NCBI RefSeq assembly: GCF_003751785.1
Contig: NZ_RKIE01000003.1
Span: 372,001-436,000, forward strand
Reading direction: 5' to 3'
Length of the DNA: 64,000 bases
Origin: Frigoribacterium sp. PhB160
GTDB taxonomy: Bacteria > Actinomycetota > Actinomycetes > Actinomycetales > Microbacteriaceae
Under the pieces are notes generated by a model. The model ran no database searches, had not been told where the DNA came from, and saw only the letters and a list, made by a program, of their open reading frames with translations. Positions 1-64,000 of this stretch are shown piece by piece. Position 1 is the stretch's first letter; every line of letters begins with the position of its first letter. The translations under genes were made by a program, and so were the position numbers.

Positions 1-1
1 G

Positions 2-466
2 ACCAACCACGAAGCGCTCCTTGATCCAGCAGTTTGGCGTCGGTTCGAGGTGCAGGTGCCGATCCCCGTACCTGCCGTTCCCGAACGAATTGCCATTGTC
101 GCCGCAGCTTTGGGCGACACCCCCGGCATCGAGGCGGAAGCGAAGCTCATCGTCTGGATGACCGATGGCTTTTCAGGGGCGGAGGTGACCACGGTGTGCA
201 AGAAATGGCGGAAGCGCCAAATTGTGGACGGTCTAGCCCGCACCGACGCAGTGCAATTGATCATGCAGGTCACGGCTTCCACTGCAGCGCGTTTTGGTGC
301 AGCGGATCGTCCTGAGTGGCCGAACCGTGAAGCTCTCATCGCCGATCTAGTCCTGAGTGACACTCTTCACTTCTCCCAGGGTGAACTGGCACATTTGTTC
401 GGCATCAGCACCAAGACCGTAAGCCGCCTAGTGAATAAAATTCAGAGCGAGGATGGCAATGCCTAA
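2..466 (+). CDS. AAA+ ATPase, C-terminal part (cut by window edge)
   Basis: The reading frame is open from base 2 and carries the end of an AAA+ ATPase. The first residues, TNHEALLDPAVWRRF, are the second region of homology of AAA proteins with the arginine finger (WRRF). The AAA lid follows, and the last 30 residues (FSQGELAHLFGISTKTVSRL) form a helix-turn-helix-like segment. Walker A and B lie outside the window. The stop overlaps the start region of the subtilase gene downstream, so the two are translated together. AAA ATPase plus subtilase gene pairs are a recurrent two-gene arrangement; the ATPase presumably feeds or gates the protease. A role in defence is inference from the neighbourhood. 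Base composition is lower in GC than the core genes of this window. Confidence 0.85.
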   Translation, partial: TNHEALLDPAVWRRFEVQVPIPVPAVPERIAIVAAALGDTPGIEAEAKLIVWMTDGFSGAEVTTVCKKWRKRQIVDGLARTDAVQLIMQVTASTAARFGAADRPEWPNREALIADLVLSDTLHFSQGELAHLFGISTKTVSRLVNKIQSEDGNA

Positions 467-2987
467 CCAGCCAGTCCAGATCGTCACAAACCCGCAGCGG
501 CTGACGCAACGGCGCGACAAACCGTCCCCAAATTCCGCCGGTACCGATTTTTTCGCAGGCAATGACGCTGGATTTGCTCGCCATCAGGTGCGGTTGACGA
601 CGCAACTCGCCAGCATCATTAGCGCACTAGAAGTGCCTACGTACATGAATGATTACAATGGCTTGGGTTTTGTAATCGTCAAGATGAGTTCCCAAGCCAT
701 CGCTAAAACACACCGGCCGCAGATACGCCTGTTCAAGAAGAATGCAGTTCCTCATGTGGCCACGCGGGGCATTGGAGAACCAATCTTCGCCTGTACCCCG
801 GAGACGCTTCGTGGAGTCCTTGAGCGGCTCCGTCAAGCTGAACTCAGCGTCGGTACCAAAACGCTAAAAACTGGAGAGATCGTCGCGAACCCGACGAGAG
901 CCCGGTGCGAAGCGTCTGCAATCGCGAGCATTGAGCTGTGGTCTGTCGCAGACAAGCGTGCCTTCGATGCTGAGGATGGGGTTGCGTGGCTGAGTCGGTC
1001 CGGGTCGGGTGGCAGATACCACGTGGAGCTCTTCCCATTTGGTGGGGTGTCAGCACCGGCATCTCTGACACGTGCTGGCCAGAGCGCAGCGCGAGCGCTC
1101 GAGAACGACCTCACCAACGTCTCCGTTGACATAAATGCGCAAGCGGCTCGCGGGGTGGGCGGCCCGCTTGCTCTGTCTGTGGCTGTGCTTGAACCAGGCG
1201 TCCCCGGGCGTACTGAACTCGGAATCACACTCGAGGAAGTCGGAACCGCGCTTCGAAGCCGCGGGAACCCAGCCCCCAACGTCGACGTCGACGAACATGC
1301 GCGTGTTCTCAACGCTCTCGAACGCAACCCGCTCGTACGCTCCATCACGCTCCCGCCGCTCCCCTCAGCCACGCAGGGAGAGGCTGCAGCCACCGGCGCC
1401 CTGGCCTTGCCCGTCCTCCCGGGCCCCGACGAACAGACCCTGCCGATCATCGGTGTACTGGATGGGGGCGTTGGGTCCGTGCTCGACCCTTGGGTTGTCG
1501 ACCGCTGGACGGTGATAAGTCCATCGGACACGGACGCGGAGCATGGCACGTTCATCAGTGGCCTCCTGATCGCGGCAGGACCGCTTAACCCGTCGCTTTT
1601 GGATTCAGCACGTCCGGCCTGCCGGATACTGGACCTTAAGGTGTTACCAGCGGACCCTGGAGGCACTGGTGTCAACTTTGGCCGCTACTACCCCGGTGGA
1701 GCCGCGGAGTTTCTCGACGAAATTGAAGACGCTGTCCGAGATGCCAGGAAACGGTATGACGTCCGAATATTTAACTTAAGCGTAAATTTTGACGGGCCCG
1801 GCGACGACGCGCGTTACGGCTTCGCGGCGCAGCGTTTGGACGAGATAGCGCGACAGCACGACGTCATATTTGTGATATCCGGCGGCAACCTTGTGCCAAG
1901 TGATCAACGTGCCGAGTGGGGTACGAATCCTGACCGAAACCTTGCTGCGCTGGTTCGGGAGACAAGGACGACGGTCTCGGAACCCGCTGAGAGTTTGTTT
2001 AACCTGTCAGTAAGTGCGTTGAACCCACCTGGTATTGGTGGACAGGTGCCCTATGCCCTCACTAGGTACAGTCGAAGAGGGCCGGGGTTGCGCGGAGCTA
2101 CAAAACCAGATCTTGCGCATATCGGCGGTAGCGGCACGTACGACAGCGTCGCTGGTTACGGCCTGGTCTCAGTCGATGAGGCCGGAGCGGAAGTCACGGA
2201 CTGCGGGACCAGCTTCGCGGCGCCCCTTGTCGCGCGCGAGCTCGCTGACCTCGACGTCGCCATTCAGGGGGATGTGCCCCGTGAGGTGCTCCTGGCTCTC
2301 CTGATCCACGAGGCGAGAATGCCGAAGCAACTTCAGAAGGGGTCAATCGGTGCAGTCGCAACCCAGCTTGCAGGTTTCGGCGTGCCCAGCCAGACGCACC
2401 ACACTCTGGAGCGTCCCGACTCGGAAATCGTAATGGTCTTTAACAGCACTGTGCTGCCACGCGAGGAGCACAGTTTGGACTTCTCCTGGCCGGCTGCCCT
2501 AACCACAAACGGTAAGTGCCGCGGGTATGCCCGGCTGACTTTGGTTGCGCGGCCGGTTCTTGCCTACGAGCACGGGGACGAACGTATTCGCGTCAACATC
2601 GACGCTAAGCTCATGCAGCAAAATGAGGATGGCGGGTTCAACAATGTGCTGAAGCCTGTCCACAACCCCAACGCCATGGCCAACCCAAAGACCGAACGCG
2701 AACGGCTGCGAGAGAATCACAAGTGGCAGGTCGTGAAGAGGTTCGAGACGGCCAACATGCGTGGACGTGGCAGCAGCTCGACGTGGCGGTTCTTTGTTGA
2801 GTACCTGACCCGCGCGGAAGAGCCGCTCCCGATTAAGGGCGTCGAGTTCGCCGCGGTCCTCACGATTTCCGACCCCAAGGGCGTCGCACCGGTTTTTCAG
2901 CAGATGCGACAACAACTAAACGCACGAGGGGTGCAGACCACTGACATTCGGGTCGGAATTCGCAACCGAGTCAGCACGCGAATCTGA
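459..2987 (+). CDS. Subtilase family (S8) serine peptidase
   Basis: A cytoplasmic subtilase of about 840 residues with no signal peptide. Numbered from the ATG at 453, the triad is Asp337 (VLDGG), His364 (EHGTFISG) and Ser587 (GTSFAAP), with the oxyanion region ahead of the serine; all motifs are intact, so an active protease is expected. About 330 residues precede the Asp, and about 250 residues after the Ser form a separate C-terminal domain. An ATG at 453 is possible, but GAGCGAGG lies 6 bases before the ATG at 459 and abuts the one at 453, so 459 is preferred. The gene overlaps the upstream AAA+ ATPase gene, which supports a two-protein machine. The substrate is unknown. The subtilase call is secure; the defence role is inferred. 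Confidence 0.88.
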   Translation: MPNQPVQIVTNPQRLTQRRDKPSPNSAGTDFFAGNDAGFARHQVRLTTQLASIISALEVPTYMNDYNGLGFVIVKMSSQAIAKTHRPQIRLFKKNAVPHVATRGIGEPIFACTPETLRGVLERLRQAELSVGTKTLKTGEIVANPTRARCEASAIASIELWSVADKRAFDAEDGVAWLSRSGSGGRYHVELFPFGGVSAPASLTRAGQSAARALENDLTNVSVDINAQAARGVGGPLALSVAVLEPGVPGRTELGITLEEVGTALRSRGNPAPNVDVDEHARVLNALERNPLVRSITLPPLPSATQGEAAATGALALPVLPGPDEQTLPIIGVLDGGVGSVLDPWVVDRWTVISPSDTDAEHGTFISGLLIAAGPLNPSLLDSARPACRILDLKVLPADPGGTGVNFGRYYPGGAAEFLDEIEDAVRDARKRYDVRIFNLSVNFDGPGDDARYGFAAQRLDEIARQHDVIFVISGGNLVPSDQRAEWGTNPDRNLAALVRETRTTVSEPAESLFNLSVSALNPPGIGGQVPYALTRYSRRGPGLRGATKPDLAHIGGSGTYDSVAGYGLVSVDEAGAEVTDCGTSFAAPLVARELADLDVAIQGDVPREVLLALLIHEARMPKQLQKGSIGAVATQLAGFGVPSQTHHTLERPDSEIVMVFNSTVLPREEHSLDFSWPAALTTNGKCRGYARLTLVARPVLAYEHGDERIRVNIDAKLMQQNEDGGFNNVLKPVHNPNAMANPKTERERLRENHKWQVVKRFETANMRGRGSSSTWRFFVEYLTRAEEPLPIKGVEFAAVLTISDPKGVAPVFQQMRQQLNARGVQTTDIRVGIRNRVSTRI

Positions 2988-3051
2988 CGTGCGGGACCCG
3001 GAGAGATGCGTCGGAACCACTGTCGGCTCTGGCGGCCCCGTGGCCCGAACC

Positions 3052-3216
3052 TTACTTCTTCTTGGACTGATCCTTCTCGGGGGAAGGCGCCGTCTTCTTG
3101 GCCTGAGCGCTCGCGCTGCTCCGCGTCACATACTTGCCGGTCGTCGGGTTTACTCGGACGCCGCTGACGCGGTATGCCCCGTTCCCTAGGCTCTGAAGTG
3201 AGTAGCCGTTTGCCAT
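3052..3216 (-). CDS. 54-residue basic hypothetical protein
   Basis: This small gene starts at an ATG at 3216, six bases after a good GGAG ribosome-binding site (GCAGGAGACAGAC). It lies 25 bases downstream of the SIR2-like gene on the same strand, so it is probably the third gene of the CHAT-SIR2 operon. The first half (MANGYSLQSLGNGAYRVSGV and on to NPTTGKYV) looks like a compact beta fold; the tail is lysine- and serine-rich and ends in KKK, suggesting nucleic-acid or membrane contact. I do not recognise a family. It converges on the subtilase gene and leaves a 64-base gap with no clear terminator. Confidence 0.6.
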   Translation of the reverse strand: MANGYSLQSLGNGAYRVSGVRVNPTTGKYVTRSSASAQAKKTAPSPEKDQSKKK

Positions 3217-3241
3217 GTCTGTCTCCTGCCTAATTTGGAGT

Positions 3242-4642
3242 CTACGTCCTGGACACGGATCCGGTAGATGCAACGAGCCGTTCGCCCCAGTCGACCGCGA
3301 TGTCAAGTGTCGTGTCCATCCACATTGCCGTCGACTGGAAGTAGGTCTCGGCGCTTCCAGGCAAGCCAACGCTTAGGACGGCTGACGCGATTCCCGGAAG
3401 GCCGTCGAGTTCCACGCGAATTGGGGTGGCAAAGACGGTACCCCAGCGACTCGTCGTTCCCTCTTGCAGGTCCTGAAACACCGTCGCTTCGGCGCCGAGC
3501 GCACGGCCCGCGATCCACTGGCTGTCGTGACCGCTAGGCACGTGGCGCACATCGTCGATGGAGCGGAAGCAGCGATCTTGAGCTGCGTAACGAGCAACGT
3601 TGCCTTGCCCGTCTGCGATCCATAGCGTTGCGTTCAGGCGGTCGACGTTAAACGCCGTGCAGAGCGAGGTGGCGTCCGAAAGCAGCTGATCTGAGTACGC
3701 CTGCTGCAGGTCCTGAAACGAGTCGACATGCGCCTGCCACAGAGTGGCAGCTCGCTCCTGCGGTGCGCGGTAGCCGGGTGCATGTAGATGCCGCAACTCT
3801 CGAATGATCTGCGCGGCATCCGAGTGGTCTTCGAGGATCACGGGAGTAAGACCCGCTGCGCTCCACTGATCAGCCAACGCCTCCTTGATCTGGTCGAACT
3901 CCGGCCTTGTGACGTGAAACGATTCCCTGGCCAGAAGTACCAACGCGTTCGATGCGTCGGGAGCGGCCAGGGCCACGTGTAGCCAACGCCGAACGTCGGG
4001 GTCGCGGTAGGACGTTCCTGCGATCACGATGGCCCCTTTCTTGGCGCACGCGATAAGCAGGCGTTGCTGCCACGAATCCGGGTCTCCTAGCAGCTCGTTA
4101 AAGTCGGAAAGGGTAAGCACGACATCTTGGCTCTCGCGCACTGATGCAACGCCGTGGAGGTGATGCACCGGAATCGTTCCAGCAGGCCGTTGGTCGTCGA
4201 TTCGGGGCTCAGCAGTGACCGCATCGCCAGCTTCGTCGATTGCATCCTCGATAAGCGTGTCGAAATTCAGGGTGATAACCGTGGACTCTCCCAAATCTCC
4301 GGCCAATGCGTGGCTTGCTGCCGCAATGTGCAGAGGTGACGGGGACAAGTCGTTGAGATTCGAATAGAGCGCTGCTCGAACGTATTGGTCCCAACGCTTC
4401 CCGAGCCGCCGGCGTGCCGCTTCCGCTACGAGCAAAGGGTCTTGTCGATTAACCAACAACCACGCGGCGTCCTGATCGGGAACTGACCCAGAGGCACGAA
4501 GGAGCCGGACTGCTAGCTCCTCCCACCCGGGCAAGCCTGACGCTGCTGATGCGCCAGCGCCGAGCAATAGCGTGACGTGTTGGTCACTTCCTGAGTCACG
4601 GAAGGAGCCCATCGTTGCAGCGGTCAAGTCGGGCGCGCTCAC
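3242..4642 (-). CDS. SIR2-like NAD-binding protein with C-terminal GAF-like domain
   Basis: The N-terminal half is a SIR2-like Rossmann domain: GAGAS at residues 28-32, the NFD pair (Asn126, Asp128) and HLHG at 161-164 with the presumed catalytic His163. Proteins of this class in defence systems usually hydrolyse NAD+ rather than deacetylate proteins; no zinc-binding Cys pairs are seen, which favours that. Residues of roughly 325-455 have the pattern of a GAF sensor domain (LWIADGQGNVARYAAQ, then VFATPIRVELDGLPGIASAV). The gene lies 80 bases after a CHAT protease gene on the same strand. The start is a GTG at 4642 inside a palindrome; an ATG at 4612 is the alternative. The reading as an NADase effector is inference. 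Confidence 0.75.
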   Translation of the reverse strand: MSAPDLTAATMGSFRDSGSDQHVTLLLGAGASAASGLPGWEELAVRLLRASGSVPDQDAAWLLVNRQDPLLVAEAARRRLGKRWDQYVRAALYSNLNDLSPSPLHIAAASHALAGDLGESTVITLNFDTLIEDAIDEAGDAVTAEPRIDDQRPAGTIPVHHLHGVASVRESQDVVLTLSDFNELLGDPDSWQQRLLIACAKKGAIVIAGTSYRDPDVRRWLHVALAAPDASNALVLLARESFHVTRPEFDQIKEALADQWSAAGLTPVILEDHSDAAQIIRELRHLHAPGYRAPQERAATLWQAHVDSFQDLQQAYSDQLLSDATSLCTAFNVDRLNATLWIADGQGNVARYAAQDRCFRSIDDVRHVPSGHDSQWIAGRALGAEATVFQDLQEGTTSRWGTVFATPIRVELDGLPGIASAVLSVGLPGSAETYFQSTAMWMDTTLDIAVDWGERLVASTGSVSRT

Positions 4643-4655
4643 AGCATCATGCTGT
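4641..4655. promoter_or_regulatory. Perfect palindrome over the start of the SIR2-like gene
   Basis: ACAGCATCATGCTGT has 7-base arms around one central base. It lies between the CHAT and SIR2-like genes and overlaps the GTG start codon of the latter (4640-4642). It could be an operator or a translational hairpin. No regulator gene is adjacent. Confidence 0.35.
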
Positions 4656-4722
4656 CACACGAGCCACGCTCGCGGTTTCCGACGGTGGCGAGCCTCACGC
4701 TTTGTCATTGAGCGCCCACGCC

Positions 4723-5817
4723 TTAAGCGTCCGGGGGTAGCTCGGGCAGTACGAGGCGGGTCTCGTAAGGGTTGTAGCCCTCAGCGGCATGCAGCTGTGG
4801 AAGATCATGATCAGGCAGCCCCATCATCTCTAGAGCTGTCTTTGCGAGATCGTGCGAGGAGCCGATGGACTGTCCGTCCGCGATGGACGCGTAGAAGCGT
4901 GCCGCGTAGTTGATGGCGTCAGAATCCCCTATTGAGTCGGAATGACCAATAGCGAAGGCCGCGATGCTTTCTGTCAGACGGTAAGCCTGTGCAGCGGTCC
5001 TGCACGCATTGAGGACGACGAGAAGCGGAGTTTCGTCGACAGCTTGTAGAGCACGCCCCAGTAGCCGGCCGGACATCGTATGACCGTCATTGTGGGCGTC
5101 GACATCTTCTTCGAAGACAATGACGTCCTCGTTGCCGTGGCCGGAGAAGTGGACGACGTGAGGGGTGCCCTGCGTGAGACCGTTCAGAAGGTCTGCGCCC
5201 GTCGCAGCAGGCCTGACGTCGAGTCGAACCTGGTCGCGACCAGACGCGAACCGAACTGCATCCTGAATTTGCTTCTGCTCGCGTCCGACGCGCAGGTCAT
5301 CTCGGCCTGACGAGGTGAGGATAAGGATGCGGAGGCGCTCTTTCTTCGGCTGTCGAAGGTCGGCTATTGCCCTCTCGTGCACGTCGAAGCGCATCGCCAT
5401 CTCGTCGCGCAGACGGCCCGTCTCGGCTCTGACTGTCGTCACTTGCTGAGCTCGTTGCCTTTCTAGGGCAGTGTCGGTCTGCTGACGCTTTCGTTCCGAC
5501 GCCCTTAGTTCCGAGGCTTCGGCGGCTGACATCTGCCTTTGAAGAGCTACTTCTTCGGCTAGGCACTTGCTCGCCTTGGTCTGCCAAGCGGCGGCGTCCT
5601 TGCCGGCGGTGTTGGCGTCCTGCTCGTACCTGTCTGCGTCCCGCGATCGGGACTTGCGCGTCGACTCGCTGCTTGTCTTGGATGCAGCAGTCCGAGCCTT
5701 TGTCGCATCCGCCCGCTTGGCGTTCTCTTTCGTTCGTGCCGCCGAGGCCTTCTTCTCCGCATCGGCCTTCTGCGCGCGCTTCCGTTCGAGTTGAGATCGA
5801 ATCGTCGAGCTGCTCAT
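4723..5817 (-). CDS. CHAT-domain protease with N-terminal coiled coil
   Basis: Residues 1-155 are almost entirely charged and alanine-rich, a long coiled coil (KADAEKKASAARTKENAKR and similar). Residues 160-364 form a CHAT (caspase HetF associated with TPRs) domain: RLRILILTSS opens the first strand, VVHFSGHG carries the catalytic His227 and VVLNACRT the catalytic Cys272. Bacterial CHAT proteases act in defence and cell-suicide pathways, often switched on by a partner. Here the following genes encode a SIR2-like protein and a small basic protein, probably one transcript. The start codon sits a few bases after a TAGCCT box, which could be the -10 element of a leaderless transcript. Its activator and target are unknown. 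Confidence 0.82.
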   Translation of the reverse strand: MSSSTIRSQLERKRAQKADAEKKASAARTKENAKRADATKARTAASKTSSESTRKSRSRDADRYEQDANTAGKDAAAWQTKASKCLAEEVALQRQMSAAEASELRASERKRQQTDTALERQRAQQVTTVRAETGRLRDEMAMRFDVHERAIADLRQPKKERLRILILTSSGRDDLRVGREQKQIQDAVRFASGRDQVRLDVRPAATGADLLNGLTQGTPHVVHFSGHGNEDVIVFEEDVDAHNDGHTMSGRLLGRALQAVDETPLLVVLNACRTAAQAYRLTESIAAFAIGHSDSIGDSDAINYAARFYASIADGQSIGSSHDLAKTALEMMGLPDHDLPQLHAAEGYNPYETRLVLPELPPDA

Positions 5818-6171
5818 GGTGCGAGGCTAAGGGAACGCCCCGACTCTTGGGCGCAGAAGAGTTCGAAAAGTCCCGCGGTGCGGTGACCTACGGTTCTTCT
5901 CCCGCCGTACGCGCATGGGGTGTTCATGCTTGAGGATCACCCACGAGGCGGAAGCGAGGCTCCCCGCCTCGGTCAAGCCACCAACAAATTGGCAACAGTG
6001 AGGCCTGGGGCTCCAGAACGTTTGCCGGGTTGCGGGCGCCGCCGCGGCAAGGGGAAGCCCGACACGCCCCGAGGGCGGCGGGGGCTGGCAGGGGAAATCG
6101 CTCTGACGTTCGGGGGAAACCCAGCTTTGGTCTAGGGTCCGAGGCCCCAGTCTGCAACGATCGAGGGGATC
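5818..6171. other. Gap without a convincing gene
   Basis: This roughly 350-base stretch lies between the CHAT gene and the first direct repeat. A plus-strand frame (5920-6135) is open, but its translation is proline- and arginine-rich with no recognisable domain or ribosome-binding site. The CHAT promoter should lie at the left edge. Because a strong terminator with a plus-strand U-run follows at 6238, a small plus-strand RNA cannot be ruled out. Confidence 0.4.
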
Positions 6172-6190
6172 TGCAAACAGCCCGCCAAAG
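6172..6190 (+). repeat. 19-base direct repeat, left copy
   Basis: TGCAAACAGCCCGCCAAAG occurs here and again at 24078-24096 in the same orientation; the 7 bases before it match in 5 of 7 positions (GGGGATC against GGAGATG). A strong terminator follows in both places. This copy is continued by GGTTGTTTGC, which can pair back on GCAAACAGCC. The two copies bracket 17.9 kb and could be attachment or recombination sites. No integrase gene lies between them. Confidence 0.55.
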
Positions 6191-6237
6191 GGTTGTTTGC
6201 GGATTCAACAGAATCTGTTTGCGAGTCCCAAGCCAAG

Positions 6238-6267
6238 AAAAAACCCCCGAGAAATCGGGGGTTTTTT
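6238..6267. terminator. Bidirectional rho-independent terminator
   Basis: An A-run, CCCCCGA, a GAAA loop, TCGGGGG and six T residues form a textbook terminator that works on both strands. No complete gene ends just before it on the plus strand, so it is probably a leftover of an older arrangement or ends a short RNA. Confidence 0.85.
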
Positions 6268-6268
6268 C

Positions 6269-6451
6269 GTGCGCAGCTCAGTCTTGAGCCGGTTAGCGGT
6301 TGGTAGCCGAAGTATCAGGTCAGTGGCAGAGGCTGCGGGCGTTACTCACACGACTCTGCTGAGTGTCTTGGCGGGCCAGGTCTGGCCAGACCTCGAAACG
6401 ATCGCGAAGCTCGAGCGTGGCCTCGGAGTCGCCCTCTGGCCGCGCGACTAG
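6269..6451 (+). pseudogene. Helix-turn-helix (XRE-like) gene remnant
   Basis: The last 40 residues (VAEAAGVTHTTLLSVLAG, then WPDLETIAKLERGLGVALWP) match the C-terminal part of short XRE-type helix-turn-helix regulators, including the typical LWP ending. The usual N-terminal helix is missing, and the frame runs straight out of the terminator at 6238-6267. A GTG at 6269 could start a 60-residue protein, but no ribosome-binding site precedes it. It is most likely a 5'-truncated gene at an insertion or deletion boundary. Confidence 0.5.
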
Positions 6452-6478
6452 CGATCGCCCCTGAGTGTCCCTTCGTGG

Positions 6479-7024
6479 TCACGACGGCTCCCCGTCTTCC
6501 GTTGACGCTAGGTTTGCTGGTAGCGACGAAAGATCCTCTGGAACGTCCACCATGGCCACTTCGCTGGCCCGCGGAATTCGCGCGAAGCGTCCCTGGTCGG
6601 GACTGGGCAGGTCGGCAAGCCAGGCGGCTCCCCGCTCCACGAGTCGGGTTCGAAGCGACGCTGCAGTGATGCCGTCTCCACGATCCGTGACCGGAGTTGC
6701 CTCGAGTTGAAACTCGCCGAGCCGCAGGCACGCGAGTACGTAGGCAACGTAGGTCTCCCTCGCATGGGTCACGAGCTCGTTCGGAGCGTTCTCGCTGCTT
6801 GTCTCGCGCAGCGCCTCCGCTGGTGACGCCCAGCTGACGGACGCTTCGTGCTCCCCAGTGGTAGCCGAGAGTCCAAAGAGGGGACCCTTCGCGTGGGCGC
6901 TCCAACTGACTTACATACTTGCGCCGTCATTCAGCAAATCGCTGAGATCCAGCACCCGCCCCTGGACCGTGATGATGCCGAAAGCTCTTCGGTGCCCGAG
7001 GCCCGCCGCGTCATTCGTGCTCAT
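6479..7024 (-). pseudogene. Hypothetical gene interrupted by an in-frame TAA
   Basis: Read from the ATG at 7024, one frame runs 182 codons to the stop at 6479 with a single interruption: a TAA at 6911-6913 after codon 37 (ending LNDGASM). The continuation (SWSAHAKGPLFGL, TYVAYVLACLRLGEFQL, LRTRLVERGAAWLADLP) reads like an ordinary soluble protein but has no start codon of its own before a GTG at 6772. The simplest view is a nonsense-mutated gene; a 97-residue protein from the GTG is the alternative. The family is not recognised. Confidence 0.45.
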
Positions 7025-7090
7025 GGTCATTAGTATTACCACGCCCTGGGGCTTGATGCCAGGTTTGTACCCAATGAAGGCGGTGGCGGA

Positions 7091-7522
7091 GTGAACGAGA
7101 GCGAGCTTGTCGAGGGGCAGCATCAGATTGTTGGGTTGGCAGCGAGCCCGAAGGCGGTGGCTGTGTGGGGGGCAGACGACTCTCGGGTTGCTTCCGGCTG
7201 GCGACTGAGCGCTGTGGACCTCGGCATGAAAGACGGCAGGCCCTTCGGAGCCCTTGGCTTTGACGCGCTCGACAGCTCCCGCCACGTACGGGTCGCCGTC
7301 CGATGGGATCACGTGTACGACCAGTTGCAGTGTTTTGTCACAGACCGGGCGTTTATCGGCCCGCAGCGAGAAGCACTCGAGCGCGATGCCCGTCACCGTG
7401 TCGGAGCGCTGATGGCTGCTTATGCTCAAGTCGGACTGTCGATCGCTGCAGGAGTCGTCGCGGAGGGCGCCATCAAGGCTGCCGCAAATCTCATTCCAAC
7501 TGGTCCGAATCGGCCCTCATGA
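7091..7522 (+). CDS. Hypothetical protein, 143 residues
   Basis: This frame has a GTG start preceded by GGCGGAG and codon use typical of the less GC-rich genes here. The protein has a polar N-terminal region with several Trp and Asp residues (VAVWGADDSRVASGW) and a hydrophobic helix near the end (MAAYAQVGLSIAAGVVAEG) that could associate with the membrane. I recognise no domain. The opposite strand is also open over part of this stretch but reads as a Cys- and His-scattered shadow. It lies between debris and the DUF3800 gene and has no obvious operon partner. Confidence 0.45.
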   Translation: MNESELVEGQHQIVGLAASPKAVAVWGADDSRVASGWRLSAVDLGMKDGRPFGALGFDALDSSRHVRVAVRWDHVYDQLQCFVTDRAFIGPQREALERDARHRVGALMAAYAQVGLSIAAGVVAEGAIKAAANLIPTGPNRPS

Positions 7523-7684
7523 CTGCCGTGCCGCAGTGCGAGTATGAGCCGAGGAATGTTCAGAGTGCGTGATAAGTTGGACAGTACGAACGGTCAAGAG
7601 GCCACGGGGACAACGCCAGGTTTGCTGTCAAACCCTTCTGGACATCCAGTTGAGGCGCCCCGGGCTCCTTGGCCGTTCGTCGTG

Positions 7685-8482
7685 TCAGAGCCCCGGGGAG
7701 GGCCACCAGGGGTAGTCCTGAAGTGTTGCCTTTCGAGTCATGGCCTTAAAGCCGTAGCCGGTGCTCGCCCCCGCAGATGACCGGCGAATTTGCGGACGAA
7801 CATGCAGCAAGTGGTGGGGCTCGTAGCCGCCAAAGCGGTCGACGTTCATAGCGGCGCTCAGCATGCCGGCATACTGATCTGCCGCCTGCATGCCGGAGTT
7901 CGTTGACATCGCCAAAAACTTCGGCGTGCCCTCAAGCAAGGACCAGCGTGCCCATCCCTCGCCTCGGTCCTTCTTGATCCGGAAGTAGTCCAACGTCTTG
8001 TCATGATCGAACCCCCGGACGTGACCAAACGAGACTCGTACGTCTCTCATGCCCCCTGGCCAGTACTGCGCCGTGAGGAGCAATCTTTCCATCATCAATC
8101 CAGCGGTGTAGTTGTAGAAGGTCGATTGATCGCCCCGCATCCCAGCAGTCTCGGGAATGGCCGCCTTCTCGAAAATGACGTAGTTGATCGTCACTCCTGG
8201 CACCTTCGCGAGTTCTCGCGTGACGAACTGGCGGCGGTCAAACGTCTTGACGTGCTCTTTCCAGTGCAATGGCTTGCCCTTACCGACCCCGAACCGCCCT
8301 TTCACCTCGATGACCGCTCGGGACAAGGCCGAATAGTGCTCTTCGGCAACAACGACCCCGGCCATGCTGAAGAAGCGCGAGGCTTTCGGGCCCGTCCCGC
8401 GATCTCCCGTTTCGTCCACGAATGCAAGCACCTTCTTGCGCTGAGTTGTGGGCGCCGTGCGCGGCACAAATCTGTGAGTCAT
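7685..8482 (-). CDS. DUF3800 domain protein
   Basis: The protein of 265 residues has the DUF3800 pattern: an N-terminal strand ending in FVDETGDRG with acidic residues, LHWKEH in the middle and QAADQYAGML near the end. The family is thought to adopt an RNase H-like fold and is frequent in mobile and defence regions, but its biochemical role is not established. The ATG at 8482 is preceded by a G-rich ribosome-binding site (GGGGGGAG) that is part of an upstream hairpin. It stands alone, transcribed away from the thiamine operon, with lower GC than that operon. Confidence 0.8.
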   Translation of the reverse strand: MTHRFVPRTAPTTQRKKVLAFVDETGDRGTGPKASRFFSMAGVVVAEEHYSALSRAVIEVKGRFGVGKGKPLHWKEHVKTFDRRQFVTRELAKVPGVTINYVIFEKAAIPETAGMRGDQSTFYNYTAGLMMERLLLTAQYWPGGMRDVRVSFGHVRGFDHDKTLDYFRIKKDRGEGWARWSLLEGTPKFLAMSTNSGMQAADQYAGMLSAAMNVDRFGGYEPHHLLHVRPQIRRSSAGASTGYGFKAMTRKATLQDYPWWPSPGL

Positions 8483-8490
8483 AGGTCTCC

Positions 8491-8522
8491 CCCCGAGTCG
8501 GTCCGAGAACCGACCTCCGGGG
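8491..8522 (-). other. Hairpin in the leader of the DUF3800 gene
   Basis: GTCGGT and ACCGAC close a six-base loop, extended after a bulge by CCCCG and CGGGG. On the minus strand this lies directly before the DUF3800 start and includes part of the probable ribosome-binding site, so it may lower translation. About 260 bases between here and the riboswitch hold no gene that I can see. Confidence 0.35.
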
Positions 8523-8785
8523 CAGCTCTAAGCGGGGCAATTTTACTTGAAGTCCTGTCACTTCCTTACCCACCTGATCCCGTGTCGGTTGGCACGAAGG
8601 CAGCGCGGGCGAATCAGGACCTCGGGGTCATTGCGGGAGAGGGGTCGCGCTGGTGGCGCTGCGAAGGGCACCGCGGAGGGTGATGGGTGTTCTCGGTGAC
8701 AGTGGTCCAGAAGTGGCCAGGGGCGGGTTGCCTCGCCGGGTGGAACGGCCTGGTTCCGTGCCGCGCCTGTTGGTACGGTGATGCG

Positions 8786-8867
8786 CGTGACACGGGGTGC
8801 CGCGCCCATGCGCGGCTGAGAACACACCCGTCGAACCTGATCTAGCTCGTACTAGCGAAGGGATGTC
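8786..8867 (+). promoter_or_regulatory. TPP riboswitch (THI element)
   Basis: The conserved core is plain: ACGGGGTGCC, then CTGAGA after a small P3 stem, then ACCTGATCTAGCTCGTACTA followed by GCGAAGGGA. It ends directly before the thiM start codon, and the 3' strand GAAGGGA is also the only good Shine-Dalgarno sequence. Thiamin pyrophosphate binding should therefore hide the ribosome-binding site of the operon. No terminator hairpin lies between aptamer and gene, which fits translational control. Confidence 0.93.
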
Positions 8868-9728
8868 GTGATGCGAACGCGCGCGCCAGAAGACCGTCCA
8901 CCCATCAGCCCAGAGGCTGAACACCACGTCGAGGCGAGTGCCCAACTACTCGATCTCCTCCGCGCTTCAACCCCGCTCGTGCAGTGCCTGACCAACTCGG
9001 TGGTCATCGGTTTCACGGCTAACGTGCTGCTGGCCGTCGGCGCCTCACCGGCCATGGTCGACCTGCCCGACGAGGCTGGCCCCTTCGCGCGGGTCGCGTC
9101 GGGGGTGCTCGTCAATCTGGGCACGCCCCAAGCGGCCCAGCGTGAGGCGATGAGGGAGGCGGTGGTCGCGGCCACCGAAGCCGGCACCCCCTGGGTGCTC
9201 GACCCGGTCGCCATCGGGAGCCTGCCCGTGCGCACCGCACTGGCTGAGATGCTGCTCGGCCACCGCCCCACCGTCATCCGCGGCAACGCCTCGGAGGTGC
9301 TGGCCCTGGCCGGGCTCGGCGCCGGCGGGCGTGGGACGGACTCGTCGGAGACCCCCGACGCGGCCCTCACGGCCGCCACCGGTCTGGCCGGGACAGCGGG
9401 TTCTGTGGTCGCCGTTTCCGGTCCCGTCGACGTCATCACGGACGGCAGCACTGTCATCCGCGTGCACACCGGCACCGAGCTGCTGACCCGGGTGACAGGG
9501 GGTGGCTGCGCCCTCGGGGCCGTCATGGCCGCCTTCGCCTCGCTGTCCGACGACCGGCTCGCCACGACGGTAGCCGCGACCTCGGTCTACACGGTGGCCG
9601 CCGAGCTGGCCGCGGCCGATACGTCCGGGCCTGGATCGTTCGCGGTCGCCCTGCTCGACCGGCTCTCGTCGCTCACTGCCGAACAGCTGCGCGACCGGTC
9701 GTCCCTGACGACGGAGTCGGCGTCATGA
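8868..9728 (+). CDS. thiM: Hydroxyethylthiazole kinase
   Basis: ThiM phosphorylates 4-methyl-5-(2-hydroxyethyl)thiazole so that salvaged thiazole can enter thiamin synthesis. The motif [20 protein letters not shown] near the N-terminus and [16 protein letters not shown] with the catalytic-region Cys near the C-terminus are typical, and 286 residues is close to the family length. The start is GTG 8868 or ATG 8871, both set by GAAGGGA of the riboswitch. The stop overlaps the thiE start (ATGA). With thiE and thiD-tenA it forms a salvage operon under TPP control; no de novo thiazole or pyrimidine synthesis genes are in the window. Confidence 0.95.
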
Positions 9729-10405
9729 GCACAGTCGGCGCAGCCGGACCGGTCCAGGGCGTCCATTTCGTCACCGACCCTGAGCTGACGCTTCGTCACG
9801 GCCTGCTCGCCACCGTCGACGCAGCCGTCCGAGCGGGGGTCGCCGTCGTGCAACTGCGCGACAAGCACGCCTCGGCCCGAGACCTGCTCGTCACGCTCAC
9901 CGCGGTCGCCGACGTGGTGCGCGGACGGTGCACCCTCCTGCTCGACGACCGCGTCGACGTCGCCCTCGCCGCCCGACAGGCCGGGGCCTCGGTCGACGGG
10001 GTCCACATCGGCCAGAACGACCTGCCCGCGCTCGCCGCGCGCAGGATGCTCGGCCCCGACGCCGTGATCGGGCTGACCGCGAACTCCTCAGCCCACCTCA
10101 CCGCCCTGGCCCCGCTGCCCACCCGGACGGTCGACTACCTGGGCGTCGGGGTCATCCGCCCGACCACCACGAAGCGCGATCACCCCGAACCTCTCGGCGT
10201 GACGGGGTTCACGGCCATCGCTGCCGCGACCGACCTGCCGTGCATCGCGATCGGCGGCGTGGGTCTCGACGACATGGCCGGGCTGGCCGGCGCCGGCGGC
10301 GCAGGTGTCGCCGTCGTGTCGGCGATCTGCTCGGCGGACGATCCAGGACGTGCGGCTCGCGATCTCGTGACCGGCTGGGCCGAGGCGACGAAGGTGACCG
10401 CGTGA
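9725..10405 (+). CDS. thiE: Thiamine-phosphate synthase
   Basis: ThiE joins hydroxymethylpyrimidine diphosphate and thiazole phosphate to give thiamin phosphate. The TIM-barrel signatures are present: [13 protein letters not shown] at the start, [29 protein letters not shown], and a late glycine-rich phosphate loop ([12 protein letters not shown]). At 226 residues it is of full length. It overlaps thiM by four bases, and its stop overlaps the GTG of the next gene, so it is translationally coupled on both sides. Confidence 0.95.
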
Positions 10406-11961
10406 CCAGGGCGGGCGGCGCGCGGGACGCGACCCGCGCCTCCTCGGGGTCCGGTGCCGGGAGCCCCGCGGTGCCGCGCGTGCTGAGCATCGCCGGCACG
10501 GACCCCACCGGCGGGGCCGGCATCCAGGCCGACCTCAAGTCCATCGCCGCCGGCGGCGGGTACGGCATGGCGGTCGTGACGGTCCTCGTCGCTCAGAACA
10601 CGCGCGGGGTGCGGTCGGTTCACGCTCCGCCGGCCTCGTTCGTCCGCGAGCAGCTCGATGCGGTGAGCGACGACGTCGCCGTCGACGCGATCAAGATCGG
10701 CATGCTCGGCGACGCCTCGACAATCGACACCGTGTCGCGCTGGCTCGACGAGACCTGGCCGACAGGAAGTGCGGTTCGACCGCCGGTGGTGCTCGACCCG
10801 GTGATGATCGCTACGAGCGGCGACCGCCTGCTCGCCCCCGAAGCCGAGCACGCGCTGCACGATCTCGTCGGTCAGGTCGACCTGGTCACCCCGAACCTGC
10901 CCGAACTCGCCGTGCTGGCCGGGCAGCCCGTCGCGACCACCTGGGCGGACGCACTCGACCAAGGCCGACGAGTCTCGGCATCGACCGGCACCATCGTGCT
11001 CGTCAAGGGTGGACACCTGGACGGCGACCTGTCGCCCGACGCACTCGTCGATGCCGCGGGACGACTCGGCGGTCGTGACATGGTCGAGGTGCCGGGCCGT
11101 CGGGTCGCCACCTCGAACACGCACGGCACCGGGTGCTCCTTGTCGAGCGCCCTGGCGACCCACTTCGCACGTTCAGGAGACTGGGTGTCGGCTCTCGAGA
11201 CATCGAAGCGGTGGCTGCTGGGCGCGCTCGACCGATCCGACGAACTCGCCGTCGGCCACGGGGCGGGCCCGATCAACCACTTCGCCGAGCTCTGGGACGC
11301 GGCAGGGGTGACCTCGGGCGCGACGACACCTGGTCCGGCCACCACGGAGGCCTGGTGGAACGGCATCCGAGACGTCCGTGTCGCCGTCGACGAGCTCGAC
11401 TTCGTGCGCGACATGAGGGACGGCACGCTCGATCGGGCTGTATTCGAGCACTACCTCGAGCAGGACTCGATCTACCTCGAGCGCTACGCCCGCGCGCTGT
11501 CGCGGGCAAGTCAGCTCGCGCCGACCACCGACGAGCAGGCGTTCTGGGCGCAGAGCGCCGCCGCATGCCTCGACGTCGAGCTCGAGCTGCACCGCGAGCG
11601 GCTGGGCGGTGCGGTGAGCACGGCCACCCCGCCGCACCCGGCCACCGTCGCCTACACCGACCACCTGCTCGCCGTGGCCAGCGGTGCCTCCTACGGTGTG
11701 CTGGTCGCTGCGGTGCTGCCCTGCTTCTGGTTGTACAGCGACCTGGGCGAGCGGCTGCTCGCGGCCCGACACGCGACCCACCCTTACGGCGAATGGCTCG
11801 ACACCTACGCCGACCCGGCTTTCGCCGAGTCGACGCGACGGGCCCGCGAGATCGCCGATCGTGCTGCGGTCGAGGCCGGCTCGACGGAGCGGCAGGCCAT
11901 GTGGGACGCGTTCCGCACGTCGTCATGGCACGAGGTCGCGTTCTTCGACATGCGGCTGTGA
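10402..11961 (+). CDS. thiD: Fused hydroxymethylpyrimidine (phosphate) kinase and TenA/thiaminase II
   Basis: Residues of about 25-290 are ThiD (GTDPTGGAGIQADLKSI at the start, HGTGCSLSSAL with the active-site Cys near the end), which phosphorylates HMP and HMP-P. Residues of about 310-519 are TenA, with the catalytic Cys in PCFWLYSDLG and the C-terminal WHEVAFFDM; TenA hydrolyses degraded thiamin to recover aminopyrimidine. Such fusions are common in actinobacteria and make a direct route from salvaged pyrimidine to HMP-PP. The GTG start overlaps the thiE stop. The frame stays open upstream, but those codons belong to thiE in another phase. Confidence 0.93.
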   Translation: MTRAGGARDATRASSGSGAGSPAVPRVLSIAGTDPTGGAGIQADLKSIAAGGGYGMAVVTVLVAQNTRGVRSVHAPPASFVREQLDAVSDDVAVDAIKIGMLGDASTIDTVSRWLDETWPTGSAVRPPVVLDPVMIATSGDRLLAPEAEHALHDLVGQVDLVTPNLPELAVLAGQPVATTWADALDQGRRVSASTGTIVLVKGGHLDGDLSPDALVDAAGRLGGRDMVEVPGRRVATSNTHGTGCSLSSALATHFARSGDWVSALETSKRWLLGALDRSDELAVGHGAGPINHFAELWDAAGVTSGATTPGPATTEAWWNGIRDVRVAVDELDFVRDMRDGTLDRAVFEHYLEQDSIYLERYARALSRASQLAPTTDEQAFWAQSAAACLDVELELHRERLGGAVSTATPPHPATVAYTDHLLAVASGASYGVLVAAVLPCFWLYSDLGERLLAARHATHPYGEWLDTYADPAFAESTRRAREIADRAAVEAGSTERQAMWDAFRTSSWHEVAFFDMRL

Positions 11962-12085
11962 ACCGACTTCCGGGCCGCTCGTTGCCGGGCGACTGCACGG
12001 TGCTGATCGTCGATCGACGTTCCTGCGGACCGACGCGGACGCCGAACGCTACGTCTTCCACCCAGTCGTGGCTTAGTGTTTCGCC

Positions 12086-13099
12086 GTGACAGGCCCCGAC
12101 TCGACCATGCGCCCGGCAACCGTCTACGACGTGGCCCGGGCCGCCGGCGTCTCGCACATGACCGTCTCGCGCTACCTGCGTGGGACCGTCAAAACGAGGC
12201 CCGAGACAGCGGCCCGGATCGACCAGGCCGTCGCAGACCTTGGGTACCGTGTCAACCGGACCGCGCGGGCGCTCGCCTCGCCCGTTCCCCGGAGGCTCGC
12301 CGCTCTCGTCTTCGACCTGCACGAGAGCGGACCGTCCCAGATCGTCCAGGGAGCCGCACAGCACGCCCGGGAAGCGGGCTGGTCGTTCGACCTCGTCCCG
12401 ATCGTTGACGAGCGAGACGTGACGGTCACGCAGGCGCTCGCGTCGCTCGACCCCCATGGCCTGGCCGGCGTCCTGGTCATCGGTCCGACAGTCGCCATCC
12501 GTCGCGCGCTCGAGGGCGAGGACGTCAAGCTACCCGTGTTCTGGGTGGACGAGGACCTCGACCCCGTCGACGCCCCGCCCCTCAGCCTGAACGGACAAGG
12601 CGCGGCCCTGGCCGCGGCTCATCTCGTCGAGCTCGGCCACCGACGGGTGGTGCACGTGGGCGGCCCGGCGGGCTGGCGCGCGTCGGAGAACCGAGAGCGC
12701 GCCAACGAGGTGGTCCTTCGACGAGCGGGTCTGGACGCATCGGTCGTCGCCAGAGGCGACTGGACCGCTCGCTCGGGTTGGGCAGCGGCAGACGCTGTGC
12801 TCGACAGCGGCGCAACGGGCGTCACCGTCGCGAACGACCAGATGGCTCTCGGTCTGATGGCGGGCCTCGCCGCATCGGGCGCAAGGGTGCCCGACGACGT
12901 CAGCATCGTGGGGTTCGACGACATTCCCGATGCCGCGTACCTGATGCCCGCCTTGACGACGGTGAGGCTCGACTACGTCGATCAGGGGAAGCGACGGCTC
13001 CAGGGACTCCTTGACCAGATCACCGGGGGCGACGAAAAGTTCACCCCCCACGGCGGGACCATCGAGCTCGTCGTCCGGGACAGCACGCGCCGACTCTGA
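12086..13099 (+). CDS. LacI-family transcription regulator
   Basis: The helix-turn-helix ATVYDVARAAGVSHMTVSRY with hinge helix opens a protein of 337 residues. A periplasmic-binding-protein-like sensor domain follows (LAALVFDLHESGPSQIVQGA; VSIVGFDDIPDAAYLMPALT). The gene precedes the sugar uptake and glycosidase cluster, and a LacI-type operator lies ahead of that cluster, so it should repress it until an oligosaccharide-derived inducer binds. The GTG start lies 6 bases after a TAGTGT box (12074-12079), which suggests a leaderless transcript. The effector cannot be read from sequence; a xyloglucan or galactoside fragment is inferred from the enzymes. Confidence 0.92.
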   Translation: MTGPDSTMRPATVYDVARAAGVSHMTVSRYLRGTVKTRPETAARIDQAVADLGYRVNRTARALASPVPRRLAALVFDLHESGPSQIVQGAAQHAREAGWSFDLVPIVDERDVTVTQALASLDPHGLAGVLVIGPTVAIRRALEGEDVKLPVFWVDEDLDPVDAPPLSLNGQGAALAAAHLVELGHRRVVHVGGPAGWRASENRERANEVVLRRAGLDASVVARGDWTARSGWAAADAVLDSGATGVTVANDQMALGLMAGLAASGARVPDDVSIVGFDDIPDAAYLMPALTTVRLDYVDQGKRRLQGLLDQITGGDEKFTPHGGTIELVVRDSTRRL

Positions 13100-13169
13100 T
13101 CCGCATGGCCTAAGCACGCCTCGTCATCTGGCCGATTTGTCGCACTGAGCAACATTTCACGCCGGGGCA

Positions 13170-13198
13170 TTTACATCGCCGAGCCCGTCGCCTAGTGT
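13170..13198 (+). promoter_or_regulatory. Promoter of the sugar-uptake operon
   Basis: TTTACA (13170-13175), a 17-base spacer and TAGTGT (13193-13198) give a good vegetative promoter. The predicted start of transcription falls just before the LacI-type operator, so bound repressor would block initiation. Confidence 0.6.
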
Positions 13199-13211
13199 TG
13201 CCGCACGGTTG

Positions 13212-13227
13212 GTGTTAGCGGTAACAC
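13212..13227. promoter_or_regulatory. LacI-family operator
   Basis: GTGTTAGCGGTAACAC has perfect 6-base arms around GCGG and fits the usual TGTTAnCGnTAACA form of LacI-family sites. It lies about 75-90 bases before the binding-protein gene and just downstream of the promoter. The regulator at 12086-13099 is the obvious ligand. Confidence 0.8.
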
Positions 13228-13302
13228 GCTCCCGCCGCAGGCATGACTGGGCCCCCGACACCGACGTTCGTGGTGCCCGGAACATTACGAGGAGGTAATG
13301 CC

Positions 13303-14586
13303 GTGAACGTTCGACGCATCGGAGCCCTGGGAGTCGGTCTGACCGTCGCCGCCGGTCTTTTGACCGGTTGTTCCGCCGGATCAGGGGGCGATGACGGGCC
13401 CGTCACACTCACCTACTGGGGCTGGGCCCCCAACATGGACGAGGTGATCGGCGAATGGAACGCCGCCAATCCCGACATCCAAGTCAAGTACACCGAGGCC
13501 GCCGGAGCCAGCGACCTGCCGCCCAAGCTGCTCTCGGCCGAACGTGCCGGCAATGGCCCCGACATGGCGCAGGCCGAGTACCAGAAGATCCCCTCGCTCG
13601 TCGTATCCGGTGTCGTTCAGGACATCACCGAGCAGACTGAGTCGTTCCGCGACGAGTTCAGTGACGGCGCCTGGGCGCAGACGACTCTCGACGGTGCGAC
13701 CTACGCGGTCCCGCAGGATGCCGGCCCGATGATGATGTTCTATCGGAAGGACCTGCTCGCCCAGTACGGCGTCGAGGTGCCCACCACCTGGGACGAGTAC
13801 CAGCGGGCTGCGGAGACGATCCACGCCGCAGATCCCAGCGTCTACCTCGGCACCCTGCCTCAGGACGGTGCCACTTTCACCGGTTACGTGCAGCAGGCCG
13901 GCGGCCAGTGGTGGACCTCGAAGGGCTCGACCTGGACGGTAGATGCCGACGGTGCCGAGTCGACCGAGGTCGGCGACTACTGGACGGGGCTGGCTGACAG
14001 CGACGTGCTATACGAACAGCCCTACCTCACCCCCGAGTGGAACAAGCTGCTGACCGACGGCAAGATGCTGTCCTGGAACGCCGGCGTCTGGGCTCCCGGC
14101 GTCATCGAGAACGTCGCCGCGGACACCGCCGGCAACTGGGCCGCCGCTCCGCTGCCCAGTTTCTCGGCCGATCAGGGCACCGGCTCGATGGGCGGCTCGG
14201 CCGTCCTCGTCACCAAGTCCTCCGAGCACGCCGCCGAGGCGACGAAGTTCCTCGAATGGCTGAACGGCAGCGAAGAGGGCTCCGGCCTGCTGGCTTCGGT
14301 CTCGAACCTCTACCCGGCCTCGACCGCCGGGCAGGAGCAGCTGGCATCGGCCCCGGTGCCGGCCCTGCTCGGTGACCAGAGCGACTTCTACTCGATGGCC
14401 GCTGAGGCGTCGGCCACGGCCGCGCCCGCGATCTGGGGCCCCAACGTCCAGACCTCGTTCGATGCGTTCTCCGACGCCCTGGCCGCGCAGCTCCGTGACG
14501 GCGGCAGCTACGCCGACGCGTTGACCTCGGTGCAGAAGACCACGGTCGACGACCTCGAGAAGAACGGCTTCGACGTCTCGAAGTGA
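13303..14586 (+). CDS. Sugar ABC transporter substrate-binding lipoprotein
   Basis: An extracytoplasmic binding protein of carbohydrate uptake family 1. The start is the GTG at 13303 with CGAGGAGG seven bases upstream; upstream frame codons lack a signal peptide. Residues 1-24 are a lipoprotein signal ending in the lipobox LLTGC, and the mature part begins with a Ser/Gly linker. TLTYWGWAPNMDEVIGEWNA and the sugar-binding WNAGVWAPGV region are typical. It is the first gene of the operon, followed by two permeases. No ABC ATPase gene is present; actinobacterial carbohydrate transporters of this type usually share one multipurpose ATPase (MsiK) encoded elsewhere. Confidence 0.92.
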   Translation: MNVRRIGALGVGLTVAAGLLTGCSAGSGGDDGPVTLTYWGWAPNMDEVIGEWNAANPDIQVKYTEAAGASDLPPKLLSAERAGNGPDMAQAEYQKIPSLVVSGVVQDITEQTESFRDEFSDGAWAQTTLDGATYAVPQDAGPMMMFYRKDLLAQYGVEVPTTWDEYQRAAETIHAADPSVYLGTLPQDGATFTGYVQQAGGQWWTSKGSTWTVDADGAESTEVGDYWTGLADSDVLYEQPYLTPEWNKLLTDGKMLSWNAGVWAPGVIENVAADTAGNWAAAPLPSFSADQGTGSMGGSAVLVTKSSEHAAEATKFLEWLNGSEEGSGLLASVSNLYPASTAGQEQLASAPVPALLGDQSDFYSMAAEASATAAPAIWGPNVQTSFDAFSDALAAQLRDGGSYADALTSVQKTTVDDLEKNGFDVSK

Positions 14587-14642
14587 CCCCGAGGCAGGGT
14601 GCCGCCCCGCGGCGCCCTGCCTCCACGACCGAAGGGACGCCC

Positions 14643-15671
14643 ATGTCCAGCACCACCTCGGCTCGCGCGACAGGCGCAGCCTCATCACCCTCCGACGGAC
14701 CAGGAGGCGCGACACGTGTCACCCACGCCGGTTCGGCCCCGAAGCTTCCCGCCCGTCGCCAGGGCGCTAGGCACCTGACCCCGGTCGCGGCCCCCTGGCT
14801 CTTCCTCGCACCCGCCATCGCGCTGTTCGTCACGTTCCTGCTCATCCCGATCGGCTACGCCGCGTACCTCAGCGTCACGAGCCTGAAGGTGACCGGGGGC
14901 GGCGCATTCGGCACCCGGGAGTCGGTCTTCGTCGGTCTCGAGAACTACTCGTCGGCGCTCACTGATCCCGAGCTCGGAGCAGCCCTAGGCCGTCTGGCCG
15001 TATTCGGCCTCATCTCAGTGCCATTCACGCTGCTCACTGCCCTCGCCTTCGCGCTCCTGCTCGATGTGCCTGGCGTCCGGGCGAGTCGTTTCTCACGAAC
15101 CGTGATCTTCTTGCCGTACGCGGTGCCCGGCGTGATCGCCACGCTCTTGTGGGGGTTCCTCTACCTGCCGAGTACCAGCCCCGTCAGCTTCGTCACCCGT
15201 GCCCTCGGGCTCGGCGACGTGCAGTTCCTCACCGGCGACAACCTGTTCGGCTCGCTCGCGAACATCTCGATCTGGGGCGGCGTCGGCTTCAACATGATCG
15301 TCATGTACACCGCCCTGCGGTCGATCCCCGCCGACATCTACGAGGCCGCGGCCATCGACGGAGCGACCCAGTGGCAGATCGCCTGGCGCATCAAGATCCC
15401 CCTGATGACCCCCGCCCTCGTGCTCACGACGCTGTTCTCCCTGATCGGCGCGTTACAGGCCTACGGCGAACCGCAGACCCTCAAGAGCCTGACCAGCGGC
15501 ATCTCGACGACGTTCTTCCCCTTGATGAAGGTCTACCAGGACGCGTTCGGCAACGACGACGTCTCAAGTGCCGCCGCCACCAGCGTCGTGCTCGCTGTCG
15601 GCACCCTCGTCATCTCGCTCGTGCTCCTCCGACTGTTGCAGCGTCGCGCCTTCGGCGACGAAGAAAGGTGA
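14643..15671 (+). CDS. Sugar ABC transporter permease (MalF/UgpA type)
   Basis: Six predicted membrane helices and the cytoplasmic EAA loop EAAAIDGATQWQIAWRIKIP, which docks on the ATPase, mark this as the first permease of the carbohydrate transporter. The start is the ATG at 14643, which follows GAAGGGA; the 20 codons before it in frame belong to the intergenic stretch after the binding-protein gene. The first 50 residues are a polar tail. It is followed two codons later by the second permease. Confidence 0.92.
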   Translation: MSSTTSARATGAASSPSDGPGGATRVTHAGSAPKLPARRQGARHLTPVAAPWLFLAPAIALFVTFLLIPIGYAAYLSVTSLKVTGGGAFGTRESVFVGLENYSSALTDPELGAALGRLAVFGLISVPFTLLTALAFALLLDVPGVRASRFSRTVIFLPYAVPGVIATLLWGFLYLPSTSPVSFVTRALGLGDVQFLTGDNLFGSLANISIWGGVGFNMIVMYTALRSIPADIYEAAAIDGATQWQIAWRIKIPLMTPALVLTTLFSLIGALQAYGEPQTLKSLTSGISTTFFPLMKVYQDAFGNDDVSSAAATSVVLAVGTLVISLVLLRLLQRRAFGDEER

Positions 15672-15676
15672 CCGCG

Positions 15677-16558
15677 ATGACCTCGGTCCGACTCCCCACC
15701 GCGACCCGGCGCCCCGGCGCCCCCCGCCGCAAGCCGATGGCCACCGGCCCGACGATCATCCTCCTGATCGGGGCCTTGTACTGCCTGGTGCCGATCGTCT
15801 GGGTGGTGACTGCCGCCTCCAAGTCGAGAGAAGAGCTCTTCAGCACCTTCTCGTACCTGCCGGGCACGGGCTTCGCGGACAATCTGACCAACCTGTCGTC
15901 CTACGGCGGCGGCGTCTTCTGGCAGTGGGCCCTGAACAGCCTGCTCTACTCGGGCGGCGGGGCAATGGCCTCGACCCTCGTCTCGGCCGCCGCCGGCTAC
16001 GCCTTGGCCATGTACCGGTTCAAAGGGCGCGAGATCGTCTTCATGACGATCCTCGCCGGCGTCATGCTGCCCCAGATCACCCTGGCCATCCCGCAGTACC
16101 TCTTGATCTCGAAGATCGGCCTGGCCAACTCGTACTGGGCCGTTCTGCTGCCGGTGCTGATCAACCCGTTCGGCATCTACCTGGCCCGGATCTACGCCCA
16201 GTCGTCGGTCCCGCTCGAGACCGTCGAGGCCGCCCGCATCGACGGCGCGAGCGAATTCCGCATCTTCCGCCAGGTGGCACTGCCCATCCTGGTGCCCGGT
16301 CTCGTGACTGTCTTCATGCTGCAGTTCATCGGCATCTGGAACAACTTCCTGCTGCCGTTCATCATGCTCAGCGACGAGACGAAGTTCCCGCTCACCACAG
16401 GGCTCTACCTGCTGCTCAATCAGGGCACCGGCCAACCCGCCCTCTACACGCTCGCGATCATGGGCGCCCTGCTGTCGATCATCCCGCTCGTCGCGATGAT
16501 GCTCTTCCTGCAGCGCTACTGGAAGCTCGACCTGATCTCAGGCTCGCTCAAGGGCTGA
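15677..16558 (+). CDS. Sugar ABC transporter permease (MalG/UgpE type)
   Basis: The second permease subunit has six helices and the EAA loop EAARIDGASEFRIFRQVALP. The ATG at 15677 lies eight bases after GAAAGG, which overlaps the end of the upstream permease gene; a GTG at 15668 is also in frame. The C-terminus (YWKLDLISGSLKG) is the usual end of this subfamily. At 293 residues it is full length. Confidence 0.92.
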   Translation: MTSVRLPTATRRPGAPRRKPMATGPTIILLIGALYCLVPIVWVVTAASKSREELFSTFSYLPGTGFADNLTNLSSYGGGVFWQWALNSLLYSGGGAMASTLVSAAAGYALAMYRFKGREIVFMTILAGVMLPQITLAIPQYLLISKIGLANSYWAVLLPVLINPFGIYLARIYAQSSVPLETVEAARIDGASEFRIFRQVALPILVPGLVTVFMLQFIGIWNNFLLPFIMLSDETKFPLTTGLYLLLNQGTGQPALYTLAIMGALLSIIPLVAMMLFLQRYWKLDLISGSLKG

Positions 16559-16632
16559 TACCCGACGACCTGCCGGCACCGAGCCGCCTGCCCCACCGAC
16601 CATCGCACCGCTGAACCACCAGAAGGACCACC

Positions 16633-18693
16633 GTGATCACCCAATCCCTCGCCGGCGACCGCCGCGACACCCCCGTCAGCATCCGCCCCGACCGCCGCAT
16701 GATCTTCGGAGGTGACTACAACCCCGAGCAATGGCCCGAGAGCGTGTGGCCCGACGACGTCCGGTTGATGACGGAGGCGGGGGTCACGACGGTCACACTC
16801 GGCGTGTTCTCGTGGGCGGCGATCGAACCTGCCGACGGGGTGTTCGAGTTCGGCTGGCTCGACCGCATCATGAGCCTGATGCACGAGGCCGGCATCGGCG
16901 TGACGCTCGCGACGCCCACCGCCGCGCCGCCCATGTGGCTGATCGAGCAGCACCCCGAGATCATGACGGTCGACGAGTCGGGCATGCCGACCGGACGGGG
17001 TGGACGCCTCGGCTGGTCGCCGTCGAGCGTGGTGTTCCGCGAGCACGCGCTGCGCATGGTGCGGGCGCTGGCCGAGCACGTCGCCGACCACCCGGCTCTG
17101 GTCCTCTGGCACGTCAGCAACGAGATCTCGAACGAGAACGGGCACACCTTCGACGACGAGACCGCGGTGGCCTTCCGGCGCTGGCTCGAGGCACGGCACA
17201 GCACGATCGAGCGCCTGAACGACGCCTGGGGCACGGCGTTCTGGGGGCACACCTACCCCGACTTCGAGCACGTTCGGCCACCGCGGTCGGCCCGTACGCA
17301 CCACAACCCGGCGCTGCTGCTCGACTTCGAACGCTTCACGTCGGAGGCGTTGCTCGGCCACTACCTCGCCGAGCGCGAAGTGCTTCGCGAGGTCACACCC
17401 GACGTGCCCGTCACCACGAACTTCATGGTGATGCGAAGCGGTGGGGTCGCCGACTACGAGCGGTGGGCCCGCGAGGTCGACGTCGTCTCGAACGACCATT
17501 ACACGATGGGCGCCGACCCCCGCCGTCACGAAGAGCTCTCCTTCAGCGCCGCTCGCACCCGAGGCATGGCTGGCGGTGGTCCGTGGCTCTTGATGGAGCA
17601 CTCGACCAGCAGCGTGAACTGGCAGAAGCTGAACCTGGCCAAGGGGCCCGACGAGATGCTGCGCAACAGCCTCGCCCACGTCGCCCACGGTGCCGACGGG
17701 GTGTCGTTCTTCCAATGGCGGCAGTCGCGCTCGGGCGCCGAGCAGTGGCACTCGGGCATGGTCCCGCATGCTGGCCCCGAGTCGCAGGTGTTCCGCGACG
17801 TCTGCCGACTCGGCGCCGTGCTCGGTCGGCTCGACCGGGTGGTTGGCAGCTCGGTCGCCCAGGGTGACGTGGCAATCGTCTGGGACCAGCAGTCGGTCTG
17901 GGCTCTCTCGACCAGCCGCACCCCGCACGACGACCTGCCCTTCCACGACCTCCCGATCGCCGTACACGCCGCCGCGAGCAGGGCGCACCTCGGTGTCGAC
18001 GTTGTTCCGGTCGACGACGACTGGTCGAACTACCCGGTGGTCGTGCTGCCGAACCTGTGGCTCGCCGCCCAGGGCATGACCGAGCGCGTCGACGCCTACG
18101 TTCGCGCCGGTGGCCACCTGGTCGTGACCTGCCGCTCGGGCATCGTGGACTCCGATGACCAGGTGCTGCTCGGGGGCTACCCGGGGGCGTACCGCGAGAC
18201 CCTCGGCGTGCGCGTCGATGAGTTCTTCCCTGTCCCGGGCGACACGCTCGTGACCGCGACGGTCGGCGACGGGGCGACGTGGGGCGCACGGCACTGGACC
18301 GAGCGAGTCGAGGCGACCCGCGCCTCCGTCCTCTCGCGGTGGGTGGACGGCCCGCGGGCCGGAGAACCCGCCGTCACCCTGAACGAGGTCGGCGACGGCG
18401 AGGCCGTGTACGTGTCGACGATGCCGGATGCCGCAGGTTGGGACGCCCTGCTGGCGGCTCTCGCCGGGCGGTGGGGGCTGAAGCCGACTGTCACCGCGCC
18501 TCCTGCGCTCGAGGCGGTGACGCGGCGCGCACAGGACGGCACCGACGTCGTCTTCCTGCTCAACCACGGGGACGAGGAGGCGCGGATCGGCCTGGCCGGG
18601 CACGACCACGTCACCGACGCACCGTTCGGGGGCGTCGTGCCCGCGGGTGGAGTCGCCGTCGTCGCGACGACCGCCGAGGAGGCCCGCGCATGA
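16633..18693 (+). CDS. Beta-galactosidase, glycoside hydrolase family 42
   Basis: A cytoplasmic GH42 enzyme of 686 residues that removes terminal beta-linked galactose. FGGDYNPEQWP at 25-35 opens the barrel; Asn163-Glu164 in HVSNEIS are the acid/base pair and Glu322 in LLMEHSTSSVNW is the nucleophile. The trimerisation and C-terminal beta domains follow. The start is a GTG at 16633 behind AGAAGG. It lies between the permeases and an alpha-xylosidase, so transported side chains such as Gal-Xyl are likely substrates, by inference. There is no signal peptide, so hydrolysis follows uptake. Confidence 0.93.
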   Translation: MITQSLAGDRRDTPVSIRPDRRMIFGGDYNPEQWPESVWPDDVRLMTEAGVTTVTLGVFSWAAIEPADGVFEFGWLDRIMSLMHEAGIGVTLATPTAAPPMWLIEQHPEIMTVDESGMPTGRGGRLGWSPSSVVFREHALRMVRALAEHVADHPALVLWHVSNEISNENGHTFDDETAVAFRRWLEARHSTIERLNDAWGTAFWGHTYPDFEHVRPPRSARTHHNPALLLDFERFTSEALLGHYLAEREVLREVTPDVPVTTNFMVMRSGGVADYERWAREVDVVSNDHYTMGADPRRHEELSFSAARTRGMAGGGPWLLMEHSTSSVNWQKLNLAKGPDEMLRNSLAHVAHGADGVSFFQWRQSRSGAEQWHSGMVPHAGPESQVFRDVCRLGAVLGRLDRVVGSSVAQGDVAIVWDQQSVWALSTSRTPHDDLPFHDLPIAVHAAASRAHLGVDVVPVDDDWSNYPVVVLPNLWLAAQGMTERVDAYVRAGGHLVVTCRSGIVDSDDQVLLGGYPGAYRETLGVRVDEFFPVPGDTLVTATVGDGATWGARHWTERVEATRASVLSRWVDGPRAGEPAVTLNEVGDGEAVYVSTMPDAAGWDALLAALAGRWGLKPTVTAPPALEAVTRRAQDGTDVVFLLNHGDEEARIGLAGHDHVTDAPFGGVVPAGGVAVVATTAEEARA

Positions 18694-20909
18694 GGTTTAC
18701 CGACGGTTTCTGGCAGATGCGGCCGGGCGTCGAGGCGCTCTACGCCCAGGAAGCCCTCGACGTGTGGGAGCACGACGGCGGCCTGGTCGCCTACGCGCCG
18801 ACCAAGAGGATCGAGTCCCGCGGCGACACCCTGAACCGCCCGATGCTCACCGTGTCGCTGACCTCGCCCGCCGAGGGCGTCATCCGGGTGCGCATCGAGC
18901 ACCATCAGGGCACTCGCGGCCGCGGCGGTTTTGACCTGCCGGGTGACGTCGGCTCGCGCATCGGGGTGGCGGACGTGGCCGACGGGGTCGGCACGCTGAC
19001 GTCGGGCCCGCTGACGGCCACCGTCCGTGAGGGGGCGCCCTGGTCGCTCGACTTCACGTCGCACGGGGAACGCCTGACCGGGTCGGGTCATCGATCGGTC
19101 GGATACGTGACGGACGCCGACGGTCGCTCGTTCGTGCACGAACAACTCGACCTCGGCGTGGGCGAGACGATCTATGGTCTCGGCGAACGCTTCGGCCCCT
19201 TGGTCAAGAACGGCCAGTCCGTCGACATCTGGAACGCTGACGGAGGCACGTCGAGCGAGCAGGCCTACAAGAACGTGCCGTTCCACCTGTCTAGCAAGGG
19301 CTACGGCGTGCTCGTCGACGACCCCGGGGCGGTCTCGTACGAGATCGGGTCCGAGGTCGTAGAGCGCGTGCAGTTCTCCGTCGAGGGCGAGTCGCTCGAG
19401 TACCTCGTGATCGCCGGGCCGACCAAGAAGGACGTCCTCGAGCGGTACACGGCGCTGGCCGGACGACCCGCCCTAGTCCCGGCCTGGAGCTACGGGCTGT
19501 GGCTGACCACGAGTTTCACGACCTCGTACGATGAGGCGACGGTGACGTCATTCATCGACGGCTTCGCCGAGCGCGACCTGCCGCTGTCGGCGTTCCACTT
19601 CGACTGCTTCTGGATGCGCGAGTTCAACTGGACCGACTTCGTCTGGGACCCGCGGGCGTTCCCTGACCCCGACGGGATGCTGGCCCGCTTGCACGAGCGT
19701 GGTCTGCACGTCTGCGTCTGGATCAACCCGTACATCGCGCAGCGGTCGGTCTTGTTCGCGGAGGCGGCGGCGGCCGGGTACCTGGTGAAGAAGGCGAACG
19801 GCGACGTATGGCAGTGGGACATGTGGCAGGCCGGCATGGCGCTGGTCGACTTCACGAACCCGGAGGCGGTGGCCTGGTACCAGGGCTACCTGCGGCAGCT
19901 CACGGCGCAGGGCGTCGACTCGTTCAAGACCGACTTCGGCGAGCGCATCCCGACCGACGTCGTCTGGCACGACGGCAGCCACCCCGAGGCGATGCACAAC
20001 CTCTACGCGCAGCTCTACAACCGGGCGGTGCACGAGGTGCTGGTCGACGAGCGCGGCGAGCGCGACGCCGTCGTCTTCGCCCGCTCGGCGACCGTCGGCG
20101 GCCAGACGATGCCCGTGCACTGGGGCGGCGACAACTCGTCGAGCCACGTGTCGATGGCCGAGACGCTGCGCGGCGGCCTGTCGCTGTCGATGGGCGGCTT
20201 CGGCTTCTGGGCGCACGACATGGGCGGCTTCGAGGGGCTGCCCGACGCCGGCGTCTTTAAGCGCTGGCTCGCCTTCGGCCTGCTCTCGTCGCACTCGCGG
20301 CTGCACGGCTCGAGCTCGTACCGGGTGCCGTGGCTGTTCGACGACGAGGCCGTCGACGTCACGCGGTCGTTCACCAAGCTCAAGCTCTCACTCATGCCCT
20401 ACCTCTTCCAGGCCGGTGTCGAGGCGCACGAGAAGGGGGTGCCCGTCATGAGGCCGATGACTCTCGAGTTCGATCGGGACCGGGCCGTCTCTCACATCGA
20501 CACGCAGTACATGCTGGGCTCCGACCTCCTGGTCGCGCCCGTCTTCTCGGCCGACGGCACGGTCGACGTCTACCTGCCGCACGGCCGCTGGACGAACTGG
20601 TTCACCGGCGAGGTCGTCGGGGGCGGTTCGTGGCGCACCGAACGGCACGGCTTCGACACCCTGCCGCTGTACGTTCGCGAGGGTGCCGTCATCCCGGTCG
20701 GAGCCCGCGAGGATCGACCTGACTACGACTATCTCGACGGGCTGACGCTGCACGTCTTCCCTGGATTTAGCGGGAGGAGACAAGTCGCCATCACGGATAT
20801 CGAAACGGGATGCCAGACGATCATCCAAGTAGGTGAACGCGAAGGAATGCTCGAGGCTGCGGTTCTCGACACCGGACGCGTCGTGTCAGTTGTCAGGGAA
20901 GGCGTTTAG
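18690..20909 (+). CDS. Alpha-xylosidase, glycoside hydrolase family 31 (YicI type)
   Basis: The protein of 739 residues has the YicI layout: N-terminal beta-sandwich, a (beta/alpha)8 barrel with nucleophile Asp415 in FKTDFGERIP, and the acid/base Asp in HWGGDNSSS near 481. The FGERIP and HWGGDN forms are those of alpha-xylosidases rather than alpha-glucosidases. The ATG overlaps the stop of the GH42 gene (ATGA). With the beta-galactosidase it could strip xyloglucan-type side chains. From about base 20760 the last 50 codons become much less GC-rich, continuing into the lower-GC region after the gene, so the 3' end may have been exchanged. Confidence 0.88.
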   Translation: MRFTDGFWQMRPGVEALYAQEALDVWEHDGGLVAYAPTKRIESRGDTLNRPMLTVSLTSPAEGVIRVRIEHHQGTRGRGGFDLPGDVGSRIGVADVADGVGTLTSGPLTATVREGAPWSLDFTSHGERLTGSGHRSVGYVTDADGRSFVHEQLDLGVGETIYGLGERFGPLVKNGQSVDIWNADGGTSSEQAYKNVPFHLSSKGYGVLVDDPGAVSYEIGSEVVERVQFSVEGESLEYLVIAGPTKKDVLERYTALAGRPALVPAWSYGLWLTTSFTTSYDEATVTSFIDGFAERDLPLSAFHFDCFWMREFNWTDFVWDPRAFPDPDGMLARLHERGLHVCVWINPYIAQRSVLFAEAAAAGYLVKKANGDVWQWDMWQAGMALVDFTNPEAVAWYQGYLRQLTAQGVDSFKTDFGERIPTDVVWHDGSHPEAMHNLYAQLYNRAVHEVLVDERGERDAVVFARSATVGGQTMPVHWGGDNSSSHVSMAETLRGGLSLSMGGFGFWAHDMGGFEGLPDAGVFKRWLAFGLLSSHSRLHGSSSYRVPWLFDDEAVDVTRSFTKLKLSLMPYLFQAGVEAHEKGVPVMRPMTLEFDRDRAVSHIDTQYMLGSDLLVAPVFSADGTVDVYLPHGRWTNWFTGEVVGGGSWRTERHGFDTLPLYVREGAVIPVGAREDRPDYDYLDGLTLHVFPGFSGRRQVAITDIETGCQTIIQVGEREGMLEAAVLDTGRVVSVVREGV

Positions 20910-21049
20910 CGCAGTGTGGTAGTCAGCCATAGGTGTGTCGACTTCAAGTTGCTGTCTCGCAAGCATTTGGGGTCGACTCGGCTTCCCTCGAGAGACCCGC
21001 TCGGGCGCTTTAAGGGGCCCTGCCTAAAGGCATGCGGGTCTCGGTGCAT

Positions 21050-22333
21050 TTAGAAAGCTTTTCCATCGAAGGCCGCATCCTGTGCGGATGCAACGATCTG
21101 TTCGGTGACGCCGGGCCACCCGAATCGTTCGAGTAGGTGCACGCTCGGCGCGACGGCTAGCTCACGCGCGCTAAAGGCAGCTGCGGGTCCCTCGGGGAGG
21201 ACGACGGTTCTTTGCCAGTCGTTTGTGCTGAGGCGGTAGTCGCCGTGAAAGGGGGTGCGGCGACGGTCGCCTGTAGTTAGATGCCACCCCTTCGCGCCGA
21301 GGAGGCGCAGATGCACAGACAAGGGGCCGGAGTAGCCAATCGCTTCTCGGTATCGAAGGGCGAAGCTCAACGCTTCCGTGAACTGAGCGACGGGAAGCCA
21401 AACCGGGAAGAAGCGATTCTCGTCCTCGATATCGCCAAGACTGTTCCAGTCGTCCTCGAGATCGTGCGGCAGGCGATGCCACGATGCATACTGTCCACTT
21501 TCGAAAGCCGCCCACACCTCAGTGTGAATGAAACGGTTCTGCTCACTGACCCACCGGTCGCCGTGCTCGGGGTTCTGAACGAACGGGAAGGGCCAACCAC
21601 GAACGCTGACCGTAGCGGACCGCACCGCTGGGAGGAGATCCGAGAACCCGACGCGCTCAGATTCGAAATCTGCCGGACGGATTGTGTACTCGAACCGAGC
21701 TGATGGCACGATGTCCTCAATCGCTGCCTGCGCGATGAATGCAGTGCGCTCGTCGTTGTACTGCTCGTCGTCGCTGGGCCGATCTGGGAGCGGCAATCCC
21801 GCGCCGCGGGCGGTCCTCAGGAACCGACCCAGCTGCTTCTGAGTTGCGAGGTCGAGTACCTCGCGGAGCTCATTGTGTGTATGTGTAGCTGTGCTCTCTG
21901 GCTTCCGGAACGACCGTGTATAGAGATGACCGAGTCGGATCACACCCTTTGGCGCATCCCTGGCGGCCAGGATTGGGATGTCGTCGAACTCAGCAATCTC
22001 GAGAACAACGACGTCTCGTCCACTCGGAAGCTGACGCCTACTCCGTGACAGACGAACCGGCGGATCCGCGTACCGATTAATTTTGTCGACGACAGTGTCG
22101 AAGTCCATCCACTCCGCAACGAGATTCGCGTCCAGACCGCAACGCTCCGGGTCGTTCTCATCAACCCCGATGATGACGTATCCGCCGTCGCGTTGATTTG
22201 CCATAGCGATCGCAGCGCGGGCGACTTTGACCACGAAGTCAAGGTCGGAAGAAGAACCGGGGCCCTTGAACTCCACGTTGCGCACCTCGTGGCCCGCCGC
22301 GATGAAGGCAGCAATCTCTAAGTTGGAGAGCAC
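21050..22333 (-). CDS. AlbA/Schlafen-type putative DNA-binding protein
   Basis: The first 160 residues match the AlbA_2 (Schlafen-like, formerly divergent AAA-4) domain: EVRNVEFKGPGSSSDLDF, then AIAMANQRDGGYVIIGVDEND. The remaining 260 residues do not match a domain I recognise. Proteins with this module are found in phage-defence and regulatory contexts, and some act on nucleic acids. The gene precedes (in the text; it is downstream in transcription) an ApeA-like HEPN gene on the same strand with a 160-base gap, so the two could be one transcript. The composition is lower in GC than that of the flanking metabolic genes. Confidence 0.7.
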   Translation of the reverse strand: MLSNLEIAAFIAAGHEVRNVEFKGPGSSSDLDFVVKVARAAIAMANQRDGGYVIIGVDENDPERCGLDANLVAEWMDFDTVVDKINRYADPPVRLSRSRRQLPSGRDVVVLEIAEFDDIPILAARDAPKGVIRLGHLYTRSFRKPESTATHTHNELREVLDLATQKQLGRFLRTARGAGLPLPDRPSDDEQYNDERTAFIAQAAIEDIVPSARFEYTIRPADFESERVGFSDLLPAVRSATVSVRGWPFPFVQNPEHGDRWVSEQNRFIHTEVWAAFESGQYASWHRLPHDLEDDWNSLGDIEDENRFFPVWLPVAQFTEALSFALRYREAIGYSGPLSVHLRLLGAKGWHLTTGDRRRTPFHGDYRLSTNDWQRTVVLPEGPAAAFSARELAVAPSVHLLERFGWPGVTEQIVASAQDAAFDGKAF

Positions 22334-22495
22334 GCCGCCACCCTAGAGGTCGCTAGTCACGGTGGCAACACCTTTGGCCCGGCTGCAACCCGGCCGTGAT
22401 CACGAGGAAGAAGGGGACCGTGAGGGATAGCTTTAACGCTGAACGTGCGAAGCTAGCTGCTCTAAAACTGGGCATTCGCGTCTCACCTGCGTGGA

Positions 22496-23989
22496 TCAGT
22501 ACGGTCTTTGCAGTCTGGTTGCTGTGCGACGTTGCGCCTCTGCGTTGAGCCCGAGGAGAGCCATGAGATACGCAGCGACCGTCGCGTCGGTCGCTTGCTC
22601 GAGTTCGAGAAGGCGGTCACCGAGGCCGACGGCTTCGTGGGCCAGTCCGTTGCGGGTCTTTGTTATATCGCTCAGCCACTGGTCGCTGTCAGACATGATC
22701 GCACCGACAGTGCTCGCATCCACCTGTTCGAGGATGCTGCGCATCCTCTGCCGGAAGGAGGGGCTGGTTGGGTTGTTGCGCAGCTTCCGACGAACCCAAA
22801 TGCGTTCCTCGTCACTAGTCATCGCGTCGAGAGCGCGCCTCAGCCGGCTCTCAAAGACCGTCGCGTCGATGTCGCGTTCGGGTGGCGTAATGTCCAGCGA
22901 TCGGTGTGTTGCTTCGGCGGCAATGGCGGTCAGCAACGCTCGGGACTCGGTGTAGCCGGGACGGTCGTAGTAGTTGCCAAAGTAAGCGGACGTCCCTCCG
23001 CGCGCGGTTCGTTGCAAGGGAACCCATTTCGAGACGAGTTCTTCAAAGGGCCTGTCGTCGCAAGTGAACCGCCAATCGGAGGGCGCGGGTGCGAGAGGGA
23101 TCGCTTGGTGGATGTGCCGGACATAGGTTGGGATGTCGTTGCTCGCCTGCGGCCGCGAGTCAGCAGACGCTGGCGCCCGAGCAGGAATGACGGACATGGA
23201 GACAACACCGCATGCGGTGCCGGCGGCCAGGGTGAGCAAGTCCATGAACGCTTTTACGTGTTCGTCGAGAGTTTCGATGGTGCAGGGTGACGGGGCGTCG
23301 ATGCGCAGGCGGGTGCTGGTCAGTCCGACCACCGATGCGTCGCCTCGTTGTAGGTCGAAGTCGAACCCACCGTGTCTCTTGACAGCGGTGTACGTCCAGT
23401 CCTGGACGACGACGCTCCGATCCGGAACGGCAGCAAACGCTGCCGACCCTCGTCGGATTTCAGCAGATTGGCGAATGCTCTCGGTGCCGAGCCAGGTGAC
23501 TAAGTTCTCGAGCTGTACCCAAGCTCCCTGCCATACGGCGGGTTCATCCGGGTCGATGTGAGTCCCTATGAACGCCCGATTGGCGCCGATTAAGTGGACG
23601 TCAGGTCCATTGCTGAAGCCGAAGCCGTAGGTGGTGGACTTACGAGTCCACGCCTCCTGAAGCGTGATGTCTTGATTGTTCGCGCGTCCGTGGATCAGGG
23701 GCATGGGGCGCTCATCGGCGGAGACCGCCCACCCGCCTGTCTCAAGTGGTGTGCGAATGCTGAGGTCGAAGCCGCCAACTAGATCAAGAGTGATGTCGCC
23801 TTGGTCCGAGATGGTGAGGTTACCGGGCTGCATTCTCCCTGTCGGCCGGGAGCCACCACCTACCTCGAAGGATCTGCATGTCCCAATCGTGACGTATCCG
23901 ACGAGGGGCGGAATTACCGCTGGTTCGTCATGGTGACCGGTTCGACTCCGTCGCTCCACCTCGGAACGGACCTTTGACAAGAGCAACAC
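22496..23989 (-). CDS. ApeA-like HEPN-domain protein
   Basis: The protein of about 497 residues has the layout of ApeA: an N-terminal beta-rich domain (GYVTIGTCRSFEVGG, GRMQPGNLTISDQGDITLDL) and a C-terminal helical HEPN domain. The HEPN active motif RxxxxH is present as RNGLAH near residue 455. ApeA is a known single-gene phage-defence protein whose HEPN domain is needed for activity, presumably as an RNase. The annotated GTG at 23989 has a poor ribosome-binding site, so the true start could be somewhat downstream. A hairpin (23994-24015) lies directly before it. Target RNA and trigger are unknown. Confidence 0.7.
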   Translation of the reverse strand: MLLLSKVRSEVERRSRTGHHDEPAVIPPLVGYVTIGTCRSFEVGGGSRPTGRMQPGNLTISDQGDITLDLVGGFDLSIRTPLETGGWAVSADERPMPLIHGRANNQDITLQEAWTRKSTTYGFGFSNGPDVHLIGANRAFIGTHIDPDEPAVWQGAWVQLENLVTWLGTESIRQSAEIRRGSAAFAAVPDRSVVVQDWTYTAVKRHGGFDFDLQRGDASVVGLTSTRLRIDAPSPCTIETLDEHVKAFMDLLTLAAGTACGVVSMSVIPARAPASADSRPQASNDIPTYVRHIHQAIPLAPAPSDWRFTCDDRPFEELVSKWVPLQRTARGGTSAYFGNYYDRPGYTESRALLTAIAAEATHRSLDITPPERDIDATVFESRLRRALDAMTSDEERIWVRRKLRNNPTSPSFRQRMRSILEQVDASTVGAIMSDSDQWLSDITKTRNGLAHEAVGLGDRLLELEQATDATVAAYLMALLGLNAEAQRRTATRLQRPY

Positions 23990-23993
23990 ATGC

Positions 23994-24015
23994 GAGGGGG
24001 ATAATTTGCCCCCTC
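23994..24015 (-). other. Hairpin before the ApeA-like gene
   Basis: GAGGGGG and CCCCCTC form a 7-base stem around a nine-base loop immediately upstream of the ApeA-like start on the minus strand. It could affect translation or be an operator; no regulator is adjacent. Confidence 0.3.
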
Positions 24016-24077
24016 ACGAGGGAACATCAGAGTTGAGGAGCTCAAACAGCTGCGACAAATAGGGGCAGGCGGAGATG

Positions 24078-24096
24078 TGCAAACAGCCCGCCAAAG
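24078..24096 (+). repeat. 19-base direct repeat, right copy
   Basis: This is identical to 6172-6190 and in the same orientation. It abuts a terminator on its right. The arsenic operon begins beyond it. About 200 bases from 24123 to 24329 hold no gene that I can see. Confidence 0.55.
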
Positions 24097-24122
24097 AAAA
24101 CCCCTGCTGAGGCAGGGGTTTT
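24097..24122. terminator. Bidirectional rho-independent terminator
   Basis: AAAACCCCTGC, a TGAG loop, GCAGGGG and a T-run form a strong hairpin with A- and T-runs on both sides. It could end the arsenic operon, which is transcribed towards it from the right, about 210 bases after the last gene. Confidence 0.8.
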
Positions 24123-24329
24123 CTCATTCCCTCATCGGCTCGTGGTGCGCTTGTGGTGCATCCTGCAAGAAGGACCGCTTGACCGACGCGTCGCGCGGTG
24201 GCAGCTGGGTGTCTCGCCTCGGCTTGAGATGCTCTCGGTTCTGAGCTCAGACGCTCTTGTCTCGTGCCGGTCGAGTGGGGTCCTGAGTGCTTAGTCGAGT
24301 GAGTGGCACCACGTTGGCCGGCTAGAGAC

Positions 24330-24845
24330 CTAGTAGGGGTCGACGCGGCGACGTCGCTCGATGAGAACGGTGTCACGCCATACCCCGGCATACGGGCCCG
24401 TGTCGGAACGCGCGATCCGTTCCCGCGTCCCGACCCGGCGGAACCCCGCCCGGGCGTGGAGGGCCAAACTCGCCCCGTTCTCGGGGAAGATCGACGACTG
24501 AACGGTCCAGATGCCCGTGGCATCGGCTGAGGCGAGGAACGAACTCAGCAGTTCACGCCCGATGCCTCGGCCCTGGGCCGAGGCGGCGATGTAGACGGAG
24601 TGTTCGACGACGCCGGCATAGGCCGGCCTGGTCGACGTCGCGGACGCCGCCACCCAGCCGAGGACCGAGCCCGTGGTGTCGTCGACGGCGACGAATCGGT
24701 GCGCGGCGAGCTTGCCGGCATCGAACGCCTCCCAGGTCGGGGTGTGGGTTTCGAAGGTGGCGTTACCGGTGTTGATGCCTTCTTGGTAGATCTGCTCGAC
24801 GTCGGGCCAGTCGTCCGGGGTCATGGCCCGGACGGTGACGCTCAT
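24330..24845 (-). CDS. arsN: GNAT N-acetyltransferase, ArsN1/phosphinothricin acetyltransferase type
   Basis: The protein of 171 residues has the GNAT fold of the pat/bar group: VRAMTPDDWPDVEQIYQEGI, NATFETHTPTWEAF, EHSVYIAASAQGRGIGREL (the acetyl-CoA loop) and the closing GVWRDTVLIERR. Members placed in ars operons are called ArsN1 and acetylate the amino group of arsinothricin; others act on phosphinothricin. It is the last gene of the arsenic operon and overlaps the preceding flavoprotein gene by four bases. The ars context favours ArsN1; the exact substrate is inferred. Confidence 0.85.
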   Translation of the reverse strand: MSVTVRAMTPDDWPDVEQIYQEGINTGNATFETHTPTWEAFDAGKLAAHRFVAVDDTTGSVLGWVAASATSTRPAYAGVVEHSVYIAASAQGRGIGRELLSSFLASADATGIWTVQSSIFPENGASLALHARAGFRRVGTRERIARSDTGPYAGVWRDTVLIERRRRVDPY

Positions 24846-26185
24846 GAGCAGCACCCACCTGCTGCCGGCCCGTCGTCGGCGCACCCCGAGGCGTCCGGGA
24901 GGTTCGTCGAGCAGACACCCGTGTCGGGGAGTTCGAGCTGCACGATCCGGGCCGCTTCATGGTTGCCGGCGAGTTCGTCCGCGATGGAGCGGACCTGCTC
25001 GTAGCCGGTGAGGAGCAGGAACGTCGGGGCACGGCCGTAGGACTTCATGCCGGCGATGTAGAAGTTCGGCTCCGGGTGCCCGAGCTCCGCGACCCCGTGC
25101 GGGTAGACCGTGCCGCAGGAGTGCAGGTTCGGGTCGATCAGCGGGGCGAGCTGCCGGGGCGCTTCGACGATCTCGTCCAGGGACACCCGGACCTCACGGA
25201 GCATGTCGAGGTCGGGGCGGAAGCCGGTCGCGTTCACCACCACGTCCGCAGCGACCGTCAGGGGCTCGCCGCGCCGACGGCCGACGAGTTGCACGCCGTC
25301 GTCGGTCTTGATCACGTCGTCGACCTCGAACCGGTCGACGAGGTCGATCGCGCCCGCGCGGACGAGGTCGCGGACGGCGCTGCCGAGGTCCCCGCGGCCT
25401 TCGAGCTGGTCGGCTGCGGACCCGTAGACCAGGGCGGGGTTGCTGCTGCGGATCGCCCACGTGATCGTCGTCCCGGGCGCTTCCTTGGCGAGGGTGGCGA
25501 GCTTGATGAGGGTGTTCGCGGCCGAGTGGCCGGCGCCGACGACGACCGTGTGCCGGCCGGCGAACCGTTCCCGGTCCTGGCCGAGGACGTCGGGCAGGGC
25601 GTGGCTGATACTGCCCGCGACGGCGTCGCCGTGGGAGAGGCCGACCCCGGAGGAGGTGAGGGTGTTGGGGGTCGTGTAGGTGCCGGAGGTGTCGATGACG
25701 GCGCGGGCGAGTTCGTCGCGCACCTCGCCGTCGTGGTCGAGGCGCAGAAGGAACGGCGTCTCGGCCCGCCCGGTGGAGCGGGTGCGGTCCATGCCCTGCC
25801 GGGACACTGCCGTGACCCGGTGCCCGTACCGGATGCGGCCCGACAGCTCAGGGGTCGCGGCGAGGGGTTCGAGGTAGTCGCGAACGAAGTCGGCACCGTA
25901 GGGGAGCTTCTTCGCTGCCGGGGCCTCCCAGTCGGTGGTGTCGAGGAGGCGCGCTGCGGCCGGGTCGACGAGGTGCTCCCACGGGGTGAACAGGCGCGTG
26001 TGCCCCCACGCACGGACCGCCGTCGCGGCACTCGGGCCAGCTTCGTAGATCACGACGTCGACGCCGCGTTCGAGGAGCTGCGCGGCAGCCGCGAGGCCCA
26101 CAGGGCCGGCGCCGATGACGGCGACGGGGAGCCCGGCAAGGGCCGGGGCGGCGGTGCGGGGCGGGACAGAGAGGGTGAGACTCAT
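24842..26185 (-). CDS. arsO: ArsO-type FAD/NAD(P)-binding flavoprotein
   Basis: Two dinucleotide-binding motifs, VIGAGPVGLAAAAQLL near residue 25 for FAD and VVVGAGHSAANTL near 210 for NADPH, define a flavin monooxygenase-like protein of 447 residues. Homologues in ars operons are called ArsO, and their reaction is not settled. The C-terminus carries four cysteines (GVCSTN, GCAD, GCCS) in a flexible tail, which could bind trivalent arsenic; this is inference. The ATG at 26185 begins MSLTLSVPP; codons before it in frame are a shadow of the arsC tail. It lies between arsC and arsN. Confidence 0.8.
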   Translation of the reverse strand: MSLTLSVPPRTAAPALAGLPVAVIGAGPVGLAAAAQLLERGVDVVIYEAGPSAATAVRAWGHTRLFTPWEHLVDPAAARLLDTTDWEAPAAKKLPYGADFVRDYLEPLAATPELSGRIRYGHRVTAVSRQGMDRTRSTGRAETPFLLRLDHDGEVRDELARAVIDTSGTYTTPNTLTSSGVGLSHGDAVAGSISHALPDVLGQDRERFAGRHTVVVGAGHSAANTLIKLATLAKEAPGTTITWAIRSSNPALVYGSAADQLEGRGDLGSAVRDLVRAGAIDLVDRFEVDDVIKTDDGVQLVGRRRGEPLTVAADVVVNATGFRPDLDMLREVRVSLDEIVEAPRQLAPLIDPNLHSCGTVYPHGVAELGHPEPNFYIAGMKSYGRAPTFLLLTGYEQVRSIADELAGNHEAARIVQLELPDTGVCSTNLPDASGCADDGPAAGGCCS

Positions 26186-26226
26186 GCGGGGAGGCCCTTC
26201 GATTCGATGCCGAGTTCGGTCAGGAG

Positions 26227-26853
26227 CTATTCGACGAGCTTCCGGACGTCGTCGCGGATGAGGCGCACCTTCTCGAGGGGGAACCCGGCGGGGTCGGTGA
26301 GGTGCCAGTCGCGGTAGGTCTTGCTGGGGTAGATCGGGCACGCGTCGCCGCAGCCCATCGTGATGACGACGTCCGCTGCCTGCACGACGTCGTCGGTCAG
26401 CGGCTTCGGGAACGCCTCGTCAAGGTCCAGGCCCAGCTCCCGCATCGCTTCCGCGACGACGGGGTGGAGATCTCGGGCGGGCAGGGACTCGGCTGAGCGG
26501 ACGTGGACGGCACCGCCGGGGAGGACGTTGGTGAACACGGCCGCCATCTGGGAGCGGCCGGCGTTCTGCTCGCAGACGAACAGCACCTCCGGCACCGTCC
26601 GCTCGATCGCCCCGGTGGCCTGCCCGAGGGCGGTCAGCCGGTCGACGGCGAACCGGGTCGCGTTGGTGGTCAGGTGCGCACGGACCTGCGCTGTGCGAAG
26701 GAGCGCCGTGTAGGACTCGAGCACGTACCGCTCGATCGTCTCGGGCCCGAAGATGCCCTTGAACCGAGTGGCGAGGTCGCCCGCGGCACGCTTGAGTGCG
26801 TCCTCGGAGAAGGCAAGGCCCGGCAGGCCGCGCCTCGTGGTCAGGTCCGTCAT
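26227..26853 (-). CDS. arsC: Arsenate reductase with N-terminal helical extension
   Basis: Residues of about 80-208 are a low-molecular-weight phosphatase-like ArsC with the P-loop CEQNAGRSQM and the second cysteine region TMGCGDACPIYP. Residues 10-75 are a three-helix bundle (LKRAAGDLATRFKGIFGPET, LTTNATRFAVDRLTAL) typical of actinobacterial arsenate-mycothiol transferase fusions. It reduces arsenate to arsenite for export. The ATG at 26853 is preceded by GCGAGGAGACG. The gene lies between a shorter arsC and arsO. Two differing arsenate reductases in one operon may use different thiol partners. Confidence 0.88.
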   Translation of the reverse strand: MTDLTTRRGLPGLAFSEDALKRAAGDLATRFKGIFGPETIERYVLESYTALLRTAQVRAHLTTNATRFAVDRLTALGQATGAIERTVPEVLFVCEQNAGRSQMAAVFTNVLPGGAVHVRSAESLPARDLHPVVAEAMRELGLDLDEAFPKPLTDDVVQAADVVITMGCGDACPIYPSKTYRDWHLTDPAGFPLEKVRLIRDDVRKLVE

Positions 26854-26876
26854 CGTCGTCTCCTCGCAGCTCAGGG

Positions 26877-27287
26877 TCAGGCGGTCGCGGGTGCGATCTC
26901 GGCCAGCAGGGCCTGGATGCGGCCCTTGATGTCGTCGCGGATGGGGCGGACGTCCTCGATGCCGCGGCCGGCGGGGTCGGTCAGCTCCCAGTCCTCGTAG
27001 CGCTTGCCGGGGAAGATCGGGCACGCGTCGCCGCAGCCCATGGTGATCACGACGTCGCTGTCCCGGACGGCCTCCGTGGTGAGGACCTTGGGCTGGTTCC
27101 CGGCGATGTCGATGCCCTCTTCGGCCATGGCCTGGATCGCGATCGGGTTGATCTGGTCTTTCGGTTCGCTGCCGGCGGAGAGGACGTCGACGCGGTCGCC
27201 AGCGAGGGCCTGCATGTAGCCGGCGGCCATCTGGGAACGGCCGGCGTTGTGGACGCAGACGAACAGGACGGTGGGCTTGGTGCTCAT
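26877..27287 (-). CDS. arsC: Arsenate reductase, short form
   Basis: The protein of 136 residues has the P-loop CVHNAGRSQMAAGYM, the TMGCGDACPIFPGK region and the acid-containing LTDPAG motif, as in thioredoxin- or mycothiol-coupled ArsC. It is the second gene of the operon, 22 bases after acr3, and has a good ribosome-binding site (GAAGGAACCCGTC before the ATG). Its C-terminal half is closely similar to the next gene, suggesting an old duplication with later gain of the helical extension. Confidence 0.92.
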   Translation of the reverse strand: MSTKPTVLFVCVHNAGRSQMAAGYMQALAGDRVDVLSAGSEPKDQINPIAIQAMAEEGIDIAGNQPKVLTTEAVRDSDVVITMGCGDACPIFPGKRYEDWELTDPAGRGIEDVRPIRDDIKGRIQALLAEIAPATA

Positions 27288-27309
27288 GACGGGTTCCTTC
27301 GGGTAAGGG

Positions 27310-28395
27310 TCAGACCCGTTCAGCGACGCGCGCTGCCGGGGCGGGGGACGGGAACAGGCGTGGCCGCAGCCACAGGGACAGGTACACCAGCGCCACGAGC
27401 GCCGGGACCTCGATCAGGGGGCCGACGATGCCGGCGAGGGCCTGGCCTGAAGTCGCCCCGAACGTGCCGACCGCGACCGCGATCGCCAGCTCGAAGTTGT
27501 TCCCCGCGGCCGTGAACGCCAGCGTCGCCGTCCGCTCGTAAGCGAGGCCGATCGCCCGCCCGGTGAAGAACGCGACGAGGAACGTGACGGCGAAGTACAG
27601 CAGCAGGGGCAGGGCGATGCGGACGACATCGAGGGGCCGGTCAACGACCTGCTGGCCTTGCAGGGCGAACAGCATCACGATCGTGAACAGCAGCCCGTAG
27701 AGGGCGAAGGGGCCGATCTTCGGCAGGAACCGTGTCTCGTACCAGGTGCGCCCCTTGGTCGCTTCCCCGATGCGGCGAGATAGGTACCCGGCGAGGAGGG
27801 GGATGCCGAGGAACACCAGGACGCTGAGGGTGATCGACCACATGCTGAACGACGCGCTCGTTGTGGGGAGTCCGAGCCAGGCGGGGAGGACCTGGAGGTA
27901 GAACCAGCCGAGGCCGGCGAACGCGACGACCTGGAACACCGAGTTCAGGGCCACGAGGAACGCAGCAGCTCCTCGGTCGCCACAGGCGAGGTCGTTCCAG
28001 ATCAGCACCATGGCGATGCACCGGGCGAGCCCCACGATGATCAGCCCCGTGCGGTACTCCGGTAGATCGGGCAGGAACACCCACGCGAGGGCGAACATCA
28101 GCGCCGGTCCGACGACCCAGTTCATCGCTAGCGACGACACCAGGAGGCGCCGGTCACCGGAAACGGCGCGTGCGTCGGAGTACCGCACCTTCGCCAGCAC
28201 CGGGTACATCATCACCAGCAACCCGACCGCGATCGGGACGCTCACCTGCCCCACCTGGAACGAGTGCAGCAGCTCACCGAACGCCGGGACGAACACCGCC
28301 AGCAGCAGCCCCGCAGCCATGGCGGCGAGAATCCACACGGGGAGGAAGCGGTCAGCGGTCCCGAGCCGGGCAGGTGCGGTGGTGGTGGTCGTCAT
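27310..28395 (-). CDS. acr3: Arsenite efflux permease Acr3
   Basis: An integral membrane protein of 361 residues with ten predicted helices of the bile acid/Na+ symporter superfamily. The conserved Acr3 Cys is in LARCIAMVLIWNDLACGD. It expels arsenite made by the two ArsC proteins. The ATG at 28395 is the first gene of the operon and faces arsR across 85 bases. The MTTTTTAP start is chosen over upstream codons because those would run through the shared operator. Confidence 0.92.
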   Translation of the reverse strand: MTTTTTAPARLGTADRFLPVWILAAMAAGLLLAVFVPAFGELLHSFQVGQVSVPIAVGLLVMMYPVLAKVRYSDARAVSGDRRLLVSSLAMNWVVGPALMFALAWVFLPDLPEYRTGLIIVGLARCIAMVLIWNDLACGDRGAAAFLVALNSVFQVVAFAGLGWFYLQVLPAWLGLPTTSASFSMWSITLSVLVFLGIPLLAGYLSRRIGEATKGRTWYETRFLPKIGPFALYGLLFTIVMLFALQGQQVVDRPLDVVRIALPLLLYFAVTFLVAFFTGRAIGLAYERTATLAFTAAGNNFELAIAVAVGTFGATSGQALAGIVGPLIEVPALVALVYLSLWLRPRLFPSPAPAARVAERV

Positions 28396-28417
28396 GCAGC
28401 TCCGTAGATCGATGAGT

Positions 28418-28450
28418 GTCGATGCGTTGAGCCTGCCCCAACCCATCGAC
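28418..28450. promoter_or_regulatory. Probable ArsR operator between acr3 and arsR
   Basis: GTCGATGCGTTG (28418-28429) and CAACCCATCGAC (28439-28450) are inverted repeats matching at 11 of 12 positions with a nine-base centre. They lie between the two divergent genes, where ArsR is expected to repress both directions until arsenite binds. Confidence 0.65.
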
Positions 28451-28480
28451 GACTGTCAATCTGTGTGGAAGAGTGTTCAC

Positions 28481-28831
28481 ATGCCCGTTGCCGAACTCCT
28501 GCCCCTCACGGACGTGACCGCGTGCTGCGCACCGCTGGCCCGGGAGGCGATGGACGCCGAGAACGCCGAGAAGCTGGCCCGCAGCCTGAAAGCCATTGCG
28601 GACCCGGCCCGGCTCCGGCTTATCTCGATGGTCGCCGCGCACGAGGGCGCCGAGGCGTGCGTCTGCGACCTCACCGAACCTCTCGGGCTCAGCCAGCCGA
28701 CCGTGTCGCACCACTTGAAGGTCCTCGTCGATGCCGGCATTCTTACCCGCGACAAGCGCGGCATCTGGGCGTACTACGCCCTCGTCCCCGGGGCTCTCGA
28801 CTCCCTCGGAAAGCTCCTCGTCACCGCATAG
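28481..28831 (+). CDS. arsR: ArsR-type arsenite-responsive repressor
   Basis: A winged helix-turn-helix of 116 residues: ARLRLISMVAAHEGAEACVC, then LGLSQPTVSHHLKVL as recognition region and GIWAYYALVPGAL as wing. The cysteine in ACVCDL plus the early TACCAPL pair give the thiols for arsenite, as in actinobacterial ArsR proteins with a different Cys arrangement from the plasmid type. It is divergent from acr3 and shares the operator between them. Confidence 0.92.
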   Translation: MPVAELLPLTDVTACCAPLAREAMDAENAEKLARSLKAIADPARLRLISMVAAHEGAEACVCDLTEPLGLSQPTVSHHLKVLVDAGILTRDKRGIWAYYALVPGALDSLGKLLVTA

Positions 28832-29052
28832 GTCTTTACCCCCTACGCGTCCGGTAGTCGATGGCCTATCGGACGCCTCTCCGCATGGGCAGCGAACCGT
28901 CAAGCCCTGGCTGTCGCAAGGCTGACGGTGGTCCTGGCCTTCGCTTCGCGATCACTGAGACGTGGTTGCCCGACGAGCGAACTGATGCCCGGCACACCGC
29001 TGATTCGATTGCCTACATCGAAGGAGAGCGACAGTCGTTGGAAAACGACGCT

Positions 29053-29289
29053 ATGGCTCGAACCCCTGAGAACGTGGTCGTCTACGGGCGATTCGAAAGG
29101 AGTTCCCCGTCTGTCGCCTCCTGGACGTTCTCAGGGATAGACGGAATGGACGCCGCCAGATCAGTCGAGGAAGCCGTGCAGCTACTTGACGAAAACGGCT
29201 ACGAGATCGTCAGCGTCACAGAGAGCGGAAGTCCGAGCGACGCTGGTGCCTGGTCGAACATGTATATTTTCGGTCGCTGGCTGAAGTGA
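29053..29289 (+). CDS. Small hypothetical protein, 78 residues
   Basis: The part from the ATG at 29053 reads like a compact alpha/beta protein (ENVVVYGRFER, EEAVQLLDENGYEIVSV, MYIFGRWLK), similar in plan to the short DUF4177 type, but I cannot assign it. The frame is open upstream to 28861, yet those codons look non-coding. The ribosome-binding site is weak. It follows arsR by 220 bases and does not look like part of the ars system. Confidence 0.45.
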   Translation: MARTPENVVVYGRFERSSPSVASWTFSGIDGMDAARSVEEAVQLLDENGYEIVSVTESGSPSDAGAWSNMYIFGRWLK

Positions 29290-29389
29290 TAACTCATGCG
29301 CTGACGGGCACGACGCCCCCCCGCTGCACACTCGTGCGGTGAGGGGTGGGGGCGTCGCGTCCGGTGGATGCCCCGCTAGTGAGACGCAG

Positions 29390-30106
29390 TTACGGGGTCC
29401 AGCCATCATCAGGAGTGCGCATCCGCTGCGCGCTTTCACTCGCCGTCGCGATACCCAGGTTTGCGTGCTTGGCGTGGAAATCTAGCCACCGCTTTTCCAT
29501 GGCGGGGTCGAGGAGCGAGCTGCCTATCTGGACGGCTGTTCCGCCGCGTCGAATGTTGATCTTGTCCCAGCCTCCTTCCGACTCGGCGAACCGGTAGGTC
29601 AGCTGGTTCCATGTGGGGTCGAGGTAGACAACACTTGCACTTTCCCGATCAGCAATACCCGCACCGCTGATGTCGCTAGGAACAGGGCCTTCCGATTTGA
29701 AGCGGTCTGCTCGGTAGGCCATCCGTTTGCTGTCCACGGTGGCCCTCATGGCCTCTTTGGCGTCGGACTTCGGCGTGCTGCTATTGATGGCCGTTCTGTA
29801 GCTGAAGTCGGCCTTGCTTCCGTCGACGCGCGAAATCCAGATGCCGATGGCGTCACTAGACACATTGAACATGTCACCGTCGCTGGTCTTGCCGATGTAG
29901 AAGTGATCAATTCCTGCGCCAGTTTTCTCAACGCCCTCAGGGTGCCGGTCAACAAGCTCGCGGAGCATCTGGTCGTGAATCGGGTCGGTCACCGTGCCAT
30001 ACGTGGCATAACCGCTCTTCCGCAGAATATTGCGAAACGCTGCCTCCGCACCTGACTTGGAAGACCAGGAGAACGAATCAAGGATGACGGGAATTGAAAC
30101 GCCCAC
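29390..30106 (-). CDS. DCL-like (DUF3223) protein
   Basis: The N-terminal 80 residues have the pattern of the DCL/DUF3223 fold: a strand, then GAEAAFRNILRKSGYATYGTV, LRELVDRHPEG, TGAGIDHFYIGK. In plants DCL acts in chloroplast rRNA processing; bacterial members are uncharacterised. The remaining 150 residues are unassigned. A single-gene unit; composition is lower in GC than the neighbouring ars genes, so it may belong to a later insertion. Confidence 0.6.
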   Translation of the reverse strand: MGVSIPVILDSFSWSSKSGAEAAFRNILRKSGYATYGTVTDPIHDQMLRELVDRHPEGVEKTGAGIDHFYIGKTSDGDMFNVSSDAIGIWISRVDGSKADFSYRTAINSSTPKSDAKEAMRATVDSKRMAYRADRFKSEGPVPSDISGAGIADRESASVVYLDPTWNQLTYRFAESEGGWDKINIRRGGTAVQIGSSLLDPAMEKRWLDFHAKHANLGIATASESAQRMRTPDDGWTP

Positions 30107-30245
30107 GTCAGATTCGTCCCTTCCGGTCGGGAGACGTCTTGCAAGTTGAGCGAATGTCCATGCTCGGAATGTAGGCCGGACGATGATCGCGAGAGTTCAT
30201 CGGCCGGTTGACGATCGTCCCACGGGCGTCTGGTTCGGGAGGTGC

Positions 30246-30956
30246 TCAGGTGTCTAGCCGAGCTAACGCGACCGTGGATCCCTGCAAGCGGATTTCTACA
30301 CTCGCGATCTTCAGGCTGGGAATAGCCGTCGACGCAGACAGATCTGCGGCACGCGAGCCGGCTGCGTCCCACGTCGCGACGGTAAGCGTGGTGTTGTCCG
30401 TTTGTGTGACCACGAGCTCGTATCCGGAGTTGTCTGGCGCATCCGCGCCGTAGTCGCAGTTCCAATCGAGCCTCGTGCCCCAAGATTTCTCCTCGATCTG
30501 CAGACCGGCAGTAAGGGTGGTGGAGTCAGTTCCGGGGTCCATTGGCTGGAACGTCATCTGGGCCGTTGCTGGGCCGACGTCGTTCCTTGCGCCTACGGCG
30601 ACCCCCCCGAAGACGGCGGCAGCAACAGCAGCGGCAACTGCGAGAGCCATGACTCCTCGGCGGCGGCGTTGACTCTTGCGGAAGCGGTGGGCCATCAGCG
30701 ACAACGTTCCTGATGGCGCCTGAGTTTCGTCCATACCCAGAGGTGACTGGATGGCAAGGGCCTCTTCCGGCGAGATTCGGCTCAGGATGCCTGGGAGACC
30801 CGCAAGTTCCGTCACCGCTTCACGGCAGTTGGCGCAGGTACTGAGGTGCTGCTCGTATTCGCGACGTTCATCGGTAGGGAGCGCTCCGAGGACGTAGGAC
30901 GCGTCCCAGTCTTGGTAACGGTCCTCGTTAGTTTGGAGATCGCGATGCTCAGTCAT
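30246..30956 (-). CDS. Membrane anti-sigma factor (RskA type)
   Basis: The protein of 236 residues has an N-terminal zinc-binding anti-sigma domain with the motif HLSTCANC (His37, Cys41, Cys44), one membrane helix at about 103-125 (VMALAVAAAVAAAVFGGVAV) and a C-terminal extracellular domain as in RskA. It should hold the ECF sigma factor of the preceding gene inactive until proteolysis. Its ATG overlaps the sigma gene stop. Confidence 0.88.
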   Translation of the reverse strand: MTEHRDLQTNEDRYQDWDASYVLGALPTDERREYEQHLSTCANCREAVTELAGLPGILSRISPEEALAIQSPLGMDETQAPSGTLSLMAHRFRKSQRRRRGVMALAVAAAVAAAVFGGVAVGARNDVGPATAQMTFQPMDPGTDSTTLTAGLQIEEKSWGTRLDWNCDYGADAPDNSGYELVVTQTDNTTLTVATWDAAGSRAADLSASTAIPSLKIASVEIRLQGSTVALARLDT

Positions 30957-31459
30957 CGTGTGACGCCCCTTTCTTGGAGGGCTAGCCTCAGCCCGCGTAA
31001 CCCGTAATGGAGCCGCGATTTCGCGGTTCCTTCTGGGATGCCGAGCCGTCTCGAAATTTCAGGAATGCTCTGACCAGCGAAGTACGCATAGACGACGATT
31101 TGACGGTGGTGGTCGGAGAGCGACGCCAGCGCGTCCGCAACCATGATGCTGTCCAGGACCGCATCAGTGCGATCGAGAGCAGCGCCTTCTACCTCGCCAG
31201 GGGCTGCCACTTCTCGTCGACTCCGGGCAGATCGTGCGTCGTCGATGACGAGGCGCCGAGCGACGGTGAACAGCCACGCTTGAGCAGCATCCTCGTCGAG
31301 CTCCAGCACCTTAGGACGCTGCCATGCTCTCAGCATCGTCTCTTGAACGATGTCCTCGGTCAGTGCCGCGTTCCGAGTGAGGCTGTGTGTGTAACGGCGA
31401 AGCGCCCCGCCGTGGCACTCGAACAATGTCGACAAGAGCTCATCACTGGCTCGGGTCAT
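30953..31459 (-). CDS. ECF-type RNA polymerase sigma factor
   Basis: Region 2 (TEDIVQETMLRAWQRP) and region 4 (SDHHRQIVVYAYFAG, PEISRRLGIPEGTAKSRLHY) are clear. The ATG at 31459 (MTRASDELL) with GAGGCGG upstream is chosen; an earlier start at 31540 would add 27 residues without similarity. The gene is coupled to its anti-sigma factor. The 298 bases upstream to the lipoprotein gene hold no gene that I can see. The likely regulon includes the lipoprotein upstream. Confidence 0.87.
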   Translation of the reverse strand: MTRASDELLSTLFECHGGALRRYTHSLTRNAALTEDIVQETMLRAWQRPKVLELDEDAAQAWLFTVARRLVIDDARSARSRREVAAPGEVEGAALDRTDAVLDSIMVADALASLSDHHRQIVVYAYFAGQSIPEISRRLGIPEGTAKSRLHYGLRGLRLALQERGVTR

Positions 31460-31757
31460 GACCTTCACCGCCTCGCGCCAGTGAAGTCCGGCTGGTGCCT
31501 GATCCAGGACAGCCTCTTGTCGTGCCTGTATCGAGCGCACCGAGAAACGCCGATGCGCACCAATGATCGAACCTCATGCCATCGACCAGGCCAGGACATG
31601 GGTTCACCGTCTGAGCGGAAGCAGTCGACGTATTCGCACCCACTGTCTCTGCTTTCATGTCGATGAGCACTGCCTTGTGGCTCCTTTGCTCGGGTGGGGT
31701 CGTGGAGCTGCGAGGGCCTGCAACCCGGAGAGTTCCGTCCGGCAGGCACGCGCGCGA

Positions 31758-32276
31758 TCAGGAGGCTGGGGTTGCTGCGCCCTCAGTGGCTGCTTCCATG
31801 TTGATCGTGCCGTCCGGCTGGAGGACGTACCAGGCATCCTTCACGCCCTGTCCGTTGACCTGTCCCGGCTCGGTGTCCTTCGCGAACCGGTACACCGGCC
31901 AGCCGTCGACGGTCAGCTGGGTTGTCCCGTCCGTGCGGGTGAGGGAACCGATCTTGCCCGTGATGCCGTCTGGAGAGGACGTGTCGGAGGCTTCAACTGC
32001 CGGCCAGGTCATGGCGCATTCGTCGTAGCAGTTGCTGGTGCCCGAGTCCTGCTTGTCCATCTTGAACGTGTAAATCGTGTACCCGGCGTCGTCGGTGATG
32101 ATTTCGCCCAAGGGAGACGTCGCGGTGCCGAGGACTGCCGCTGCCGCGGTGGTCTCGGCGGGGGCCGGCTCGGTGGAGTCGGTCGTCGTGGATGATTCGG
32201 CAGATGTGGCGCACCCGGAGAGAGCGGCCGCGGCCAAAACGGCCATCGTGAGGGTGATGGTCATTCGCTTGTGCAT
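31758..32276 (-). CDS. Secreted-repeat lipoprotein
   Basis: An exported lipoprotein of 172 residues: signal with lipobox ALSGC, a Thr/Glu-rich linker, then two copies of the short secreted repeat family (COG4315), YTIYTFKMDKQDSGTS and LTVDGWPVYRFAKDTEPG. The ATG at 32276 follows AGGAGG. In many actinobacteria such proteins are encoded next to an ECF sigma/anti-sigma pair and may report on or protect against redox stress; this is inference from neighbours. Confidence 0.85.
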   Translation of the reverse strand: MHKRMTITLTMAVLAAAALSGCATSAESSTTTDSTEPAPAETTAAAAVLGTATSPLGEIITDDAGYTIYTFKMDKQDSGTSNCYDECAMTWPAVEASDTSSPDGITGKIGSLTRTDGTTQLTVDGWPVYRFAKDTEPGQVNGQGVKDAWYVLQPDGTINMEAATEGAATPAS

Positions 32277-32510
32277 GATTCCTCCTGCTGGTACGCCGGC
32301 CCAGGTAGCCCGCTCACTACGAACACGATGCAGCTCATCCAGGAGTTCATCCGGGGCCGAAAAAGTTTGGCGGTCGCAGGCAGCCGTCCTCACTCTTGGC
32401 GAAACGGGTGGCAGACGCGAGTGACAACCCTGCGCCGAGGGCACCGCTGTCACACATCATCACTCTGGGCCACTGCTCGCAGCTGCGGCGTACACGTCCT
32501 GCTGGACGAC

Positions 32511-32756
32511 GTGACTCTCCATGTTCACGGCGTGATCTGGTCTCGAAACATCCCCCGGGACCGGATTACGGCGATCTCAGACGTCGGCCAGGTCGAGTAC
32601 AAGGACGCCCGCGGCTACGGCATGACGGTCCAGATCATGTGGCTGATGCGTGCAGTCGACGATGACGAGCGCTTCGTTCTCGGTCGTCTGCAACGTCCCT
32701 GGTGCGAGGCGATCGCGAAGCTGCGCGACTGGGCTGACGTCAAGGGTGCTCCCTGA
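32511..32756 (+). CDS. Short PH-like domain protein or fragment
   Basis: The frame from a GTG at 32511 reads VTLHVHGVIWSRNIPRDRIT then LGRLQRPWCEAIAKLRDW, the pattern of bacterial PH-like domains that follow a membrane pair. Codons upstream in frame are open but do not resemble a protein. The N-terminal membrane part seems missing, so this may be the end of a broken gene. Confidence 0.35.
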   Translation: MTLHVHGVIWSRNIPRDRITAISDVGQVEYKDARGYGMTVQIMWLMRAVDDDERFVLGRLQRPWCEAIAKLRDWADVKGAP

Positions 32757-32802
32757 AGCTGTTCCGATGAGCCATCGCTTACCGAACCGGCGGGCTAGTC
32801 CG

Positions 32803-33048
32803 CTACTTCCAGCGTCGACGCCAACGCTCGGCGCGCGTCGCGAAAGCGAGCATTGCGAGACCCAAGCCATATCCGAGCGCTATCCAGCCCCAGCCCGGGA
32901 GAGCAATGATCCTTCCTGAGGACCATTACGCGACGCCATCGGGGCCACTCGTCGCCCACCGGTACGAGCTGTAGGCGATGAATGAAGCGCCGGCAACGTA
33001 GAAGGCGATGACCGCCCGACCTGCAGGTCTACGTGTGGGCTTGGGCAT
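32803..33048 (-). pseudogene. Two-helix membrane protein gene with an in-frame TAA
   Basis: From the ATG at 33048 one frame runs 82 codons to the stop at 32803, interrupted only by a TAA at 32926-32928. The first part has a helix (AVIAFYVAGASFIAYSSY); the second (GRIIALPGWGWIALGYGLGL, AERWRRRWK) has another and ends in a basic tail, with no start codon of its own. It looks like a nonsense-mutated small membrane protein. Confidence 0.45.
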
Positions 33049-33192
33049 GATTCCGAACCTAGAGCGAACGTGCCTTGCCGGTCTGCCCGGTAGCCGATGG
33101 TTCGGCGAGACGTTGGCTGAAGCATGGGCGCCTTGCCCAACTTCCACGGCTCAGGCGGCTTGACGGTCGCCAGTGTCGCCGGGCTGGTCCTG

Positions 33193-34260
33193 TCAGCCGA
33201 GTGTGATGGCGACGAGGCCACCGATGCCGACCACGTAGAGCACGAGCACGACGAACGAGTCCACGCCCATGCCCGCGATGCGTCGTCGCGGCCGGAAGAG
33301 CAGGCCGACGGCGTAGACGAGCGTGAGGAGCGCGGCGAGGGCGGTCAGGTAGACGTCGCTGGTGTTCGACTGTGGCAGGATCGCCTGCCCGGAGATGACC
33401 GTGGCGACCAAGAAGAGCACGGGCAGGAAGGCGTTGCCGCCGAAGATGTCGCTCATGGCCAGGTTGTCGTCGCCCTGCTTGACGGCCTGCAACCCGGTCG
33501 AGATCTCGGGCAGGCTCGTCGCCAGGGCCAGGACCGTCGCGCCGAACAGCACACCCGACAACCCGATCTGCGACGCGGCCGCATCGCCCGCGCGTTCCAG
33601 CACGACGCCGGCGACGAGCGTGGCCAGGGCCGACAGGCCGAAGACGACCGCGGCCTTCTTCGTGCTCATGGTCGTCGGCGACGGGTTCGAGCGCGTCCGG
33701 TGTCCGCTCGGTCGCGGCGTCGACGTGTCAGGTGCCGCTCCGGCCTCGTGCCACGGCAGGCCCTTGCCGGCACGCTGGACGAGGAACAGGCCCACGAGCC
33801 AGATGACGGCGATGAGGACGACGTCCGGCGTCAGGCGCGCCACTGTGAGCGAGGACGGCAGCTGGGTTCCGGCGATGACGACGGCGAGGACCGCCACCAC
33901 GACCAGTGCCTCAAGCAGCAGCCCTAGGGAGGCCGCGCGATAGGTGAGGGGTTGGACCCCCTTGCCGCGTTTCCCGAGGGCGTCGAGCACGACGAGGACG
34001 ACCGTCTGAAGGGCGATGCCGCCGAGGATGTTGCCCGCGGCCACCTCGAGCGAGCCCGAGACGGCGGCGCTGACCGTGATGGCGATCTCGGGCAGGTTGG
34101 TCGCCACCGCGAGGACGATGAGTCCGCCGAGCGCGCTGCCGAGGTGGAGTCGGGAGTCGAGGACGTCGGTCGTTTTCGACAGCTGGATGCCGGCGACCCA
34201 GATGACGGCGGCGCCGGCGACGAAGATGGCGGCCAACAGCCAGAGGGGAAGGGTGTCCAT
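33193..34260 (-). CDS. Calcium/cation antiporter (NCX family)
   Basis: The protein of 355 residues has two homologous halves with the alpha-repeat signatures GGLIVLAVATNLPEI and GATVLALATSLPEI, each with the acidic residue that binds the cation, and about ten membrane helices. The halves are joined by a polar loop (HEAGAAPDTSTPRPSGHRTR). It should exchange Ca2+ or another cation for H+ or Na+. The ATG at 34260 begins MDTLPLWLL. It is divergent from the CDF remnant. Confidence 0.88.
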   Translation of the reverse strand: MDTLPLWLLAAIFVAGAAVIWVAGIQLSKTTDVLDSRLHLGSALGGLIVLAVATNLPEIAITVSAAVSGSLEVAAGNILGGIALQTVVLVVLDALGKRGKGVQPLTYRAASLGLLLEALVVVAVLAVVIAGTQLPSSLTVARLTPDVVLIAVIWLVGLFLVQRAGKGLPWHEAGAAPDTSTPRPSGHRTRSNPSPTTMSTKKAAVVFGLSALATLVAGVVLERAGDAAASQIGLSGVLFGATVLALATSLPEISTGLQAVKQGDDNLAMSDIFGGNAFLPVLFLVATVISGQAILPQSNTSDVYLTALAALLTLVYAVGLLFRPRRRIAGMGVDSFVVLVLYVVGIGGLVAITLG

Positions 34261-34339
34261 GCGTGCTATGCAACTCCTCGGGGTGCGCCTCTTGACGCGG
34301 GGCGATCGTCGAGACGGATGCCGGCGGCCCCCCGGGCGG

Positions 34340-34796
34340 TCCAGGCGCCTTGCACTCGTCGCTGACGGGGTCCACGCCCGCCTGGACGGCCTCACGTCCC
34401 TGTCTGTCGTGCTGGGCGCCATCGGGGTCCTCGCCGGCTTCCCGCTCGCGGACCCCATCATCGGCCTGCTCATCGCAGCCTCGATCATGGTCCTGCTCTG
34501 GGGGACGGTGAAATCCATCGGCCGACGGCTGATGGACGGCATCTACCCCGACCTCCACAAGCGAGCCGAGCACGCCCTGGAACACGCCGAGGGGCGTGCG
34601 GGGCGTCCGTGATCTTCGTCTCCGGTGGATCGGGCACCGTCTCACCGGCTCCGCAACCATCAAGGTCGACGCCGAAGACCTCCTGACGGCGTCCGAGACC
34701 GCCGACCAAGCCGAGGCGCATCTGCGCGCTGCGCTCGGCAACCCCGACGCTTTCACCCTTACACCGGTACCACTGGTGCCGGCTCAGAGGGTCTGA
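34340..34796 (+). pseudogene. Cation diffusion facilitator transporter, truncated and frameshifted
   Basis: ALVADGVHARLDGLTSL, FPLADPIIGLLIAASIMV and the C-terminal metal-binding domain match the second half of a CDF transporter. The first half is missing, and near 34598 the frame changes: the sequence reads EHAEG in one phase, then VRGVRDLRLRWIGHRLTGSA in the next, consistent with one extra base. The product cannot be functional. Confidence 0.75.
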
Positions 34797-34813
34797 TCAG
34801 CCGTACGCGGCAC

Positions 34814-34832
34814 GATACCTCCGGGGGGTATC
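34814..34832. promoter_or_regulatory. CsoR-type copper operator
   Basis: GATACCTCCGGGGGGTATC has perfect 6-base arms (GATACC, GGTATC) around a G/C-rich centre, the form of CsoR-family sites in actinobacteria. It lies 32 bases before the DUF305 lipoprotein gene. No csoR gene is in the window. Confidence 0.6.
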
Positions 34833-34863
34833 TCTTTTCGATTCTGATCCTGAAAGAACGACC

Positions 34864-35445
34864 ATGAACCGCACCGCCACCATCTTCATCAGCGCAACTG
34901 CGACCATTGCTGCCCTCGCCCTCGCGGGGTGCGCCGAGGCGTCGTCGTCCGCAGGCGACACGTCGCCCGCGTCGTCGTCCCAGGCTGCTGCCTTCAACGA
35001 TCAAGACGTCGTGTTCACCCAGATGATGCTCCCGCACCACACCCAGGCCGTCGAGATGAGCGACATGCTCCTCGCGAAAGACGGTATCGACGGGGACGTG
35101 ACTGCCCTTGCCGAGACGATCAAGGCCGAGCAGGCCCCGGAGATCGATCAGCTCACGACATGGCTCAAGGCGCGGGGGCAGGACACTGAGGCGTCCATGG
35201 ATCACTCCATGGACGGCATGATGAGCGACTCCGACATGGACGCCCTCGAGGATGCTGACGGAACCGACGCGGCGCGGCTGTTCCTGGAACAGATGACGGC
35301 ACACCACGAGGGGGCTGTCGAGATGGCGCAGACCGAGATCGATGGTGGGCAGAACCCGGCCGCGGTCCAGCTGGCGACAGCGATCGTCGCCTCACAGACC
35401 GATCAGATCGCGACGATGAAAGACCTTCTCGCCTCAACCGACTAG
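34864..35445 (+). CDS. DUF305 lipoprotein
   Basis: The protein of 193 residues has a lipoprotein signal (lipobox LALAGC) and two DUF305 halves with the His pairs MMLPHHTQAVEM and MTAHHEGAVEMA, joined by a Met/Asp-rich loop (SMDHSMDGMMSDSDMD) suited to copper. The family is exported and often encoded near copper genes. The CsoR-type site upstream supports copper control. The protein may bind copper outside the membrane; this is inference. Confidence 0.88.
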   Translation: MNRTATIFISATATIAALALAGCAEASSSAGDTSPASSSQAAAFNDQDVVFTQMMLPHHTQAVEMSDMLLAKDGIDGDVTALAETIKAEQAPEIDQLTTWLKARGQDTEASMDHSMDGMMSDSDMDALEDADGTDAARLFLEQMTAHHEGAVEMAQTEIDGGQNPAAVQLATAIVASQTDQIATMKDLLASTD

Positions 35446-35534
35446 ATCCACCACGCCCGGTTGAGTGAGGCCACTACGTGCGTGCCCACTTGGCCCCACG
35501 GCCGAAGTCGAGCACCTGAAGGCTTGGCACAGCC

Positions 35535-35585
35535 TCAGGGCGTGGCTGCTCGGCCTCCGATGAGAGCAGTGTCGCGCCACACCCC
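35535..35585 (-). pseudogene. Tail of an ArsN-like acetyltransferase gene
   Basis: On the minus strand GVWRDTALI matches the end of the acetyltransferase at 24330-24845 (GVWRDTVLI), and the surrounding DNA is similar as well. The rest of the gene is absent, cut at the junction with a rhamnosidase fragment. Confidence 0.5.
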
Positions 35586-37267
35586 GGCGCCACGCCCTCC
35601 GGGAGGATCGTCGCCGACTTCGGCCGCAACATCGTGGGCTGGACCCGCTGCCGGACGACCGGTGTCCGCGGGGAGACCGTCACCCTCCGGCACGCGGAGG
35701 TCATCGAACGTGGAGAGCTGAGCACACGCCCGCTCCGCTCCGCCGAGGCGACCGACCGCTTCGTCCTGTCGGGCGAGGAGGACCTCGTCGAACCGACGTT
35801 CACCTTCCACGGGTTCCGCTACGTCGAGGTGACGGGGTGGCCCGGGGGGATCGACGAGCTGATCGGCGGAGGCCTGACCGCGCTGAGCGTCAGCTCTGAC
35901 CTGCGGCGGACCGGCACGTTCTCCTGCTCGGAACCGCTGCTGGACCGGCTGCACGAGAACGTCGTCGCGAGCACGGTCGGGAACTTCCTCGACCTCCCCA
36001 CGGACTGCCCTCAGCGGGACGAGCGGCTCGGATGGACGGGGGACATCGCCGTGTTCGCGCCGACGAGCACCTTCCTCTTCGACGCCTCCGACTTCCTCCG
36101 CGACTGGCTGCGCGACGTGACGCTGGAGCAGGAGCACCAGGGCGGAGTCGTCCCCTACGTCGTCCCGGATGTGCTCGAGTACGTCGGCGCCCCCGGCGAC
36201 CTCCTGCCGGTGGATTCCACGGCCGTCTGGAGCGACGCGATCGTCTGTGGGCCGTGGGCCGTGGGCCGTGGGCGGTGTGGACGGCCTCAGGCGATGCCGC
36301 GGTCCTGCGCGGGAATTTCCCGGCGATGCTGTCCCACCTGCGTCACGTCGAGGGGCTCCTCTCTCCTGGAGGCCTGTGGGATCGCGGCTTCCAGTTCGGA
36401 GACTGGCTCGACCCGGACGCCCCCCCGGATGACCCCGCCGCGGCGAAGGCCGATCGGACCCTCGTCGCGACGGCGTGCCTCCACCGGTCCGCCAAGCTGA
36501 CCGCCGAGACCGCGCGCATCCTCGGACGCTCGAGCGAGATGGCCGAGATCGAGCGACTCCGGGACGCCACGAGGGAGGCCTTCCGCACCGCCTTCGTGGA
36601 CGACGAGGCGCAGCGGCCCCGGAACCACTGCGAGACGGCCTACGCCCTCGCCCTCGCCTTCGATCTCCTCGACCCCGATGAGATCGGCTGGGCGGGATCG
36701 CGGCTCGCGGAGCTCGTGGAGGCGAACGGTCATCGCATCGCGACCGGCTTCGCCGGGACTCCCTGCATCCTCGAAGCCCCGAGTCGGAGCGGGCAGCTCG
36801 CGACAGCCGGCCGACTCCTCCTGCAGACCGAGTGCCCGTCGTGGCTGTACCCCGTCACGATGGGGGCGACGACGGTGTGGGAGCGCTGGGACTCGATGCT
36901 CCCCGACGGCAGCATCAACCCCGGCGAGATGACCTCGTTCAACCACTACGCGCTGGGAGCCGTAGCCGACTGGATGCACCGCGATCTCGCCGGCCTCGCA
37001 CCGGCGGAGCCCGGATACCGTCGTGTCACCATCGCCCCCCAACCGGTCACCGGCGTGGAGTGGGCGAAGGCAGAGCTCGACAGCCCTCACGGGCGCATCG
37101 CGGTCGGCTGGAGCCGAGAGGGAGATCGGCTCCTTCTCGACGTGGCTCTTCCTCCGGGAGTGACCGCCGACGTCTCGGTGGGCGATCTCGACGTCCACGT
37201 GGCGGCGGGCGTCCATCGCCTCAGCGCGAGCCTCGACCGCACGCTGCCGAGGACGCGAACCCTCTGA
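35586..37267 (+). pseudogene. Alpha-L-rhamnosidase (GH78), 5'-truncated and frameshifted
   Basis: The frame starts within the family (SGRIVADFGRNIVGW), reads EPTFTFHGFRYVEVTGWPGG, then DLPTDCPQRDERLGWTGD with the catalytic acidic residues, and breaks near 36247. It resumes in another phase as GDAAVLRGNFPAMLSHLRHV and continues to the true end of the enzyme. About half of the N-terminal domains are missing. The break coincides with a heptanucleotide repeat. Neighbours are an acetyltransferase tail and a Fic gene, so a deletion joined unrelated genes here. Confidence 0.85.
36247..36273 (+). repeat. Heptanucleotide tandem repeat (GTGGGCC)
   Basis: Three full copies of GTGGGCC and a fourth partial copy lie inside the rhamnosidase fragment. 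With one full copy the frame would join cleanly (VCGPWAVWTASGD), so the present state looks like an expansion by 14 bases. Confidence 0.8.
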
Positions 37268-37455
37268 CACGGCGGGCGCGAGCGGACGCGCCAGGAGCTG
37301 CCGCAGCACTTCGGGCTCGCGGCTTCCCGCCGCCTCGCGGCCGGGGTCCTCGGTCCTCGTCCGAGGCGTCGCCCAGATCGGAACGGACGTCACGGCGCTC
37401 ATCCGCGCCGCATGCGACCGCATCGACGAGCCCGCGCAATAGCACGAGCTTGAGA

Positions 37456-38646
37456 TCAGGCAGCGCGAAGGGCTGTGATCCGTTCCCGGATGCGGGTGTC
37501 GAGGTCGCCGAACTCGTCGAGGACGTCCATCGCGGCGTAGGCGCGGCCGCGGACTCGTTCGGTGACCGCCTGGACCACGCCGTGTTCCTCCAGCGACTGG
37601 ACGCCGCGGTAGACGCTGCGCTCGGGGAGGCCGGTCGCCTCGGCGAGCTGCTCCACGGTGAAGACCGGGAGGGCGAGGAGAGCGGGGAGGATCAGGTCGG
37701 CGGCGCTGCCTGCTCGGGGCGCGGCCTGCTCACGCCAGGCGTCTTCGTACCGGGCGAAGGTGCGGGCGGTGCCCCGCGCCTCCCGGGCTGCGGTCTCGAC
37801 GCAGAGGGCGAGGTCGGTGATGATCGGCACGACGTCTCCGGACCGATAGGCCGTGAGCAGGGCGAAGTAGTGCGGCGTGTCCGCCGCCAGGGCGCTGGCC
37901 ACCGGGAGCACGGTGTGTGGTGTCACCCCGCGACGGCGGAGGATCGCGCCGATGAGGGCACGGCCGATGCGGCCGTTGCCGTCGGTGAAGGGGTGGATGC
38001 TCTCGAACTGCGCGTGGGCGATCGCGGCCTGCGTGATCGGCTCGACGTCGTCGCGGTTCGCGAACGCGATGAGGTCGTCGAGGAGAGCCGGGACGTCCTC
38101 CGGAGGCGGGGGGACGTAGAGCGCGTTGCGGGGGGCGTACTGGGAGCCGCCGATCCAGTTCTGCACGTCTCGCACGGTGCCGGCGTAGCGACTCTCAGTG
38201 GGGTCGTCCCGCGTCAGTGCCTCGTGCGCGGCGAGGATCTCGTCGAGCGTGATCGCCTCGCTCGAGGCGGCGATGAGCCTCGTGATGGCGGCGCCGGCGG
38301 CGACCATCGACATGGCCGACTCGTTCTCCTTCAGGCCGCCGATCGCGCGGGCGAACGCGACGGGCGTCGCCTCGACGTGCTCGATGCGGCTCGAGGCGAC
38401 CGACTCCATGCGGATGAGGAACCCGGCGAGCGGGCTGAGCACGCCGCCTGCCACTCGCTCGAGGTCGCCGGCCTCCCACCGTGCTCGGGCCAGGTCACGG
38501 TCGGGCCCGGGCGGGGGAGTGAGCATGGCGATCGTGGGCGGCAGGGACACCTCGACCTCGGCGAGCATGCGGTCTTCTCGGGTACCTCGTCGGCCGGAGC
38601 TCGCCCACGGAACCGTCGTCGTGGTGTGGGCTGGCCAGATGGGCAT
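37456..38646 (-). CDS. Fic-domain protein (probable AMPylator, class II)
   Basis: The Fic core HPFTDGNGRIGR at 218-229 has the catalytic His218 and the ATP-binding glycines. An N-terminal inhibitory helix motif reads SSRIEH at 85-90, close to the usual [S/T]xxxE[G/N] with His instead of Gly or Asn. A C-terminal winged helix (TVEQLAEATGLPERSVYRGV) follows. Fic proteins of this type transfer AMP to proteins or remove it. The ATG at 38646 (MPIWPAHTT) is chosen over one at 38700 that would read through an AT-rich promoter-like stretch. It is divergent from the NERD gene. Confidence 0.85.
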   Translation of the reverse strand: MPIWPAHTTTTVPWASSGRRGTREDRMLAEVEVSLPPTIAMLTPPPGPDRDLARARWEAGDLERVAGGVLSPLAGFLIRMESVASSRIEHVEATPVAFARAIGGLKENESAMSMVAAGAAITRLIAASSEAITLDEILAAHEALTRDDPTESRYAGTVRDVQNWIGGSQYAPRNALYVPPPPEDVPALLDDLIAFANRDDVEPITQAAIAHAQFESIHPFTDGNGRIGRALIGAILRRRGVTPHTVLPVASALAADTPHYFALLTAYRSGDVVPIITDLALCVETAAREARGTARTFARYEDAWREQAAPRAGSAADLILPALLALPVFTVEQLAEATGLPERSVYRGVQSLEEHGVVQAVTERVRGRAYAAMDVLDEFGDLDTRIRERITALRAA

Positions 38647-38795
38647 CGGGCCTCCCTCAGTGTCATTGACTCGCCAGATAATGACACTTATGACGCGCAT
38701 GTGTCAATTGCGCTGACGTTGTTGCCACTTCCTGGCCGTCATCTCGCCTCGTTGTGGGGCTCGATGACGTTTCGCCCGTCTGGCTGGATGGAGGC

Positions 38796-39440
38796 ATGGG
38801 GAACGAGAACAACGCGCCCGGCACGTCCGCGCAGCGCGAGTACGACCGTCGGCGCGCCAAGGACGAGGCCGCGATCCGCGACAGATGGGGACGACTCGGC
38901 GGCATCGCCGTCGCTCTGTCGGACGAGCGGCAGAGCACCACGGCGTGGAAGTCGGGCGCGAAAGGCGAGCTCGTCGTCGGGCGGAAGCTCGACGGCATCG
39001 CCTCCCCGAGCATCGCCGTGCTGCACGACCGCCGCATCCCGGGCAGCCGGGCGAACATCGACCACCTCGTCGTCACCACGGCCGGGGTGTGGGTCGTCGA
39101 CGCGAAGCGCTACGTCGAGAAGCGGCCCGAGCTGCGCATCGAGGGTGGTCTGCTCCGGCCCCGTGTCGAGAAGCTGATCGTCGGCGGCGACAGGACGCGC
39201 CTCGTCGATGCGGTCCTGAACCAGGCTGGCCTCGTCACCGCTGTCGTCGGGCCGGTGCCGGTCAGAGCGGCTCTCTGCTTCGTGGACGCCGACTGGCCGA
39301 TGTTCGGCGGCTCGTTCACCACGAGGGGAGTCGAGGTGCTGTGGCCCGGAAAGCTCGTGAAGCGTCTGGCTTCGGAGGACGGCCCTGTCGACGTACCTGC
39401 CGTCGCGGCGGCGATCGCCGGCCACTTCCCGCCCGCCTGA
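38796..39440 (+). CDS. NERD-domain protein
   Basis: The protein of 214 residues has the nuclease-related domain: GAKGELVVGRKLD, RIPGSRANIDHLVVT, then VWVVDAKRY, which carries the D...xAK core. N- and C-terminal parts lack further domains. The family is linked to nucleic-acid processing and often lies in accessory regions, but no defined role is known. It is followed by a strong terminator. Confidence 0.8.
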   Translation: MGNENNAPGTSAQREYDRRRAKDEAAIRDRWGRLGGIAVALSDERQSTTAWKSGAKGELVVGRKLDGIASPSIAVLHDRRIPGSRANIDHLVVTTAGVWVVDAKRYVEKRPELRIEGGLLRPRVEKLIVGGDRTRLVDAVLNQAGLVTAVVGPVPVRAALCFVDADWPMFGGSFTTRGVEVLWPGKLVKRLASEDGPVDVPAVAAAIAGHFPPA

Positions 39441-39494
39441 GCCGACGCCGGACGCCCGACGCCCGACGCCCGCTAGCGACGACGGCGCCCACGA

Positions 39495-39532
39495 ACGACG
39501 AAGACCCCCGGTCTCCCGGGGGTCTTCGTCGT
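39495..39532. terminator. Convergent terminator between NERD and RNase J genes
   Basis: ACGACGAAGACCCCCGG and CCGGGGGTCTTCGTCGT form a long perfect stem around a few bases. It lies between convergent genes and has a T-rich edge on both strands. Confidence 0.85.
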
Positions 39533-39564
39533 GTCAGCGACCGCCGCAGCGGCCGCGGCCAGCG

Positions 39565-41259
39565 CTAGTCGGCGTCGACGACCACCGTCGTGATGACGGG
39601 GGTGCGGCGGTGGCGACGGAGGAACCAGCGGCTGAGGCCCTCCTCGATCGCCTGCTCGGCGGCCAGGCCGTCGAGGCGGCCGCGCGCGGCGGCCTGCTCG
39701 AGGGCGGTCGCCGCGACGTCCTCGGCCTGGGTCTGCCAGCCGGCGGCCTCGACGAAGCCGCGGGGGATGAACTCGACCGGGTCGACGAGCTTCTGCGTGT
39801 TCTCGTCGAAGATGCCGAGCACCGTGATGTGGCCCTCCTCGGCGAGCGAGAGGCGGTCCTTCAGGGCGTCCTCGGTCGCGACGCCGATCGTGGCGCCGTC
39901 GACGAACACGTAGGGCGCGGGGATGCGCCCGACGATCTGCGCGCGGCCGCGGTCGAGGTCGACGACGACGCCGTCCTCGGCGACGAGCACGCGGTCGGCG
40001 GGCACGCCGGTCGCGATCGCCAGGTCGGCGTTCGCGGTGAGGTGGCGCCACTCGCCGTGCACGGGCAGCACGTTCTTCGGCTTCACGATGTTGTAGCAGT
40101 AGGTCAGCTCGCCGGCGCTGGCGTGACCGGAGACGTGCACCTTCGCGTTGCCCTTGTGCACGACCGTCGCGCCCCAGCGGATCAGGCCGTTGATGACGCC
40201 GTAGATCGCGTTCTCGTTGCCGGGGATCAGCGAGCTCGCGAGCAGGATCGTGTCGCCCTCGCCCACCTTGATGATGTGCTCGCGGTTCGCCATGCGCGAC
40301 AGCGCCGCCATCGGCTCGCCCTGCGAACCGGTGCAGATCAGCACGATCTTGTTGTCGTTCATCTTGCTGAGCTGCTTGAGGTCGACGACCAGGCCCTTGG
40401 GGATGTTCAGGTAGCCGAGGTCGGACGCGATGCCCATGTTGCGCACCATCGAGCGACCGACGAAGGCGACCTTGCGGCCGTGCTTGTGGGCGGTGTCGAG
40501 CACCTGCTGGATGCGGTGCACGTGGCTCGCGAAGCTCGACACGACGATGCGCTTCGGCGCCTCGCGGAAGACGCGGTCGATCGCCGCGCCGAGGTCTTTC
40601 TCGGCCGTGGTGAAGCCGGGCACCTCGGCGTTGGTCGAGTCGGTGAGGAACAGGTCGACGCCCTCGTCGCCCAGGCGGGCGAAGTGGTTGAGGTCGGTGA
40701 TGCGCTTGTCCATCGGGAACTGGTCCATCTTGAAGTCGCCGGTGTGCAGCACCAGGCCCGCGGTGGTCCGCAGCGCGACGGCGAGGCCGTCGGGGATGGA
40801 GTGGTTCACGGCGACGAACTCGAGGTCGAACGGCCCCGCCTGGTGGTGGTCGCCCGCGGCGACCTCGTGCGTCACCGGCGTGATCTTGTGCTCCTGCAGC
40901 TTCGCCGTGATGAAGGCGAGCGTGAGCTTCGAGCCGACGAGGGGGATGTCGGGACGTTCCTTGAGGAGGTAGGGGACGCCTCCGATGTGGTCCTCGTGGC
41001 CGTGCGTCAGCACGATGGCCTCGACGTCGGCGAGACGGTCGCGCAGCGCGGTGAAGTCGGGCAGGATCACGTCGATGCCGGGCTGCGTCTCCTCCGGGAA
41101 GAGGACGCCGCAGTCGACGACGACGAGCTTGCCCTTGTGCTCGAAGAGCGTCATGTTGCGGCCGACGTCGCCGAGTCCGCCGAGCGGCGTGATGCGCATG
41201 GCGCCGCGCTTCAGGGGCTGCGGCTTCTTGAGGTCGAGGGCGTGCTTGATGATGGCCAT
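39565..41259 (-). CDS. rnj: Ribonuclease J
   Basis: The protein of 564 residues has a metallo-beta-lactamase domain with LTHGHEDHIGG at about 84-94, the beta-CASP domain in the middle (FASHVHRIQQVLDTA; ICTGSQGEPMAAL) and SGHASAGEL, followed by a C-terminal domain. It is the processing and 5'-3' exonuclease of mRNA and rRNA. In many actinobacteria it follows dapA; here a 245-base leader without a gene follows instead. The ATG at 41259 begins MAIIKHALD. Confidence 0.95.
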   Translation of the reverse strand: MAIIKHALDLKKPQPLKRGAMRITPLGGLGDVGRNMTLFEHKGKLVVVDCGVLFPEETQPGIDVILPDFTALRDRLADVEAIVLTHGHEDHIGGVPYLLKERPDIPLVGSKLTLAFITAKLQEHKITPVTHEVAAGDHHQAGPFDLEFVAVNHSIPDGLAVALRTTAGLVLHTGDFKMDQFPMDKRITDLNHFARLGDEGVDLFLTDSTNAEVPGFTTAEKDLGAAIDRVFREAPKRIVVSSFASHVHRIQQVLDTAHKHGRKVAFVGRSMVRNMGIASDLGYLNIPKGLVVDLKQLSKMNDNKIVLICTGSQGEPMAALSRMANREHIIKVGEGDTILLASSLIPGNENAIYGVINGLIRWGATVVHKGNAKVHVSGHASAGELTYCYNIVKPKNVLPVHGEWRHLTANADLAIATGVPADRVLVAEDGVVVDLDRGRAQIVGRIPAPYVFVDGATIGVATEDALKDRLSLAEEGHITVLGIFDENTQKLVDPVEFIPRGFVEAAGWQTQAEDVAATALEQAAARGRLDGLAAEQAIEEGLSRWFLRRHRRTPVITTVVVDAD

Positions 41260-41504
41260 GTGTGTCTTTCGTCAGGGTGTGCGGGACGTGCCGCTCGCGC
41301 TCGTCGTGAGCCCGGACCGGCGGGTGAGACCCGGCGCGTTCTGCCGGCTGTCTCGGATGTCGTGGAGCGCATGTCGTCCCGGTCGACCGGACTCGTGGTG
41401 GTCGAGTGACGGGGAAGAACTGTGCGTGGTCAGGGCGACGAGAGTCGTCTCGCGCGCCTCGCTCTGCTCAGAGCATGTCACGACGGCCGCCGAACCGCGA
41501 ACGC

Positions 41505-41568
41505 AGGAGGCGCGGAGCGGCCTGGGCAGGGAGGCGCGGGGGCCTGCCCAGGCCGTCCCGCGCCTCCT
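41505..41568. terminator. Nested hairpin of the GGAGGCGCGG type after the GntR gene
   Basis: AGGAGGCGCGG (41505-41515) pairs with CCGCGCCTCCT (41558-41568); inside, CGGCCTGGGCAGG pairs with CCTGCCCAGGCCG. It overlaps the end of the GntR gene and should end its transcript. The same stem sequence is used at 49869 and 63049. Confidence 0.7.
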
Positions 41569-42356
41569 CAGGCGGTCGCCTCGGTCGCCTCGGTCGGCCC
41601 GGCGTCGGTCGGCTCGGAGTCGGTCGGGTCGGCTGAGCCGACGGGCGCGGCGGGTGCCGGGCGGCGACGGCGACCGCGGGGCGCGGGGGCCTCGGCGGGG
41701 AGCAGGCCGGTCAGCAGGGGCATCGACTCGAGGCGGCCGCGCTCGACGTGGGCGGCGGTGAGCAGCTCGGCGACGTCGACCTGGCCGGCGACGATCGCGT
41801 CGACGATCTCGCGGTGCTCCACCCACATCGCCGTCGTGTCGCGCTGCGGCGTGAGGCGGAACAGCCAGCGCACGCGACCGCTCATCAGCTTCGTCACTCG
41901 CCGCAGGAGGGCGTGGTCGGCGAGGGCGATGATCTCCTCGTGCAGGTCGGAGTTGCGGGTCGACGGCGGGGCGGCGTCGGCGGACGTCGCATCCACGGGG
42001 TGCGCGGCCCCCTGCGCCGACCGCAGCGCCGCGAGCATCGGCTCGACGTCGGCCCCGGCGGCGGCCCGACGCGCGGCGAAGGCGGAGGCCATCGGCTCGA
42101 GCTGGCGGCGCAGGTCGAAGACCTCGGCAGCGTCGGTGACCGTCAGCACGTGGACGACCGCCCCGCGCCTCGGCTGGGTCGTGATGAACCCCTCCGACTC
42201 GAGGATCGGCAGGGCCTCGCGCACGGGGATGCGCGACACCTGCAGGCGCTCGGCGATCTCGCGCTCGTTGAGCTTCGACCCCATCGCCAGCTCGCCCGTG
42301 ATGATCTGCTCACGCAGGGCGTGGGCGATGCGGGCGGGGGTCGGCTCGGGGCTCAT
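41568..42356 (-). CDS. GntR-family (FCD) transcription regulator
   Basis: An N-terminal winged helix (LREQIITGELAMGSKLNERE, IAERLQVSRIPVREAL) is followed by an FCD-type all-helical sensor with conserved metal/ligand residues (VFDLRRQLEPMASAFAARRA; DLHEEIIALADHALL). A 30-residue Pro/Thr/Glu-rich tail ends the protein. It is divergent from the ABC operon and two candidate sites lie between them. It likely represses that operon until its substrate appears. Confidence 0.9.
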   Translation of the reverse strand: MSPEPTPARIAHALREQIITGELAMGSKLNEREIAERLQVSRIPVREALPILESEGFITTQPRRGAVVHVLTVTDAAEVFDLRRQLEPMASAFAARRAAAGADVEPMLAALRSAQGAAHPVDATSADAAPPSTRNSDLHEEIIALADHALLRRVTKLMSGRVRWLFRLTPQRDTTAMWVEHREIVDAIVAGQVDVAELLTAAHVERGRLESMPLLTGLLPAEAPAPRGRRRRPAPAAPVGSADPTDSEPTDAGPTEATEATA

Positions 42357-42390
42357 GGGGACCATCCTGACAGGTCGTCCGATGTCGCCG

Positions 42391-42402
42391 TTGGAATGCC
42401 AA
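42391..42402. promoter_or_regulatory. GntR operator candidate 1
   Basis: TTGGAATGCCAA is a perfect 4+4 inverted repeat, the TTGG-N4-CCAA form common for FCD regulators, 35 bases before the gntR start. Confidence 0.55.
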
Positions 42403-42442
42403 GCGACCACCCTGCGGTCTGAAGCGGCCCCAAAGTGCCCGT

Positions 42443-42454
42443 TTGGTATGCGAA
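42443..42454. promoter_or_regulatory. GntR operator candidate 2
   Basis: TTGGTATGCGAA matches the first site at 10 of 12 positions. It lies 41 bases from the first and nearer the ABC operon. Confidence 0.4.
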
Positions 42455-42534
42455 AGTGACGCGCACGTAAGAAGTGTGTGACGACCGTGTTACGTCGGCC
42501 CTCGGAGCGCGGGGCCGCACTTAGCGTGGCCGAC

Positions 42535-43452
42535 GTGATCCCCTTCCTCGCCCGCCGACTGGCCCTCGCCGTCGCCACGGTCCTCACCGTGGTGACCATC
42601 GCCTTCGTGCTCGGCCGCGCCACCGGAGAGCCCGGGGCGCTGCTGCTGCCCGACAACGCGACGCAGTCCGACATCGACGCCCTCAACGGCGCGCTCGGAT
42701 TCGACCGACCCCTGGTCGTCCAGTACCTCGACACGCTCGTCGGCCTCGTCACGGGCGACTTCGGCGACTCGTACCGACTGCGCGAGTCGGCCCTCGGCCT
42801 CGTGCTCGAGCGGGTGCCCGCCACGGTGGAGCTCGCCTTCTGGGCCTTCGTCATCGGGCTCGCCCTCGCGGTCGCCGCCGCGCTGACGATCCAGCTCACC
42901 GGCAGCCGGGCGCTGCGGGCGGTCGTCGGCTGGGCGGGCGCGATCCGCCAGTCGGTTCCCGACTTCTTCTTCGCGCTCCTCCTCGTGCTCGTGTTCTCGG
43001 TGCTGCTGGGGGCGCTGCCGTCGCTCGGTCGTACGGGCTACGCCAGCCTGGTGCTGCCGGTGGCCACCCTGGCGACCGGGCAGTTCGTCATGTACCTGCG
43101 CCTCCTCGACTCCGCCCTCAGCGAGCAGGCCGGGCAGGACCACGTCCGCACCGCGATCGCCCAGGGGCAGAGCCGGATGCGCGTGCTCGTCACGAGGATG
43201 CTCCCGAACGCGGCGCTGCCCGTGCTCGGCATGGCCGGCCTCAACCTCGGTGGCCTGCTCGGCGGCACGGTCGTCGTGGAGGTCGTCTTCGCCTGGCCGG
43301 GCCTCGGCAAGCTGCTGACGGACGCCGTCAGCCAGCGCGACTTCCCGATCGTGCAGGCAGGGCTCGTCTTCGTGGCCCTCGCCTTCGTCGTCGTCAACAC
43401 CGCGGTCGACGTGCTCGTCCACCGCGTCGACACCCGGACGGCCGCCGCGTGA
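42535..43452 (+). CDS. Peptide/opine-type ABC permease (DppB family)
   Basis: Six helices and the DppB-type inner loop (EQAGQDHVRTAIAQGQSRMR) mark the first permease of an oligopeptide/nickel family transporter. The start is taken as the GTG at 42535 (MIPFLARRLALAV), which gives the usual N-terminus and follows a TAGCGT box by 7 bases, suggesting a leaderless transcript; GTG 42478 is possible. The stop overlaps the next gene. Confidence 0.9.
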   Translation: MIPFLARRLALAVATVLTVVTIAFVLGRATGEPGALLLPDNATQSDIDALNGALGFDRPLVVQYLDTLVGLVTGDFGDSYRLRESALGLVLERVPATVELAFWAFVIGLALAVAAALTIQLTGSRALRAVVGWAGAIRQSVPDFFFALLLVLVFSVLLGALPSLGRTGYASLVLPVATLATGQFVMYLRLLDSALSEQAGQDHVRTAIAQGQSRMRVLVTRMLPNAALPVLGMAGLNLGGLLGGTVVVEVVFAWPGLGKLLTDAVSQRDFPIVQAGLVFVALAFVVVNTAVDVLVHRVDTRTAAA

Positions 43453-44327
43453 CCGCCGCGCCGCTCGTCGCCGTCGCGACGCCGGTCGTCCGCCGCTGGC
43501 GCCCCCGGCCCGGAGCCGTCGTCGGCGTGCTGATGCTCGTCGTCGTCGTGGGGCTGACCGCGATCGTGCCGCTGCTGCCCGGCCGCGACCCGATGGCGCA
43601 AGACCTGCGCGCCGCGCTGCTGCCGCCCTTCACCGACCCGGCCCACCCGCTCGGCACCGACGCCCTCGGCCGCGACCTGCTCGCCCGCATCGCGCTCGCC
43701 TCCGCCGTCACGCTCGGCATGACCCTGCTCATCGTCGTGATGAACGCGGTCATCGGCACGACGATCGGGGTGCTGGCCGGCTGGGCCGGCGGCAAGCTCG
43801 ACGCCGTCGTCACCTGGCTCAGCAACGTCACGCTCGCCATGCCGGTCGTGCTGCTGCTCATCGCCGTCTGCGCCGTGCTGCGGCCGAGCGCGGGGCTGAC
43901 GATCGTCGTGCTCGGCTGCACCTGGTGGGTCGGCTACGCCCGGGTCACCCGCACCGTCGCCGCGTCGCTCCGCCGCCAGGACTTCGTCGTCTCGCCGCTG
44001 ACCCAGGGCGCCGACACCGTCTGGGTCCTCGTGCGGCACATCGTGCCGAACGTGTGGCCGCACACCCTCATCATCGCCGCCACCGACATCGCCACGATCG
44101 TGCTCATCACCTCGTCGCTCGAGTACCTCGGGCTCGGCGTGCAGCCGCCCGTGCCGAGCTGGGGCTCGATGATCTTCGACGGCCAGCGGCACCTCGCGGG
44201 CGACCCGTGGCTCGCGCTGCTGCCGGGGCTCGTGATGTTCCTCGCCGTCGGCGGGGCCCAGTTCGTCAGCCAGCAGTTCACCGCCGAGACGCGCGGCGGC
44301 CTGCTGCGCACGGGAGGAATGCGATGA
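43449..44327 (+). CDS. Peptide/opine-type ABC permease (DppC family)
   Basis: The second permease: N-terminal hydrophobic segment, HPLGTDALGRDLLARIALAS (the DppC signature), the inner loop and SLEYLGLGVQPPVPSWG near the end. It overlaps its neighbours by four bases on each side, so the operon is tightly coupled. Confidence 0.92.
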   Translation: MTAAPLVAVATPVVRRWRPRPGAVVGVLMLVVVVGLTAIVPLLPGRDPMAQDLRAALLPPFTDPAHPLGTDALGRDLLARIALASAVTLGMTLLIVVMNAVIGTTIGVLAGWAGGKLDAVVTWLSNVTLAMPVVLLLIAVCAVLRPSAGLTIVVLGCTWWVGYARVTRTVAASLRRQDFVVSPLTQGADTVWVLVRHIVPNVWPHTLIIAATDIATIVLITSSLEYLGLGVQPPVPSWGSMIFDGQRHLAGDPWLALLPGLVMFLAVGGAQFVSQQFTAETRGGLLRTGGMR

Positions 44328-45943
44328 CCACCGTCCTGCAGGTCGACGACCTCCGCGTCGAGACCGTCGGCGACGCCCCGCGCACCCTGGTCGACGGGGT
44401 CTCGCTCCGCGTCGACCGGGGCGAGTCGCTCGGCGTCGTGGGCGAGTCGGGCTCGGGCAAGAGCCTCACCGTCCTCGCCGCGCTCGGGCTGCTGCCCGTC
44501 GGCACCCGCGTCGCCGGCGGCCGCATCGTGGTCGACGACCACGTGCTGGTCGACGTCGAGGCCGGTCGCTGGGCGAGCGACCGCGAGCTGCGGGCCCTCC
44601 GAGGCCGCACCGCCGCCATGGTCTTCCAGGACCCGATGTCGTCGCTCGACCCCCTGCGAGCCGTCGGCGCCCAGGTCGCCGCCGCCGTGCGGGTGCACGA
44701 CCGGGGGCTCGGCCGTCGCGCGGCCCGGGAGCGCGCGGTCGAGCTGCTCACCTCGGTCGGGGTCCGCGACGCCGCCGAGCGCGCGGGCACCCGCCCGCAC
44801 CAGTGGTCGGGCGGCATGAGGCAGCGCGCGATGATCGCCATGGCGATCGCCCACGACCCCCTCCTGCTCATCGCCGACGAGCCCACCACCGCCCTCGACG
44901 TCACGGTGCAGGCCCAGGTCATGGACCTGCTCGCCGAGGTGCGCGAGCGCACCGGCTCGGCCCTCGTGCTCATCACCCACGACCTCGGGCTCGTCGCCGA
45001 GAACAGCGACCGGCTCGCCGTGATGCACCACGGCCGCGTCGTCGAGACGGGCGAGACGCGCGCGGTGCTCGCGGCCCCGGCCGAGGAGTACACCCAGCGC
45101 CTCATGGCCGCCGTGCCCGCCGAGCAGGAGCGCACGGCGCCGGCAGTCCGCGTCGGCGAGCCCGACGCGCTCGCGGCCGACGACATCGTCGTCGAGTACC
45201 GCGTCGCCGGCCGCCGCGAGCCGGTGCGCGCCGTCGACGGGGTCACGCTGCGGATCGCCGCCGGCGAGACCGTCGCCGTCGTGGGGGAGTCGGGCTGCGG
45301 CAAGTCGTCGCTCGCCAAGGCCGTGCTCGGCATCCAGCCCGCGACCTCGGGCCGCGTCGCGCTCGGCGGCACCCCGGTGCGCGCGGCGCTCGCCGAGCGG
45401 TCGGCGCTGCAGCGCGAACGGGCCCAGATCGTCTTCCAGGACCCGTGGTCCGCGCTCGACCCGAGGCTGACCGTGCACGAGATCGTGGCCGAGCCGCTGC
45501 GCATCCGTCGCGCCTACGACACGGCGACCGTCGCCCGCCTGCTCGACGACGTCGGCCTCGACGAGAGCTTCGCCCGGCGCCTGCCCGCCCAGCTCTCCGG
45601 CGGTCAGCGCCAGCGGGTCGGCATCGCCCGCGCGCTCGCCCTGCGGCCGCGGCTGCTCGTGCTCGACGAGCCCGTCTCCGCGCTCGACGTGTCGATCCAG
45701 GCCCAGGTGCTCGAGCTGCTCGACGCCCTCCAGCGCGAGCACGGGCTCGGCTACCTCTTCATCTCGCACGACCTCGGGGTCGTGCGCAGCATCGCCGACC
45801 GGGTCGTCGTCATGCAGCACGGCCGCGTCGTCGAGGAGGCGCCCACCGCCCAGATCTTCGCCGACCCGCAGCACCCGTTCACGCGGCAGCTGCTCGACGC
45901 CGTGCCCCGGCTCACGGGGCCCCGCCGCGGCGCGGGCCGCTGA
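44324..45943 (+). CDS. Fused double ABC ATPase (DppD-DppF)
   Basis: Two ATPase domains in one chain of 539 residues. The first has GESGSGKS, QDPMSSLDP and SGGMRQR; the second has GESGCGKSS, QDPWSALDP and SGGQRQR, with intact Walker B (LLIADEPTTALD and LVLDEPVSALD). It drives the two permeases. The ATG at 44324 follows GGAGGAA. Confidence 0.94.
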   Translation: MTTVLQVDDLRVETVGDAPRTLVDGVSLRVDRGESLGVVGESGSGKSLTVLAALGLLPVGTRVAGGRIVVDDHVLVDVEAGRWASDRELRALRGRTAAMVFQDPMSSLDPLRAVGAQVAAAVRVHDRGLGRRAARERAVELLTSVGVRDAAERAGTRPHQWSGGMRQRAMIAMAIAHDPLLLIADEPTTALDVTVQAQVMDLLAEVRERTGSALVLITHDLGLVAENSDRLAVMHHGRVVETGETRAVLAAPAEEYTQRLMAAVPAEQERTAPAVRVGEPDALAADDIVVEYRVAGRREPVRAVDGVTLRIAAGETVAVVGESGCGKSSLAKAVLGIQPATSGRVALGGTPVRAALAERSALQRERAQIVFQDPWSALDPRLTVHEIVAEPLRIRRAYDTATVARLLDDVGLDESFARRLPAQLSGGQRQRVGIARALALRPRLLVLDEPVSALDVSIQAQVLELLDALQREHGLGYLFISHDLGVVRSIADRVVVMQHGRVVEEAPTAQIFADPQHPFTRQLLDAVPRLTGPRRGAGR

Positions 45944-46005
45944 CCGCCCCCGACCTCGCACCCTCCGACCCTCCCGCCGCGCCACCCACCGAAACGAGGA
46001 CCCCC

Positions 46006-47547
46006 ATGCCCCGACCCGCCACCCGCCGTCGCCGGACGCTCGCCGCCGGCACGCTCGTCGCCACCGGCACCCTGCTGCTCACCAGCTGCGCCGGCGACTT
46101 CGACGACGCCTCCGCCGAGGGCGAGACGCCGACGTCGATCGTCGCCGCCATCCCGACCGACCCGACCTCGATGGACCCGATCCGCTCGGGCGCGCTCGTC
46201 GTGCTGTCGGTGTTCTTCCACACCTTCGACCAGCTGACGACGATCACGGCCGACGGCGAGCTCGCCCCGAAGCTCGCCACCGAGTGGACGTCGAACGACG
46301 ACCTCACCGAGTGGGAGTTCACCCTCCGCGAGGGCGTCGAGGCCAGCAACGGCGAGGCGATCACGGCGGAGGACGTCGCGTTCTCGTACCAGGCGATCCT
46401 CGACGACGAGACGAGCGAGAACTTCGCCTACCTCAGCTCGGTCGCCTCGGTCGAGGCCGTCGACGACCTCACCGTGCGGTTCACGCTCACGTCGCCGTTC
46501 TCGGCCTTCCCGCGGACGACGTCGCTGATCTCGGTCGTCCCGGCCGACACCTACCAGGAGGAGGGCGCGGACGCCTTCGCCCAGGCGCCCGTCGGCTCGG
46601 GGGCCTACGTCTTCGACAGCGTCCGCACGGGCGTCTCGTACGACCTCGTCCGCAACGACGACTGGTGGGGGGAGGCGCCCGCGATCGAGCGCATCTCGAT
46701 CCAGCCGGTGTCGTCCGACGAGTCGCGCGTCAACGGCGTGCTGTCGGGCAGCCTCGACGTCGCCCCGATCGGGCCGACCCAGGTGTCGGCGGTCGAGGGC
46801 CAGGACTCGGCGCAGGTCTTCTCGGCGCTGTCGAACGGCGTCGTCTTCCTCGGCGTGAACAGCACGAGCGGGGTGCTGACCGACGTCCGCGTGCGGCAGG
46901 CGATCGGGCTCGCGATCGACGACGAGGCCATCACCGAGGGGCTGCTCTCCGGCCTCGCCGAGCCGGCCAAGGCGACCCTCGCGCCCGCCGTCGAGGGCTA
47001 CAGCGACGACGTCGAGGACGCCGGCTACGACCCCGACCGCGCCCGGGAGCTGCTCGCCGAGGCGGGCTACGCGGGCGAGACCATCCCCTTCGACTACGCC
47101 ACCGACGGTCGCATCCCGCTGTCGTCCGAGGTCGCCCAGACCGTGCAGGCGTCGCTCGCCGACGTCGGCATCACGACCGAGCTGCGCGGGGCCGACCAGC
47201 AGGCGCACACCCTCAAGGTGCGGGGCCGCGAGATGCAGGGCATCTACCTGAACACGTGGGCCCCCTCGACCGTCGACGGCGACCTGCCGCTCACCGACCT
47301 CTACGAGCCCGCCGGCAACAACAACTACGCCCAGGACCCGAAGACCGCCGAGCTCGCCACCGCCCAGCGCGCCGTCACGGGCGAGGCCCGGCAGGAGGTC
47401 TTCGCCGAGCTGCTCGACTACAGCAACGAGCAGGGCTACTACGTGCCGCTCTACGTGCCGATGAACAACTACGCGGCCGACCCCGACCTCGACTGGACGC
47501 CGCGTGCCGACGGACTGTTCGACTTCACGCAGACGAGCTTCCGGTGA
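46006..47547 (+). CDS. ABC transporter substrate-binding lipoprotein (family 5)
   Basis: A peptide/opine-type binding protein of 513 residues with a signal peptide and lipobox (LLLTSC), then SIVAAIPTDPTSMDPIRSG, WTSNDDLTEWEFTLREGVEA and VAFSYQAILDD, as in family 5. The ATG at 46006 follows AACGAGGA by six bases. Its ligand is unknown; the two enzymes downstream suggest a nitrogen-containing compound that is opened by an amidohydrolase. Confidence 0.92.
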   Translation: MPRPATRRRRTLAAGTLVATGTLLLTSCAGDFDDASAEGETPTSIVAAIPTDPTSMDPIRSGALVVLSVFFHTFDQLTTITADGELAPKLATEWTSNDDLTEWEFTLREGVEASNGEAITAEDVAFSYQAILDDETSENFAYLSSVASVEAVDDLTVRFTLTSPFSAFPRTTSLISVVPADTYQEEGADAFAQAPVGSGAYVFDSVRTGVSYDLVRNDDWWGEAPAIERISIQPVSSDESRVNGVLSGSLDVAPIGPTQVSAVEGQDSAQVFSALSNGVVFLGVNSTSGVLTDVRVRQAIGLAIDDEAITEGLLSGLAEPAKATLAPAVEGYSDDVEDAGYDPDRARELLAEAGYAGETIPFDYATDGRIPLSSEVAQTVQASLADVGITTELRGADQQAHTLKVRGREMQGIYLNTWAPSTVDGDLPLTDLYEPAGNNNYAQDPKTAELATAQRAVTGEARQEVFAELLDYSNEQGYYVPLYVPMNNYAADPDLDWTPRADGLFDFTQTSFR

Positions 47548-48773
47548 GCGGGGCCGGTCCCGGCAGCGCCCTGCTCTCCGACGTGCGGCCGTGGGGCGGA
47601 CCGCCCGCCGACGTGCGCGTCGTCGACGGCGTGATCGCCGAGCTGCTGCCCGTCGGCACCGTCCCGGGGGCGGGAGAGGACGTCGTCGACGGGCGGGGGC
47701 GCCTCCTGCTGCCCTCGTTCGCCGACGTGCACGTGCACCTCGACTCGACGGGGCTCGGGCTGCCCTTCCGGCCCCACACGGGCACGCCGGGCGTCTGGGG
47801 CATGATGCTCAACGACCGCGCGAACTGGCGAGGCGCGGAGGCGCCGATCGCCGACCGCACGACCGAGGCGCTCGGTCGCATGGTCGCCCGGGGCACCACG
47901 AGCGCCCGCAGCTACGCGCAGGTCGACGTCGACGCGGGGCTCGAGCGGCTGCAGGCCGTGCTGGCCGCGAAGGAGGCGCACCGCGACCGGGCCACCGTCG
48001 AGGTCATCGCCTTCCCGCAGGCGGGGCTGCTGCGCGAGGCGGGCTCCGTCGAGCTGCTCGACGAGGCGATGTCGCAGGGGGCCGACGTCGTGGGCGGCAT
48101 CGACCCGTGCCTGCTCGACCGCGACCCGGCACGTCACCTCGACCTGGTCTTCGGGCTCGCCGAGAAGCACGACGCCCCGATCGACGTGCACCTGCACGAG
48201 CCCGACCAGCTGGCGAAGTTCTCGGCCGAGCTGATCGTCGAGCGCACGCGGGCCCACGGGATGACCGGTCGCGTCACGATCTCGCACGGCTACGGGCTCT
48301 CGGCGCTGCCGCGCGAGGAGCTGCTGCCGCTCGTCGAGCAGTTCGCCGAGCTCGACATCGCCTGGGCGACCATCGCCCCGCCGAGCCCGCTGCCGACGCT
48401 GCTGCTCGCCGAGCACGGCGTGCGCGTCGGGCTCGGCGAAGACGGCCAGCGCGACTACTGGTCGCCGTACGGCAACGCCGACATGCTCGACCGCACCTGG
48501 CAGCTGGCCTTCACGAACGGCTTCCGCCGCGACGAGCACGTCGAGCACTGCGTCGCCGTGGCGACCGTCGGCGGCCGGTCGGTGCTCGGCACGGCCCCCG
48601 CCCTCCGCGACCACCTCGACCGGCCCGGGGCCTCGGTCGGCGACCCGGCCGACCTGCTGCTCGTCGAGGGCGAGACCGTGACCGCCGCGGTCATGGACCG
48701 CTCGCCCGACCGCACCGTGCTCTTCCGCGGTCGCGTGGTCGCCGACGGGCTCGAGCTGACGGGCGCCGCATGA
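47544..48773 (+). CDS. Amidohydrolase of the cytosine deaminase-like group
   Basis: The protein of 409 residues has metal ligands HVHLD, HLHEPDQ, SHGYGL and the final Asp in GLGEDGQRDYW, the layout of cytosine deaminase/N-isopropylammelide-type enzymes. It hydrolyses a ring or exocyclic C-N bond; the substrate is unknown. The GTG start overlaps the binding-protein stop (GTGA), and the stop overlaps the next ATG. Confidence 0.88.
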   Translation: MSGAGPGSALLSDVRPWGGPPADVRVVDGVIAELLPVGTVPGAGEDVVDGRGRLLLPSFADVHVHLDSTGLGLPFRPHTGTPGVWGMMLNDRANWRGAEAPIADRTTEALGRMVARGTTSARSYAQVDVDAGLERLQAVLAAKEAHRDRATVEVIAFPQAGLLREAGSVELLDEAMSQGADVVGGIDPCLLDRDPARHLDLVFGLAEKHDAPIDVHLHEPDQLAKFSAELIVERTRAHGMTGRVTISHGYGLSALPREELLPLVEQFAELDIAWATIAPPSPLPTLLLAEHGVRVGLGEDGQRDYWSPYGNADMLDRTWQLAFTNGFRRDEHVEHCVAVATVGGRSVLGTAPALRDHLDRPGASVGDPADLLLVEGETVTAAVMDRSPDRTVLFRGRVVADGLELTGAA

Positions 48774-49750
48774 TCGTGCTCACCGCCTCCGACCTCGAGG
48801 GCCTCGTCGACCGCGCCGCCACCGAACGGGCCGTCGAGCGGGTCTTCGCCGACGTCGCCCGCGGCGTCGCCGACCAGCCCGCCCCCACCTCGATGAGCAC
48901 CCCGGCGGGCACCGGACGCTACGTGCTCATGGCCGCGCTGTCGGAGACGACCGGCACCGCCGCGGTCAAGCTGCTCGCCGACGTGCCCGACAACGCGGGC
49001 CGCGGCCTGCCGACGCAGCGGTCGCTCATCACGGTGCTCGACCGCGCGACCGGGGCGCCGGTCGCCCTGCTGCACGGGGGAGTGCCCACCCGGGTGCGCA
49101 CCGCGGCGGCCAGCGCCGTCGCGACCCGGGCGCTCGCCCGCGACGACAGCCGCGTGCTCGGCCTCGTCGGCGCGGGCGCGCTGGCGCGGGAGCACGTGGA
49201 GGCGCTCCGTCACGTCCGCGACTGGAGCCGCCTGGTCGTCTGGTCGCGCTCCGGCTCCCGGGCCCGGGCCCTCGTCGACGACCTCGAGTGGGACGGCGCC
49301 GTCGAGGTCGTCGACGCCTGCGACGACGTGCTCGACCGGGCGGACGTCGTCTGCACGCTGACGCCGTCGGTCGAGCCGATCGTGCACGGCGACCGGCTGC
49401 GGCCGGGGCAGCACCTCAACGTCGTCGGGGCCCGGCCGCGACCCGACGAGCGCGAGGTCGACGCGGTCGCCATGGCGAGATCGTCGGTCTGGGTCGACGA
49501 CCTGGCCACGGCGCGCTCGAAGTCGGGCGACCTCATGCTCGCCGTGGCCGAGGGGGCGCTCACGCTCGACGACGTGGTCGGCACGGTCGGCCAGGTCGTC
49601 GCGGGCCTGCGCCCCGGGCGGACGAACGCGCACGAGATCACCCTGTTCGACTCGGTCGGCATCGGCGCGCAAGACCTCGCGATCGCCGACCTGCTCGTGC
49701 GGGCCGCGCGCGAGCGGGGCGTGGGCCTCGAGCTCGACCTCGCCGGGTAG
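48770..49750 (+). CDS. Ornithine cyclodeaminase/mu-crystallin family protein
   Basis: The protein of 326 residues has the family N-terminal substrate domain (VKLLADVPDNAGRGLPTQRS) and Rossmann part (VLGLVGAGALAREHVEAL). Members are NAD(P)-dependent ornithine or alanine cyclodeaminases, or ketimine reductases. As last gene of the operon it probably handles the amino- or imino-acid product of the amidohydrolase. The precise reaction cannot be told from sequence. Confidence 0.9.
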   Translation: MIVLTASDLEGLVDRAATERAVERVFADVARGVADQPAPTSMSTPAGTGRYVLMAALSETTGTAAVKLLADVPDNAGRGLPTQRSLITVLDRATGAPVALLHGGVPTRVRTAAASAVATRALARDDSRVLGLVGAGALAREHVEALRHVRDWSRLVVWSRSGSRARALVDDLEWDGAVEVVDACDDVLDRADVVCTLTPSVEPIVHGDRLRPGQHLNVVGARPRPDEREVDAVAMARSSVWVDDLATARSKSGDLMLAVAEGALTLDDVVGTVGQVVAGLRPGRTNAHEITLFDSVGIGAQDLAIADLLVRAARERGVGLELDLAG

Positions 49751-49868
49751 ACGGGGGTCGCCGCACCGCGGATCGGCCCGCAGATGGCGACGAGTCCCGG
49801 CGCGGTGCGCGAGACGCGGTCCGGTGCCCGGAGAGCCCCACGGGGTACAGGGCGACGCGACCGCCTCG

Positions 49869-49908
49869 GGAGGCGCGGGGCGGCAGACCGGCGCCGCCCC
49901 GCGCCTCC
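49869..49908. terminator. Hairpin of the GGAGGCGCGG type after the OCD gene
   Basis: GGAGGCGCGGGGCGGC and GCCGCCCCGCGCCTCC are perfect 16-base arms around an eight-base loop, about 120 bases after the operon. It is a probable terminator without a long U-run. Confidence 0.75.
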
Positions 49909-50122
49909 TGCGGTCCGGTCCGCACCCGGGGTACACGCGCTGTCCGCCGAACGTGTGACCCGTGTGGGGGCTGCCTGTTCTGGGGTCTGTGGGGGGTGCC
50001 GTACTGGTCGGTACGGTCAGCCGACCCTCCGGGAGACGTGTGCCCGATCACGTGCGCCGAGGGGTCGATCACGACCCGACCCGCGCCGACCCTGCCGTCG
50101 CGCACCTCCCCGAAGAGGCCTC

Positions 50123-53100
50123 ATGCCGTTCTCCCTGCCTGCCCACCGCGCCGACCCCGCTCGCGCCCGCCTCGTCGCGCGACGCGTGCTCGCCGGGGGC
50201 GTCGCCACGCTGCTCGCCGTCGGCGTCGTCACGACAGCGGCGCCGAGCGCGCCGGTGACCGCGTCGGTCGCCGCGCTCTCGTGCGACCAGAACACGCTGT
50301 ACGCGGTCGGCAGCGACAAGACGCTGCGGGCGATCGACCTGTCGGCGACGAGCGACCCGACCACGGTCGCGACCTTCCCGAACGCCAACAACGGACTCGG
50401 CATCAGCGCGGGCGGCAAGAAGGCGTACGCCCTCGTCAACAGCACGACCGCCGACACCGTCCTCGACACGTACGACACCGACGCCGCCGTGCCGATGAGC
50501 TCGACGACCGGGATCGAGCCCGGCGGGCGCACGATCCTCCGCGGCGGCGTCGACCCGTCGAACGGCCTCTACTACTACGCGAACGGCGACCTGAGCCCGA
50601 AGGTCGGCGGGGTCGACACGACCACCGTGCCGCCGACCGGACTCGGCCAGGTCGCCACGGTCGACATCCCCGGCGCGGTCGCGAGCTCGCGCAACGACGC
50701 GCGCGGCAACGGCGACCTCGCCTTCAGCCGCAGCGGCACGATGTTCCTGCTCTACGACCAGATGGTGCAGCGCGTCGGCGGCGAGCTCCCCTCCGCGAAG
50801 AAGGCGACGCCCGAGACGCTGCCTTCGACGAACGTCGCGACCCTCGCCGCGTCGACCCGCGCCAACGGCGTCGCGTTCTCGCAGGACGGCTACCTCTTCC
50901 TCTCGTCGACCGCGAACGGCAACAGCACGATCACCAAGGTGGACCCGACCTCGGGCGCCGTCGTCGGCACTCCTCGCACGGTCAGCGGCGTCGCGATCAC
51001 CGACCTCGCCACCTGCAACTACCCCAACACGACCTCGGCCACCACGACGATGGGCGAGCGCAAGGACGCCGACGACGGCTTCACCATCTCGCTCACCGGC
51101 GACAACGCGCCCGACCGCGCACCCGTCACCGCCAGCACCGGCCAGGGCGTCGACACCGCGACCGCCGGCCCGATCCTCGCCGTCGGCGGGGCGACGTACA
51201 CCGTCGAGCAGAAGCCCGGCTCGACCACGAGCGCCGCCGACTACGCGACCACCTGGCAGTGCGCGGACGGCACGTCGAAGCCCGTCTCCGACGGGTTCGG
51301 CTCGAAGGCCAGCTACACCCAGCCCCGCTCGACGAGCGAGTCGTCGTCCGAGATCAGCTGCACGTTCACGAACGTGCTCGCGGGCACCGCGACCGACGAC
51401 ACCGGCGTCGACGCCGTCTCGGGCGAGCCGACCGTGCTCGGCCAGCTGACCGCGAACGACGAGGGCACCGGCCTGACGATCACCTCGGTGACGCAGGGCA
51501 GCCAGGGCGGCCGGGTCGTCCTCGACCGTGACGGCACCGTCACCTACACGCCCTCGACGGCGTTCTCGGGCACCGAGACCTTCACGTACACGGTCACCGA
51601 CGCGGGCGGCAACACCTCGACCGCGACCGTCACCACCACCGTCACGCCGCGCGCGGCCGACGACGCCGACATCCGCGTGCCGGCCGTCCCCGCCGACGCG
51701 ACGGGCGCCGCCGCCACCACGACGATCCCCGCCGCCGCGCTGCTCGGCAACGACGCGGGCGCGGGCCTGCACCTCACCGACGTGACCGTCACGTCGGGCG
51801 GGGGCAGCGCCTCCGTCGACGCCGACGGGAACGTGGCCTACTCGCCCGTGCCCGGCGCCTCGGGCCCCGTGACGCTGTCGTACACGGTCGCCGACTCCTC
51901 CGGCGCGACCTCGACGGCCACCGCCGCCGTGATCGTCGAGCCGAAGGCCGTCGACGACGCGAAGACCGTCGCGGGCGGCCAGTCGACCACCTTCACCGAC
52001 CTGCGCGGCAACGACCGCGGCACGGACCTCGAGGTCGTCGACGCGGCCGTGCTCACCGGCGGCGGCTCGGTCGCCGTCGCGAAGGGCGACGTCACGTACA
52101 CGCCCGAGCCGGGCTTCTCCGGCGTCGCGACGATCAGCTACACGATCCACGACGCCTCGGGCACGCCCAGCACGGCGACCGTCACGATCACCGTGAAGCC
52201 CGCCCCCGTCGGCGACGTCAAGACCGCCACCTCGGGCGTCGCGACGACCTTCACCGACCTGCGCTCCAACGACCAGGGCGTCGACCTGACCATCACGGCC
52301 GTGACCCAGGGCAGCGCGGGAGGCGCGGTGTCGATCACCGACGACGGCGACGTCTCGTACACCCCCGCCACCACCTTCTCGGGCACCGAGACCTTCGAGT
52401 ACACGACGACCGACGCCGCCGGGAACACCGAGCAGGCCGTCGTCACGGTGACCGTCGCGCCCCGGGCCACCGACGACGCGCGCACCACGCCCGTCGGCGG
52501 CACCGCCACGTGGAAGGACCTCACGACGAACGACGCGGGCAGCGACCTCGTCGTGACGAGCGTCACGGGCGGCCGACCCGGCAGCACCGTCACGCTCGCC
52601 GCCGACGGCTCGGTCACGTACACGGCACCCCCCGGTTACTCGGGCACCGACGCCGTCACCTACGTCGTCACCGACGGCGCCGGCCAGGTCTCGGCGCCGG
52701 CGACCGTCACGGTCACCATCGCCCCGACCGCGGGCGACGACGCGCGCGCCACGACCACCGACGCGCCCGTCACGCTGAGCGACCTCCGCGCGAACGACGC
52801 GGGCAGCCTGCTGACGATCACGGCCGTGGGCGATCCCGACAAGGGCGGCAGCGCCTCCCTCGGGTCCGACGGCACCGTCACGTACACGCCGCTGAAGGGC
52901 TTCTCGGGCACGGAGACGTTCACCTACACCGTCACCGACTCGGCCTCGCAGAGCCGCACGGCGACCGTCACGATGACCGTCGCGCCCGTCGCGACCGACG
53001 ACGCGTACCGCACCGCGGTCGACGTGCCGCTGACGCTGACCGACCTGCGGGCGAACGACCGCGGCACCGCGCTGCGCGTCACGGCGGTCTCCGCCTGCAC

Positions 53101-55780
53101 CGCCGGCGGCACGGCCGTCGTCACCGGACGCGACGTGGTCTTCACGCCGAAGGGCGGCTGGTCGGGCGTCGACACCTTCACCTACACGGCGACCGACGTC
53201 GAGGGCCAGCAGGTCACCGCGACCGTCACGGTCACCGTCGTGCCGACCGCCGTCGACGACGCGGGCACGGCGCAGGCCGGCACCCCCGTCACCCTCACCG
53301 CGTTGCGGGCGAACGACGCCGGCGACGCCCTCCGCGTCACGGCGGTGCGGGGGACCAGCGCCGGAGGCGCGGTGTCCGTCACCCCGGACGGCGACGTCGC
53401 CTACACGGCCGCGTCCGGCTTCTCGGGGCGCGAGACCTTCGACTACGAGGTGACCGACTCCGCGCGGCAGACCGCCACGGCGACCGTCGTCATGACCGTC
53501 TCGCCGACCGCCGTCGCCGACCGCCGCCTCGCGACGGCCGACACGACCGTGGCCCTCACCGGGCTGCGCGACAACGACCTCGGCAGTGGCCTGCGCATCA
53601 CCTCGGTCACCCGGGGCGACCAGGGCGGCACGGCCACGATCGGCGCGGACGGCGACCTGCGGTACACGCCGGCCACCGGCTTCTCGGGCGTCGAGCTGCT
53701 CGACTACACCGTGACCGACTCGTCGGGCGGCACGAGCACGACGACCGTCACGATCGTCGTCGCGCCGACGGGCTCGCCCGACACGCGCCGCACCGTGGTC
53801 GGCCAGTGGACCGTCTTCAGCCTGCTGGGCGACCTGCACGGCCGCGGCTTCCGCCTCGTGTCGGTGAGCGACCCGAAGCACGGCGTCGCGACCTTCACCG
53901 CCAACGGGACGGTCAGCTACGTGCCGCTCGACGGCTTCTCGGGCGTCGACACCTTCGGCTACCGGGTCGTCGACCAGGCCGACCAGCCGGTCGAGGACAC
54001 CATCACGATCACCGTCACGCCGACCGCCACGGTGGACTCGTTCCGCACCGCGGGCGACACGGCGATCACGCTGTCGCAGGCCCAGATCGTGGGCAACGAC
54101 CGCGGCAGCGACCTCACGGTCGCGACCGTCGGCGACCCGAGCTCCGGCTCGATCGCCCGCGGCGCGGACGGCAGCGTCGTCTTCACGCCGGCGAAGGGCT
54201 TCGCCGGCACGGTGACCTTCCCCTACACGGCGGTCGACAGCTCGGCCCTCGAGGCGGAGTCGGTCGTGACGATCGTCGTCGACGCGGTCGTGACGCCTCC
54301 GGTGACGGACCCGCCGGTGACGACGCCTCCGGTGACGGACCCGCCGGTGACGACGCCTCCGGTGACGGACCCGCCGGTGACGACGCCTCCGGTCACGGAC
54401 CCGCCGGTGACGACGCCTCCCGTCACGGACCCCCCGGTCACGACGCCGCCCGTCACCGACCCGCCGGTCACGACGCCGCCGGTCACGACGCCTGACGACG
54501 GCCCCGCCCCCGTGGCGGTGCCCGACAGCGGCACGCTGACCGCGGGTGCCGGCCACGACCTCGTGGTCCGTCCCGGGAAGGGCGTCCTGTCGAACGACAG
54601 CGGCACCGGGCTCACCGTCGCGCTCGACGGAGCACCGCGCCACGGCACCGTCGAGCTGGCCGCGGACGGCTCGTTCACGTACACGCCCGACGCGGGCTTC
54701 TCGGGGACCGACACCTTCACGTACACGCTGACCGACGCCTCCGGACGCACCACCACCGGCGTCGTGACGATCGTCGTCACCCCCACCGCGGTCGACGACG
54801 CCGCGCACGTCCGGGCCGGCGGCACGCTGACGCTCGGCGGCTCGGGCTCCCACGCGGCGCACGGCCTGCTCGACAACGACTGGGGCAGCTCGCTGCTCGT
54901 GGTCGGCCACGCCGAGGCGGCGCACGGCACGCTGAGCATCGGCTCGGACGGCTCGGTCACCTACGTGCCGGCGCCCGGCTTCTCGGGGGTCGACGTGGTC
55001 ACCTACGACGTCGTCGACGCCGAGGGCCGCACGAGCAGCGCGACGCTGACCGTCACGGTCGACGTCTCGGCGGTCGACGACGCCGGCAGCACGATCGCCG
55101 GACGGCCCTTGACGGTGCCCGCCGACCGCGGGCTGCTGGCGAACGACTCCGGCTCGTCGTTGACTGCCGCCCTCGCGACGCCCCCGTCGCACGGCACGGT
55201 GACGGTCGCGGCCGACGGCTCGTACGTCTACACGCCGACCGCCGGGTTCTCGGGCGTCGACACGTTCACGTACACGGCGACCGACGCCGACGGCGCGTCG
55301 ACCACGGCGACGGCGACCATCACGGTGGTCTCCGCGGCCGCGGCGGAGGACGACCACCAGGTCGCCCTGCCCGGCCGCCCGGTCACGGTCGACCCGATCG
55401 CCAACGACACCCCGACGGGCGGGTCGCAGCTCGACCCGACGACCGTCGTCGTGATCGACCCGGCGACCGGCGAGGGCGTGCCCTCGGTGACGGTGCCCGG
55501 CTACGGCACCTGGACCGCGGGCGACGACGGGAAGGTCACCTTCACCCCGGTGCCCGGCCTCGTCGGGGACGCGTCGATCGACTACCAGGTGACCGACACC
55601 GCCGGCCAGACGATCACCGGCACGATCACGGTGTCGTACCCGACGCTGCTCGCCTTCACGGGCTCCGACTCGGCCACGGCCGCCGTCGGCGCCGGGGTGC
55701 TGCTGCTGCTCGCCGGGCTCGCGCTCGTCCTGCTGCGTCGCCGCCGCCCGGCCGGCCCCCTGCGCCGCCCCCGGCACTAG
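50123..55780 (+). CDS. Giant cell-wall-anchored surface protein with 15 Ig-like repeats
   Basis: The protein of 1885 residues has a signal peptide ([15 protein letters not shown]), a 230-residue N-terminal part with beta-propeller-like strands ([20 protein letters not shown]), a short domain with two Cys, and 15 repeats of about 90 residues. Each repeat has the pattern DD...LRANDxG...VTAV...DGxVTYTP...GFSGxxTFxYTVTD...TVTVTV, an Ig/cadherin-like bacterial adhesin module. Eleven repeats are followed by a ([10 protein letters not shown])n linker and four more repeats. The end LLAFTGSD, a membrane helix and RRRR is an LAxTG sortase signal. The start is the ATG at 50123; the frame is open further upstream but without similarity. 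An adhesive or calcium-binding role is inferred. Confidence 0.9.
54295..54489 (+). repeat. 30-base tandem repeat encoding the Pro/Thr linker
   Basis: Six units of a 30-base sequence encode [10 protein letters not shown]. The first three units are identical in DNA, the later ones have silent changes, which suggests recent expansion from the left. Confidence 0.9.
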
Positions 55781-55798
55781 TCGCCGCGGCCGTTCCCT

Positions 55799-55868
55799 CG
55801 AGGGCGGGTGCCCGTGCTCGAGGGCGGGTGGTTCGCTGCCCGCCCTCGGTGACGGAGACCCGCCCTCG
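55799..55868. terminator. Double inverted repeat after the surface-protein gene
   Basis: Two copies of CGAGGGCGGGT face two copies of the complement (CCCGCCCTCGG, ACCCGCCCTCG). They can form alternative stems and probably end the transcript of the surface protein. Confidence 0.6.
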
Positions 55869-56002
55869 GCAGTACCTGGGCCGGGACGGAGCCGTGCCCA
55901 GGGCGGTGTCGGCGGCGGCATGTATCTTCATGTCGAGAGATCCCCCGCGAGTAGCGTGGGGTCCGCACGCACGCAGAGCGACACGAGGGAGCACCAGCAG
56001 GC

Positions 56003-58213
<2,211 letters not shown>

Positions 58214-58259
58214 GCAGGCGGGGCGGCGGCCGTCGCCCTCGGAACCCCGTTCCGTTCAC

Positions 58260-58302
58260 AGAACCCCGTTCCTTCGTGGTTCTTCGAGCGGAACGGGGTT
58301 CT
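58260..58302. terminator. Convergent terminator after icd
   Basis: AGAACCCCGTTCC and GGAACGGGGTTCT form the stem, followed by a short T-run. A second copy of the left arm (GGAACCCCGTTCC, 58241-58253) lies just before and offers an alternative pairing. Confidence 0.85.
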
Positions 58303-58356
58303 TTCGCGTCGCGGGGCAGCTCGCGTCCGCCCCGAACAGAGCGCCGGAGGCGCGGC

Positions 58357-59343
58357 TCAGCCCCGCAGGGAGCCCCGCGTCGCCCGCGTCACCGCGCGCA
58401 CGATCGCGGCCCGGGCATCGCGCCCGGCCCGGGTCGGCAGCAGCGGGTACGCATGCACCTCGCCGACGCCCTCGTGCCACTCGACCGCGACGCCGGCCTC
58501 CGTCGCCGCCGCGCGGAGCAGGTGCGCATCGGGGTTGAGCACGTCGCGGGTGCCGGTGAAGACGGTCAGCGGCCCGAGGCCCGCGAACTCGCCGAAGAGC
58601 GGGCTCACGACGGGGTCGCGGAGGTCGAGGGCGCCGCGCCAGTGCTCCGCGAGGACACGTCCGCCCGGGGTGCCGAGCCACGGGTCGGTGGGCTGCACGT
58701 CGGGGATCCGCGGGTTCTCCCAGGTCAGGTCGAGCGCGGGCGCGATGAGCACGGTCCCCGCCACGTCGGTCCCCGCGTCGCGGAGCGACTGGGCGGCGGA
58801 GAGCACGATCTGTCCGCCGGCGCTGTCGCCCGCGAGCACCACCGGGCCCTGCGCGGTGGCGACCAGGTCGGTGAGGCCGACCCGCGCCTCCTCGGCGGTC
58901 CCGAACGGCACGAGCCGGTAGATCGGCAGGACGACGGTGGTGCGGGCCTCGGCCGCGAGCTGCGCGGCGAGGTGCCAGTGCTGCACGACGATCTCGCCCA
59001 CCCAGCCGCCGCCGTGCGCGTAGACGACCGTGCCGGCCGAGTCGCCGTCGCGGCGGGTCAGCGTGTAGACCGGCCAGCCGCCGCGCTGCTCGACGTCGAC
59101 CCGTACGTCGGAGCGCAGCGCGCTCGGCGGCCCGAACGGAGCGGGCCGGAGCGAGCTGCGCCGGATGCGCCGACGCGCCCCGGCCGCGGTGACGAACGTG
59201 CTGTTCGCCCTCGTGACCCGCAGGAAGACCGGCACCAGCCACCGCGGCGCGACCACCCGCGCCGCGAACGGCACGCGGACGGGACGAGCAGCGGCAGCGG
59301 CGGAGGCGGAGGCGGGCACGGCGGAACGCGGTCGGCGGGTCAC
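58357..59343 (-). CDS. Alpha/beta hydrolase of the hormone-sensitive lipase family
   Basis: The protein of 328 residues has HGGGW (oxyanion hole), GDSAGG with the nucleophile Ser, Asp in GTRDVLNPD and His in VHAYPLL: a full HSL-type esterase. The first 70 residues are basic and may include a hydrophobic patch ([16 protein letters not shown]). It lies downstream of the dehydrogenase gene on the same strand with a 10-base gap, so it is likely the third gene of the TetR-controlled set; it could hydrolyse esters made by the monooxygenase. Confidence 0.9.
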
Positions 59344-59353
59344 GGGCGCGACC

Positions 59354-60322
59354 CTACTCGGCGTACGTGTAGAAGCCCGCGCCGCTCTCGCGCCCGGTCT
59401 TGCCGTGGTCGAGGTAGTCGCGCTGGATGATCTCCGCGAACGCCTCGCCCTCGGGCCCGCCCGCGACCGAGACGGCGTGCACCGTGCGGAGGCCGATCAC
59501 GTCCATGATCTGGAACGGCCCGAACGGCGCCCCCGTGCCGATGCGCCAGGTCGTGTCGACGGTCTCGGGCTCGGCGACGCCCTTGACGAGCAGCGCCGAC
59601 GCCGCGTTGAGCAGCGGCACGAGGAGGGAGTTGAGCACGTAGCCGGGCTGCTCCTTCTTGAGCTCGATCGGCACCATGCCCATGCCGCGGGCGAACTCGA
59701 CGACGCGCTCGTAGACCTCGGGCGAGGTCTCGGTGGTGCCCATCACCTCGGCGGTGTTGTTGATCCAGATGAGGTTCGCGAAGTGCAGCGCGAGGAATCG
59801 GTCGGGCCGCCCGGTCGCGTCGGCGAGGGCGCTCGGCAGCAGGGTCGACGAGTTCGTCGCGAGCACGGTGCGCTCCGGCAGCAGGGGTGCGAGCCGCGAG
59901 TAGAGGTCGCGCTTGAGGCCGAGGTGCTCGGGCACGGCCTCGATCACGAGGTCGGCGTCGGCGACGGCCTCGGCGAGGTCGGAGGAGTACGAGAGGCGAC
60001 CCAGCGCCTCCTGCGTCGCCTCTTCCGTCGCGCCGCGGAGGCCCTGCGGCGTGAGGTAGGTCGCGGCGAGCCCGGTGAACCGCGCGCGACCGGCCTCGAG
60101 GGCCTCGTCGCTCACGTCGTACGCGGTCACGGTGCTGCCGCTGTACGCCGCCTGGAACGCGATCTGCGCGCCGAGCACGCCCGTGCCGAGCACGGTCACG
60201 CGGCGGAGGTCGGAGCCGTGAGCGCCGGAGGCGCGGGTCGCGTCGTCCGCGGAGGTCGCGGACGCGGCGGTGCCGGTCGCGGCGGGGCCGCTCGGCGCGG
60301 CGGGGCTGGTGGTGTCGGTCAT
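59354..60322 (-). CDS. 3-hydroxyacyl-CoA dehydrogenase
   Basis: The protein of 322 residues has the NAD-binding [20 protein letters not shown], the catalytic region with [10 protein letters not shown] and [15 protein letters not shown] (His in place) and a C-terminal helical domain. It oxidises 3-hydroxyacyl-CoA. An N-terminal 35-residue Ala/Thr/Ser-rich stretch is unusual. Its ATG overlaps the monooxygenase stop. Confidence 0.88.
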
Positions 60323-62010
60323 GAGGAGGTCCTTCCGGAGGGGGTCGTGGGGGTCGAGGAGGAGGAGGTCGTGGCGGGCGCGGCTGCGGGGGTCGAGGCG
60401 GACGAGGCGCCGCCGGCCGGGCGGTGGCCGCCGAACACGAGCCCGTCGCCGCGGACGCGCCCGAGCCGGAACAGCACGAGGTCGCGCAGGTAGTTCTGGT
60501 GCAGCCGCCACGGCGCGTGCGCGCCCTGGCGCGGCAGCAGGTGCAGGCCGCGGGCGACGTAGCCCGAGCGGAGGTCGATCAGCGGGCTGAGCTCGCCGAG
60601 GCGGCCCGGCCGTGTCGGTGCGGCGGGCGTGACGCGGGTCTCGCCCCGCGCCTCCATGCCGTGCAGCACCCGCTCGACGAAGCGGACGACGAGGTCGATC
60701 TTGAGCGTCCACGAGGCGTTCGTGTAGCCGACGGCGAAGGCCATGTTCGGCACGCCGTCGAGCATCGCGCCCTTGTAGGCGACGTGGTCGGCGGGGTCGA
60801 CCGGGCTTCCGTCGAGCGTGAGTCGCATGCCGCCGAAGAGCTGCATCGTGAGGCCGGTCGCGGTGACGATGACGTCGGCGGGAAGCTCCTCGCCCGACGT
60901 CAGCCGCACGCCGCCGGGCGTGATCGTGTCGATCGTGTCGGTGACGACGCGGGCCGTCCCGTCACGGAGCGCCCGGAACAGGTCGCCGTCGGGCACGACG
61001 CAGAGGCGCTCGTCCCACGGGTCGTAGCGCGGGGTGAAGTGGCGGTCGACGTCGAAGCCCTCGGGCAGGCGGGCGGCGACCCGCGAGCGGAGGAAGCGCT
61101 TCGTGCGCTCGGGCGCTCGCCGGCTGAACTGGTAGGTGAGCAGGCCGCCGGCGATGCCCCGCCAGCGCGAGACCCGGGCGGAGGCTCGCAGCCCGATCCG
61201 CCTCGACCTCGGCAGCAGGCGCCGGTCGATCGAGGGCAGCGAGGTGACCCAGGTCGGGGAGCGCTGCAGCATCGTGACGCGGGCTCCCTCGCGGGCGAGC
61301 GCCGGGACGAGGGTCATCGCCGTCGCGCCGCTGCCGATCACGACGACGTCGCGCCCGGCGGTGTCGAGGTCGTCGGGCCACTGTTGCGGGTGCACGAAAC
61401 GACCGGTGAAGTCGTCCTCGCCGGGGAAGGTCGGCCGGTGCCCCTGGTCGTACCGGTAGTAGCCCGAGGCGAGGAAGAGGAACACCGTCGTGAGCTCGGT
61501 CGTGCGGGGCTCGCCGGTCGCGCGGGGCTCGCCGGTGCCGGTGCCGGTGCCGGTGCCGGGGGCGTTCTGCTCGCCGGTCTCGACCGTGAGGCGCCAGCGG
61601 TCGTCGTCCGACGACCAGTCGGCCGCGACGACGCGGTGCCCGTACCGCACGAGGCGGTCGACGCCGGTCTCGGCGGCGGTGTCGCGGATGTACTGCAGGA
61701 TCGTCGCGCCGGGGGCGATCGCTCGGCGGTCGGTCCAGGGGCGGAACGGGTAGCCGAGGGTCGCCATGTCGCTGTCGGAGCGGACGCCCGGGTAGCGGAA
61801 GAGGTCCCACGTGCCGCCGCTCACGGCCCGCGACTCGAGGATCGCGATGCGCCGGTCGGGGAAGGCGGCCCGGAGGCGCGCCGCGGCTCCGATGCCCGAG
61901 AGGCCCGCGCCGACGATGACGATGTCGAGGTCCGTCGCGGTGGCGTCCGCGACGTCGCCGGGGTCGCCGCTGCTGTCCGAGCTGCTCTGGTCGGGGGCCG
62001 TCGTGGTCAT
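60319..62010 (-). CDS. Flavin-containing Baeyer-Villiger-type monooxygenase
   Basis: The protein of 563 residues has FAD-binding VGAGLSGIGAAARL, the Baeyer-Villiger fingerprint FTGRFVHPQQWP near 215 and NADPH-binding VVIGSGATAMTLV. Such enzymes turn ketones into esters, as EtaA does. A hexanucleotide run encodes (GT)n at about residues 152-160 and looks like a slippage expansion. The C-terminus is Ser/Thr-rich and rather long. It is divergent from the TetR gene, with the hydroxyacyl-CoA dehydrogenase and hydrolase downstream. Confidence 0.92.
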   Translation of the reverse strand: MTTTAPDQSSSDSSGDPGDVADATATDLDIVIVGAGLSGIGAAARLRAAFPDRRIAILESRAVSGGTWDLFRYPGVRSDSDMATLGYPFRPWTDRRAIAPGATILQYIRDTAAETGVDRLVRYGHRVVAADWSSDDDRWRLTVETGEQNAPGTGTGTGTGEPRATGEPRTTELTTVFLFLASGYYRYDQGHRPTFPGEDDFTGRFVHPQQWPDDLDTAGRDVVVIGSGATAMTLVPALAREGARVTMLQRSPTWVTSLPSIDRRLLPRSRRIGLRASARVSRWRGIAGGLLTYQFSRRAPERTKRFLRSRVAARLPEGFDVDRHFTPRYDPWDERLCVVPDGDLFRALRDGTARVVTDTIDTITPGGVRLTSGEELPADVIVTATGLTMQLFGGMRLTLDGSPVDPADHVAYKGAMLDGVPNMAFAVGYTNASWTLKIDLVVRFVERVLHGMEARGETRVTPAAPTRPGRLGELSPLIDLRSGYVARGLHLLPRQGAHAPWRLHQNYLRDLVLFRLGRVRGDGLVFGGHRPAGGASSASTPAAAPATTSSSSTPTTPSGRTSS

Positions 62011-62022
62011 GCTCCGACTCTA

Positions 62023-62037
62023 TCGACACTGTGTCGA
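62023..62037. promoter_or_regulatory. TetR operator between monooxygenase and regulator
   Basis: TCGACACTGTGTCGA is a perfect palindrome in the 77-base gap between the two divergent genes. A related half, ATGTCGAGAACAC, follows at 62051. It is the expected place for the TetR-family protein to repress both. Confidence 0.75.
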
Positions 62038-62087
62038 GAGCATCAACAGCATGTCGAGAACACTCAGGAGAGCGGTACCATCGGGGG

Positions 62088-62816
62088 ATGCCTGCCGATC
62101 TCGACGCCGCCTCCGCGCCTCCTGCGGGTCCTGGCTCTGCTGCTGCTTCTGCTGCGGGTGCGGCGGCTGGTCCGGGTGCGAGCGCCGGGGCGCCGCGCGG
62201 GCGACGGGCGGCGCGCGTGTCGGGCGACGAGCGGGAGTCGGCGATCCTCACCACCGCCGACCGGCTGCTCGGCGAGAAGGACTTCTCGGCCCTCACGATC
62301 GACGACCTGGCCCGCGGCGCCGGCATCTCGAGGCCCACGTTCTACTTCTACTTCGCCTCGAAGCGAAGCGTGCTGCTGGCGCTCCTCGACCGGGTGGCGC
62401 GCGAGGCGTCGCGGCGGTCGGCAGAGGTCTTCACCGGGCTCGAGGACGATCCGGCCGCGACCTGGCGACGCGTGATCGCGGCGTTCTTCGACACGTTCGC
62501 GCAGCATCCGGGCGTCGTGTCGGCCGTCGTCGGCGCCCGCGGCACCGACCCGGAGCTGGTCGAGCAGTGGTCGCGGCTGCTGCAGGGCTGGATCGACGAG
62601 ACCGCCGCCGCGATCGAGCGCGAACGGACGCGCGGCGCCGCCGTCGCCGGCCCCGACCCGCGCGTGCTCGCGACGAGCCTCAACCTGCTCAACGAGCGCG
62701 TGATCATGGCCGCGCTGACCGAGCCGAGCCTGCCCGCGGCGGCGGTCGACCCCGTCGACACCCTGCTGCACGTCTGGCTGAGCAGCATCTACGGCGTCGC
62801 CGGCCCCGCCCGCTGA
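62088..62816 (+). CDS. TetR-family regulator (EthR-like)
   Basis: The helix-turn-helix part is AILTTADRLLGEKDFSALTI and DDLARGAGISRPTFYFYFAS. The ligand domain of about 150 residues follows. The arrangement with a divergent Baeyer-Villiger monooxygenase is that of EthR/EtaA, so it probably senses a hydrophobic ketone or ester. The first 40 residues are Ala/Gly/Pro-rich and disordered. The ATG at 62088 follows TCGGGGG. Confidence 0.9.
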   Translation: MPADLDAASAPPAGPGSAAASAAGAAAGPGASAGAPRGRRAARVSGDERESAILTTADRLLGEKDFSALTIDDLARGAGISRPTFYFYFASKRSVLLALLDRVAREASRRSAEVFTGLEDDPAATWRRVIAAFFDTFAQHPGVVSAVVGARGTDPELVEQWSRLLQGWIDETAAAIERERTRGAAVAGPDPRVLATSLNLLNERVIMAALTEPSLPAAAVDPVDTLLHVWLSSIYGVAGPAR

Positions 62817-63048
62817 CCCCGCGCGGTGCCCGCGTCGTCCGCGCTGCACCGTCGGACCGGCGTTGCACCGTCGGGACGAGGGGTGCGACGCCGGGTCGGG
62901 GGTGCGACGTGCACGGGGCGGCGCCCACCTCGGTGGTGCGCGTCGCGCTCTGGGCGTCGCGTCACGTTCTGGCGCGACGTGACGTCGAGAACGCGACGCG
63001 ACCCGGGGGTGCGGCTCGGGCCACGGTGCCCGGCGGGGGGAGGACGGC

Positions 63049-63082
63049 AGGAGGCGCGGCGCCCGTGGGCACCGCGCCTCCT
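63049..63082. terminator. Hairpin of the GGAGGCGCGG type before the alkaline phosphatase end
   Basis: AGGAGGCGCGG and CCGCGCCTCCT are perfect arms around a 12-base loop. It lies between two convergent genes (TetR and phosphatase), about 18 bases beyond the phosphatase stop. The 230 bases before it hold no gene that I can see. Confidence 0.75.
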
Positions 63083-63099
63083 GATCCGCAGCCGGTCGG

Positions 63100-64000
63100 C
63101 TAGTGCTGCGCGCCCGAGTGGTCGAACGTGCCGGCCGCGCGGCGGCGGCGGGCGACGAGCACGGCTCCCGCAGCGACGAGCATCGCGGCGAGCAGCAGGG
63201 CGGGGAGGGCCTCCGACCCGGTGAAGGCGAGGGGGCCGCCGCCGGCCGTGCCGGCACCGGGCACGACGCCCGCGCCGTCGCTGCCGTCGCTGCCGTCGCC
63301 GTCGCCGCTGCCGGGCACCGGGCTGGCCGAGGCCGTCGGGGCGGGGGCGACCGCTCCGTCGGCGACCGTCACCGCGGCGTCCAGCACGACGCCCGACTGC
63401 ACGCCGGTCAGCGTGACCGTCGCGGAGCCGAGCTCGTCGGGCGCCGTGACCGAGAAGGTCGCGACGCCGTCGATCACGTCGACGGTGCCGAGGTCGACCG
63501 GGTCGCCCGCGGCCGGCGTGAGCACGCCCGAGACCTGGCGGTCGCCGGCGACGCCGCTGGCCGTCACGTCGAACGTCGCACCCGGCGCGACCTCGGCGGG
63601 CGCCGAGACGGTCGCGTCGGCGCTGAGGCCGTCGAGGTCACGGTCGAGCTGCAGCGCGTTCACGATCGTGAAGAAGTTGTCGGTCTGGTCGATCAGGCCG
63701 ACGACGTTCGCGGCGCCGGGGCCGTAGCCGGCGACGCGCAGCTGCGTGCCGGTGTGCTGCTGCGACCCGCCCTCGGCGGCCGTGCCGTAGGCGATCTTCA
63801 TGGTGGAGCCGTCGACCGTGGTCAGCGCCGTGCTGAGCGTCGCCGGCGGGGTGCTGTCGACGATCTGGCTGGTGTGCGCGTGGTCGGCGGTGACGATGAC
63901 CATCGTGTTCCCGTCGGCCTCGGCGAACTCGAGCGCGGCCTGCACGGCCTCGTCGAGGTCGAGCACCTCGCCGATCTGTCCGCACGCGTCGGCGCTGTGG
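63100..64000 (-). CDS. Alkaline phosphatase, C-terminal part, wall-anchored (cut by window edge)
   Basis: The frame is open to the window edge and begins [19 protein letters not shown], followed by [14 protein letters not shown] and QQHTGTQL, the metal-binding motifs of PhoA-type alkaline phosphatase. After the catalytic domain come one beta-sandwich domain (about 90 residues), a Pro/Ala/Gly-rich linker, and PLAFTGSE with a membrane helix and RRRR, an LAxTG sorting signal. The enzyme releases phosphate at the cell surface. The N-terminal half is outside the window. Confidence 0.92.

Follow-up and report, generated by a model that had tools for sequence, protein, structure and literature searches.

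The window, that is, the whole 64,000-nucleotide stretch of Frigoribacterium sp. PhB160 DNA that was analyzed, begins inside an AAA+ ATPase gene that is followed on the same strand by a subtilase gene. This ATPase-subtilase pair is an already named system, IetAS, which Gao and colleagues reportedly found to be anti-phage in 2020. The features of the locus are collected in Table 1, in which L002 is a stretch of the same genome (contig C3, 357001-377000) holding the whole ietA gene; a window position equals the L002 position minus 15000.

Table 1. Features of the ietA-ietS locus and its immediate surroundings (window positions unless L002 is given)
Feature	Position	Strand	Size	Remarks
ietA, 3' part	1..466	+	C-terminal 154 codons	Codes for the AAA+ lid and a helix-turn-helix-like end; open frame 2-466, entering at the window edge
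ietA, whole	L002:14279-15466		395 aa	Begins 722 bp before window base 1
ietS, subtilase (S8)	453..2987	+	844 aa as longest ORF	PDLC02199; Peptidase_S8
Basic small ORF	3052..3216	-	54 aa	Downstream of the SIR2-like gene; outside IetAS
SIR2_2-domain protein	3242..4642	-	466 aa	Convergent neighbor; SIR2_2 7.5e-18
CHAT-domain protein	4723..5817	-	364 aa	CHAT 1.1e-5; caspase-like motifs SGHG and NAC
Right attachment-like repeat	6182..6265	+		Copy of the tRNA-Ser(CGA) 3' end and following DNA, L002:5219-5304

As longest ORFs, ietA and ietS share 14 nt, and with ATG 459 as the start of ietS the overlap is 8 nt, which is common in the relatives. The first in-frame ATG lies at 453, the methionine common to the relatives is M3, and we consider ATG 459 the likely start because of this shared residue and the context gcgaggATGgcaATG, with its spacing from GAGG. 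Thus, the coordinates and the few-base overlap given in an earlier note on this DNA were correct. Scans of the DNA returned 0 promoter-like signals (0.8 expected from shuffles) and 4 terminator-like signals (4.7 expected), and no signal peptide was seen by eye in IetS.

We further examined the catalytic residues using alignments of 29 IetS proteins (28 relatives and the window protein) and 25 IetA proteins, all intact-looking, drawn from the 58 loci of the genome scan described below; in the latter, the copy of locus L012 (99.7% identical) represents the IetA of PhB160. The full-length ATPase carries intact Walker A (GPPGTGKT) and Walker B (LILDEFDA) motifs, which the earlier note had proposed to look for left of the window and whose absence would have spoken against its reading. 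The key residues of these motifs, sensor 1 N243, and the arginine finger pair R254/R255 were invariant in 25 of 25 IetA rows, which had been chosen as intact. The complete catalytic triad claimed for IetS is formed by D337, H364, and S587; together with the oxyanion residue N479, it was invariant in all 29 rows, likewise chosen as intact. Pfam matched AAA (3.3e-25) in IetA, with helix-turn-helix models below the cut-off at its C-terminal end, and Peptidase_S8 (1.3e-17) in IetS.

Both proteins matched PADLOC models over practically their entire length: IetS matched PDLC02199 at profile positions 1-824 of 826 (E 7.1e-247), and IetA matched PDLC02195 at positions 1-392 of 395 (E 3.7e-134). Matches to the NCBIfam models IteA (NF042959; E 3.3e-82) and IteS (NF042956; E 1.1e-78) reached 276.6 and 265.4 bits, under the equivalog cut-offs of 510 and 900 bits, respectively. 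Judged by these profile matches, the pair belongs to the IetAS family in PADLOC's sense, outside NCBI's stricter IteA/IteS equivalogs, and its behavior may therefore differ from that of NCBI's named members. It shares with the IetAS/IteAS anti-phage system the ATPase-then-subtilase order with overlap, the AAA+ and S8 catalytic residues, and full-length PADLOC models, whereas its IetS fits the longer model PDLC02199 (826 positions, against 747 to 749 for NF042956 and PDLC02197), is only 25% identical to Dongshaea IteS, and comes from an actinobacterial host.

A genome scan returned 58 IetS loci; that of Frigoribacterium sp. VKM Ac-2836 was 99% identical, and the other 57 were 29 to 42% identical over the best segment. 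Of these more distant loci, 56 were from Pseudomonadota (mostly Alphaproteobacteria) and one was from Chitinophaga, although the scan patterns were built from the window protein and four alphaproteobacterial proteins, which biases this host range toward Alphaproteobacteria. An IetA homologue was found beside IetS in 57 of the 58 loci, in 55 of them upstream on the same strand; in L067, 189 bases separate the start of the IetS match from the end of the contig. Viral contigs scanned with IetS alone gave no relative. According to our own ORF caller, IetA is divergent to IetS, on the opposite strand, in two Methylobacterium loci (L063 and L064). Besides, the IetA and IetS distance matrices were correlated over 23 loci (r 0.976; none of 2,000 shuffles was as high), with the IetS of PhB160 paired with the L012 IetA. 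The constant pairing and this co-evolution of the two proteins indicate that ietA and ietS are a real two-gene unit. Together with the recurrent short gene overlap and the full-length family matches, they make it extremely improbable that an ordinary subtilase merely happens to lie beside an unrelated ATPase, a reading for which we found no point in favor. The earlier note had spoken of a live two-gene system; the two-gene part stands, and "live" is to be read as intactness and low pN/pS. Some relatives look degraded in sequence, as a Bradyrhizobium plasmid copy (L009) is without the catalytic His in an alignment of seven and an Aureimonas copy (L007) has two in-frame stops.

On the right, ietS converges on the minus-strand SIR2-like and CHAT genes, in accord with the CHAT operon described earlier, and these two genes are a unit separate from IetAS. 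The 54-aa ORF lying between was matched, among the 79 loci searched, only in the sister island of VKM Ac-2836 (L099; 96% identical), and may code for a small partner protein or for a substrate of a protease. On the other side, a 650-aa protein (L002:11492-13444, minus strand), divergent from ietA, gave weak PADLOC matches to NsnC (2.7e-8) and HEC-07 (6.5e-8) and no Pfam match.

The whole neighborhood is shared with a second species. The block from window position -4074 to 6187, comprising the 650-aa gene, ietA, ietS, the small ORF, and the SIR2-like and CHAT genes, matches L012:5473-15749 of Frigoribacterium sp. VKM Ac-2836 at 98.7% identity (10.3 kb). The chromosome left of the block is 78 to 90% identical to L012, in five pieces, and the DNA to its right is unrelated to L012 within the stretch compared. 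The IetA and IetS proteins of the two islands (L012 and L099 in VKM Ac-2836) are 99.7 and 99% identical, respectively, whereas the VKM Ac-2836 island lacks 5.5 kb that include the tRNA-proximal recombinase module. In PhB160, the island adjoins tRNA-Ser(CGA) (L002:5135-5224), and the attachment-like repeat, located where the shared block ends, matches the tRNA end and the DNA after it at 73% over 86 bp, with 20 consecutive identical bases. GC content is 60 to 62% in ietA, ietS, and the SIR2-like and CHAT genes versus 69% for the window. The module on the left, a hotspot at L002:5135-9818, encodes a protein of 634 aa with weak similarity to IS1182 transposases, along with two related proteins, of which one is weakly XerD-like. 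This module stands at the same tRNA without IetAS in 6 of 15 other congeners, with different right-hand DNA; in two of the six (L097 and L095), the CHAT gene is present (91% protein identity), and no SIR2 match was found beside it within the stretches searched. Since these congeners hold the left module beside this tRNA and lack IetAS, the pair is one exchangeable item in the cargo of a tRNA-Ser(CGA)-linked genomic island. The island of which the earlier note had spoken is thus borne out, as a mobile one with other defense-type genes. The sister copy provides a natural pair for showing how IetAS moves.

Between the sister islands, pN/pS was 0.08 for IetA (5 differences) and 0.14 for IetS (28 differences), which, though the changes are few, is consistent with purifying selection on the pair; the values for SIR2 and CHAT were 0.02 (15 differences) and 0.47 (12 differences), respectively. 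A divergent gene pair is duplicated on both sides of the defense block (L002:10033-11174 and window 6296-7446; 66% DNA identity), and in the right copy the minus-strand gene appears by eye to be split into ORFs 6479-6772 and 6911-7429. A DUF3800 protein is encoded right of the island repeat (7685-8482, minus strand), and another DUF3800 gene is found in the vicinity of the Bradyrhizobium IetAS.

Based on phylogenetic analysis, the Frigoribacterium IetS groups with 12 Pseudomonadota rows and Chitinophaga (support 98/92), on a long branch (2.43) that the tree program flagged as unsure. Of 16 genomes from the genus, 2 (PhB160 included) contain IetS; in the order it was found in 3 of 248 genomes, the two besides PhB160 being distant, partial matches. 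In a PDLC02199 search of 396 genomes of the phylum, 92 matched, those listed mainly in the protease part, and this count was discarded because 3 of 14 control genomes matched too. Among the matches listed, profile positions 1-260 were covered in PhB160 only, and no other genome of the sample held a full-length relative. The tree placement and this lack of a full-length relative in the rest of the phylum sample make it likely that IetAS was acquired here by transfer from another phylum. PhB160 thus adds an actinobacterial IetAS that is well resolved and probably foreign in origin.

We also investigated whether defense genes accompany the relatives, a check proposed in the earlier note. Among six annotated plasmid stretches with a relative, L008 has genes for an anti-phage dGTPase and a Shedu nuclease; an abortive-infection gene is present in L009, genes for a VapC toxin and a HEPN protein in L007, and one for a SIR2 protein in L005; no defense gene was recognized by name in L006 and L010. 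For 20 loci on contigs over about 100 kb (sister L012 and truncated L064 set aside; own ORF caller), we compared neighbor proteins with control proteins from the same contigs at least about 40 kb away. At a PADLOC E of 1e-10, 72 models (25 of them in the matches listed) were matched by 117 neighbor proteins versus 7 by 118 control proteins. Related models inflate this count: when 20 neighbor proteins, hand-picked and mostly large, were scanned singly, 6 from five loci matched (28, 6, 18, 9, 5, and 1 models each) and 14 matched none, and at the same threshold the control set too holds up to 9 matching proteins. Below 1e-40, the counts were 4 of 117 neighbors versus 0 of 118 controls (about 0.06, one-sided, by hand arithmetic). 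These four were a DrmD-like helicase, a type III methyltransferase, a DRT UG5-nitrilase, and RtcR, a doubtful defense gene taken as the fourth protein since none of the 20 singly scanned proteins matched it. Thus, co-occurrence with defense genes is suggestive, although significance was not reached and we claim no enrichment.

Both proteins were modeled as single chains. The IetA model (25 sequences; pLDDT 84.2, pTM 0.72) is PAN-like (3h4m; Z 22.5, 248 residues, rmsd 2.9), and IetA is a classic-clade AAA+ ATPase with a PAN/FtsH-like core and a helix-turn-helix-like end. At the presumed place of pore loop 1, FLG is kept in 24 of the 25 relatives aligned, and LLG stands in PhB160. The predicted core and this conserved loop would suit an IetA that acts not as an antitoxin but as an activator, an ATP-driven unfoldase feeding phage or host proteins to IetS in the manner of FtsH or ClpXP with a subtilase in place of their protease. 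We regard this as rather unlikely, since IetA here has Leu where the aromatic residue of its relatives stands, and in published relatives the ATPase neutralizes protease toxicity, as far as the available text of the two reports goes (PMC8562856, PMC5006074).

The mycoplasma AAA-ATPase/subtilisin-like pair A132/T133 is described, in the accessible part of the report, as a toxin-antitoxin module whose protease is the toxin, with toxin function shown in mycoplasma (PMC8562856). It has the same partners in the same gene order as our pair, whereas its protease and ATPase are 757 and 353 aa long, against 844 and 395 aa here, and the likeness is one of description. The S026/S025 module of SGI1 is likewise presented, in the portion at hand, as a toxin-antitoxin module with a protease toxin (PMC5006074). 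In this module and in IetA/IetS of pTiC58, the available descriptions name the AAA-ATPase as antitoxin and the subtilisin-like protease as toxin; unlike ours, both are on a plasmid or integrative element of Gram-negative bacteria, and they too are likened by description and not by sequence.

The locus holds an intact IetAS, carried as cargo of the tRNA-Ser-linked island; by analogy with these systems, we consider it likely that its protease is a toxin restrained by the ATPase and freed by infection or island loss. Free IetS would be toxic and would be kept in check by IetA. Once infection or the loss of the island upsets this control, the freed IetS might cut cell proteins and bring about growth stop or death before phage release. 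Under the same control, the module would in addition serve its mobile element as an addiction device. Trigger and substrates are named in none of the accessible portions of the papers.

Addiction might, however, be the only role, the module stabilizing the island or plasmids and excluding competitors with no part in phage defense. The earliest description of IetAS is of a pTiC58 module for stability and incompatibility (Yamamoto 2009, as cited in the available text of PMC8562856 and PMC5006074), and the tRNA-linked island is in line with such a role. Without a coverage threshold, a plasmid search with the window protein alone returned 77 records, of which 43 are predicted to be conjugative and only 14 cover 80% of IetS; full-length matches were mainly from Alphaproteobacteria. 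Nevertheless, the genus counts (IetAS in 2 of 16 genomes, the recombinase module without it in 6 of 15 other congeners) indicate that the element persists without IetAS, two plasmid relatives are annotated by NCBI as "S8 family anti-phage peptidase IteS", and IetAS in Pf phages tracked with phage resistance according to the accessible part of PMC11878078. We therefore hold an addiction-only module to be unlikely and prefer a restrained protease that also acts against phage.

A review table, in the part available, lists ietAS with systems that are linked to functional proteins of phages, e.g., polymerase and single-stranded DNA-binding protein (PMC10286901). The available text of two papers states that the IetAS mechanism is "still awaiting to be described" (PMC9958689) or unknown (PMC11878078); the IetS domain layout and the IetA pore-loop residues give testable ideas for such a system. 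Our literature search, whose scope was outside preprints and most subscription papers, showed no title on the IetAS anti-phage mechanism among the matches listed.

The IetS model (29 sequences; pLDDT 79.5, pTM 0.84) predicts an N domain, a prodomain-like segment, the protease, and a beta-sandwich. Residues 328-805 align with subtilases having a C-terminal beta domain, such as SubHal (Z 23.4, 375 residues, rmsd 3.3), and KP-43 gave Z 23.2. With two other structures the alignment begins earlier: at residue 176 for uncleaved pro-subtilisin E (Z 21.3, 315 residues, rmsd 4.3), and at residue 165 for ProN-Tk-SP (Z 21.0, rmsd 6.7). These predicted folds point to a prodomain-like segment at about residues 166-306 followed by a variable linker (307-330), where mean majority identity is 0.38 versus 0.52 to 0.67 elsewhere. 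Sequence searches lent this segment no support: up to an E of 1, the I9 family was absent from the Pfam matches of the 29 IetS members, and the PDB sequence matches of the segment included no subtilase. Very tentatively, IetS might be a self-inhibited cytosolic zymogen whose prodomain (166-306) is held or pulled by IetA as an AAA+ switch, infection jamming IetA and the prodomain then being cut; we think this unlikely to be the actual arrangement. If true, IetAS would be an ATPase-gated zymogen, a control logic that the available portions of the cited papers do not describe for IetAS.

Further right, the window encodes an ApeA-type HEPN protein (22499-23989, minus strand; ApeA_NTD1 2.5e-20, HEPN_Apea 1.7e-11) and a Fic/DOC protein with a TrmB-like helix-turn-helix (37459-38700, minus strand). 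Between them, at 24329-28827, lie arsenic-type genes for an ArsR-like regulator, an SBF transporter, a phosphatase-like protein, and an FAD oxidoreductase. These are 93.5 to 94.4% identical in three congeners and stand directly after tRNA-Ser in L093, and they are a second recently moved cargo.
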